The notes under the pieces: generated by a model | Database searches by the model: none | What the model saw: the letters and a program-made list of their open reading frames with translations, nothing else | Told to the model about the DNA's origin: nothing | Position numbers and translations under genes: made by a program | IMG/VR virus record: IMGVR_UViG_3300044627_003481 | Coordinates: 1-37,619 of that record | Direction: 5' to 3' (one strand) | From: a virus | Length of the DNA: 37,619 nucleotides | Shown here: positions 1-37,619 of the stretch, in pieces | Layout of the letters: each line of letters starts with the position of its first letter | Numbering within the stretch: position 1 is the stretch's first letter

Positions 1-1
1 A

Positions 2-76
2 AACATTTTGGTTTCTCTTACTTATGGAAAGTATACAAATCCAGAAGATGTTGTTTATAAAAAGGTAAATATTTAA
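2..76 (+). CDS. C-terminal end of an upstream gene (partial)
   Basis: An open frame enters from the left edge and ends at TAA 74-76 after 24 codons, finishing in YKKVNI. The other forward frame I checked stops early or reads as nonsense. The stop overlaps the next ATG by one base (TAATG), the tight coupling usual in phage operons. Too little is present to name the product. Confidence 0.5.
   Translation, partial: NILVSLTYGKYTNPEDVVYKKVNI
66..71 (+). promoter_or_regulatory. TAAATA late-promoter-like motif before the DUF1360-like gene
   Basis: GTAAATA lies inside the end of the preceding frame. It is 4 bases from ATG 76 and 7 bases from ATG 79, so it misses the usual 5-base spacing and does not decide between the two starts. 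Confidence 0.4.
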
Positions 77-387
77 TGATGTTATATTATTGGATCAGTA
101 GTATAGGATTGTGTTTAATTTTAAAATACGGATCGATATTAGAAAGTTTTCGTCAGAAGACTTCTGAAGTTTTTCCATTTTTGAGAAAACTATACAAGTG
201 TTGTTTATGTATGGGATTCTGGGTTGGATTAAGCATGATACCATTTCTTTATAGTATAGAAGGATTCGGTATTGAACTAGTATGGTTTCCCTTTTCTACA
301 TCAGCACTATGTTGGGTAACTGATAGCTTGTTAAGTTTAATTCATTCCTTAACTATATTAGTAGATAAAGTAATTGACGAAGAATAA
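76..387 (+). CDS. DUF1360-like small membrane protein
   Basis: A 103-residue protein with about two or three hydrophobic segments (roughly residues 3-20, 46-62 and 70-90). It carries a cysteine cluster, CCLCMGFWVG, at about residues 42-51. A C-x-x-C followed by a Phe-Trp membrane segment is typical of the DUF1360 family found in bacteria and many phages, whose function is unknown. Two ATGs in tandem (76 and 79) could both serve as start. The protein ends in an acidic tail (DEE) and the gene converges on the minus-strand gene that ends at 388. The family match is from memory of the motif, not from a search. Confidence 0.65.
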   Translation: MMLYYWISSIGLCLILKYGSILESFRQKTSEVFPFLRKLYKCCLCMGFWVGLSMIPFLYSIEGFGIELVWFPFSTSALCWVTDSLLSLIHSLTILVDKVIDEE

Positions 388-753
388 TTATTTCTTTTTC
401 TTTGGTGGGGCTTCTTCGGCTGATTTCTTTTCGAGTAAATGATCTAATAGTTCTTTGAACTTGTTTTTAGTAGCTTCTTTGAATTTTCCGTTGTCAATTT
501 CGTCTTTTAAAAACTTGACCAACATTTTTTTCTTCATTTCGTTGGAAATTTCTTGACCTTTTGGAAACATTACATTAGTATCAAAATTATTAGGACTAGT
601 ATCAGTGGCTCCTGTAGTTGGTCCATTACCGGGTCCGTTCATAGAAGCAGTGACTTGATATGAATTTTTAGTATCATTTACAGGACTATTCCATTCACGC
701 AATAATACCTTTTCTTGATAGACATCTCCCAAATGATAATTACTTATATTCAT
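388..753 (-). CDS. hypothetical protein with lysine-rich tail
   Basis: A 121-residue protein I do not recognise. The first 75 residues are polar and rich in Asn, Gly and Thr, with no membrane segment. The C-terminal third is charged and probably helical, and the protein ends in PPKKKK. The start at 753 is supported by TAAATA exactly five bases upstream, so it is probably a late gene and possibly a virion component. It is transcribed divergently from the gene at 778 with only 24 bases between the two ATGs. Confidence 0.65.
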   Translation of the reverse strand: MNISNYHLGDVYQEKVLLREWNSPVNDTKNSYQVTASMNGPGNGPTTGATDTSPNNFDTNVMFPKGQEISNEMKKKMLVKFLKDEIDNGKFKEATKNKFKELLDHLLEKKSAEEAPPKKKK

Positions 754-758
754 AAGAA

Positions 759-764
759 TATTTA
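759..764 (-). promoter_or_regulatory. TAAATA late-promoter-like motif for the gene starting at 753
   Basis: On the minus strand TTAAATA-TTCTT-ATG gives a 5-base spacer. It sits two bases from a mirror-image motif serving the divergent gene at 778. Confidence 0.65.
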
Positions 765-766
765 AC

Positions 767-772
767 TAAATA
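767..772 (+). promoter_or_regulatory. TAAATA late-promoter-like motif for the gene starting at 778
   Basis: CTAAATA-TAACT-ATG, 5-base spacer. It forms a back-to-back pair with the minus-strand motif at 759-764. Confidence 0.65.
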
Positions 773-777
773 TAACT

Positions 778-1005
778 ATGAAGTTTGATGATCTAATAAA
801 AAGATTACTAGAAGATTATAACTATGATTTTACTTCTGGAAAATATGCCACAGGAACTGCATATGCTGGAGGACCAAATACACCTTTAAATGTTACCATG
901 CCATTTCAAGGAATGGGAGGAGCTAATCAAACAATAGGTCGTGGATTATTTCCACAAAAAAAAGATTCCAACAAAAAGAAAATAAATAAAAAAACCAAAA
1001 AATAA
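778..1005 (+). CDS. small basic protein, possible capsid cargo
   Basis: A 75-residue protein with an N-terminal segment MKFDDLIKRLLED, a Gly/Pro/Thr-rich middle (residues 20-57) and a strongly basic C-terminus of lysines and asparagines. Its opening matches the FxxYxxxLxE pattern shared by several proteins here and resembles the T4 capsid-targeting sequence. A cut after E12 would leave D13, which is not the preferred small residue, so this is the weakest member of the set. A small basic product suits a DNA-associated internal head protein. The DUF1501 gene follows after three bases. Confidence 0.6.
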   Translation: MKFDDLIKRLLEDYNYDFTSGKYATGTAYAGGPNTPLNVTMPFQGMGGANQTIGRGLFPQKKDSNKKKINKKTKK

Positions 1006-1008
1006 TTT

Positions 1009-2373
1009 ATGAAAGACTGCGGAAATCACAACAATGAATATACAACCAGAAGAGATTTTTTAAATAATTTTGGTTGGGGAATGGGTGGGTTATCTTTAGC
1101 CTCTTTATTGGGATTAGATTCAATTACTGCTGAAGCATCTTCTCCTCTTGCTGCTAAACCTTCGCATTTTCCAGTTAAAGCAAAAGCAGTTATTCAGTTA
1201 TTTGCTAGTGGCGCACCTAGCCATGTGGACACATTTGATTATAAACCAGAATTACAAAAACGTGACGGACAAAAAGGAGAATATGGGAACCTTCTTGCAT
1301 CTCCTTTTAATTTTCCACAATTTGGTAAGTCTGGGTTGCATATTTCCGAAGTATGGAGTAAATTAGGTCAACATGCGGATAACATGGCTATTATTAATTC
1401 CATGCAAACTGATATTCCAGATCATGGAATTGCTGCTAAGATGTTTAATACTGGATCTGCTCAGTTACCAAAACCAAGTCTAGGTAGCTGGTTAACTTAT
1501 GGTTTAGGTTCATTGAACCAAAACATGCCAGCGTTTATTAGTTTAAATGGTGCTCCAGAATGGAGACAATGTGCATTTTTGCCGGGGATGTTTCAAGGTT
1601 GTAATGTACAATACAGAACCGGTATGCGAGCAGAAGAAATTCTCGCTAATATCCGAAGCGAATTTTCTACATTAGATCGTCAAAGAAGACAATTAGATTT
1701 TTCTAAATTTTTAAATTACGATCACATGGCTAAGTTGCAAAAAGATGTGCAACTAGAATCTAGAATCGAAGCATTTGAAACCGCATACAAGATGCAAACC
1801 GAAGCCACAGATGCTTTTGATGTAAGTAAAGAACCAGATAATATCAAAGATTTATACGGACGTAACGAAGAAGGTAATAAAATGATAGTGGCTCGTCGTT
1901 TGGTAGAGCGTGGTGTACGTTTTGTGCAAGTTAGTGTGGGTGGATATGATCACCACAATGATATTAAAACCGCAATGACTAATACAGCCATGCGATACGA
2001 CACAGCTTTCAGCGGTTTATTAACAGATCTCAAACAAAGAGGATTATTGGATTCTACTTTAGTAATCTGGGGTGGTGAATTTGGACGTACCGTTACCGCA
2101 GGTGGCGGAGCAGGAGCACCGGGGCGTGACCATAATGGCAAGGCTTTCTCAGTATGGATGGCAGGAGCTAACGTAAAAGGCGGACAACGTTACGGAGAAA
2201 CTGACGAAACCGGAGGCAAGTCAGTAAAAGATATAGTACACATTCACGATCTACATGCCACTATTCTTCATTTGATGGGGTTTGATCATACTAAATTGAC
2301 TTATAATTACAATGGTCGAGAATTTCGTTTGACGGATAACTTCGGTAATGTTATAAAAGAAATTATAACATAA
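1009..2373 (+). CDS. DUF1501 (sulfatase/alkaline-phosphatase-like) protein with Tat signal
   Basis: A full-length 454-residue DUF1501 protein. Residues 14-18 are RRDFL followed by a Gly/Leu-rich stretch to about residue 36, a clear twin-arginine export signal ending near an Ala-rich site. Two metal-site-like motifs characteristic of the family are intact: WGGEFGRT at 354-361 and GRDHN at 372-376. The closing region (LTYNYNGREFRLTD) also matches cellular members. The family belongs to the alkaline phosphatase superfamily and is abundant in Planctomycetes and Verrucomicrobia, usually beside DUF1549/DUF1553 cytochrome genes that are absent here. The second half is visibly richer in G and C than its neighbours, which fits transfer from a host. 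There is no frameshift, so it is presumably expressed, probably with the 778 gene. The substrate is unknown. Confidence 0.9.
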   Translation: MKDCGNHNNEYTTRRDFLNNFGWGMGGLSLASLLGLDSITAEASSPLAAKPSHFPVKAKAVIQLFASGAPSHVDTFDYKPELQKRDGQKGEYGNLLASPFNFPQFGKSGLHISEVWSKLGQHADNMAIINSMQTDIPDHGIAAKMFNTGSAQLPKPSLGSWLTYGLGSLNQNMPAFISLNGAPEWRQCAFLPGMFQGCNVQYRTGMRAEEILANIRSEFSTLDRQRRQLDFSKFLNYDHMAKLQKDVQLESRIEAFETAYKMQTEATDAFDVSKEPDNIKDLYGRNEEGNKMIVARRLVERGVRFVQVSVGGYDHHNDIKTAMTNTAMRYDTAFSGLLTDLKQRGLLDSTLVIWGGEFGRTVTAGGGAGAPGRDHNGKAFSVWMAGANVKGGQRYGETDETGGKSVKDIVHIHDLHATILHLMGFDHTKLTYNYNGREFRLTDNFGNVIKEIIT

Positions 2374-2376
2374 ATA
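2371..2376 (+). promoter_or_regulatory. TAAATA late-promoter-like motif for the gene starting at 2382
   Basis: CATAAATA-TTTCA-ATG, 5-base spacer. The first three bases of the motif are the TAA stop codon of the DUF1501 gene. Confidence 0.7.
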
Positions 2377-2405
2377 TTTCAATGATAAAATTTGAGGAAT
2401 ATTTT
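2371..2405 (+). repeat. 35-base direct repeat, copy 1 (promoter plus targeting-peptide codons)
   Basis: This stretch matches 4152-4186 at 34 of 35 positions; the one difference is C/T at the tenth base. It covers the TAAATA motif, the spacer and the first eight codons (MIKFEEYF) of two different genes. The two proteins show no similarity beyond it. Confidence 0.85.
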
Positions 2406-4154
2406 AATATATTAAATGAATCGGTTAGTAGAACTAATCGATACATGAATATGTTTTCTTTTCCTATAAAGGTTGCTCCTCATTTTAGAGATTTTTTGTC
2501 TAAATTTTTAAAAGATAATGTAATTCCGACTCTTAAAAGAGATGATATCATCCAATGGTATTGTCGTTTATATGTTTTATATATTTTAGATGCAATATCA
2601 AAAGATAAACATTCACAAAATGTATATAATCAAAATTTAAAACAAATAAATAACACTACAAATCATTACCTCAAAAATTTCGGATATTCTTCTAAAGATG
2701 AATTTATTGAAGATATAAAAATATCAACAAATAGAGGAGATATGGAAAATGCCTTATTAAGGTCTTTGGGACATTTTTTCTCTTTGGGTATTTCAAAAAT
2801 AGATAATTATAGATTCTCTAATCAAAAAATTTCAGATGTAATTTCACAATTTGAAGAATGGGAAGATGAATGGAAAAAAGAAGCAGTATCATCTTTTGAT
2901 GATACAGAGGAACATCCAACACAAACGGTTTTGAAAAGATATCCAAATGGTTTTGAATGGGTATCTTTAAATAAAACATATTGCGAAAAAGAAGGATCAG
3001 CAATGGGTCATTGTGGAAATCGTCCTTCCCAAAGACAAGGAGATAATGTTATTTCTTTGAGAAAAGTAGAAATGCGTGGCAAACAAAGATTTGTTCGTCC
3101 GAGTTTAACATTTATCTATAATAATATAGATAATGAATTTGGAGAAATGAAAGGAAGAGCAAACGAAAAACCAAACCAAAAATATCACGAATATATCGTT
3201 GACTTATTATTACTAAAAGACGAAACAGGTGATTTTTTATTTAAAAAATTAAATCCTAATTATGGTTATATGACAGAAAATAATTTTAGGATATCAGATC
3301 TAGATAAAAAATACTTACAAATAATAAAAGATCAGCGTCCTAATATTATTACATCATATGATGAATATAAAATATCTGGTTATTCCGAAGAATATATTAA
3401 AAAAATCAAACAAGATTTAGAAAAAACCAATCTTAAAGTAATTCATTTACAAAATTTTGATTTTTCCAAAACGCATCCCATAAGAATTACTGAACAGATT
3501 AATAAGTACGAGTTTCTAGAAAAGATAGCAATCGAAAAATTATATGAAGATGCCGAAAAAGCTATTAATTATATAAATGGAGAAGAAGAATTATATATCG
3601 ATAGCGAGTTTGATTCTAATAGTTTTGAATTTATATTAAATTTAACTAATCGAAAGTATCCGAAATTTCAAAAAGAATTACAAGAATATATAAAAAATAA
3701 TTATGATGTAGAAAATGATTTAATTTATATTTCGGAAATGGCTGAATTTTTATATGATAATAATGACTCTCTTGTAGATTCTGCTCGTAACTCACATAGT
3801 AATGCAACACATTCTGGTTATATAAATAATATAAGAGATGACTTACTTTTATATATCGAAAGTAGTGACATACAATATTATTCAACAGAAGATACCGATT
3901 CTGAAGTCCGCCCAATGGAAATTTCTATTTTAGAAAACCATATTATATGGGGTATGAGTGCAGAAGATTTAAACAATATAATAGGATCAGCAGAATATGT
4001 AAAAACATCCAAACCATTTAATAAATCAATTTTGGATTTTGTGGAAATTGTAGAAAATAAAAAATTTTCCTTAGATAGAAAAGATTATGAAGGATTTGAT
4101 ACAGATTATGCAATATCTTCTTTTATAGAAGAAATTCCTTTTAAAATAATATAA
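2382..4154 (+). CDS. large cargo candidate with PcfJ-like core
   Basis: A 590-residue protein. The opening MIKFEEYFNILNES resembles the T4 capsid-targeting sequence, with a possible prohead-protease cut after E13. Around residues 205-275 there is a block containing SAMGHCGN (Cys211), then an S-L-R strand, a beta-strand pair and GRANEKP. This order (Cys motif, SLR, GR-N-x-x-P) recalls the PcfJ-like domain of mobile elements and phages, whose biochemistry is unknown. The C-terminal half is acidic and mostly helical. The late promoter motif and targeting-like N-terminus suggest a protein packaged in the head and delivered to the cell. The function is inferred, and the domain match is by eye. Confidence 0.7.
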   Translation: MIKFEEYFNILNESVSRTNRYMNMFSFPIKVAPHFRDFLSKFLKDNVIPTLKRDDIIQWYCRLYVLYILDAISKDKHSQNVYNQNLKQINNTTNHYLKNFGYSSKDEFIEDIKISTNRGDMENALLRSLGHFFSLGISKIDNYRFSNQKISDVISQFEEWEDEWKKEAVSSFDDTEEHPTQTVLKRYPNGFEWVSLNKTYCEKEGSAMGHCGNRPSQRQGDNVISLRKVEMRGKQRFVRPSLTFIYNNIDNEFGEMKGRANEKPNQKYHEYIVDLLLLKDETGDFLFKKLNPNYGYMTENNFRISDLDKKYLQIIKDQRPNIITSYDEYKISGYSEEYIKKIKQDLEKTNLKVIHLQNFDFSKTHPIRITEQINKYEFLEKIAIEKLYEDAEKAINYINGEEELYIDSEFDSNSFEFILNLTNRKYPKFQKELQEYIKNNYDVENDLIYISEMAEFLYDNNDSLVDSARNSHSNATHSGYINNIRDDLLLYIESSDIQYYSTEDTDSEVRPMEISILENHIIWGMSAEDLNNIIGSAEYVKTSKPFNKSILDFVEIVENKKFSLDRKDYEGFDTDYAISSFIEEIPFKII

Positions 4155-4157
4155 ATA
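4150..4157 (+). promoter_or_regulatory. TATAAATA late promoter for the gene starting at 4163
   Basis: A perfect T4 late-promoter octamer five bases from ATG 4163. It overlaps the TAA stop (4152-4154) of the preceding gene. Confidence 0.75.
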
Positions 4158-4186
4158 TTTTAATGATAAAATTTGAGGAATATTTT
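4152..4186 (+). repeat. 35-base direct repeat, copy 2
   Basis: Second copy of the promoter and N-terminal-codon module at 2371-2405. The similarity stops abruptly after the eighth codon. Confidence 0.85.
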
Positions 4187-4798
4187 TTTAAAGAAGCACC
4201 AAATGTTGATGTGGTGCCGGGGAGATTTCATGGTGATGAAAGTACTCCTGATAGAATTAAAAAGTATGATCCTCGTCCGATGTTTAAAAAACACACAGAA
4301 AAACACGGATACCGTCCACACGGTGAATATTACAATAAACAAACTTCTGAGATATTAACCGATACTGTATATGAAAACGGAACGATTGATTGTTCTACAG
4401 GAAGAGCATCATTTAGTACTTCGGATAATAAAACACTATATCCTGATAATATACAAACAAAAATTAAAGGATCTAGAAATTATAGGACAAATTTAGTTCG
4501 TCCGTCACTTTACAATTGGATTGAAAAGCCGGATAATCTTCGAGATGACTCGTTTTTAATTACAATTGAAAGCGGCTCAATACACTTATATTGTTTAAAA
4601 TTAGAAATGCTAAATCCAGTTAAATTAGCAAGACATATACAAAAATCAAAAACACCATCTGGTGGTATAACATACAAAGAACCATCACTACGTCCTATGA
4701 CTTCTGGAAATTTAAATTTAGGAAACGTAATCGGAAAGATTATATTTAAATCTTCTAAAAAAGAACATCCATTATACGATACGATAACGGTTCGTTAA
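4163..4798 (+). CDS. hypothetical protein with capsid-targeting-like N-terminus
   Basis: A 211-residue protein of unrecognised family. Its first eight residues are identical to those of the 590-residue protein upstream, then FKE-A gives a possible processing site after E11; Phe rather than Leu or Ile at the third position is atypical. The remainder is basic, rich in Lys, Arg, Ser and Thr, with no membrane segment or cysteine motif. The tandem arrangement, shared promoter module and basic body fit a second cargo protein packaged with the DNA. Confidence 0.65.
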   Translation: MIKFEEYFFKEAPNVDVVPGRFHGDESTPDRIKKYDPRPMFKKHTEKHGYRPHGEYYNKQTSEILTDTVYENGTIDCSTGRASFSTSDNKTLYPDNIQTKIKGSRNYRTNLVRPSLYNWIEKPDNLRDDSFLITIESGSIHLYCLKLEMLNPVKLARHIQKSKTPSGGITYKEPSLRPMTSGNLNLGNVIGKIIFKSSKKEHPLYDTITVR

Positions 4799-4813
4799 TT
4801 AAAATTTTTATCC

Positions 4814-4841
4814 TTGCGTAAAGAACAAAACGTGGTAGGAT
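4814..4841 (+). promoter_or_regulatory. possible sigma70-type promoter before the gene at 4848
   Basis: TTGCGT and TAGGAT are separated by 16 bases, and the second box lies about 6 bases from ATG 4848. This gene has no TAAATA motif, so an early or middle promoter is plausible. The boxes are imperfect and I cannot score them. Confidence 0.3.
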
Positions 4842-4847
4842 GGAGGA

Positions 4848-5201
4848 ATGTCTCATAAACTTACCTGTATTATTACAGGAAAACAAATAACCGTAGGAAA
4901 CGAATACTACGATAAAAAAGTATCCCAGTTTGGCTCAGAAGAGAAGTTCAATTCTCTTTATGTCTCTCGTCAAGTAAAAAGCCTACTTAAACGTGGGTAT
5001 AAAGTAAAAGAAATTAAGGATCTTCTAAAAGTTGACAGAGAAGATTTACCAGAAATCACTGATAAAACAGTTAAAGAAATCTTGAAAATTAATGACGAAG
5101 ATAGCTTCAATTCCGAGACTATTAGTGTCAAGAAATCAGACCCAGAAGTAGTAGAATATATACAAAACCTCCGTGAGTATTTATCTTGCGGAACTCTTTA
5201 A
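4848..5201 (+). CDS. conserved-looking hypothetical protein
   Basis: A 117-residue soluble, charged protein beginning MSHKLTCIITGKQ. A Cys followed by TGK near the N-terminus hints at a small zinc- or nucleotide-related fold, but only one Cys lies nearby and I cannot assign a family. The body is predicted helical with lysine-rich repeats (VKEIKDLL, VKEILK). A GGAGGA sits one base from the ATG, too close for an efficient Shine-Dalgarno. It lies just upstream of the nuclease-nrdB-nrdA block and lacks the late motif, so it may be an early or middle gene. Confidence 0.6.
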   Translation: MSHKLTCIITGKQITVGNEYYDKKVSQFGSEEKFNSLYVSRQVKSLLKRGYKVKEIKDLLKVDREDLPEITDKTVKEILKINDEDSFNSETISVKKSDPEVVEYIQNLREYLSCGTL

Positions 5202-5230
5202 AAGGTAGTATATTATCACGTAATTTTTAT

Positions 5231-5238
5231 TATAAATA
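5231..5238 (+). promoter_or_regulatory. TATAAATA late-promoter-like octamer before the HNH gene
   Basis: A perfect octamer, but 8 bases from ATG 5247 instead of the usual 5. It may originally have served nrdB, whose first codons appear to be copied into this nuclease gene. Confidence 0.55.
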
Positions 5239-5246
5239 TATAGGCT

Positions 5247-6029
5247 ATGATATTTGACGAACAAATTTTTACAAATCCTCCTTTTATGGATTTGATTGAT
5301 AAATGTTGTTCAAAATGTAAAAATAATAAAAGCATTTCACTCTTTCCAAAAAGAAAGAATAAAATAGATAGTTGGTGTAAACAATGCTATATCGAAAATT
5401 CCAAAACATATTCGAAGAAAAATAAAGAAAAAATAGCAATTAAGAAAAAAGAATATGTTTTAAAAAATAAAATTGATATTGCAGAAAAACAAAAAGAATA
5501 CTCTTTAAAAAATAAACTTACTATTTCTTTATATCAAAAAGAATATTGTTTAAAAAATAAAGAATTAAAAACGCAATATGACAAAGAATACTATCTCCTA
5601 AATAAAGACAGAAAAAATACACAAAATAAAAAATGGAGAAAACTCAGAAAGAAAACAGACCCATCTTTTAGATTTAAGTGTAATATAAGTAAACAATTTT
5701 GGAATATCCTTTCTAAAGGACACGGAAAGAACGGCAATAAAACATTGGATATATTAAATTCTTTAGGTTATTCCTTAAATGATTTAAAAATACATTTAGA
5801 AAATAAATTTACCGAAGGTATGTCTTGGGAAAACTATGGAAAATGGCATGTGGATCACATAAAGCCTGTGTGCTCATTTAAGTTTTCTTCTATAGAAGAT
5901 CCCTCTTTTAAAGAGTGTTGGTGTTTGGAAAATTTACGCCCCCTATGGGCTAAAGATAATTTTAAAAAAATATCTTCAGATATAAAACAATCAATTCACA
6001 AAAAATATGAAAACCGAAAACTCTATTAA
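5247..6029 (+). CDS. free-standing HNH homing endonuclease
   Basis: A 260-residue nuclease. Residues 20-50 hold two C-x-x-C pairs (CSKC, CKQC), a zinc-ribbon-like DNA-binding element. They are followed by four degenerate repeats of about 16 residues with the core KEYxLKNK (about residues 60-125). The C-terminal third carries the HNH core: WHVDHIKPV, then NLRPLWAKDN. The first codons encode IFDEQI, matching NrdB residues 9-14, and the DNA agrees at 18 of 21 bases (5250-5270 against 6031-6051). The gene ends 23 bases inside nrdB. This fits a homing gene inserted at the nrdB start that took over the original promoter and first codons. Confidence 0.85.
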   Translation: MIFDEQIFTNPPFMDLIDKCCSKCKNNKSISLFPKRKNKIDSWCKQCYIENSKTYSKKNKEKIAIKKKEYVLKNKIDIAEKQKEYSLKNKLTISLYQKEYCLKNKELKTQYDKEYYLLNKDRKNTQNKKWRKLRKKTDPSFRFKCNISKQFWNILSKGHGKNGNKTLDILNSLGYSLNDLKIHLENKFTEGMSWENYGKWHVDHIKPVCSFKFSSIEDPSFKECWCLENLRPLWAKDNFKKISSDIKQSIHKKYENRKLY

Positions 6030-6999
6030 AATATTCGATGAACAAATTTCTTTAAAACCAAACAGGTATCCTTGGAGCACTAAATTTATTGATTCTATGC
6101 ACAATGGATTTTGGACCGATAAAGAATTTAATTTTAGTTCTGATATACAAGATTTTAAAGTAAATCTTTCAGAAAAAGAAAAAGAAATTATTATTAGAAC
6201 TTTATCTGCTATTGGACAGATAGAAATTAGTGTAAAATCTTTTTGGGCTAAGTTAGGTGATAATCTTCCGCATCCTTGTCTTCAAGATTTAGGATATGTT
6301 ATGGCTAATGTCGAAGTTATACATAATACAGCTTACACTAGATTATTGGATGTATTAGGGATTGAAGAAATTTTCCAAGAAAATCTTAAACTAAGTTGGA
6401 TCGAAGGAAGAGTAAAATATCTTCGTAAATACACACATCGCTTCTATAAAGATAGTAAGAAACAATATCTATATGCTTTAATTCTCTTTACTTTATTTGT
6501 AGAGAATGTATCACTGTTTAGTCAATTTTATATTATTAATTGGTTTGCTAGACATAAGAATGTATTAAAAGATACGGATCAGCAAGTTCGCTATACTAGA
6601 AATGAAGAAAACATTCATGCTTTGGTAGGTATTAAGATTGTTAATACTATCAGAGAAGAATATCCTGAGTTATTTGATCAAGAATTAGTAGATAAGATTG
6701 TTAAAGAAGCAAAAGAAGCATTCGAATCAGAATCGACAATTATTGATTGGATGATCAATGGGATTAAAGAAGAAGGATTAGATGCAGTAACTTTAAAAGA
6801 ATTTGTAAAGAATCGTATAAACAATTCTTTAGAACAAATTGGATTTCCACAAGTATTTGAGGTAGACAAAAGCATTCTTTCTGCTACTATGTGGTTCGAA
6901 GAGGAATTGTTGGGTAATAACATGACTGATTTTTTCAAGTCTCGTCCCGTCGAATACTCTAAAAACAGCCAATCATTTGGCGAAGAAGATTTATTTTAA
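6007..6999 (+). CDS. nrdB: class Ia ribonucleotide reductase, small (beta) subunit
   Basis: A 330-residue beta subunit that generates the tyrosyl radical for dNTP synthesis. Iron ligands and radical site are visible: E73 (candidate first ligand), E103-x2-H106-x3-Y110, E167 and E202-x2-H205. Y110 is the radical tyrosine position, so this is not the Tyr-less type. The C-terminal FGEEDLF tail would dock the large subunit. The start lies inside the end of the HNH gene with no visible ribosome-binding site and no late motif; the ATG at 6007 keeps the usual FDEQI region intact. nrdA follows after three bases, so the two are co-expressed. Confidence 0.95.
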   Translation: MKTENSIKIFDEQISLKPNRYPWSTKFIDSMHNGFWTDKEFNFSSDIQDFKVNLSEKEKEIIIRTLSAIGQIEISVKSFWAKLGDNLPHPCLQDLGYVMANVEVIHNTAYTRLLDVLGIEEIFQENLKLSWIEGRVKYLRKYTHRFYKDSKKQYLYALILFTLFVENVSLFSQFYIINWFARHKNVLKDTDQQVRYTRNEENIHALVGIKIVNTIREEYPELFDQELVDKIVKEAKEAFESESTIIDWMINGIKEEGLDAVTLKEFVKNRINNSLEQIGFPQVFEVDKSILSATMWFEEELLGNNMTDFFKSRPVEYSKNSQSFGEEDLF

Positions 7000-7002
7000 A
7001 TT

Positions 7003-8646
7003 ATGAGTGATATATATTGGTTAAATAAGGACTCTAGGACTTTTCTAGAGAGAGGTTATCTTGTTAAAGACGAAACTCCAGAACAGCGAATTGCTGATAT
7101 CGCAAATGCTGCGAAGCAATTTCTAGGAGAAGAATATTATAACAAGTTTATCGAGTATATGCATAAAGGGTATTACTCATTAAGTAGTCCGCTCTGGAGC
7201 AACTATGGCAGAGAAAGAGGATTGCCTATTAGTTGCTTTGGTAGTTATATTCCAGATACAATGGAAGGTATTCTAGAAAAAGCTGCTGAAGTTGGAATGA
7301 TGACCAAGGGTGGTGGCGGTACTTCTGGATATTTTGGTGATATTCGTGGACGAGGTGCTGCTATTTCTTCTGGTGGTGTTTCTACAGGAGCAGTACATTT
7401 CATGGAAATTTACGACACGCTGATGCATGTGGTATCTCAGGGAAATGTTCGCAGAGGATCATTCGCTGCTTATCTTCCCGTGGAACATCCTGATATTGAA
7501 GAGTTCCTAAAGATCAAAAGCGAAGGAAATCCTATTCAAGATATTTCTATTGGGGTATGTGTTTCTGATGAATGGATGAAGTCGATGTTAGAAGGAGACA
7601 AGCAAAAAAGAAAAGTATGGGGCGATATCATCAAAAAACGCTTTGAAAGTGGATATCCATATGTATTCTTTTCAGATAATGCTAATAATAATGCTCCTCA
7701 AGTTTATAAAGACAAAGGAATGAAGATTCTACACAGTAATTTGTGTAGTGAGATTTTTCTTCCGAATAAACAAGACGAGTCGTTTGTATGTAATTTAGCT
7801 TCTATGAATCTCGAACAATGGGATGAATGGAAGAGTACTGATGCAGTTCAAGTCATGATTCATTTTCTTGATGCAGTAATGACTGAATTCATTGATAAAA
7901 CCGAAAATGATAAGTACATGCAAGCTCCTAGGAATTTTGCTATTAATCACAGAGCACTAGGATTGGGAGTATTAGGATGGCATTCTCTTCTTCAGAAGAA
8001 GAATATTGCATTCGAAAGCATGGACGCTAAGTTTCTAAACGTAGAAGTATGGAAATTTATTAGATCCGAATCAGATAAGGCTACGTGTGATTTAGCTCAG
8101 AAATTCGGAGAAGCACCTTTATTAAAGGGATATGGACGTAGAAATACTACGACTCTAGCAGTAGCTCCTACTACATCTAGCTCATTTATTCTAGGACAAG
8201 TATCACCTAGCGTAGAACCTCTTAATTCAAATTACTATGTTAAGGACCTTTCTAAAGGGAAATTCACGTATAAAAATCCATATCTTAAATCTTTACTCAA
8301 TGAAAAGGGACAAGATACTGATGAAGTTTGGAAAAGTATTTTAATTAAAGCTGGAAGCGTTCAGCATTTAGATTTCTTAACTCAAGAAGAAAAGGATGTA
8401 TATAAGACATTCGGAGAAATAAGTCAGAAAGAAATTGTTATACAAGCTTCCCAAAGACAGAAGTATATTGATCAAGGACAAAGTTTGAACTTTATGATTC
8501 CTCCAAATACAAAACCAAAAGAAGTGAATGAACTTATGATTTTTGCTTGGGAAATGGGAATTAAGAGTTTATACTATCAGCGTAGTGCAAATCCCGCTCA
8601 AGAGCTTGCCCGGTCTATTTTAAATTGTAAAAGTTGCGAAGCTTAA
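7003..8646 (+). CDS. nrdA: class Ia ribonucleotide reductase, large (alpha) subunit, short form
   Basis: A 547-residue catalytic subunit, against about 760 in E. coli. It starts directly in the ten-stranded barrel and lacks the N-terminal ATP-cone, so it should escape dATP shut-off, a common phage adaptation. Active-site residues are present: C78, N246, C248 and E250 (NLCSE), and C263. A Tyr pair (SLYYQRS) near residue 528 provides the radical path, and the C-terminal C542-x2-C545 pair is for thioredoxin or glutaredoxin re-reduction. It is coupled to nrdB upstream. Confidence 0.95.
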   Translation: MSDIYWLNKDSRTFLERGYLVKDETPEQRIADIANAAKQFLGEEYYNKFIEYMHKGYYSLSSPLWSNYGRERGLPISCFGSYIPDTMEGILEKAAEVGMMTKGGGGTSGYFGDIRGRGAAISSGGVSTGAVHFMEIYDTLMHVVSQGNVRRGSFAAYLPVEHPDIEEFLKIKSEGNPIQDISIGVCVSDEWMKSMLEGDKQKRKVWGDIIKKRFESGYPYVFFSDNANNNAPQVYKDKGMKILHSNLCSEIFLPNKQDESFVCNLASMNLEQWDEWKSTDAVQVMIHFLDAVMTEFIDKTENDKYMQAPRNFAINHRALGLGVLGWHSLLQKKNIAFESMDAKFLNVEVWKFIRSESDKATCDLAQKFGEAPLLKGYGRRNTTTLAVAPTTSSSFILGQVSPSVEPLNSNYYVKDLSKGKFTYKNPYLKSLLNEKGQDTDEVWKSILIKAGSVQHLDFLTQEEKDVYKTFGEISQKEIVIQASQRQKYIDQGQSLNFMIPPNTKPKEVNELMIFAWEMGIKSLYYQRSANPAQELARSILNCKSCEA

Positions 8647-8647
8647 T

Positions 8648-8872
8648 ATGATACATACACATAAATTAAACAGATTATCTGACGAAGAGATTGATATTCT
8701 TTTATATTGTGTGAATGATGCTAACGTAGAATCACCCAAGATAGATAGAACTAGTCTATCTTGGGTGCGGTTAGAATATGCATTTCGCATGTTAAATGAA
8801 TATGCTGCTAAAGTAGAAGGAGACAAACGTAATCAATTACAACAAATTGCTGATAAAATTACGAATCCATGA
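8648..8872 (+). CDS. small hypothetical protein downstream of nrdA
   Basis: A 74-residue charged, helical protein with no recognised family. It starts two bases after the nrdA stop and overlaps the next small gene by ATGA, so it belongs to the nrd operon. A perfect 12-bp inverted repeat lies within the coding sequence (8734-8766). Confidence 0.65.
   Translation: MIHTHKLNRLSDEEIDILLYCVNDANVESPKIDRTSLSWVRLEYAFRMLNEYAAKVEGDKRNQLQQIADKITNP
8734..8766 (+). repeat. 12-bp perfect inverted repeat inside a coding region
   Basis: ACCCAAGATAGA at 8734-8745 pairs with TCTATCTTGGGT at 8755-8766 around a 9-base loop. No T-run follows on either strand, so it is not a standard terminator. It may be an RNA-processing or stability hairpin in the nrd transcript. 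Confidence 0.6.
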
Positions 8873-9027
8873 AAGATATTTGGAAAATCTGGTGTAAAAC
8901 AATGGGAGAAAAGATATCAGAAGATAAAATACAAGCTGATATCGCTGCTTTGATACGAACATTTTGGTGGTTTATGCATATTATTACTTGTTTCTTTATT
9001 ATTGCTGGCGTAATACGACACTGGTGA
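8869..9027 (+). CDS. small membrane protein of T4-like phage type
   Basis: A 52-residue frame that starts at the ATGA overlap with the gene before it. Residues 1-30 are amphipathic (MKDIWKIWCKTMGEK), and residues 31-50 form one membrane segment with Trp-Trp and Cys. Short proteins with the same pattern (W-x-x-W-C-x-x-M-G-x-K, then R-T-F-W and a hydrophobic stretch with T-C-F) occur, as I recall, in T4-like cyanophages; the function is unknown. Translational coupling and the conserved-looking pattern support it despite its size. Confidence 0.6.
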   Translation: MKDIWKIWCKTMGEKISEDKIQADIAALIRTFWWFMHIITCFFIIAGVIRHW

Positions 9028-9092
9028 AATAGAACCTTATAAGAGAGAAGAGTTTATGGAGTTCATAGACTCTTTTTTGCGACGATTTAGGA

Positions 9093-9098
9093 TAAATA
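9093..9098 (+). promoter_or_regulatory. TAAATA late-promoter-like motif that selects the start at 9104
   Basis: GATAAATA-ATAAT-ATG, 5-base spacer. It points to ATG 9104 rather than the in-frame ATG at 9056. Confidence 0.65.
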
Positions 9099-9103
9099 AT
9101 AAT

Positions 9104-9340
9104 ATGAACAAATATAAAGTACATATTAGAATGGGCACATATTTTCTAGTAAGTGCCTTAATTACATTTGGTACTTTATTAGATAGTATTGAATATCGTA
9201 ATTTTTCAGATTTAACCAGTTTAGAATGGCTTAAATTAGGTTTGAAATCATTATTACCTAGCTTTGTTTCTCTAAAAGCATTCTTAGATACTACTGTTAA
9301 TACTACAAAACCACAAGAAAGTGAAGTTATTCAAGGATAA
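9104..9340 (+). CDS. small two-segment membrane protein, holin-like size
   Basis: A 78-residue protein with two hydrophobic stretches (about residues 11-28 and 42-60) and a short polar C-terminus. The frame extends upstream to 9056, but the late motif favours 9104. Size and topology would suit a holin, and similar small proteins occur near phage lysis genes, but no lysis enzyme is adjacent, so the role is open. The membrane-anchored PAS protein follows after six bases and is probably co-transcribed. Confidence 0.6.
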   Translation: MNKYKVHIRMGTYFLVSALITFGTLLDSIEYRNFSDLTSLEWLKLGLKSLLPSFVSLKAFLDTTVNTTKPQESEVIQG

Positions 9341-9346
9341 TGTAGT

Positions 9347-9910
9347 ATGAACATAAATCTTGATTTTTTAAATCAAAATATAAACACTATTTATTATACC
9401 TTGGCAGCACTTGGTATAATCTATGGATTTTATAGATATGTTGCAAAAACTATCAAAAAAACTGAATTTTATAATTTAATTAGATTATTAAATGAAACTC
9501 CAGAAATGATTGTAGAAATCAAAGAAGGACAAAAAGAAATCTATAACGAAATCAAATTACAGGGAAAAGTAGTTAATACCATACTAGACACATTAGAATT
9601 AGCACAATTTGTATGTGATCCAGACGGTAAATGTATAAAAGTTAACAGTAAATGGATATCATTGACTGGATTATCTGAAGAAGAAGCACACGGTCATAAC
9701 TGGCTATTATCTGTACACATAGAAGATCGCCAAGAAGTACAGAAGAAGTGGCACAATATGATTGCATATAACACTCCATTCGAAGAAATTTTTCGTTATC
9801 AACATCGTGTTACCGGATTAATAACAAAGGTTAAGTGTACTGCTACAGACGTGACAGATGAAAATGATAATAGAATCTTCATACTTGGACTTTCTCGTGT
9901 TTTGATCTAA
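9347..9910 (+). CDS. membrane-anchored PAS-domain protein
   Basis: A 187-residue protein with one membrane segment at about residues 13-34, a helical linker (40-78) and a PAS fold from about 80 to the end. PAS features seen are LELAQFVCDPDGKCI, WISLTGLSEEEAHGHNW, the H-x-E-D-R turn, and a closing beta strand after DVTDENDN. No kinase, cyclase or other output domain follows, so signalling would need a partner. It could sense a ligand or bind a host sensor kinase by PAS-PAS pairing. It shares a transcript with the small membrane protein upstream. Confidence 0.8.
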   Translation: MNINLDFLNQNINTIYYTLAALGIIYGFYRYVAKTIKKTEFYNLIRLLNETPEMIVEIKEGQKEIYNEIKLQGKVVNTILDTLELAQFVCDPDGKCIKVNSKWISLTGLSEEEAHGHNWLLSVHIEDRQEVQKKWHNMIAYNTPFEEIFRYQHRVTGLITKVKCTATDVTDENDNRIFILGLSRVLI

Positions 9911-9913
9911 ATA
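9908..9913 (+). promoter_or_regulatory. TAAATA late-promoter-like motif for clpP
   Basis: CTAAATA-ATTATT-ATG, a 6-base spacer. It is built on the TAA stop of the PAS gene. Confidence 0.55.
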
Positions 9914-9919
9914 ATTATT

Positions 9920-10552
9920 ATGAGAAAATATTGGGGGTCGGAAGAAAACGAGGAAGAATCTTTCAGAGAATTACCACAATCGTTACCAACTTCAGATTTA
10001 TTACTCCCTTCTGGATCTATTAAAGTTCTAGACAATTGTATACAATTTTATGCCGAAATTTCTGGTTCTACTTGTAGTGAACTGAATCGTTTACTTCGTG
10101 AGTTGGATACCAGAATGCAACATGCCAAGATCACTATGAACGACAGTTCTTTTGATCCAACCATTCATTTAAGAATGCATAGCTATGGAGGAGATGTATT
10201 GGCTGGATTAGCATCAGTAGATACCATCAGAAGCCTCAAGACAAAGGTATATACCTACGTAGAAGGCGCAGCAGCAAGTGCCGCTACAATAATAAGCATT
10301 GCTGGAAAGAAGCGTCATATAGGCAAAAATAGCTTCATGCTTATTCATCAACTAAGTTCGGTATGCGCTGGAACTTTTGAAAGATTAGAAGACGAACACG
10401 AAAACAATCGTAGAATGATGAATACGATTAAGTCTTTGTATAAAGAATACACAAAGATTCCCATGAAAGAACTAGACAATATCTTAAAACGTGATATTTG
10501 GTTTGATTCTACTACTTGCTTAAAGTACGGATTAGTAGATGAAGTGATCTAA
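9920..10552 (+). CDS. clpP: ClpP-family serine protease
   Basis: A 210-residue protein with the ClpP fold and a complete catalytic triad: S120 in GAAASAA, H143 in LIHQ, and D192 before the YGLVDE motif. An HSYGGD motif (87-92) forms the usual oxyanion region. The N-terminal 40 residues are acidic and poorly conserved. Phage ClpP-like proteases are known as head-maturation proteases or as partners of host ClpX/ClpA. As a gp21-type maturation protease is also encoded here, this one more likely acts in proteolysis of host or virion proteins. Its stop overlaps the stop of the convergent gene by four bases. Confidence 0.9.
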   Translation: MRKYWGSEENEEESFRELPQSLPTSDLLLPSGSIKVLDNCIQFYAEISGSTCSELNRLLRELDTRMQHAKITMNDSSFDPTIHLRMHSYGGDVLAGLASVDTIRSLKTKVYTYVEGAAASAATIISIAGKKRHIGKNSFMLIHQLSSVCAGTFERLEDEHENNRRMMNTIKSLYKEYTKIPMKELDNILKRDIWFDSTTCLKYGLVDEVI

Positions 10553-10797
10553 AGAGGAAATATATTTATAGTTTGTTTGCTATAAAAATCTAAAAATAGT
10601 TCTTCATTTATTATTAGAAATGTATGGTCGTAGGTTATATCTAACATTTTGTAAGGATATTTATATTCAATTCCGATAGAACTATAATCAATACCGTTTT
10701 CTCTGTTTATAATATCCATCAAATCTTTATGTTTAATTCTAATCCACTTACTTTTTATAACTATTTTTTGATTCTGAGAATGGATGTCTTTCTGCAT
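10549..10797 (-). CDS. small hypothetical protein
   Basis: An 82-residue soluble protein of unknown family. The frame is open to 10860, but the ATG at 10797 is preceded by CTAAATA (two bases away) and makes the overlap with the longer upstream gene a modest 50 bases. It is rich in Ile, Lys and Tyr, with no signal or membrane segment. It is convergent with clpP. Confidence 0.5.
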   Translation of the reverse strand: MQKDIHSQNQKIVIKSKWIRIKHKDLMDIINRENGIDYSSIGIEYKYPYKMLDITYDHTFLIINEELFLDFYSKQTINIFPL

Positions 10798-11554
10798 AAT
10801 ATTTAGCAAATGTATTATAACCAGATTTTTTAGCAATATCAACTTGTTTTCTAGATCCAAAATTTGGATTTAATAAGTTTCCGTGCGCGCCTTGCTTTAA
10901 TTGATTTAAAATATCTATGTCGTCTTCTGTTAATTGGTCATTTATATTTTCTTTTTGTTCTTTTTTATTCTTATAATCACCAAAAGTATACATTTCGGTT
11001 GTATGTGAATTATAATCTATATAATCTTTTGGAAATTCTACATAAACAGAATCTTTTTCTTCTTGTTTAAGACCACAATAATCCAATACAGAATTTATTT
11101 TTTTAACATAATCGTGATTATTTTCAGAATCCCAAAAAGATATTACATTTATAATTTTCCCATTTGAAATTACACTTTTCCAAAATCTTCCAGCAGGTTG
11201 AATAAATTTTCTATCATCATAAGAATATAAACTATAATAGTTTTTCAGAAAATCTGTTTTTTCGTCTTCTTTTGTAAAGTCTACTGTTTTTTTATTTTCT
11301 AAAATCAAAATTCCTTCGTATAAATCTTTAAAAAATTGTCTAACTAATTCCGAATGTATTGCGTCATATCCATGACCTATTTTGATTAATAATTGACCGT
11401 CTGATTGATCAATATTTAATAATATTTTTTTGTTATTATAATAAATATTTAAGAATCCAAAAGTAAATATTTGACCATTACGAAAATCATTCCATTTCAA
11501 ATCAACATATTTTCTTGACACATTATCTGGAGACTCATTGATTATTTTATACAA
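10748..11554 (-). CDS. hypothetical protein, possible cargo; start uncertain or frameshifted
   Basis: A 268-residue protein from a TTG at 11554, of no recognised family, with a mixed alpha/beta body and a lysine-rich C-terminus. The frame stays open upstream without ATG or GTG. A tandem ATG ATG at 11577/11574 lies in another frame, nine bases after GATAAATA, and runs into a six-A tract (plus-strand T at 11566-11571). One extra A there would join the frames and give MMKKRIWELYKIINES, a good match to the capsid-targeting pattern with a site after IINE. Either a base was lost, by mutation or sequencing, or slippage or a non-ATG start is used. Confidence 0.6.
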   Translation of the reverse strand: MYKIINESPDNVSRKYVDLKWNDFRNGQIFTFGFLNIYYNNKKILLNIDQSDGQLLIKIGHGYDAIHSELVRQFFKDLYEGILILENKKTVDFTKEDEKTDFLKNYYSLYSYDDRKFIQPAGRFWKSVISNGKIINVISFWDSENNHDYVKKINSVLDYCGLKQEEKDSVYVEFPKDYIDYNSHTTEMYTFGDYKNKKEQKENINDQLTEDDIDILNQLKQGAHGNLLNPNFGSRKQVDIAKKSGYNTFAKYYAERHPFSESKNSYKK

Positions 11555-11638
11555 TTCCCATATTCTTTTTTCATCATTAACTGAAATATTTATCTTTTTA
11601 GTTCTTTACATTCTTTCAAAATCGTATATCATTCCAAA

Positions 11639-13741
11639 ATGATCACAGCTAAAATCATTGCAGATTCTGTTTGTTCTGAAAACACTTCAAAGCGTATTAC
11701 TTCGTATGTTTTAACATACCCAAGATTTATTCACGCTGAACTACTTACGCATAGAGCACTTTCTAGGAATGCCGCTAGTTGTTTAGCTGGCGATTCTGAA
11801 ATTTTCATCGAAAAGCCAAGTCTTCTGAAAAAGAAAAAAAGAACCGTACATATGAAGATTAAAATAAAAGATCTTTATAAAAAGTGGACTGAGGGAGACT
11901 CATGGGGTCGATCTATGCGTCATAGATTAAAAGAAATGAATCTTAGATGCTTAAATGAAGATACTGGAGAATTTATTTCTACAAAATTAGTAGATTGTAT
12001 GTTTAGTGGAGAAAAAGATATCTACGAAATAGAATTAGAAAATGGATATAAATTAAAATGTACAAAAGAACATAGAATTTTTACTAATGAAGGATGGAAA
12101 ACATTAAATGATATTAATGTAACTCATAATAACGGTCTCACAATTTTTGATGATCATAATTTTAAAATTTGTACTAATGGTATGAATTTAGATGTGGATT
12201 ATCTTATTGATCAAAGAGATAATCATAAAAAAACTCTCAAACAGATAGCAGAAGAACACAACATATCATACAAAAGCTTGTGCTATTTTTGCGAAAAAAA
12301 TAGAATTTTCTTTAAAAAACTTCAGATCGAGAACGAAAATCTTATTTATAAAAATAAAGATTGGCTTGAATCTAAAATAAAAGAAGGGCTTTTCTTTACT
12401 CAGATTGCAGAATTATGTAATTCCACAACAGATAGAATAAAAGGAGCTGCCGCTAAATTTGGATTAAAAGGCAATAAATGGTCATGGGCTAATATTGTTA
12501 CTTGGAACAAAGGCAAACGATACACATTACCTGATTCATCTTTAGTAAAAGTAAGAGAAGCAGCTAAAAGAAGAATTAAACCAAATTCTTCTTCATCTTA
12601 TAAAGACGATAACATTAAAATGACCAGATGGTTGAATGAAATTCGTTCGAATATAATGATTAAGTTTAATTATAAATGCGTAATAAGTGGTTGCGGACAA
12701 AAATTAGAGCTTCATCATATAGATCCCCGCTGGCATAATAAAGAAAAACAATACGATATTGATAATATCGTACCTCTTAATAAAGAAATTCATAAATTTA
12801 TTCATTCTAATAATTTAGATTTATTATTTTTGGATTGGTATAATGCTGGAAACCCTTTAGAAAAATTCGTAGAAGAACATTCGAATTTAAAATTAAAATG
12901 TAGTGATATAAACAAACCAAGAGGAAAAGTAAACAGTCTTGTAGCTAGATTTTTCAAAATAAAAACAATTAAATATGTAGGAAAAGAACCTACCTATGAT
13001 ATAGAAGTCGCTGCTCCTTATCACAACTTCGTCGCAAATGGTGTTGTGGTACACAATAGTAGAGCTATTCCCGTATCTAAATTTATCGAAGATGTTCTAA
13101 CAGATCCCGCACTTCCTATTCATTGGGGAGCAGCGCAAAAAGGAATGCAAGCTGATAATGAAGTAAGCGAAGAAACCAAAACTAAAGCCATGCAGATTTG
13201 GAATTCTGCTAGAGACGCAGCAGTAGAACATGCAAAACAATTAAATGAATTGGGTATACATAAACAAGTAGTAAATCGTATTATGGAACCGTTCTTTCAT
13301 ATTACTACATTACTAACTGCTACAGAATTTAAAAATTTCTTTAAACTTAGAGCACATAAAGCTGCTCAACCAGAGATTAGAGAATTAGCATATAAGATGC
13401 TAGAACTATACGAATCTAACAAACCAGTAGAAAAGGGAATTGGAGAATGGCATATTCCTTTTGGTGACAAATATCTAGATGGCTTGAGCACAAGGCAAAA
13501 ACTAAAAATTGCTACAGCCAGAGCAGCTAGAGTTTCTTATAAGAATTTTGATGGCATTGTGGATTATGATAAAGATTATAGTTTACATGATCTATTAGTC
13601 AAAGAAGGACATTGGAGTCCGTTCGAGCATTCAGCAGTTTGTGACTTTGGCGTTCATGATAATTTCGACGGATGGCGTTCTTACAGAAACATTCTATCTA
13701 AACAAAACTGGAGTGAAGAAGCATGGCAGGAAAAAAAGTAG
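11639..13741 (+). CDS. thyX: flavin-dependent thymidylate synthase ThyX, interrupted by an intein
   Basis: A 700-residue precursor. Residues 1-47 and 474-700 join to a 274-residue ThyX, which methylates dUMP using FAD and folate. The spliced sequence restores THRALSRNAAS-SRAIP, the local form of the ThyX signature, so the intein sits in the active-site motif. Further family features are NRIMEPF, a FKLRAHKAAQPEIRELA helix, and HWSPFEHSA near the C-terminus. With nrdAB it supplies dTTP for replication. There is no late motif and no Shine-Dalgarno. The gene overlaps the following frame by 19 bases. Confidence 0.92.
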   Translation: MITAKIIADSVCSENTSKRITSYVLTYPRFIHAELLTHRALSRNAASCLAGDSEIFIEKPSLLKKKKRTVHMKIKIKDLYKKWTEGDSWGRSMRHRLKEMNLRCLNEDTGEFISTKLVDCMFSGEKDIYEIELENGYKLKCTKEHRIFTNEGWKTLNDINVTHNNGLTIFDDHNFKICTNGMNLDVDYLIDQRDNHKKTLKQIAEEHNISYKSLCYFCEKNRIFFKKLQIENENLIYKNKDWLESKIKEGLFFTQIAELCNSTTDRIKGAAAKFGLKGNKWSWANIVTWNKGKRYTLPDSSLVKVREAAKRRIKPNSSSSYKDDNIKMTRWLNEIRSNIMIKFNYKCVISGCGQKLELHHIDPRWHNKEKQYDIDNIVPLNKEIHKFIHSNNLDLLFLDWYNAGNPLEKFVEEHSNLKLKCSDINKPRGKVNSLVARFFKIKTIKYVGKEPTYDIEVAAPYHNFVANGVVVHNSRAIPVSKFIEDVLTDPALPIHWGAAQKGMQADNEVSEETKTKAMQIWNSARDAAVEHAKQLNELGIHKQVVNRIMEPFFHITTLLTATEFKNFFKLRAHKAAQPEIRELAYKMLELYESNKPVEKGIGEWHIPFGDKYLDGLSTRQKLKIATARAARVSYKNFDGIVDYDKDYSLHDLLVKEGHWSPFEHSAVCDFGVHDNFDGWRSYRNILSKQNWSEEAWQEKK
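11780..13057 (+). mobile_element. intein with HNH homing domain in ThyX
   Basis: 426 residues, from Cys48 (CLAGDSEIF) to Asn473 (GVVVHN), followed by Ser474. The N-terminal Cys, the block with CTKEH (T-x-x-H type), the penultimate His and terminal Asn, and the +1 Ser are all present, so splicing should be active. The insert carries an HNH core (CVISGCG, then LHHIDPRWHN and NIVPLNKEIHKF), so it should also home. Inteins favour conserved active-site motifs, as seen here. Confidence 0.93.
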
Positions 13742-13947
13742 TTCTTTCGTTTTTCGACGAATATGAACCAGCAATGATTCAAAGATTTAACAACTCTTCG
13801 ATTAAATTAGAACAATCTTTTAACGAAGAGTTGGGTTTGAAAGTTGTGAATATTTATGAAATTCATCATGACGATTTTTGCGAGTTTGAAATCGTCGATG
13901 AAAAGCTCTGGATGCTCGCAGTTATAAAATACGGATTTAAGCAGTAG
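13723..13947 (+). CDS. small acidic hypothetical protein after thyX
   Basis: A 74-residue protein whose ATG lies inside the last codons of thyX in another frame. It is acidic with Phe/Tyr-rich strands and no recognised family. The overlap suggests translational coupling with thyX. It ends 11 bases inside the convergent spike gene. Confidence 0.5.
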   Translation: MAGKKVVLSFFDEYEPAMIQRFNNSSIKLEQSFNEELGLKVVNIYEIHHDDFCEFEIVDEKLWMLAVIKYGFKQ

Positions 13948-14989
13948 GAGTCTTGTATCCGTGCTGAATTGGGGCTGCGGTGCCTATATTACCAGAATTC
14001 AATATTGCAGCCCTACTTCTCATTTGTTCGTTACCTGTGGTAAATGAGAGTGGTATATTGTTGAAAGGATGTTGGTGGGGATATACGAATACCGAATATT
14101 CTGGATTAGATTTACTACCTCCATTTCCAGCATTTGATGCTACGCTAGTTCCTCCATCAGACAATACTAAAACTGGAACTTTATCAGGTCCAGTCCAAGG
14201 AGCTTTCGGTGCGCTAATGCTATTATACAAATCTTTAATATAACTTACATCAGCATATGCAATAATCGCAGTACCTCCTCCTCCTTTTTGATCTCCATTT
14301 ATTCCTGTTCCTGTCATGAATTGACCAAAGCTACCAATACCTCCTCCGGTATATTGTACTTCTGCTGGACAAGTAATATGATTTACATAAACTTCTCCAT
14401 CAATAAATGCACATCCATTAATTACTGCGTTTTTTGATACACCTAAATTAGAATTAACTACTACTTGATTTGGACATTCCAAGTTCATTGAATCTGATTT
14501 TAATGATATATTATTACCAGATCTCAAATTAACATTACCTTCAGAAGATATATTCATTTCTTCCGAAGCAGAAATAATACTTCTTCCTCCAGAACCTAAT
14601 CGCATATTACCAGCAGTTGCGATATTAGCACCTCCTGCTCCTACAGAAACGTCATATTTATTTCCTACACATAAAGAATATGTTCCACACGGGAATTTTG
14701 TATTTTCTACTTCTTCAGTATATGGAACTGTTTCGTTCTTTACAAAAGAACCTTTTCCTTCGATATCTACGGACTTTGGTCTAAATTCCCCTTTAATATC
14801 TTTTCTGATATGCGGGAAAGTATTAGTAGCAGCTCCTATGTGTTCTTGTTTATCTTTTTCATAAGATATAATTTGATTGCCCCCAGATTTGATATTACTT
14901 TCAATTGGAATCAAATTTTCACAAACTTTTGCTAAAACTTCTTCTTGATTTGATTTATCAAATTTTTGTGTATTTGTTACATCTGCCAT
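13937..14989 (-). CDS. baseplate spike, beta-helix part (gp5 C-terminal-like)
   Basis: A 350-residue protein. From about residues 110 to 200 it has short strand repeats ending in Ser/Asn-Gly turns (GNMRLGSGG, NISSEGNVNLRSGNN), the pattern of the needle-like beta-helix of phage spikes. An isolated HxH (PHQHPF) lies about 50 residues from the C-terminus; HxH motifs bind iron at the tips of other phage spikes such as P2 gpV. It directly follows the OB-fold gene, so a gp5-type spike appears to be split between two genes here, without the lysozyme domain that T4 gp5 has between these parts. Confidence 0.65.
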   Translation of the reverse strand: MADVTNTQKFDKSNQEEVLAKVCENLIPIESNIKSGGNQIISYEKDKQEHIGAATNTFPHIRKDIKGEFRPKSVDIEGKGSFVKNETVPYTEEVENTKFPCGTYSLCVGNKYDVSVGAGGANIATAGNMRLGSGGRSIISASEEMNISSEGNVNLRSGNNISLKSDSMNLECPNQVVVNSNLGVSKNAVINGCAFIDGEVYVNHITCPAEVQYTGGGIGSFGQFMTGTGINGDQKGGGGTAIIAYADVSYIKDLYNSISAPKAPWTGPDKVPVLVLSDGGTSVASNAGNGGSKSNPEYSVFVYPHQHPFNNIPLSFTTGNEQMRSRAAILNSGNIGTAAPIQHGYKTPTA

Positions 14990-14998
14990 AATATTTTA

Positions 14999-15004
14999 TA
15001 TTTA
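14999..15004 (-). promoter_or_regulatory. TAAATA motif upstream of the spike gene
   Basis: TTAAATA lies nine bases from ATG 14989, while an overlapping TATAAA is at the usual 5-base distance. The motif includes the TAA stop of the OB-fold gene. Confidence 0.45.
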
Positions 15005-16228
15005 AGAAGATTTTACTCCTAATTCAACGTGTTGAATCAACTTCATGTATTTTCCGGGATTCATACCTTTTAAATGATTTGTCCAATTTTTAACAAGAGT
15101 TAATTGATTTGGCGGATGTACATACGTATTATTTGGTCCTCCTTTTGATTCACCACTTTTAGTTGGATCTTTTACTACTCTTTCTTTTTGTGAAAATAAT
15201 GCAGATTGAGCAAATGCAGGAGCTGCGGTTTCTACCCATTCATCATAATAAGTTTTATTATCTGGATCTCCGTATGTTAGATAATGATCTCCTTCATATC
15301 TTTCGTGATTATCTCCCATCACACGAATTGCTCGATCACCTTTTACTGTGTGTGTTTCTTGTTGATTAACAACAGTAATTTTATTTTCTACCGAAACTTC
15401 CGCAGTTAGATGATTTGATATTTCATAAAAAGAACCACTATAATGTGATATTTTTATTTTTTCAAAATCATCAGTTTCTATAAATTCCAAAGATCCTGCC
15501 TTTGAATTGAAAACTGTTTTTCCTGTAAAGAAAAAAGGTTCTCCATCTTGCATGTTTTCACTTCCTGCTGGATAATGTAAATCAGGATTACTTCCCTGAG
15601 TATTCATTACACTATTCCAATCAGACTTATCGAATACATATCCCATATATACTGGATAATCTAAACTACCATTTTCAAAAAATACCCAAACCTGTGATCC
15701 CACACGAGGAACGGAAAACATTCCTTTTGTTGCGTTATTAATAGGCGAAGGTGCTAATGTTTGATTATATACATCACATATTCCTGTTTTATACCCAACA
15801 TCAAAACCTCCGGGTATTGCATTAACAGAAGCTGTTGCTTTTGGAGATACACTCTCTCCAGATGGAGTTATACTCTCTTCTCCTAATGGTTCACGTAATG
15901 CTCCACGATATCCTTCGCCCACAGTAGCATCACCATTTTTAGCATTAAAAACTCCTGCTGTCCCCCCACCAATTAACGGAGAAGCTTGTTCAGCCCATTT
16001 TAAAACATCACAAAATTTTTGCAAAATTTCTCTACTATAAATTGTAGTAACGTTATCACCTACAAATCTTGCATTATAAATATCAGGAGGTAATCCTAAA
16101 TCTCTTGCTAATTGTGCAGTAAATTCTGGTATTGCTACTTTAACTCTTCCTCTTCTATCAGGATCATTGTTCTGCACAACTGTTCCTCGAAAGAATCCGT
16201 AATGTTTTTCTTCAAAAGGATTTGGCAT
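15002..16228 (-). CDS. gp5-like baseplate hub protein with OB-fold domain
   Basis: A 408-residue protein. The N-terminus (YGFFRGTVVQNNDPDRRGRVKV as a continuous stretch at residues 10-31) is the classic gp5/VgrG OB-fold opening, in which a short strand is followed by N-D-P-x-x-R-G-R-V-K-V. Residues 170-215 include VPRVGSQVWVFFENGS and YPVYMGYV, also typical of this family. A lysozyme domain is not evident. It should form the base of the membrane-piercing spike. The gene sits between the beta-helix spike gene and a hydrophobic structural gene. Confidence 0.82.
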   Translation of the reverse strand: MPNPFEEKHYGFFRGTVVQNNDPDRRGRVKVAIPEFTAQLARDLGLPPDIYNARFVGDNVTTIYSREILQKFCDVLKWAEQASPLIGGGTAGVFNAKNGDATVGEGYRGALREPLGEESITPSGESVSPKATASVNAIPGGFDVGYKTGICDVYNQTLAPSPINNATKGMFSVPRVGSQVWVFFENGSLDYPVYMGYVFDKSDWNSVMNTQGSNPDLHYPAGSENMQDGEPFFFTGKTVFNSKAGSLEFIETDDFEKIKISHYSGSFYEISNHLTAEVSVENKITVVNQQETHTVKGDRAIRVMGDNHERYEGDHYLTYGDPDNKTYYDEWVETAAPAFAQSALFSQKERVVKDPTKSGESKGGPNNTYVHPPNQLTLVKNWTNHLKGMNPGKYMKLIQHVELGVKSS

Positions 16229-16231
16229 ATC

Positions 16232-16813
16232 TTATGTTAATAATTTAGTTTGTAGATTAGCTTTTTCTAGAAACTTTGTATGACGATTTACGTAACTATC
16301 TATTGTACCATTCACTTTTAATGATTCTTTGGTTACGTTATTTGCTATTTTTCCTATGTGCTTATCTACGTTCATTGCTACTTTGTTTGTTATTTTATTA
16401 ATAGCATTTTGCGCCAAACAATTCATAAGCTGTGCAGCAAACCCAGAACAATCTTGTTTGTTCTTGAAATAGTTATCCATATTAGTAGCTTTGTCTAATA
16501 TATATTGTATACCTATTAATGTATCAGTTAAATCTTTTATTATTCCTTCTATTTTTCTAATAGGAGATAATACCGAATCTATTATTTGATTGACTCTTTC
16601 TGTTATAACCGTTGTAACTGCTCCAATAATTGCAGATATCATTCCTGCTGCTACACTTGCTAGACCTTGTAATATAGATGCTGGATTTGGTATTGCGCCA
16701 AATATAGCGGATTTTAAACACATCAAACCATTTGATGCTGAAATTAATTTATCAACAGTACCATTAACAGGATTTAAAAATCCTGTTTTAGTACGTTCAA
16801 ATAATAAGCCCAT
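16232..16813 (-). CDS. hydrophobic structural-type protein beside the spike genes
   Basis: A 193-residue protein from ATG 16813; the frame is open to a TTG at 16831, but TAAATA five bases before 16813 selects the ATG. The middle (about residues 35-75) is rich in Ala, Ile and Gly and could insert in a membrane. The rest is helical with many Asn and Lys. The position three bases ahead of the gp5-like gene suggests a baseplate, hub or tape-associated protein, but I recognise no family. Confidence 0.6.
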   Translation of the reverse strand: MGLLFERTKTGFLNPVNGTVDKLISASNGLMCLKSAIFGAIPNPASILQGLASVAAGMISAIIGAVTTVITERVNQIIDSVLSPIRKIEGIIKDLTDTLIGIQYILDKATNMDNYFKNKQDCSGFAAQLMNCLAQNAINKITNKVAMNVDKHIGKIANNVTKESLKVNGTIDSYVNRHTKFLEKANLQTKLLT

Positions 16814-16818
16814 GAAAA

Positions 16819-16824
16819 TATTTA
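16819..16824 (-). promoter_or_regulatory. TAAATA late-promoter-like motif for the gene starting at 16813
   Basis: TTAAATA-TTTTC-ATG, 5-base spacer. It lies just downstream of a strong terminator, consistent with a fresh transcription start. Confidence 0.7.
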
Positions 16825-16836
16825 ATAACAAAACAC

Positions 16837-16864
16837 AAAAAACCCCACTATTTCTAGTGGGGTT
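16837..16864 (-). terminator. rho-independent terminator after the 213-residue structural gene
   Basis: A 10-bp perfect stem (AACCCCACTA at 16841-16850 with TAGTGGGGTT at 16855-16864) and a TTTC loop. Read on the minus strand, it is followed by a T-run (plus-strand A at 16837-16842). Confidence 0.88.
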
Positions 16865-16895
16865 CTATGCCTACGAAACTTAAACAACAACAAAA

Positions 16896-17537
16896 TTAAA
16901 TTTCAATAGCAAAACGACGACGTTCATTAGGACCACGATTATCAAAGCCAATAGCACCAGTCACAACTTGTGTTGCTGTGGCAGTGTTAACAGTGAATGT
17001 AGTGGTAGAACGATCTGGGAAATAAAGACTAAAAGTAGCACCATTATATTCGGGAGCAACCTTGAACTGAATACGATCAGTCACAGAAAGAGTAACACTA
17101 GCAGTAGAAGCACCAGAGATTTCATCAAAAAGAATACCATTCACTGCTACTCCTTTATAATTACCAGATGAGAAAATAGAAGTAGATGTAATACGAGAAG
17201 TCAAAACCGCTACTTGTGTACTAAGTAAAGGAGTAGCTGCATAAATCGCAGTAAGCGCACCAAACTGCGTATCTGTGTACTTAGTATTTAATGGAATACC
17301 ACTTGCAACCCAACCAGCATAAAAACCAGACAATACATTACTTCCTGTAATAGCAGTGTTTTGAGTAGCACTAAGTGGAGGTGTAGTAAATACAGTATTT
17401 GGAACAGCAGTAGCTGCGTTAAACACAGTTACAGTAGGAAGAAAAACTACAGAATTATTAGATGCAGAAAGACTAACTCCAATTTGTGGAGGATTTTCTG
17501 CTGCTGAATTGAATACGAAATTCGTAAATGTTGCCAT
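16896..17537 (-). CDS. Ser/Thr/Ala-rich structural protein, unassigned
   Basis: A 213-residue protein with a low-charge, beta-strand-rich body full of Thr, Ser, Ala and Val, and no cysteine or membrane segment. The C-terminal part (TDRIQFKVAPEYNGATFSLY) looks like an immunoglobulin- or carbohydrate-binding-type beta sandwich, which is only an impression. It has its own late motif and its own strong terminator, and codons are less AT-biased than in its neighbours. Like the major capsid gene it is therefore probably expressed at high level, so a decoration, tube or fibre protein is likely. Confidence 0.6.
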   Translation of the reverse strand: MATFTNFVFNSAAENPPQIGVSLSASNNSVVFLPTVTVFNAATAVPNTVFTTPPLSATQNTAITGSNVLSGFYAGWVASGIPLNTKYTDTQFGALTAIYAATPLLSTQVAVLTSRITSTSIFSSGNYKGVAVNGILFDEISGASTASVTLSVTDRIQFKVAPEYNGATFSLYFPDRSTTTFTVNTATATQVVTGAIGFDNRGPNERRRFAIEI

Positions 17538-17542
17538 ATTTT

Positions 17543-17548
17543 TATTTA
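17543..17548 (-). promoter_or_regulatory. TAAATA late-promoter-like motif for the gene starting at 17537
   Basis: GATAAATA-AAAAT-ATG, 5-base spacer. It is divergent from the motif at 17580. Confidence 0.7.
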
Positions 17549-17579
17549 TCTTTATACGACCATTTTTTCAATTATAAAG

Positions 17580-17585
17580 TAAATA
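17580..17585 (+). promoter_or_regulatory. TAAATA late-promoter-like motif that selects the start at 17591
   Basis: GTAAATA-TTAGT-ATG, 5-base spacer. It rules out the longer in-frame start at 17528. Confidence 0.7.
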
Positions 17586-17590
17586 TTAGT

Positions 17591-17863
17591 ATGAATTTTG
17601 AATTATTATTAGAAAGAATGGAACTCTTAGAAGCTAAATGTACAAAGGTAACTAAGAAAGCACATTCAAGCAGAAAAGGAAAGAAATGGATGAAATGTGC
17701 TAAACAATCAGATGGTAGTATTAAAAAAATTCATTGGGGGCAAGCTGGTGTGCGTGTAGGAAGCGGAAGTTCAAAACGTGCCAAAAGTTTCAGAAAAAGG
17801 CATGGATGCAGCAAAGCAAAAGCAGGAACTCCGAAAGCAATGAGCTGCAAAAATTGGGCCTAA
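17591..17863 (+). CDS. small basic internal-head-protein candidate
   Basis: A 90-residue protein. Residues 1-14 (MNFELLLERMELLE) form an amphipathic helix ending in LLE before A15, a textbook prohead-protease site placed as in T4 internal proteins. The remainder is extremely basic with four Cys and conserved-looking segments (SSRKGKKWMKCAKQ, IHWGQAGVRVGSG, SFRKRHGCSKAKAGTPKAMS). I recall this basic domain as a short conserved protein in many large phages (DUF5872-like). Joined here to a targeting peptide, it should be packaged and bind DNA inside the capsid. Confidence 0.75.
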   Translation: MNFELLLERMELLEAKCTKVTKKAHSSRKGKKWMKCAKQSDGSIKKIHWGQAGVRVGSGSSKRAKSFRKRHGCSKAKAGTPKAMSCKNWA

Positions 17864-18204
17864 TTTACTTTTTGTTTTTTAAATTCTTTTAATTTCTTGC
17901 GTGCATCTTTTTCCACGTTTGGATTATAAGATTTCCAATCTCCTAGATGTCCCAATTTTAAATGACATCCTCTTTCTCCTTTTTCTTCGCATAATGTAAT
18001 TAGATTTTTTAGATCTAATTCTAATTCTGGATGCGTATGGAATGGCTTTTTGTGATGTACTTGTAAGTTAATTTCGGCTCCACATGCCGCACAGGTTTTA
18101 TGCGATTCTAAAAAATTCTTGCGTACCGTTTGCCATTTAGAAGAACGTACAGAAAATGGCTTTCCTTGTATTTTCTCCTTGATGGCAACGATGAATCTAG
18201 TCAT
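17860..18204 (-). CDS. small HNH endonuclease
   Basis: A 114-residue HNH protein: CAACG zinc pair, LQVHHKKPFHTHPE, NLITLCEEK, then CHLKLGHLGDW with a second metal pair. This compact form is common in phages as a stand-alone nuclease. It lies between the basic internal protein and a larger nuclease gene and has its own late motif. Its stop overlaps the convergent neighbour by four bases. Confidence 0.85.
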   Translation of the reverse strand: MTRFIVAIKEKIQGKPFSVRSSKWQTVRKNFLESHKTCAACGAEINLQVHHKKPFHTHPELELDLKNLITLCEEKGERGCHLKLGHLGDWKSYNPNVEKDARKKLKEFKKQKVN

Positions 18205-18209
18205 TTAAG

Positions 18210-18215
18210 TATTTA
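18210..18215 (-). promoter_or_regulatory. TAAATA late-promoter-like motif for the HNH gene starting at 18204
   Basis: CATAAATA-CTTAA-ATG, 5-base spacer. It contains the TAA stop of the upstream nuclease gene. Confidence 0.65.
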
Positions 18216-19796
18216 TGATAATTTCATAGTATATTTTTTGCTGCCGCAATCCCATATCCTAGCATATCCATTGTTACACATATTTTCGTATTCTGATATA
18301 TTTGGGTCGTATTTTTCCAATTTCTCGCTTAATACATTTTTCCTATATTTAAATCGATGTTCTCTATTTAAAAAATCTTTGGTATACCAATAATTAGGTT
18401 CAGTTACTGATGATAATTGGAATCCTATTTTTTCATATAAATTTCCAGAAGACCATCTTCTATCTGCATAACTAATGATTTCATTTGGTTTGTATTTTGT
18501 TATAAAATACTTTAATAATTTACCAGCAGCACCAATTACGGTTGTATTGGAAATAGAACAGAATCTATTTAATTCATATACTCCTTCTTTTGAAGAAGGA
18601 TTCCCCAACGCTAATCTTTCTTTACTGAAAGTCATAACAGAAACCAAATTGTTATTATTAAATAATCCCAAATTAATTGAAGTGTTATTATTACCTTGGA
18701 TGTGATTCATATCCAAAAATTCAGATTTCAACTTGCCATCAATTTCCTTAATAGTGCAATTTCTAGCATATATTTTATGTTTGTTTAAATTTAAACAATT
18801 CATTAATCGAGAAACTACTATATTTCTTTTTTGTTTGTATTCATCTTCAAATATTTGAATTAATTTAATTCCTGCCTCGTCCGCAAGATCTGCTTTTAAT
18901 TTATGCAAGGTTTTTCCTTTTTGTGTTTCTGTGTGCCAATAAAGACCATGCATTTCGATTCCTAGTTTCATACTAGGAACGTATATATCTATTTCGTATC
19001 CTTTTAAAATCGTTCGTTCTCTGTATATAAATGGTATATCATATTGATCTAAAATATTTTTAATAAAAATTTCCATCTTAGAACCCGTAGGCTTGCACTT
19101 ACGACATTCTAAATATTTGTGATATTTTAAAATAGATTCAAATTCGTCTCCACATTTTTTGCATTTCCATTTATAAGATTTGTATGCATTAGAAAATCCT
19201 TCATATTCTTCAAAAGGAAACAAAGGCATCACGACATCACCATCAACTAAACTATTATAATATTTTAATCTATTAATTTTTGAAATTAATTCTGGATTTC
19301 CTTTATTAACTATATTTCCACTTTTAATTCTATCCTTATACTCTTGCGTTTTAGTATAATTAGTTTTTCCGTATTTTTTTAGATTAGTTTCTAGTATCTT
19401 TTTCTTTCCTTCTTCTGAGGCAAAGTAATTAGTTGTGCCGTATTTTTCTAAATTTGTTTGTTTTAACTTGACCATTCTTTCTGGTGATTTCATATGGCAC
19501 GTCCTACTACACGTAGCTTGCCAGCCATTATTTGAATTGAAAATAGTATCTTTATTACAAACAACACAAGTTGGTTGTTGTTTTACATTCTCTACGAAAG
19601 AGCGCACCCTAACAGAAAATGCGTATACAGAATTATCCAAAAATTTAGTTTCTTCTATAATTTCATTAAACAAGTCACTTCCGAAATTTTTAATGAACAT
19701 CTTTTCTTTTACGAATCTATAAGATCCTTCGTAATTTTCTTTCAGAAATTTTATGATTTTAGTTTTGTCGTCTTCCATATGTACTAAATATATCAT
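18213..19796 (-). CDS. EDxHD/Vsr-like homing endonuclease with C-terminal GNAT-like domain
   Basis: A 527-residue protein. Residues 70-100 hold zinc-type cysteine pairs. Residues 105-145 carry repeated T-x-x-E/K-K-Y-G motifs (NLEKYGTTNYF, NLKKYGKTNY) typical of phage homing-enzyme DNA-binding arms, followed by a CKKCG/CRKC zinc ribbon near 210-235. The nuclease core follows: YEIDIYVPSMKLGIEMHGLYWHTE, where the Asp and Glu match the Vsr-like EDxHD family (this stretch is residues of one strand-loop-helix unit). The last 170 residues (INLGLFNNNNLVSVMTF, ELNRFC, ISYADRRWSSGNLYEKIGF) resemble an acetyltransferase-type fold seen in related phage proteins. The start at 19796 is set by the 5-base late motif; ATG 19778 is an alternative. 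Confidence 0.78.
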   Translation of the reverse strand: MIYLVHMEDDKTKIIKFLKENYEGSYRFVKEKMFIKNFGSDLFNEIIEETKFLDNSVYAFSVRVRSFVENVKQQPTCVVCNKDTIFNSNNGWQATCSRTCHMKSPERMVKLKQTNLEKYGTTNYFASEEGKKKILETNLKKYGKTNYTKTQEYKDRIKSGNIVNKGNPELISKINRLKYYNSLVDGDVVMPLFPFEEYEGFSNAYKSYKWKCKKCGDEFESILKYHKYLECRKCKPTGSKMEIFIKNILDQYDIPFIYRERTILKGYEIDIYVPSMKLGIEMHGLYWHTETQKGKTLHKLKADLADEAGIKLIQIFEDEYKQKRNIVVSRLMNCLNLNKHKIYARNCTIKEIDGKLKSEFLDMNHIQGNNNTSINLGLFNNNNLVSVMTFSKERLALGNPSSKEGVYELNRFCSISNTTVIGAAGKLLKYFITKYKPNEIISYADRRWSSGNLYEKIGFQLSSVTEPNYWYTKDFLNREHRFKYRKNVLSEKLEKYDPNISEYENMCNNGYARIWDCGSKKYTMKLS

Positions 19797-19801
19797 CAAA
19801 T

Positions 19802-19807
19802 TATTTA
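19802..19807 (-). promoter_or_regulatory. TAAATA late-promoter-like motif for the nuclease starting at 19796
   Basis: TTAAATA-ATTTG-ATG, 5-base spacer. It selects this ATG over an upstream TTG and an ATG further in. Confidence 0.65.
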
Positions 19808-19819
19808 ATATCAATTAAA

Positions 19820-20026
19820 TTAATCATCTATTCTTCCAGTGGCTTCAAATACACATCCAACATCGAAATTATGTGTAGTCATTTTAGTTCTTCTTTTTAT
19901 TCTAAAACTCTGTCCCTTACTTAACATCGTAAAATATTCTCCGTCTATTTTAAGTTCATTCGTGAAATTTGTATAATTATATAGATACTCTTGTGTAGTT
20001 CCATTCGGATGATGATGTAAAAACTT
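19820..20026 (-). pseudogene. 68-codon frame without a start codon, downstream of the capsid gene
   Basis: The frame opens after an in-frame TAA (20027-20029) and reads KFLHHHPNGTTQEYLYNY onwards to GCVFEATGRIDD before the stop at 19820. The composition and closing motif look like a real protein, but there is no ATG, GTG or TTG near its beginning. The first ATG is at codon 34, which would leave a 35-residue product. It may be a remnant that lost its start, a gene using a rare start, or a frame needing a shift. It lies between the capsid terminator and the nuclease gene. Confidence 0.4.
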
Positions 20027-20036
20027 TTATATAAAA

Positions 20037-20067
20037 CGAAAAAACCCGTGGATTTCTCCACGGGTTT
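20037..20067 (-). terminator. rho-independent terminator after the major capsid gene
   Basis: An 11-bp stem (AAACCCGTGGA at 20042-20052 with TCCACGGGTTT at 20057-20067) and a TTTC loop. Minus-strand T-run corresponds to plus-strand A at 20039-20044. The same TTTC loop is used as in the 16841 terminator. Confidence 0.9.
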
Positions 20068-20099
20068 TTGTAAGTACTTTATTATTAAATACTTAAATT

Positions 20100-21686
20100 T
20101 TACATGTAGATCGCTTGATTTCCGGGAGTAAATGCCTGACCAAGATTCTTGAGAATAATGGTGTGGTAATAGAGCGATGCTCCGAAAATATTATCCACTA
20201 CGCCATATCTTGTCAAGAGTCCAACGCGAGGAGCGAAGTCATTCGGTCCGATTGTGCGTTGTACCATAACAGGAATGTATGGGCAGTAAATGATACCTGA
20301 ATCATAGAATTCAGTACCTTTGTATCCGAGAAGTGCATACTCGATGCCTTCTGGACCTGTTCCGGTGCCATAGCCTACATCACCATATACTCCGCTGTTC
20401 TGTACTTCGGTGCGTGTATCACGATAAACTTGGAAACGACCACCGAGAGAACCAACTTTAGCTACGCCAGTTTGCTGGGTAGAAACGTTGCCCTGTACAG
20501 TTACCCACTGGAATTCGGGGAGCATTTCAAAGATAGCGCACACGCGAGGTGTTGCTACGATGAAGTTTGCTGCTCCACGACGATTGCGGATAGCGATACG
20601 GTTTGCTTCGATAATTACTCTCTGGTAGAAGTCACGGTTACGTTCAACAAGCCAACGACCATCGGCAGTAGATGGAGACCATACAGAGAATCCTTTCTTG
20701 TAACCACCATTTAAGGAGGTTTGGATCATACGGATAATCATTTCACGGTCGATTTCGGCTTGGATCTCATATGCCATAGCATTAGTGATTTCAGCGTCGA
20801 TATCAATACCGTTCATGTTCTTTAAGTCTTGCTCTAGCTCGACAGACCATTTTGCACCAAGGCGGCGAGTACCAGCTTCAACGGCAGTCTTCTCGAAGGA
20901 TACTTCAACGGTTGGGATGTTTGCGTTGATTTCGAAATTCTTGAGAATTTCAGCAACACCACCATCAGCAGCATTAAAGTTCCATGTTACGCCAGATTCG
21001 GCATGAGTACCGAGACCTGAAAGCGCAGCAGCAGAAGCACCAGTGAAACGGGAATCTAGATATTGCCATCCTAATTCGTTGTCACCTTGTGGTGACTTAC
21101 CACCTGCTCCACCGGGAAGACCACTACCGAGGTTATCACCAGAAGCTCTGTAATTTACAGTTGAGGTGTTACGATATGGTTGTCCAGATCCACTTGAAGG
21201 ATTACCGGGAGCTGCATCCCAAGAAGTACCACTTTGTGATGCATCTTGATAATTACCACCGAGGGTATCCTTGGAGTACTTATAACGGAGAGCGAATGCT
21301 AGTCCAACTGGACCAGACATTGGCTGAACGCCAACGATTTCGTTGGAGATAAGTTCTGGGAAGGTACGACGAATCATCGGAATAAGAATCTTTGGAAGAC
21401 GATTATCGCCGGGAGCGTAGCTATCGGAACCACCGGGGAATGCTCCACCAGTGCCACCGTTGTTGATAGAACCGAACATAGTTCCGGCTCCACCAGCTAC
21501 GTTTGCTTCACGTAAGCAATAAGCTTCTTGGTTTTCAAGTAGCATTGCAGTGTTTAGACGAGTATGATCATCTTCAATTGCGGCTACGCTCTTGCTGGTG
21601 TAGTCGAGCACTGGTGCCCACTTTTCCAAAAGAACCTTAGCGCGATCTTGATCGATGTATGATTGTGCGGGTTTGATTTGTTTCAT
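20100..21686 (-). CDS. 23: major capsid protein (T4 gp23 family)
   Basis: A 528-residue HK97-fold capsid protein of the gp23 type. The N-terminal delta domain ends in CLRE before A61, matching the prohead-protease consensus and the cut at residue 65 in T4. Family landmarks are IRRTFPELISNEIVGVQPM, then WSVELEQDLKNMNGIDIDAE, EIQAEIDREMI, GAANFIVATP and LLTRYGVVDNIFG. I use the ATG at 21686 (MKQIKPAQS). A TTG 39 bases upstream would add a basic stretch not seen in the family. Its codons are much less AT-rich than its neighbours', as expected of the most abundant virion protein, and a terminator follows. Confidence 0.95.
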   Translation of the reverse strand: MKQIKPAQSYIDQDRAKVLLEKWAPVLDYTSKSVAAIEDDHTRLNTAMLLENQEAYCLREANVAGGAGTMFGSINNGGTGGAFPGGSDSYAPGDNRLPKILIPMIRRTFPELISNEIVGVQPMSGPVGLAFALRYKYSKDTLGGNYQDASQSGTSWDAAPGNPSSGSGQPYRNTSTVNYRASGDNLGSGLPGGAGGKSPQGDNELGWQYLDSRFTGASAAALSGLGTHAESGVTWNFNAADGGVAEILKNFEINANIPTVEVSFEKTAVEAGTRRLGAKWSVELEQDLKNMNGIDIDAEITNAMAYEIQAEIDREMIIRMIQTSLNGGYKKGFSVWSPSTADGRWLVERNRDFYQRVIIEANRIAIRNRRGAANFIVATPRVCAIFEMLPEFQWVTVQGNVSTQQTGVAKVGSLGGRFQVYRDTRTEVQNSGVYGDVGYGTGTGPEGIEYALLGYKGTEFYDSGIIYCPYIPVMVQRTIGPNDFAPRVGLLTRYGVVDNIFGASLYYHTIILKNLGQAFTPGNQAIYM

Positions 21687-21753
21687 ATGTGTTTGTTTTC
21701 TTTCTTTTTTGATTTTCGACCTCAAGATATATTAATATCAGGATCTCAAGTAA

Positions 21754-21759
21754 TATTTA
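21754..21759 (-). promoter_or_regulatory. probable late promoter of the capsid gene, with leader
   Basis: GTAAATA on the minus strand lies 67 bases before ATG 21686. Unlike most late genes here, the capsid gene would then carry a leader of about 60 bases, A-rich just before the ATG. Confidence 0.5.
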
Positions 21760-21790
21760 CTTCTACCAAATTTTTATAAGAGCAAATATA

Positions 21791-22678
21791 TTAGTATTTA
21801 CTCAATTCGTTCAAATAATTTGAAACGCTTGAAAAATTTTCTTCGATTGTTTCGACTTCTTCTGTTGTATTTTCTTCGATAACAACACGATCTTGTTTAA
21901 TTTGACGATGTGTGAACGCTTCTTCTTTAAGAGTTTGAAGACGTTCTTCTTCTTTCTTATCGAAAAGTGAAAGTGTATAATCAATGTTCTCCATGATGAA
22001 CTTTGGAGATTTTCCTTCAAAAACACGTTGTGCGTATTCTTTCTTCTTGGGATTTAGCTTAGAAGTCTTTTGTTCAAGAATTAGAGCAGCTTTTGCTTTT
22101 GCGAGAGTTTCGCGAAGTGTTTCTACTTCGGACTTAGCTTGTTCTGCAACTTTACGTGATTCTGTAATTTGAGTTTTGCCGTCGAGAAGAGCTTCTTTTA
22201 GAGAGTCGTTCATTAATGCAGAATCAATTGCGAGACTTTCGCGGAGATTGTTTAGAATGATACGAGCTTTCTTATTTTGAACAGCTTCGGCAATAGCTTT
22301 CTTTGGAATTTTGCTTTCGATGAATACGTCGATGTAATCAGAAACTTTTCCTACTAAGTCTGCCTTGAATTGTTTGGCTTGCTCGCTTACAATAGTTTGA
22401 TATTTATTAATTACTGTTTTGAGTTTAGCAGTATTGTTAGCATCTAGTGCTTCTACAACCTTTTGTAATTTCTTGCTATGATCTGCGTCGATAGCTTCTA
22501 GAAGTTGATGTGCTTTTTCGGTATATTCAGCATCTTGTTCAGTTAGAGCTTTTTCTACGTGAATCTTTACTCGTTCGTTAACAGCACTATCAAATGCTTC
22601 TTGAATTTGGCCGAGTGTTTCGTCTGTTAAAATTCCTTGGGTAGCTTCTTTGAGAAGTTTTGTAATTTCAGTTGCCAT
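21791..22678 (-). CDS. 22: prohead scaffold protein (T4 gp22 family)
   Basis: A 295-residue, highly charged coiled-coil protein lying between the gp21 side and gp23, the T4 gene order. It has many Leu/Ile/Val-x-Glu sites before Ala (LLKEA, LLEA, VVEA, IAEA) suited to destruction by the prohead protease. The family landmark KSPKFIMENIDY is present near residue 225. It should assemble the prohead core around which gp23 polymerises, then be degraded and leave the head. Confidence 0.88.
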   Translation of the reverse strand: MATEITKLLKEATQGILTDETLGQIQEAFDSAVNERVKIHVEKALTEQDAEYTEKAHQLLEAIDADHSKKLQKVVEALDANNTAKLKTVINKYQTIVSEQAKQFKADLVGKVSDYIDVFIESKIPKKAIAEAVQNKKARIILNNLRESLAIDSALMNDSLKEALLDGKTQITESRKVAEQAKSEVETLRETLAKAKAALILEQKTSKLNPKKKEYAQRVFEGKSPKFIMENIDYTLSLFDKKEEERLQTLKEEAFTHRQIKQDRVVIEENTTEEVETIEENFSSVSNYLNELSKY

Positions 22679-22683
22679 AATAT

Positions 22684-22689
22684 TAGTTA
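22684..22689 (-). promoter_or_regulatory. variant late motif TAACTA for the scaffold gene
   Basis: CTAACTA-ATATT-ATG keeps the 5-base spacer but has C in place of A at the fourth base of the hexamer. Confidence 0.45.
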
Positions 22690-22726
22690 GTCTTTTTTAT
22701 TTATTTTTATTGATGAAATAATTAAT

Positions 22727-23374
22727 TTACCTTACGTTTGTATCGTCTCCTAAAGTTTCTGTGTTATATCTAGGCATGTCTCTTTCGAATTCTTCTTTAT
22801 CTTCGTACATTTTAGTACCAGCTTCTTTGATTTTTTCGTGAATTTCTTTTAGATATGCTTTATCGGAAGAATCTTTACATGACATAATGCATCCTTGGAT
22901 TTCATCTAATAAATCCCCCCAATGTTCCATATCGACTTTTCCTAATGTATAGGCAGTCTCCATAAATCTTGTGTTTGAATTTCCGCCATGACAAGACCTT
23001 CTGAATAGTTCTTTCATCTTGGAAAATAAATCAGAGTCAAAAATTGAACGGAGATATAGAGTTTCTGATTCAACAGATTCTTTTAACTTCTTTCGTTTTG
23101 CTTGTGGAAATTTACCACCACCGAATGCGCTCTTTTTTTCTGCGTCTTTTTCGGCTTTTTCGTTACGATCTTTCTTTTTAAAAGGTTTTAGATTTGAAGT
23201 TTTGTCTTTCTTGTCTTTCTTGTCTTTTTTAAAAGGATTCTTTTTTGCTGCTTCTGCGATAGTAACTTTGATTTTCTCATTAATTACTTTTTCTAGAAAT
23301 GTATGAGCAGTACTAAAGTCATCAACGATTAATGAATCGACAAATTTTACAATATTTTGTTCTACGATATTCAT
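22727..23374 (-). CDS. lysine-rich prohead core protein candidate
   Basis: A 215-residue protein. Residues 1-40 form helices like those opening T4-like core proteins (IVKFVDSLIVDDFSTAHTF). A possible protease site IAEA follows near residue 41, then a lysine-aspartate repeat region (KKDKKDKKDK) and a basic stretch to about residue 95. The second half is a separate helical domain with CHGG and CMSC-like Cys. The place between protease and scaffold genes suggests a role like T4 gp67/gp68 in the prohead core, but the homology is not clear. Confidence 0.6.
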   Translation of the reverse strand: MNIVEQNIVKFVDSLIVDDFSTAHTFLEKVINEKIKVTIAEAAKKNPFKKDKKDKKDKTSNLKPFKKKDRNEKAEKDAEKKSAFGGGKFPQAKRKKLKESVESETLYLRSIFDSDLFSKMKELFRRSCHGGNSNTRFMETAYTLGKVDMEHWGDLLDEIQGCIMSCKDSSDKAYLKEIHEKIKEAGTKMYEDKEEFERDMPRYNTETLGDDTNVR

Positions 23375-23379
23375 ATTTT

Positions 23380-23385
23380 TATTTA
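23380..23385 (-). promoter_or_regulatory. TAAATA late-promoter-like motif for the core-protein gene
   Basis: CTAAATA-AAAAT-ATG, 5-base spacer to ATG 23374. It is nested on the TAA stop of the protease gene. Confidence 0.7.
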
Positions 23386-24054
23386 GCTTAATTTAATTTT
23401 ATTTAAAAAATTAATAATAGATTCTTTCAAATATTCTTCTACTTTCTTTTTTGGTAGGCTGGAAATAGATCTTTCAAAATCATCATACACTTCTTCGAAT
23501 GTTCCGGATTCACCGAGAACCCATGCTTTGGATTCGAGGATTCCGTTTACGAATGCTTTTGGAAAACTTGGATCGGCTACACAATCAATTGAAATAAGAC
23601 GTAGATCTTTTACGATATTTTTACCACCAGCGGCTTCTTCTAATTGACCAAGTGCTCTGGAACTCATGCCTACACGAACTCCGTCATTTACTAGTGCACG
23701 AACAATGTGTCCACAAGGTGTGGTTAATACTTTGCTTTTTCCGTGGAAGATATTTCCGTCTTGATAAAGTTCAGTTACGATATGACAAGCTTTGTCGAGA
23801 CTAACTTCTGCACTGCTTTCGTGGTTCAACGTACCCATTGAACGGTTTGTACGAATCATTTCTTCTTTGTAACGATTAACTTCTTTAACCATTTCTTCTA
23901 ATTTGTACAAACGGTTATTACGATTGTAATTTTCCGCCATCATGTAAGGCCCTTTAATAAAAAGGGTGGACGGGCTCTTTCTATCTTTTTCCTCAAAGAT
24001 ATATTCAAACTGTTCGTCTGGAGCTGGTTTTTCTACAATTAATCGTAGTGACAT
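23383..24054 (-). CDS. 21: prohead maturation protease (T4 gp21 family)
   Basis: A 223-residue serine protease of the gp21/herpesvirus-assemblin-like fold. Landmarks are IKGPYMMAENYNRNNRLY, the catalytic His in TLNHESS, and the catalytic Ser in VGMSSRALG, followed by DCVADPSFPKAFVNG. It cleaves after Glu in hydrophobic-x-Glu sites in scaffold, capsid and internal proteins. Sites of this type are seen in gp22, gp23 and the cargo candidates in this window. The C-terminal tail is lysine-rich. Confidence 0.93.
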   Translation of the reverse strand: MSLRLIVEKPAPDEQFEYIFEEKDRKSPSTLFIKGPYMMAENYNRNNRLYKLEEMVKEVNRYKEEMIRTNRSMGTLNHESSAEVSLDKACHIVTELYQDGNIFHGKSKVLTTPCGHIVRALVNDGVRVGMSSRALGQLEEAAGGKNIVKDLRLISIDCVADPSFPKAFVNGILESKAWVLGESGTFEEVYDDFERSISSLPKKKVEEYLKESIINFLNKIKLS

Positions 24055-24059
24055 AAAAC

Positions 24060-24065
24060 TATTTA
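24060..24065 (-). promoter_or_regulatory. TAAATA late-promoter-like motif for gp21
   Basis: CTAAATA-GTTTT-ATG, 5-base spacer. It diverges from the promoter of the 24120 gene. Confidence 0.7.
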
Positions 24066-24106
24066 GAGTGAATAATAGTTTTTTTCAGTTATATTTATTC
24101 AAAAAA

Positions 24107-24114
24107 TATAAATA
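24107..24114 (+). promoter_or_regulatory. TATAAATA late promoter for the gene starting at 24120
   Basis: A perfect octamer, spacer TTCGT of 5 bases to ATG 24120. Confidence 0.75.
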
Positions 24115-24119
24115 TTCGT

Positions 24120-25139
24120 ATGACTACGGATTCAGTAGAAATTTTCGAAAAGTATTTAAAATCGTTAAACGAAGCACGAATGCCGAAAGGAACTCCTCGT
24201 CCAGATGTTATTGGTAGTAAAAGTTATAAACAAAAAACTACAATGGCAGATAATCCAGATGCTTCTGAAGCACACGGGGCTACTATTGGAAGAAACACTG
24301 CATTAACTCCAACACAATCTGATAAAATTAGAGATAGAAACTTTGAATCATATAGAAATGAAGATATGGAAGAAGGTTATTATATTCAATTAACTGGAGA
24401 AGGATCTAGAGTTTCTAGAAATTCACAAAAAACCTTAATGAATTTAATGCGTGAATATTCAAATAACAAATACTTTCAAAATGAAGTAGACGGAGATTTA
24501 GTAATTCCTTATTGGATACTTCCAGATTGTATAGAATATTTTACTATGAGTGCAAAGTCGGAAAAAAATCCAAATCTTCGTCAAGCATATATAGATGCAC
24601 TCATATTTATGTATGAAGCCATGAGTGATAAAACCACTTATCAACAAATATATAGAAATTCTAAACCTGTATTAAGAATAAAATCAGAAGGAGGAAAAAG
24701 AGAAGTAGAAGAATTAAAAGATACTTATGATGAATTTTCTTCTAAAATAATAGGAAGAATTAAAACATTAAAAACAAATCCTCCAATGGCATTAGTATTA
24801 AAGCCTTTTCTTTTTCACAACCACACAAAACCAAGACAACAAGTAAAATTTGGGTCTGATGTTTACGAAGATGCTATATTTCTACATGCTCCCGGAGAAG
24901 GTGGTCATACTATTTTTGGAAAAACAGATATAGAACCCAAACATGACTATGAAGGAACAGATCCAACATATGGTGTAAGTAGTGCTGAAAATATAACAGA
25001 ACCAGAATTAAATAAAATTCACATAAAAGACAAAGAACAAGCAAGAAATACTCCATCTCCAGCAAAATCATTAGGAACACCAAAAGTTAAAAGAAAGAAA
25101 ATAAAAGAATCTTTCTTTATCAAGGATATTCCTTTTTAA
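24120..25139 (+). CDS. capsid-cargo candidate with targeting-like N-terminus
   Basis: A 339-residue protein, the only plus-strand gene within the head cluster. It opens MTTDSVEIFEKYLKSLNEAR, with a prohead-protease-type site after E18 (LNE before A19). The body has a polar, disordered-looking segment to about residue 75 and a helical centre. A strand region with HNHTKPRQQVKFGSDVYEDAIFLH follows near residues 231-254, then a lysine-rich tail. I recognise no family. Lying back to back with the maturation protease gene fits a packaged internal protein. Confidence 0.68.
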   Translation: MTTDSVEIFEKYLKSLNEARMPKGTPRPDVIGSKSYKQKTTMADNPDASEAHGATIGRNTALTPTQSDKIRDRNFESYRNEDMEEGYYIQLTGEGSRVSRNSQKTLMNLMREYSNNKYFQNEVDGDLVIPYWILPDCIEYFTMSAKSEKNPNLRQAYIDALIFMYEAMSDKTTYQQIYRNSKPVLRIKSEGGKREVEELKDTYDEFSSKIIGRIKTLKTNPPMALVLKPFLFHNHTKPRQQVKFGSDVYEDAIFLHAPGEGGHTIFGKTDIEPKHDYEGTDPTYGVSSAENITEPELNKIHIKDKEQARNTPSPAKSLGTPKVKRKKIKESFFIKDIPF

Positions 25140-25606
25140 ATGAATATCTCAGAAAGAAAACTTTCCCACTTTTCGTGGTGTTCTGCAATATTTTCTTGAT
25201 TGTTCTGTGTGAACAGTTTTTTAGATAATCCTCTATAGAATTCAGAAGGTGGTGCTCCTTTTTTTGCTCTACGTTCCATTGCGGCTCGAAAGAAAGATAA
25301 TGCTACTAATGTTTTTTCAGCTAATATAAAACCACGATCATCTAAAACATAAGGAAGTGGATCTTTTCTTTTTAATCCGTTATAAACAATAATTGCTACT
25401 TGATGACATTCTTCTTTGTTTTCTGCGAAAGTAGCAGTCATACAGAGAAAAGTTAAAACATCAAGTGGTTTGGAAGATAAGAATGTTTCACTTTTCTCTA
25501 AGATCTTAGTTCCAAAAGCAACATATAACTGTTCTGGATCTTCGGAATATAATACTTTGATTAATTTTGCTGATTTATCATCGTATAATTCATCAATTAA
25601 ACTCAC
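25136..25606 (-). CDS. hypothetical head-cluster protein
   Basis: A 156-residue, mostly helical protein of unknown family with an acidic N-terminus, Cys at about residues 55 and 67, and a closing H-x-x-W motif (AEHHEKWESFLSEIF). The GTG start at 25606 is supported by TAAATA five bases upstream. It lies between gp4 and gp21 and overlaps the convergent cargo gene by four bases. A head-assembly accessory role is possible from position only. Confidence 0.6.
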   Translation of the reverse strand: MSLIDELYDDKSAKLIKVLYSEDPEQLYVAFGTKILEKSETFLSSKPLDVLTFLCMTATFAENKEECHQVAIIVYNGLKRKDPLPYVLDDRGFILAEKTLVALSFFRAAMERRAKKGAPPSEFYRGLSKKLFTQNNQENIAEHHEKWESFLSEIFI

Positions 25607-25611
25607 AATAT

Positions 25612-25617
25612 TATTTA
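25612..25617 (-). promoter_or_regulatory. TAAATA late-promoter-like motif for the GTG-started gene at 25606
   Basis: TTAAATA-ATATT-GTG, 5-base spacer. The spacing supports GTG as the genuine start. Confidence 0.65.
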
Positions 25618-25620
25618 ACT

Positions 25621-26073
25621 TTAAAACAATTCTTTTTCTGTTAAGATAATAAATTCTGCTCCTCTGTCTTTTGCATATTTTTTAGCGGCTTCCCATTTAG
25701 CTTGGTTAACTGCCCATTGTGTATTTTCGTACAATACCGTAGCTTTCTTTTTCTTTTTAGAAGGAACCGGAGCCAACGTTTGTTTATATGGCTTTATCTC
25801 TATAAGATACTTTTTAATCTTATCACCTTCTTTTAATACTATGTAATTGTCTACAAAATATCGGTGTATTCTGTTGTCTATTGGACTTCTATACGGGACT
25901 ACGATATTCTCCGATCCCCACTCAACCACATTAGGATTAGAATCCGCCCATAAAAGAAACTTTCGTTCATAAGAAGATCGGAAGACCGCATATTCACCCA
26001 TAAACTTTTGGGGATTTTTAGGTTTAAAATAACCTTGTTTAAATCGTTCATCTTTTTTTCCTAATGGAAGCAC
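25621..26073 (-). CDS. 4: head completion protein (T4 gp4 family)
   Basis: A 150-residue gp4-type protein. Typical features are YAVFRSSYERKFLLWAD, VVEWGSENIVVPY, then HRYFVDNYI and YLIEIKPYKQT. The Glu, Asp and Glu-x-Lys are placed as in PD-(D/E)XK nuclease folds such as TnsA. In T4 gp4 finishes the filled head before tail joining. It starts with GTG, supported by the 5-base late motif. It lies directly after a repeat-rich cargo candidate. Confidence 0.88.
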   Translation of the reverse strand: MLPLGKKDERFKQGYFKPKNPQKFMGEYAVFRSSYERKFLLWADSNPNVVEWGSENIVVPYRSPIDNRIHRYFVDNYIVLKEGDKIKKYLIEIKPYKQTLAPVPSKKKKKATVLYENTQWAVNQAKWEAAKKYAKDRGAEFIILTEKELF

Positions 26074-26078
26074 GTTAT

Positions 26079-26084
26079 TATTTA
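26079..26084 (-). promoter_or_regulatory. TAAATA late-promoter-like motif for gp4
   Basis: TTAAATA-ATAAC-GTG, 5-base spacer. Its last-read half contains the TAA stop of the 718-residue gene. Confidence 0.65.
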
Positions 26085-28238
26085 ACTTTTCAATAATAAA
26101 CTTCTGATTAAATTGTAAATCACAGAATCATTTAATTTTTCCTTTTGTTCCGTAGGTTCTACTATTTCTAAATTTTGTAGATCAATTCCAGATATATATT
26201 TTATCAAATTTCTGCTAATCGTAATTTTTTGTAACTTGCTAGAATAAATAACTACATAGTCTCCTTTAAGTTCTTGTAACTTTGGTAAATAAATAATATT
26301 TGCGTTATGAGCACGGATATAACCGCTCTCTTTTAATTGTGGTAATTCTATTTTAGCAGCTTTTTCACAATCAATATCACCACTTTCTTTTAATTGTGGT
26401 AAATGTAATGAACGTATCGAATTCGAAGAAATTTTACCACTTTTTACTAATTCTGGTAATGATAAAGTCTGTGTTAAACTAGCATATATAGCCCCACTCT
26501 GGATTAATTCGGGTAATGATAAATTTAATGTTCTTCGGCAGAAAATAGATTTACAATATTTTAATTTTGGTAACGATAAATTTCGTATTTCTTCAAAAAG
26601 AATATTTTCACTTTTTTCTAATTGTGGTAATGTTATTGTTATGGCTTTTTCGCATCCAATATCACCACTTTCTTTTAATTGTGGTAATTCCAAATTTGTC
26701 GCTAAATGTGCAGTTATATTACCACTCTTTTTTAAGAATGGTAAAGATACAACTGTTGCGTATTCGAAATTCATATCTCCGCATTCTACCAAATTAAATG
26801 GAAATAATACATATTTAAGAGGCCATACAAATCTATCTAAAATAACCACCCCATTTTCATTTATTTGATGTTTTCGATTATTTAAAAAATCTTGAACAAT
26901 TTTATTTATATTTTTATTAAATTTTGGATCATCTTTCTTTAAACTTAAAAACCACATGGTGCTACCAAAATTTTCCAAAAAACTATTTGAAAAATTTTCC
27001 ACATCTTTCAAAGCATATAATTGATTTGGCGTAAAATCCAGTCCATCTTCATAATCATAGTCGTCAGGAGTCCATTCCGATACTTGAAGTTCCACTCTTC
27101 TTTTTACATTTTGTAAATATTGTTTATGTAGTCTAGGCTTTCCTTCGAAAACATAATCAGGAATATCATATTTTTCCGTCACATAAATAGCCTTTTCCAA
27201 AATCTTATTCCATTCTTCTTTTGGAATTCCATTCCATTCTTCTGGTTTTATATCTTTAAATGATGCAAACGTCACTCGATCTTCCGTATTTTTAAGTTCT
27301 AAGATACTTTCTAAATCATAAAATTTTTGATAGAATTCCAATTCTCTGCCTCTAATTCGAACATAATTGAATACATTATTTTCAAAAGGTTCTGTCAATT
27401 CTGGGTAAAGTTTCAATAATTCTTCTTTAGAAATACTAATATCCTCATTTTCTGTCATCGGATTGTACTGTAATTCTCCATCTTCATCTACATCAACCAA
27501 CATATAGTGTCCTCTTTTTTTGAGATAACAGAAATATGTAGTCAACTTGTCGTTCCATCTATAATCATGATAATGATAACTAGCATTTGACCCAGAAATA
27601 CACAGATTTGTTCCTTTTCCAAATTCTTTACATCTTTTGACTCCATTAATCGGATTTTCCGTATCATTAGCCAAATACACCGCAACTTCATCATTTTCGA
27701 ATAATGCTTTTTCGGTTTCAGTTTTTTTAATTTCTTGTGGTTTATGTTTTTCCTTACCAGCAAAAGAATGCACAATATCCATCCATTTTGGAATACCTTT
27801 TTGAAAAAGATTAGAAAATTGAGGGTTGTTCAGTAATTCCTCTTTCTTATCTAAACTATCTTTGTAATCATGCAGAAGAACTGGTAATGCTCTATTATAT
27901 AAATTTTTATTAATCTTGGATTCATCTCCATTAATCTGATTAACATATTGTTGTGTACCAGACATCATAAGCAAAGAATTAATCAAGCTCATTAAATCTT
28001 TACCTTCAAATAATTCCCCGCCTTTTTGTTTTTGTATTTGTAATATCTGATTTATTATATCAGTAGCTATCGAATCTGCTTCTTTTTTTAAATTTAGATT
28101 AGATTTATAAAGAGAAGATCCAGTAATAAATTTAGCCAATAATTCTTTAGGATCATCGGATTTTATAACATCTCTAGCTTCTAATAAAATTCTATTATAA
28201 TATATATCAAATATATTATTTTCATCATTCAACAACAT
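26082..28238 (-). CDS. large cargo candidate: Cys-motif domain plus leucine-rich solenoid
   Basis: A 718-residue protein. It opens with NIFDIYYNRILLE before A21, a targeting peptide with protease site. Residues 180-280 form a domain with CISGSNASYHYHDYR (Cys213), a pair of strands (TYFCYLK, HYMLVDVD) and N-P-M-T-E-N-E, resembling the core of the 590-residue protein. From about 490 to 690 there are nine or so repeats of about 22 residues with the core LPxLxxSGxIxxxxAxxLxLP, a leucine-rich-type solenoid that usually binds proteins. It could be an injected effector that recognises a host protein. The function is inferred from architecture. Confidence 0.75.
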   Translation of the reverse strand: MLLNDENNIFDIYYNRILLEARDVIKSDDPKELLAKFITGSSLYKSNLNLKKEADSIATDIINQILQIQKQKGGELFEGKDLMSLINSLLMMSGTQQYVNQINGDESKINKNLYNRALPVLLHDYKDSLDKKEELLNNPQFSNLFQKGIPKWMDIVHSFAGKEKHKPQEIKKTETEKALFENDEVAVYLANDTENPINGVKRCKEFGKGTNLCISGSNASYHYHDYRWNDKLTTYFCYLKKRGHYMLVDVDEDGELQYNPMTENEDISISKEELLKLYPELTEPFENNVFNYVRIRGRELEFYQKFYDLESILELKNTEDRVTFASFKDIKPEEWNGIPKEEWNKILEKAIYVTEKYDIPDYVFEGKPRLHKQYLQNVKRRVELQVSEWTPDDYDYEDGLDFTPNQLYALKDVENFSNSFLENFGSTMWFLSLKKDDPKFNKNINKIVQDFLNNRKHQINENGVVILDRFVWPLKYVLFPFNLVECGDMNFEYATVVSLPFLKKSGNITAHLATNLELPQLKESGDIGCEKAITITLPQLEKSENILFEEIRNLSLPKLKYCKSIFCRRTLNLSLPELIQSGAIYASLTQTLSLPELVKSGKISSNSIRSLHLPQLKESGDIDCEKAAKIELPQLKESGYIRAHNANIIYLPKLQELKGDYVVIYSSKLQKITISRNLIKYISGIDLQNLEIVEPTEQKEKLNDSVIYNLIRSLLLKS
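26359..26400 (-). repeat. solenoid coding repeat, copy A
   Basis: 42 bases that match 26644-26685 at 39 positions. They encode the same solenoid unit (PQLKESGDI then CEKA). The near-identity in DNA points to recent duplication of repeat units. Confidence 0.75.
26644..26685 (-). repeat. solenoid coding repeat, copy B
   Basis: Partner of 26359-26400, lying several units away in the solenoid; the intervening units are more diverged. Confidence 0.75.
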
Positions 28239-28243
28239 ATTTT

Positions 28244-28249
28244 TATTTA
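28244..28249 (-). promoter_or_regulatory. TAAATA late-promoter-like motif for the gene starting at 28238
   Basis: GTAAATA-AAAAT-ATG, 5-base spacer. Confidence 0.7.
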
Positions 28250-28250
28250 C

Positions 28251-28808
28251 CTACTTTCTAAAGAAGAACCCTATTATCGAACTTCCTATACTTAGAAACT
28301 TAGTAGGAAAGAAGTAAAACAAAGCTCCTAAAGAAGAAAGTATGATTCCAAGTATTGCGTATAATTTTATGGTTTTCTTTTTTTCGTAATCTTTAATAGT
28401 TTTTGCTTCTATATTATCCGTGACTATTTCAGCTACTAATTCTTCGTTCTTTTCTTCTAGAACTTCGATATCTGCTAAATCTTTTTTACTTTCGTTAAAC
28501 GTTTCTTCTATAGCTAATTCTTGTTCTTTTTCGTTTAGATTTTTATATTCCGAACCGTCGTCTATTTTTGCTCCTAAAAGTGTTTGACTTTTTTCTATTA
28601 TATCAATAGCTCTTTTGATTTCAGATCTTTTTAAATCTGTTTTATTTAAAATATTTTTAGCAGTTGCTATGAAATCTTTGGCATCTTCTTGAAGCTTTTG
28701 TTGCTTCATATCAATCTCTTTTTGATATTTTGTATAATTTGCCGTAGGTGTCGAACACCCAGAAATCAATAAACAAAGTATTAAAAAATGTTTGTATAAA
28801 GTTTTCAT
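28251..28808 (-). CDS. lipoprotein with C-terminal membrane segment, u-spanin candidate
   Basis: A 185-residue protein. Residues 1-18 form a lipoprotein signal with lipobox LISGC (Cys18). Residues 25-140 are charged and helical, likely coiled coil. Residues 147-165 form a membrane segment (LYAILGIILSSLGALFYFF), and a second short hydrophobic stretch (FLSIGSSIIGFFF) precedes FRK. A lipid anchor at one end and a membrane anchor at the other is the architecture of unimolecular spanins such as T1 gp11, which fuse inner and outer membranes in lysis. A second hydrophobic stretch is unusual. Its role is inferred from topology, and no endolysin is seen nearby. Confidence 0.6.
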   Translation of the reverse strand: MKTLYKHFLILCLLISGCSTPTANYTKYQKEIDMKQQKLQEDAKDFIATAKNILNKTDLKRSEIKRAIDIIEKSQTLLGAKIDDGSEYKNLNEKEQELAIEETFNESKKDLADIEVLEEKNEELVAEIVTDNIEAKTIKDYEKKKTIKLYAILGIILSSLGALFYFFPTKFLSIGSSIIGFFFRK

Positions 28809-28815
28809 AAGTAGT

Positions 28816-30063
28816 TTATTTTATGTATTCTATTCTAATTACGGAATTGTCTGGAAATATATGTTTAGCACTTCCAGCCCGTTTTTTCATATGATATGTC
28901 ATATTTGGAAGTTTTTTGATTCTTCCTAATAAAGATCTATCACATTTAAATTTATTACAACAATCGGTTTCGCTAAGACAATAGACAGGTTCGTTATCAT
29001 TTATAATGATATTAAAAGGAAATTTATATTTAAAATTTAAATATTTTTTTGTTTTATGTTTAGTTTTGTTATTTTTCAAAAAAATCCAATTTTCGATTTT
29101 TTCTTTTTGGCGATTTATAATATCGTTTATAATATTTATATCTAATTTAGGATTATCCTCTATATTACAAGGAATTAACTTGATTATAGATTTATCAGAA
29201 AAATAATGACTACTGTTTAATTGTCTTGTTATTTTATGTCCATTTTCTTTTGATTTTTTAAATTTTCTCAAAAGAGTATCATATGAATTAAATGTTTTGC
29301 AGAAAAAGCTTTCGGATTCACAAAAAATAGGTGTTTCGTCATCTATTTGTATAAAGAATGGCTTTGCTGTGGGAAATATACAATCTTCTCCTTTCATTTC
29401 TTTATAGGTTTTTCCTTTATTAGGAGGGCCATTGTAATTTTCCCCGTATATTTCTATAGCAGTTTTTCCTTTTGATGGATTAACCCAATTAGGATTATTG
29501 AGTCTTTCTCGCATCTTTTTGCCTTGTTGTCTCTCGGAGATTTTCTTAAATGATTCTAGTTCTCTTTCTGTAAATTGTTTATTTTTTCTTCTTTCTATTC
29601 TTTGTTGCGTACTTTTAATTTCTTTTTCCGTTTTACCAACTTTTTCCATTCTTAGTCTTTTAGATTTTAATCTATTTTCTACTTGTTTTTTTATTATTAG
29701 ATCTTTATTTTTTCCGTATTGTTCTTCGTAAGATTTCCCCTTTCTCAAATTAATGTATTTATGTCTTCCCGGAGACTTCCCTCCTGCATCTATATTAGAC
29801 AAATATCCATCTCTAGTAACTAATCTTCCACATTTTTTGATTATTTGTTTTTCTATTTTCCATGCTTTTTCTAATGGAATCATTTTATATATTATTTTTC
29901 TTATGAAATAATTATCTGGTAAGCTATTAACTATCTTTTGATGAATAGAGTTTCTTTTTAAATAAGAAACTCTAAAATAAGATCCTATCCCAACATAAAA
30001 AATTTTTTTAGTTATCGGATTTATATCAACATAAACATTAACTTTGTATTTTCCGTCATACAT
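28816..30063 (-). CDS. GIY-YIG homing endonuclease with NUMOD3-like repeats
   Basis: A 415-residue protein. Residues 8-100 fit the GIY-YIG fold of the LEM3-like type: VYVDINPITKKIFYVGIG, an Arg, a catalytic-type Glu in EKAWKIEKQII, then LSNIDAGG. NUMOD3-like DNA-binding elements follow (GKSYEEQYG, NPNWVNPSKGKT, NKGKTYKEM), with a basic helix between. The C-terminal half contains two similar segments with a Cys-Glu-Ser-Glu type turn and F-C-K-T-F or C-C-N-K-F, probable duplicated DNA-reading modules. It separates the lipoprotein gene from the neck-like gene and so probably inserted between them. Confidence 0.78.
   Translation of the reverse strand: MYDGKYKVNVYVDINPITKKIFYVGIGSYFRVSYLKRNSIHQKIVNSLPDNYFIRKIIYKMIPLEKAWKIEKQIIKKCGRLVTRDGYLSNIDAGGKSPGRHKYINLRKGKSYEEQYGKNKDLIIKKQVENRLKSKRLRMEKVGKTEKEIKSTQQRIERRKNKQFTERELESFKKISERQQGKKMRERLNNPNWVNPSKGKTAIEIYGENYNGPPNKGKTYKEMKGEDCIFPTAKPFFIQIDDETPIFCESESFFCKTFNSYDTLLRKFKKSKENGHKITRQLNSSHYFSDKSIIKLIPCNIEDNPKLDINIINDIINRQKEKIENWIFLKNNKTKHKTKKYLNFKYKFPFNIIINDNEPVYCLSETDCCNKFKCDRSLLGRIKKLPNMTYHMKKRAGSAKHIFPDNSVIRIEYIK
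29946..29974 (-). repeat. 11-bp inverted repeat within the GIY-YIG gene
   Basis: TAGAGTTTCTT at 29946-29956 pairs with AAGAAACTCTA at 29964-29974 around a 7-base AT loop, about 90 bases after the start codon. Confidence 0.5.
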
Positions 30064-30066
30064 AAG

Positions 30067-30072
30067 TATTTA
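30067..30072 (-). promoter_or_regulatory. TAAATA motif before the GIY-YIG gene
   Basis: GATAAATA-CTT-ATG, only 3 bases of spacer, so transcription might start just inside the reading frame or use a shifted start. Confidence 0.45.
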
Positions 30073-30099
30073 TCTTAGTATTCGCGGATCACCATCACC

Positions 30100-31275
30100 T
30101 TAACCTACACAGAATATCGCTGGTGGAGCGTCTCCGAACGCGGCGGCGTTATTAAACAATTGAGTTTCTAGCTTTTCTTTTTCAGTTAAACCTTGTTGCA
30201 TTAAGTCATTTGTAAAAACTTGCCCACCAAATAGATTTACATTACTAAATTTACCTCTTACCATTCCAACTGTTATTTTTGTAAGAGCTAAGGCATAGTG
30301 ATAAACCCACATTTCTTTAATAACATCACGTATTGGACGTTCTACATAACAATAAATAACTCCATAAAATCTTACGGAATCTGTTGGTTCTGGATATATT
30401 CTTAAAATTTGAGTTCTATCGTCAAATTCAAATGATCTTTTAGTTGCTAAAACTTTTTCACGAGTATCTAGCCATTGTTTTACTGTGTACCAACTAATTA
30501 AATCAAATCCGTAGTTACCCATTGCATAACTAAAATAAGTTTGCTGAGCAAGAGTTTGTTCAATAGTAAACAAAGTATTAATACCAGTAGATGCTCCTTC
30601 TTGGAAATCTGTAACAGCCATGACTTTTCTGTAATCCATAGCATCATAATCAAACATATTGTTATAGATAACAGTAGGTTGTTTTTCATCCACTATTCCT
30701 TTCATACTAATAGTCTGACTATAAGATGGTATAAAATATGTTGAAATAGGTATTACATTTAATGTAGGATCATTTGCAAATGCCGTGACCACTTTATTAT
30801 ATGTAGCGTAATCTAAAATAACATTTCTTTCTAGTCCATCTACAAATAATCCAGATAATTCAGAATTAATAGAAAAGAAAGCTTTATTAAGAGCAGAAGC
30901 AGAAATATAAAAAGTATCTTCGCTGTGTATATAAGGAGCAGTGTCTCTAGATTGTGTACGGTGTGTTACACGATTTGGTTCTGATATATTTTTATTGGCA
31001 AGCGTAAATAACTTATCAATAGGCAATCCTCTACCTTTTTCGTATAGAGAAGAATCTATTACTAGATATTCTTGGGTATATCCGGCATATTTGGTGAAAA
31101 ATTCACAAGCTTGTGAAATAGCATCGAACAATTGATCTTGACTAATTTCAACAGAAACTAATGGTGCACCAAGAGTTCTTACTATTCTTTGTGCCAACTT
31201 ATCAAAAGAATCCATTTTATTATTCAGATTGGTATTCTGAAAAGCCGAAACCGGCATTAAATTATCACAAGACAT
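30100..31275 (-). CDS. structural protein, neck/connector candidate
   Basis: A 391-residue protein. The N-terminal part (IVRTLGAPLVSVEISQDQLFDAISQACEFF, residues 31-60) has the pattern of phage connector and neck proteins: L-G-x-P-x-x-x-V-E, then D-x-L-x-x-A-I-x-x-A. The rest alternates strands and helices, with YYCY-type aromatic stretches near the C-terminus. It is transcribed after the portal gene. T4 has neck genes 13 and 14 upstream of gene 20, so a gp13-like role is plausible, but I cannot confirm it. It has its own late motif after the portal terminator. Confidence 0.6.
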   Translation of the reverse strand: MSCDNLMPVSAFQNTNLNNKMDSFDKLAQRIVRTLGAPLVSVEISQDQLFDAISQACEFFTKYAGYTQEYLVIDSSLYEKGRGLPIDKLFTLANKNISEPNRVTHRTQSRDTAPYIHSEDTFYISASALNKAFFSINSELSGLFVDGLERNVILDYATYNKVVTAFANDPTLNVIPISTYFIPSYSQTISMKGIVDEKQPTVIYNNMFDYDAMDYRKVMAVTDFQEGASTGINTLFTIEQTLAQQTYFSYAMGNYGFDLISWYTVKQWLDTREKVLATKRSFEFDDRTQILRIYPEPTDSVRFYGVIYCYVERPIRDVIKEMWVYHYALALTKITVGMVRGKFSNVNLFGGQVFTNDLMQQGLTEKEKLETQLFNNAAAFGDAPPAIFCVG

Positions 31276-31280
31276 ATAAT

Positions 31281-31286
31281 TATTTA
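31281..31286 (-). promoter_or_regulatory. TAAATA late-promoter-like motif for the gene starting at 31275
   Basis: GTTAAATA-ATTAT-ATG, 5-base spacer. It restarts transcription immediately after the portal terminator. Confidence 0.7.
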
Positions 31287-31288
31287 AC

Positions 31289-31322
31289 GAAAAAGCCTAT
31301 CATTGTTAAACGATAGGCTTTT
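31289..31322 (-). terminator. rho-independent terminator after the portal gene
   Basis: An 11-bp stem (AAAAGCCTATC at 31291-31301 with GATAGGCTTTT at 31312-31322) with a 10-base loop and a minus-strand T-run. It starts five bases after the portal stop. Confidence 0.85.
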
Positions 31323-31327
31323 CTATT

Positions 31328-34300
31328 TTATCCTTCTGCTGGTGGTGCTCCTTCTGCTGGTGGTGGAGCTTCTGCGCCAGCTTCTGGAGGTGGTGATTCT
31401 TCTCCTCCTTCTGGTGGAGGTGGTGCTCCGCCCATTCCTCCCATTCCGCCACCACCCATTCCTCCACCCATACCACCACTTGGTGGTGCTCCGCCTCCGG
31501 GTGCTCCGCCTCCGGGTGCTCCTCCTGCTTCTGCTTGTGCAGCTATGGCTTGTTTCCAATTTGGTCCCATATTTTCAATTTGAGTTAATTCCCAACGTAA
31601 TTCTTTATCTTTTCTTAGGAATTCGCGATTAGCTTTAATATCAATATCACTCCATCCTAAATATCTTTTCTGTGCAAAAGACGGAGAAATAGATTCATTT
31701 GATGCTAATGAACCAAAGTTTTGCACTTTAAGTTCTAACTTTTGACTTTCTCTCAATTCGTAGAAGTTAGTTGGAACATTAAATTCAATATGAATAGTTT
31801 CTTCTTTTAATTCATATTCTTTCCACATTCCTTTTAATTGTAAATGTGTAATAAATCCGTTCTTTAATCCACTTGCAAAAATATTTTGCAAACGAATAAT
31901 AAAACGAGCAAATTTTAATTCTTCACGAAGCATATCAGCACCATCACGAAATGCATCTTGTGGATCTAAACGAGTCGTAGGAACCTTTAGAGATTGATAA
32001 AGTTTCTTAACGAAGTACATCAAATCTGCTAATTCTCCAAGATTTGAATTTTTCGTAAATACCCCACAATCAAGGGCAAACGTATGATAACCATGATATC
32101 TTTCTTCATTATCAATCGTCAATGTACCTACTTGAATCTTGTTAGGAAGCTTCTCGACACTAACTAAACGATGGTTGAATAGTTCGCATTCTTTGCGGAA
32201 TTGCTTCCATGTTTTATATCCAAAGCTCTTAACCATCGGTGCAAAATGAGTATAAGAAATCTTAGTTCCACACCAATTTTTAATCTTTCTACCTTCATTT
32301 AACTTCAAGAAATGACCAAGAATTTCTGGAGTATTGTTAATAATATCACATAAGTCTTCCTTTGTTACTTCATGTGTAGTCTTTCCGCGTACTTGATCAA
32401 TTACAAATTTAAGAATCTTATCATCAAAAATAAAAGATTGTGTTTCTGTTAATTTTTTTGAAGCATTTACATAATTTTCATTTTTCAATAATTTTTCGTA
32501 AGATTTAGAAAAATGAATTTTTCTTTCTTCTTCAGACATTGCAGCAAACTTTGATTTAAGTCCTTTGCTTATCTTCGATCCATATTCTTTCTTAAATTCT
32601 GAATCTTTTAGCTTTTCTCCTAAAGCAATTGGACCTAATTTTCCATTTTCTCTTGAGATTTCTGCACGAACCGCTCTCTCTTCTGGTGATAAATTGGAAA
32701 AATATTCTTTAATTTCCTTACTTATTTTAGAACAGTGTTCAGTTTTTTCTTTTTCTGAAAAAGAAGACCACATATTTTTTGTGTTTTGTGATATTTTTTT
32801 ACAGTACTCTTCGTATTTTTCGTAATTATTTTCTTTGAGATATTTCAATCTTTCGACAGAAGCCATAGTTCCTATCATTGGTTCGAATTTTATATCTCTA
32901 TGTAAAATGATATGATCTTTGGCATTAATAAATGCTAAATTATCAGGAGCATTGTCGAAACGATTTAAATTTTTATGATGGATTACATCTTTCTTAGAAC
33001 TTAAATATTTTTCGGAATATGTCATTTCCTCATGTTCATTAACATTTTTGAAGAAATTAGCTACCATTCTATGGGTATATTCCCATGTTTTGGTATCATT
33101 TTGATATACCATTTCATATTCATTAGTATTCTTACTAATTTTTTCGTTCTTAGTGTAAAAAGGTATCATACTCTCGCCTATTTCTAGATCTTTTGCTTCT
33201 ACAAATCCTTTTCCTAAAATTGGGAATTTATGATCAGGTGTACAAATTAATTCTTTTCCATTATCAAAAGTAAGTTTATACACTTCAGCTTCTTCTTGTG
33301 TAACGCCAGCCCAAGTAACTAAACCGGGGGCTACGTGACCAGTTTTCGGATCTGTGCTATACACCCATACTTTCTTATCTTCTTTGATTTCTTGCTCAAT
33401 TTCGCTTATAGTTAAAGTTCTTCCGTCCAATAATGGAACTTTAGTATTCATAGCTAAACATGCTCCAGCCAACTGTGTTACGCTAGTTCCTTCAGATCCA
33501 GCACGTTTTGCAAACCAAAAGTTATCTAAAATAGATTGTGGCTTAAACTTTTGTACAATATTTCCTTGATCTGGATCATATGTTTTAGAAGACCAATAAT
33601 TCGTAATTAATTTACGAAGATACGCCTCTGCTTTTGGTGCTGGCATGTTACCAACATCCACATTAAACACTAAACGTTCTGGAGCACGAGCCAAACGATA
33701 AATGATAATCGAATCTTCAATCATCGACAATTGACGATAAGCTCTGCGAGCATTTTCTAAAAATGGCAAACGCATTGTTTTGCTTTCGTTCCATACGTCA
33801 GAATGTACATAAGTAATCTGATTTTTATCCATCGGAATGTAATCAATTCCAATTTGTTTTAATGGATTATTTGGATCGAATTTAGGTTTACGATACAAAT
33901 AACCCTTTACCATTACGTTTTGTACATTAGAAAATACAGGATCAATTAATTCAGTGGGAACTTGCACAACTCCCAAAACTCCTTCTTCTACATAATCTTT
34001 ATGGATAATATGTTCCCAATAGATTTCTCCTTCTACTAATAATTGACGAAAATAACTCCATCCTTTGTGCTCGAAGTCAAAATAATTAGTATACTTTAAA
34101 AATTCCTTTTCAATTGTTTCTTTTTGAAAATCAGAAAGATTAACGTTTCTGTATTTTATTTTCAGACAGCTACTAGTATGTGGATCTATATTGATAATTT
34201 CATCACAAATCTCATCTAATGCATTTGCAACTTCTGAGAAAGCTGCCATGATACGATAATCTTTAACACGAGCCAATTTATCTTTTTGGATATTGGCATA

Positions 34301-34549
34301 CATCACTTCACTGTATCGTTTATCCGAAGATACAGTTCCTACAGTTTCGTTGTTAAATTCAAAATTTTGCGAAATTGAATGACGAGAAAGAACCTCTGCT
34401 CTTTTCATTCCCGTATCTTCGAAATAACGATACTTCGGATTTAAATTCTGAACCATTTGAGTAGTATCAAAACCAGAATACGGAAGTTTAGATGAAATAT
34501 AATTCATCAACTCTTGTTTAAAGGACGTAGATCCATTAATTTCAGCCAT
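31328..34549 (-). CDS. 20: portal vertex protein (T4 gp20 family), interrupted by an intein
   Basis: A 1073-residue precursor. Residues 1-363 and 835-1073 join to a 602-residue portal, the ring at the packaging vertex. Family landmarks are SCLKIKYRNVNLSDFQK, IYRLARAPERLVFNVDVGNMP, and after splicing AGA-SNLGELADLMYFVKKLYQSL with LKVPTTRLDP. This last block corresponds to the LPGA-NLGE-YF-KLY-SL-VP region of gp20. The C-terminal 75 residues are low complexity, Gly then Pro/Glu/Ala-rich, and beyond the normal end of the T4 protein (524 residues). The start at 34549 is set by the 5-base late motif. Confidence 0.94.
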   Translation of the reverse strand: MAEINGSTSFKQELMNYISSKLPYSGFDTTQMVQNLNPKYRYFEDTGMKRAEVLSRHSISQNFEFNNETVGTVSSDKRYSEVMYANIQKDKLARVKDYRIMAAFSEVANALDEICDEIINIDPHTSSCLKIKYRNVNLSDFQKETIEKEFLKYTNYFDFEHKGWSYFRQLLVEGEIYWEHIIHKDYVEEGVLGVVQVPTELIDPVFSNVQNVMVKGYLYRKPKFDPNNPLKQIGIDYIPMDKNQITYVHSDVWNESKTMRLPFLENARRAYRQLSMIEDSIIIYRLARAPERLVFNVDVGNMPAPKAEAYLRKLITNYWSSKTYDPDQGNIVQKFKPQSILDNFWFAKRAGSEGTSVTQLAGACLAMNTKVPLLDGRTLTISEIEQEIKEDKKVWVYSTDPKTGHVAPGLVTWAGVTQEEAEVYKLTFDNGKELICTPDHKFPILGKGFVEAKDLEIGESMIPFYTKNEKISKNTNEYEMVYQNDTKTWEYTHRMVANFFKNVNEHEEMTYSEKYLSSKKDVIHHKNLNRFDNAPDNLAFINAKDHIILHRDIKFEPMIGTMASVERLKYLKENNYEKYEEYCKKISQNTKNMWSSFSEKEKTEHCSKISKEIKEYFSNLSPEERAVRAEISRENGKLGPIALGEKLKDSEFKKEYGSKISKGLKSKFAAMSEEERKIHFSKSYEKLLKNENYVNASKKLTETQSFIFDDKILKFVIDQVRGKTTHEVTKEDLCDIINNTPEILGHFLKLNEGRKIKNWCGTKISYTHFAPMVKSFGYKTWKQFRKECELFNHRLVSVEKLPNKIQVGTLTIDNEERYHGYHTFALDCGVFTKNSNLGELADLMYFVKKLYQSLKVPTTRLDPQDAFRDGADMLREELKFARFIIRLQNIFASGLKNGFITHLQLKGMWKEYELKEETIHIEFNVPTNFYELRESQKLELKVQNFGSLASNESISPSFAQKRYLGWSDIDIKANREFLRKDKELRWELTQIENMGPNWKQAIAAQAEAGGAPGGGAPGGGAPPSGGMGGGMGGGGMGGMGGAPPPPEGGEESPPPEAGAEAPPPAEGAPPAEG
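32048..33460 (-). mobile_element. intein with HNH domain in the portal protein
   Basis: 471 residues, from Cys364 (CLAMNTKVPLLDG) to Asn834, followed by Ser835. Block B is present (LICTPDHKFPILG, T-x-x-H type), and an HNH core lies mid-insert (VIHHKNLNRFDN, then NLAFINAKDH). The C-terminal splice motif is GVFTKN, so the penultimate residue is Lys where most inteins have His. The C-terminal strand block (YHGYHTFALDCGVF) is otherwise normal. Confidence 0.93.
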
Positions 34550-34554
34550 GATTC

Positions 34555-34560
34555 TATTTA
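34555..34560 (-). promoter_or_regulatory. TAAATA late-promoter-like motif for the portal gene
   Basis: GTAAATA-GAATC-ATG, 5-base spacer to ATG 34549. Confidence 0.7.
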
Positions 34561-34567
34561 CTCTGTA

Positions 34568-35692
34568 TTACGCTGAAATATAGTTCAAGAATGTATTTAT
34601 ACTATTTGTGTCTTTCCAACCGACTGAGTTAACAACAGCAATATTAAAATCTCCTTGAGCAGATAAAGGTGGTAATGTCAGATGAATAACATTCTCTCCC
34701 ATTATAGTGTAATAAGAACTTGGAATTAAATAACCACTCAACGGTGGATAATATTCAAACTCAAATGAAGTTAAAGTTTGATACATACTAGTTTGATTTG
34801 TGCTTATCAATATAGAAGTGGTATATTGAAGCATTTCTCCTAGTATATTAAATGATAGATTTTGATTTTTTGTTTTTATTACTTGAGAATCTCCTACTAA
34901 TTCTACTGGATAAGAACCATTGGAATTTAACAAATAAATATTTGTCAATAAAGGGGCAGCAGAAATAGATATAGTTTCTGATTGTGTATTTTCCGCAGCT
35001 AATTCATCAAACAAATCATATTGTAGTATAGATCTGTTTGTTAAATGAAAATTAGAATCTATAAAATAAATAGTTTTGAGAGGATCTTTAGCAGCAGCAG
35101 GAAACAACCAACCCTTAATAGTGAAATTAGTAGTGGATTGAAATCTTGGTTTGTCTGTTGATTGCAATTCTATCGGTTGTTCTACCTGAATAGAACCGCT
35201 CCATAATACTTCAGAACGTATTTCGGATAATTCAGGCAAACCAAATTCAAACGGAATTTTCCAAGAAATTATTAAGTAAGGATTAGAATACGGAACGAAA
35301 TTCGAAAGAATTTGATCCATGTCGCTTTGATAATTAGTTAATATAGTAACCGAAACCCCGACATTAATTGGTATCGGCATTGGTACTTTTGGTGTTGTGG
35401 TATTAACTCCACGAGAAGCCGTGTTGTAAAATCCTTCGATTTTATTGAAAACTCTATTTTCGTCTCTATCAATAGAAGTTATGTTAACAGCTATTACGGG
35501 AACTGTTATGTTTTGGGATTTGTTTATTATGTCTAAAAGAACCCGCTGAACTGGAGCATGAACATATCTTACCTTTATTTGTTCTTTTTCTACACGATTT
35601 TTATCGTATCTAGAAATAATAACATCGTCCATTGCTGCAACAAATTGCACCAGTAGATCGTGTATTTCAAAATAAAATCCTTTATTATACAT
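34568..35692 (-). CDS. tail-completion/sheath-stabiliser-like structural protein
   Basis: A 374-residue protein. It opens with FEIHDLLVQFVAAMDDVI, then VRYVHAPVQRVLLDI, then NITVPVIAVNITSIDRD and RVFNKIEGFY. This arrangement (a helix, a V-x-Y-x-x-P-x-x-R strand, then V-P-x-I-A) is what I recall from the gp14/gp15 tail-completion proteins of T4-like marine phages. The second half is beta-rich with an LSGYLIP-type region and an immunoglobulin-like finish. It lies just ahead of the portal gene. The specific gp15 name is a guess. Confidence 0.6.
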   Translation of the reverse strand: MYNKGFYFEIHDLLVQFVAAMDDVIISRYDKNRVEKEQIKVRYVHAPVQRVLLDIINKSQNITVPVIAVNITSIDRDENRVFNKIEGFYNTASRGVNTTTPKVPMPIPINVGVSVTILTNYQSDMDQILSNFVPYSNPYLIISWKIPFEFGLPELSEIRSEVLWSGSIQVEQPIELQSTDKPRFQSTTNFTIKGWLFPAAAKDPLKTIYFIDSNFHLTNRSILQYDLFDELAAENTQSETISISAAPLLTNIYLLNSNGSYPVELVGDSQVIKTKNQNLSFNILGEMLQYTTSILISTNQTSMYQTLTSFEFEYYPPLSGYLIPSSYYTIMGENVIHLTLPPLSAQGDFNIAVVNSVGWKDTNSINTFLNYISA

Positions 35693-35705
35693 TTCTTCTA
35701 TACAT

Positions 35706-35711
35706 TATTTA
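35706..35711 (-). promoter_or_regulatory. TAAATA motif upstream of the gene starting at 35692
   Basis: CTAAATA lies 13 bases from ATG 35692, farther than usual, so a short leader would be made. Confidence 0.4.
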
Positions 35712-35725
35712 GAAGAAATAATAAT

Positions 35726-37360
35726 TTAAACGAATCTTGAAATAAAATACTTGGGCAATTTCCTTACTGATCGTATAACCGCATCTGTGATTGTTCCATC
35801 TAAGATATAAGTGATACATTTATCATTTTTTGTTCTTACTCCTCTACCACAAGCTTGAATTAAATTATTCAACATTTTATTAACATACCAATCAGGATCT
35901 TCTTTGAAGAGTCTTTTAATTCGTTCGTCATTTAATGGCATGTATGCCGCTTTCAATAATATTTGAAATCTAGCCAGATCTTCTTTCAAATCTACTCCGA
36001 ATGCCATTGAAGGACTCACTAATATAGTAGGTTCTTTTGATTCAATATGCTGTTTAATAATAGCTTCGTTATTTTGCCCGTCTATTCTGAATAGAAATCT
36101 AGGATCATTTGTTCGGTCTTTTAAATACTGAGTAATTTCCATAGTATGAGTATGGATAATTCCTTTTTGGTGTTTATGCAGTTCACATATTTTTAAAGTA
36201 TTTTCGCATAACTTCGGAAGTTTTTCTTTTAAATTCTTAAAATTAATCTTTTCGCCTACTTTTACATAGATGGGAGCATTTTTAGGTTCAAATGCCGAAT
36301 CTACTTCAATATACTTATATTTCTTGATTCCTAATGTTTTAGCAAAATTAGCATGATCAATAATTGTCGCAGACATTAACAATACTTTGTCACCAAATCT
36401 AAAAATACTATCAGACAATCTTTCAACTCTGAGTGGCTTTAATGTTACACCTTCTAAGTTATGTTCAATTACATATTCACATTCTTCCCATGTATCTAAT
36501 GTTACTTTTATTTGAGAATGTAAATTACTAAAAAGTTTATACCTTTGAACATCAGAATCGATGAATGTACTCTTTTTCTTTTTGTTTAAAACTTTTTTAA
36601 GTTCTTCTACTTCGTTTCCTAAATTAATTTTAAGACTTTCCAACCAAATTCTAAACTTTTTGTAATTTTCTACTGGTACGTCTTGTGGTTTAAACCCTAG
36701 TCTTTTTAGGATTTTGTAATTTAAACTTCTACTAAAACGCTTTACCAATTCATCTTCTAGTTCCGAAGCTTCATCACAAACAATATATTCTCTTCTCTTT
36801 ACATGATCAGGAAGAGAAAGAAACATACTATAATTAAGAATTCCGAATTTGTTAATTAATGTATCTCTTCTATTATTATAATAATCACAACGAGAGTTTA
36901 AAATGCATCCTTCTTTTAATTTAGAATTAAAAAGACAAGGAGCTACTTCCACATCACAACTTGGATCAACTCTACAAATATAACTACTCTTTCCTTTCAA
37001 AGAAAATGCATCGTTAAAACTATTTGTGTATTGATCTTGTAATCCTTTTGTAATAGTCAGCGCAAAAGCTCCAAAAGAAGGTTCGTCTCTACATTCATCT
37101 GCTCTCAAATAATCTCCGTATTGATCTGCTCTGAAAGCATTATAAGATTCGATTAAATTTCTAAATTTATCGGTAGCATCTTTTGAGAAGTTTGCAAGTG
37201 TTTTTGATAAAAACGACTTACCACTTCCAGTGGGAGCACAACAAATTACAAATTTATATCCACTTTTAAAGGCGGAATCTATCTCTTCAATTAAGTGTGT
37301 TTGTTCTTCAGAAGGTTCGTATTTTCCACCTTCGTAAGGAAAGTAATCTAACAATACCAT
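35726..37360 (-). CDS. DinG/XPD-like superfamily 2 DNA helicase
   Basis: A 544-residue helicase from ATG 37360; a TTG one codon earlier is unlikely. Motif I is APTGSGKS (42-49), followed by a four-Cys cluster (YICRVDPSC, APCLF, EGCILNSRC) placed like the iron-sulphur domain of XPD/DinG. Motif II is CDEAS. Later motifs are LLMSATI, then ILVSPSMAFGVDL, and QACGRGVRTKND for motif VI. It should unwind DNA 5' to 3' during replication, repair or recombination. There is no late motif, so it is probably an early or middle gene. It is coupled to a partial gene upstream. Confidence 0.85.
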   Translation of the reverse strand: MVLLDYFPYEGGKYEPSEEQTHLIEEIDSAFKSGYKFVICCAPTGSGKSFLSKTLANFSKDATDKFRNLIESYNAFRADQYGDYLRADECRDEPSFGAFALTITKGLQDQYTNSFNDAFSLKGKSSYICRVDPSCDVEVAPCLFNSKLKEGCILNSRCDYYNNRRDTLINKFGILNYSMFLSLPDHVKRREYIVCDEASELEDELVKRFSRSLNYKILKRLGFKPQDVPVENYKKFRIWLESLKINLGNEVEELKKVLNKKKKSTFIDSDVQRYKLFSNLHSQIKVTLDTWEECEYVIEHNLEGVTLKPLRVERLSDSIFRFGDKVLLMSATIIDHANFAKTLGIKKYKYIEVDSAFEPKNAPIYVKVGEKINFKNLKEKLPKLCENTLKICELHKHQKGIIHTHTMEITQYLKDRTNDPRFLFRIDGQNNEAIIKQHIESKEPTILVSPSMAFGVDLKEDLARFQILLKAAYMPLNDERIKRLFKEDPDWYVNKMLNNLIQACGRGVRTKNDKCITYILDGTITDAVIRSVRKLPKYFISRFV

Positions 37361-37375
37361 CAAACCATACTACTC

Positions 37376-37619
37376 TCAAACAACCGAAAGATCAAGTGAA
37401 TTTTTCTCAAATAATAATACTTTGCTATTGTAGAATCTAGAAACTTGATTTTTATTTAATGATAATAATCTGTAATAAAGTTCTGAGTCATTTTTAGAAA
37501 TTGATTCTAACTTATAATCAAATGTCAAATAATTGTCAATTTTTTTAATATTAAATGGATACGGAAGTTCGTATTTTTTATTTTCCCCAATATTATTTTT
37601 TAAATTAAAAATTAAATAA
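37376..37619 (-). CDS. C-terminal part of an unknown gene (runs off the window)
   Basis: An open frame of at least 80 codons enters from the right edge on the minus strand and stops at TGA 37376-37378, 15 bases before the helicase ATG. It reads KKYELPYPFNIKKI and later SKVLLFEKNSLDLSVV. Composition is like neighbouring genes and the spacing suggests one operon with the helicase. The family is not recognised. Confidence 0.55.
   Translation of the reverse strand, partial: YLIFNLKNNIGENKKYELPYPFNIKKIDNYLTFDYKLESISKNDSELYYRLLSLNKNQVSRFYNSKVLLFEKNSLDLSVV

Follow-up and report, generated by a model that had tools for sequence, protein, structure and literature searches.

The window, that is, the whole 37,619-nt stretch of viral DNA that was analysed (IMG/VR record IMGVR_UViG_3300044627_003481), carries on its plus strand a gene for an HNH endonuclease of 260 amino acids (positions 5247–6029) between a conserved upstream gene of 117 amino acids (4848–5201, MSHKLTC...) and nrdB, the gene for the small subunit of class I ribonucleotide reductase (6007–6999, 330 amino acids from its present start; Pfam PF00268, E=1.2e-48). 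The upstream gene forms the left flank of the insertion described below and served as synteny marker. The large-subunit gene nrdA (7003–8646; PF02867, E=1.3e-100) follows directly downstream of nrdB at a spacing of 3 nt. In two related loci, L064 and L164, a GIY-YIG/NUMOD3 homing endonuclease gene lies between nrdB and nrdA (L064:5001-5738, L164:5408-6145), where the window has none, and L064:5751-8525 encodes a NrdA of 924 amino acids with an apparent intein (CVSGDQRVVSSLG...).

The HNH protein matches PHROG 1035 (endonuclease VII, E=7.9e-14) and has about 80 HNH relatives. The motif W-x-N-Y-G-x-W-H-x-D-H...N...N is kept in alignment A2, in which the residues of the catalytic core (5826–5969; W194-E-N-Y-G-K-W-H-V-D203-H204 ... 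N229 ... N238) occupy invariant or nearly invariant columns and the cysteines of an N-terminal zinc-ribbon (5307–5387; C21-x2-C24 ... C44-x2-C47) are invariant. As the catalytic residues are conserved, the enzyme looks intact. Searches of Pfam (even at E 0.1) and NCBIfam gave no family for the protein, and a sequence search of the PDB gave no match. The AlphaFold model is weak (pTM 0.35) and returned only noise from the PDB, so we make no structural claim for the protein. Its relatives usually start three to six residues before the first zinc-ribbon cysteine, normally without borrowed N-terminal residues; the window protein has 19–20 residues ahead of that cysteine. Met14 (ATG at 5286–5288) would be a typical native start and, judging by the N-terminal lengths of the relatives and by alignment A2, is likely the ancestral one, which would make 5247–5285 a borrowed leader, with 22 nt matching nrdB. 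Four proteins of the same clade (L099, L105, L119 and L280) carry an N-terminal helix-turn-helix-like domain with the signature GRP(S/T)KY, and their genes adjoin a terminase-small-subunit-like gene with a similar N-terminal domain; perhaps these domains are older and longer captures of a neighbour's N-terminus.

A sequence-only reading of the locus had pointed out that the HNH protein opens MIFDEQIFTNP and that residues 9–18 of NrdB read IFDEQISLKP. Both are found in the translated reading frames, and the underlying DNA agrees at 18 of 21 bases (5250–5270 versus 6031–6051, three mismatches). The same reading had placed an octamer, TATAAATA, in front of the HNH gene, where it indeed lies (5231–5238, 8 nt before the HNH ATG), and had described nrdB as starting 23 bases ahead of the HNH stop with no visible signal. 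This is correct if the distance is counted to the last base of the stop codon, and the nrdB start has no Shine-Dalgarno sequence. Its proposal was that the nuclease gene had inserted just inside nrdB, keeping the original promoter and first codons, and that nrdB had been given a new start.

As relatives, we fetched 80 nrdB loci with 75–82% amino acid identity. Most of them begin with the codons ATG-ATH-TTY-GAN-GAR-CAR-ATH, translated as MIFDEQISRKP or MIFEEQISRKP, and the HNH gene therefore opens, from its start codon on, with the codons that normally begin nrdB. True syntenic relatives were identified via the upstream gene. In L009, L064, L163 and L164, its homologues are directly followed by an uninterrupted nrdB (MIFDEQISRKPN), making these loci empty sites; the leader of L064 likewise reads TATAAATA..AGGCatATG. 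The closest syntenic phage without the HNH gene is L162, which has one extra open reading frame between flank gene and nrdB and is also the closest fetched nrdB relative (~82% nucleotide identity across the gene body). Window positions 5223–5268, 46 consecutive nucleotides, recur unchanged in L162 (ATTTTTATTATAAATATATAGGCTATGATATTTGACGAACAAATTT) and cover the original nrdB leader with TATAAATA (5223–5246) and the first 22 nt of nrdB from the start codon onwards (5247–5268, ATGATATTTGACGAACAAATTT). Thereafter, L162 goes on with CCCGTAAACC in nrdB and the window with TTACAAATCC in the HNH gene. Identity followed by divergence at this point places the HNH gene inside nrdB, ~22 nt past the start codon: the nuclease reading frame begins with the start codon of nrdB, preceded by the upstream element of that gene, and the first seven codons of the nuclease gene are those of nrdB.

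At this site the HNH gene is optional, being absent from L162, L009, L064, L163 and L164. In the relatives without it, the same upstream element is immediately followed by an nrdB that begins MIF(D/E)EQI, which is what the sequence-only reading had expected; the opposite outcome, HNH-less relatives with no match to 5221–5270 upstream of nrdB, did not occur, and the 46-nt identity to an uninterrupted gene supports the proposed insertion just inside nrdB with its first codons kept. No close relative sharing the insertion at nrdB was found in the collections searched (records very near the window left out), and a spread of the window allele was thus not seen. The extra reading frame of L162 (L162:4001-4900) encodes 152 amino acids of no recognised family. 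There, the flank gene ends in a new C-terminus (IRNIRETFLI), and what is left of its old 3' end (TATTTATCTTGCGGATTC...) follows after the extra reading frame; possibly this is a comparable insertion at the C-terminal end of a gene.

Downstream of the insert, nrdB shows no truncation. Its first codons occur there a second time (6031–6051, ATATTCGATGAACAAATTTCT), and from this copy onwards the gene is intact; these codons for IFDEQI are preceded by an extension, MKTENSIK (6007–6030), that is absent in the MIFDEQI-type relatives and is read from the last HNH codons in another frame, nrdB overlapping the 3' end of the HNH gene by 23 nt (6007–6029). A new start at 6007, as postulated before, fits this arrangement, yet the second copy means that the 5' end of nrdB was re-created and the gene not merely given a new start. 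Compared with L162, the right copy has two synonymous changes in IFDEQ (TTT/TTC and GAC/GAT) and altered codons next to them. Of 67 distinct NrdB starts from all loci, 66 continue with SRKP; SLKP occurs in the window alone, exactly at the insertion point. Since the differences between the two copies of the window do not exceed the general divergence from L162 (~18% of nucleotides), they need not reflect selection for cut resistance.

The same anatomy recurs elsewhere. We collected the HNH genes of the clade (n=237) and compared their starts with the start of the following gene. Start-to-start identity runs of at least six residues were present in two of them (L153 and L447) and in none of 20,000 mismatched pairs; as the right copy of the window no longer has the ATG, its case falls outside this count. 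In L153 (and L154), the HNH gene starts MVRIYSIPEFKIC (MVRIYSIPE) and the next gene, a glutaredoxin (PF00462), starts MVRIYSIENCPYC, with 22 identical nucleotides. L260 and L257 are the corresponding empty sites, in which the same upstream gene runs straight into glutaredoxin. The left copy of L153 follows them through ATGGTAAGAATCTATTCAATCCCAGAGT before HNH sequence takes over; codons 8–9, again the insertion point, are where the right copy diverges from these empty sites. As this HNH gene has no alternative start codon ahead of the first zinc-ribbon cysteine, it appears dependent on the captured one. A GTDB scan with the L153 HNH protein returned five distant relatives. In L447, the HNH gene starts MSHLSA after AAAGGGAGGACAC and now has a strong Shine-Dalgarno sequence ahead of it; the next gene, for which weak similarity and gene order suggest a role in virion assembly, also starts MSHLSA with different codons (12 of 18 nt identical, every difference synonymous). 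For its empty site, the phage collection gave two weak matches with no matching start, and two GTDB genomes gave none. Further candidates were rejected: L089, L100, L116, L143 and L152 had start-to-start runs of at most three residues, approximately chance level, and L287 and L121 were noise on inspection. Captured starts are thus present in at least three of about 240 clade genes, at three unrelated targets (nrdB, glutaredoxin and the virion-assembly gene), and the shared anatomy of L153 and L447 suggests a recurring habit of this HNH clade.

Our preferred reading, to which we assign a probability of roughly 0.8, is that a free-standing HNH homing gene captures the translation start of its target, and that a copy of the target's 5' end left downstream of it rescues the target. 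In the window, the HNH gene would have entered nrdB about 22 nt after the start codon. In related phages, the uninterrupted nrdB start would be recognised by the nuclease and cut or nicked, and in the repair from the carrier the substitute 5' end of nrdB would be copied along with the nuclease gene, with the target staying functional. From the start within the last nuclease codons, nrdB would be translated in a manner coupled to translation of the nuclease; the spacing between HNH gene and target is a 23-nt overlap in the window, a 4-nt gap in L153 and a 1-nt gap in L447. The junction changes (SRKP to SLKP and the synonymous TTT/TTC and GAC/GAT) may keep the substitute copy uncut, and the element would be hard to lose because a deletion must restore the nrdB start. 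Cleavage, homing and protection of the nrdB copy are what we infer from this arrangement.

Other explanations of the locus differ in how much they leave to account for. That two AT-rich starts (the window is 68% AT) resemble each other by chance would be conceivable from the DNA repeat alone, which is only moderately unusual (score 13; mismatched HNH/downstream pairs give p~0.01). At the peptide level, however, the match stands out, with a score of 34 next to 33 for the other genuine case and at most 24 for the remaining HNH genes tested, and it lies in frame with the NrdB family start. The 46 consecutive bases identical to the uninterrupted L162 remove chance resemblance, so that we regard this explanation as refuted and its probability as negligible. 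Intron-borne HNH genes in nrdB are known from phages (PMC7344957), and a group I intron or other splicing element could hold the HNH frame in phase with a 5' exon, splicing then restoring nrdB. But no Rfam match, and with it no ribozyme core around the reading frame, was found in the window or L153, the HNH frame fills the insert almost completely, and the 3' side already encodes the codons that splicing would have to supply. The HNH gene is a separate reading frame whose own stop overlaps the nrdB start, not a part of a self-splicing intron or intein, and splicing is very improbable as an explanation. An entry of the nuclease upstream of an untouched nrdB, with a duplicate of the leader and start placed before the nuclease later, would leave nrdB complete downstream and an outcome that looks alike. 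It does not fit the right copy, which is without any native nrdB leader, nor the left copy, which is joined unbroken to the native flank and identical to the empty site, as it is in L153; we consider this order of events improbable, if less so than splicing.

The origin of the right copy can be explained in more than one way. A staggered break of ~20 nt filled in on both sides would produce a target-site duplication with the layout observed, in which the insert has one repeat on either side and each repeat adjoins the native flank, and the direct repeats are alike in length in two independent cases (19 nt in the window, 22 nt in L153). Nevertheless, the right copy is useful only if it reaches back to the start codon, and selection alone could therefore set the repeat length. 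We know of no HNH enzyme that makes a stagger of ~20 nt, and this origin seems rather unlikely to us. A better candidate, though we put it somewhat short of even odds, is a foreign nrdB 5' end carried along with the nuclease cassette, as happened with the fungal atp6 elements, from a phage with an extended NrdB; this is a question within the reading of start capture and rescue and is compatible with it. L162, the closest relative over the rest of nrdB (82%), has 76% identity over the first 75 nt, and the right copy has its best match over the first 30 nt in L003 (87%, a weak signal), whose NrdB is also extended (MGTEATKLK-IFDEQI). The copies of L447, differing at four of six codons by synonymous changes alone, point in the same direction. 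Against it, the similarity of the extension to that of L003 is not significant (shuffle p=0.10), and a derivation of MKTENSIK from an L003-like extension is thus not supported. In L153, moreover, the copies are identical over 22 nt where relatives differ, which favours a local duplication there.

In every feature that can be judged from its sequence, the window gene corresponds to a free-standing HNH homing gene, and the capture of a target's start by such a gene has partial precedents. In the available excerpts of one account of T4-type phages (PMC2988022), free-standing HNH genes (mobA–E and hef, with mobE adjoining nrdB) are located in or near ribonucleotide reductase genes. T4 homing genes are described there as cassettes that lack a promoter and rely on upstream signals; some have overlaps of 20–24 nt and possible translational coupling. 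The expression proposed here is in line with this. The T4-type genes of these excerpts have in common with the window gene that they lie outside introns, are present or absent between related phages and occur near ribonucleotide reductase genes. The insertions in the excerpts lie between genes or split a gene into two polypeptides, none of them being described as read from the start codon of a target; the window insertion uses the start codon of its target, whose 5' end is re-created. In fungal mitochondria, endonuclease reading frames come with a second C-terminus of the host gene (Allomyces macrogynus atp6; Glomus atp6, atp9, cox2 and nad3; PMC3630166). As in the window, one end of the host gene is present twice, the second copy accompanying an endonuclease gene, and the native end is displaced; because the reading frame brings this second end, the host gene remains usable. 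The fungal cases differ in that the C-terminus is duplicated and the enzymes are of the LAGLIDADG or GIY-YIG type, in place of a 5' end and an HNH enzyme, and only in the window does the displaced native end become the start of the nuclease. By analogy, the phage cases may be regarded as a mirror image, at the 5' end, of the fungal duplicated C-termini.

F-CphI and other cyanophage homing endonucleases have an Endo VII motif (PMC6083498), and the PHROG 1035 match of the window protein is likewise labelled endonuclease VII. F-CphI is without the central asparagine, however, whereas the window protein keeps the HNH-type D-H...N...N, and start capture is not described for F-CphI in the accessible part of that source. 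Synthetic home-and-rescue gene drives, so far as the accessible portion of PMC7968924 describes them, combine an endonuclease in an essential gene with a rescuing copy, as in the window. They are engineered CRISPR systems in insects, and likening them to a natural phage element is our own suggestion. Tentatively, and with the odds against it, one may envisage a natural class of capture-and-rescue drives, in which HNH genes invade the first six to nine codons of essential genes, take over the translation start and carry a recoded, cut-resistant 5' copy, such that they would be irremovable without killing the target gene. The 5' version, a captured start together with a re-created target end, was not found described in the open-access literature, subscription journals lying outside the scope.

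As a rule, free-standing homing genes are located between genes or split them. Taken as proposed, one HNH clade would have made three independent insertions in which it occupies the target's start, uses its ribosome entry and returns a copy of the target's beginning. This gives a testable answer to the questions of how a phage may survive the entry of homing genes into new coding sites and why such genes would be hard to lose. The captured codons may serve to predict where the nuclease recognises its target. For annotation it is a warning that some phage nucleases open with residues originating from the adjacent gene.

Concerning the original promoter, which the sequence-only reading had regarded as kept, the claim holds for the upstream element and the translation start; TATAAATA is only a putative promoter. 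Eleven such octamers occur in the window versus 8.5 expected, which is no over-representation, and these counts give no support to a T4-type late promoter. We therefore speak of the original upstream element and translation start instead. Three of the five plus-strand octamers lie 5–8 nt before a start codon (4150–4157, 5231–5238 and 24107–24114), a spacing nearer the start codon than is usual for a promoter.

Two further pairs of similar gene starts were observed. In L356:5145-5960, an exact 25-nt repeat (ATTAGAAATTATGAGAACAATTAAA) spans the start codons of a lipoprotein-like gene and of the unrelated gene that follows it, and no nuclease was recognised. In the window itself, two adjacent genes (2382–4154 and 4163–4798) have nearly identical opening residues (MIKFEEYF), and L064 has a similar start, MINFEEYFF, upstream.
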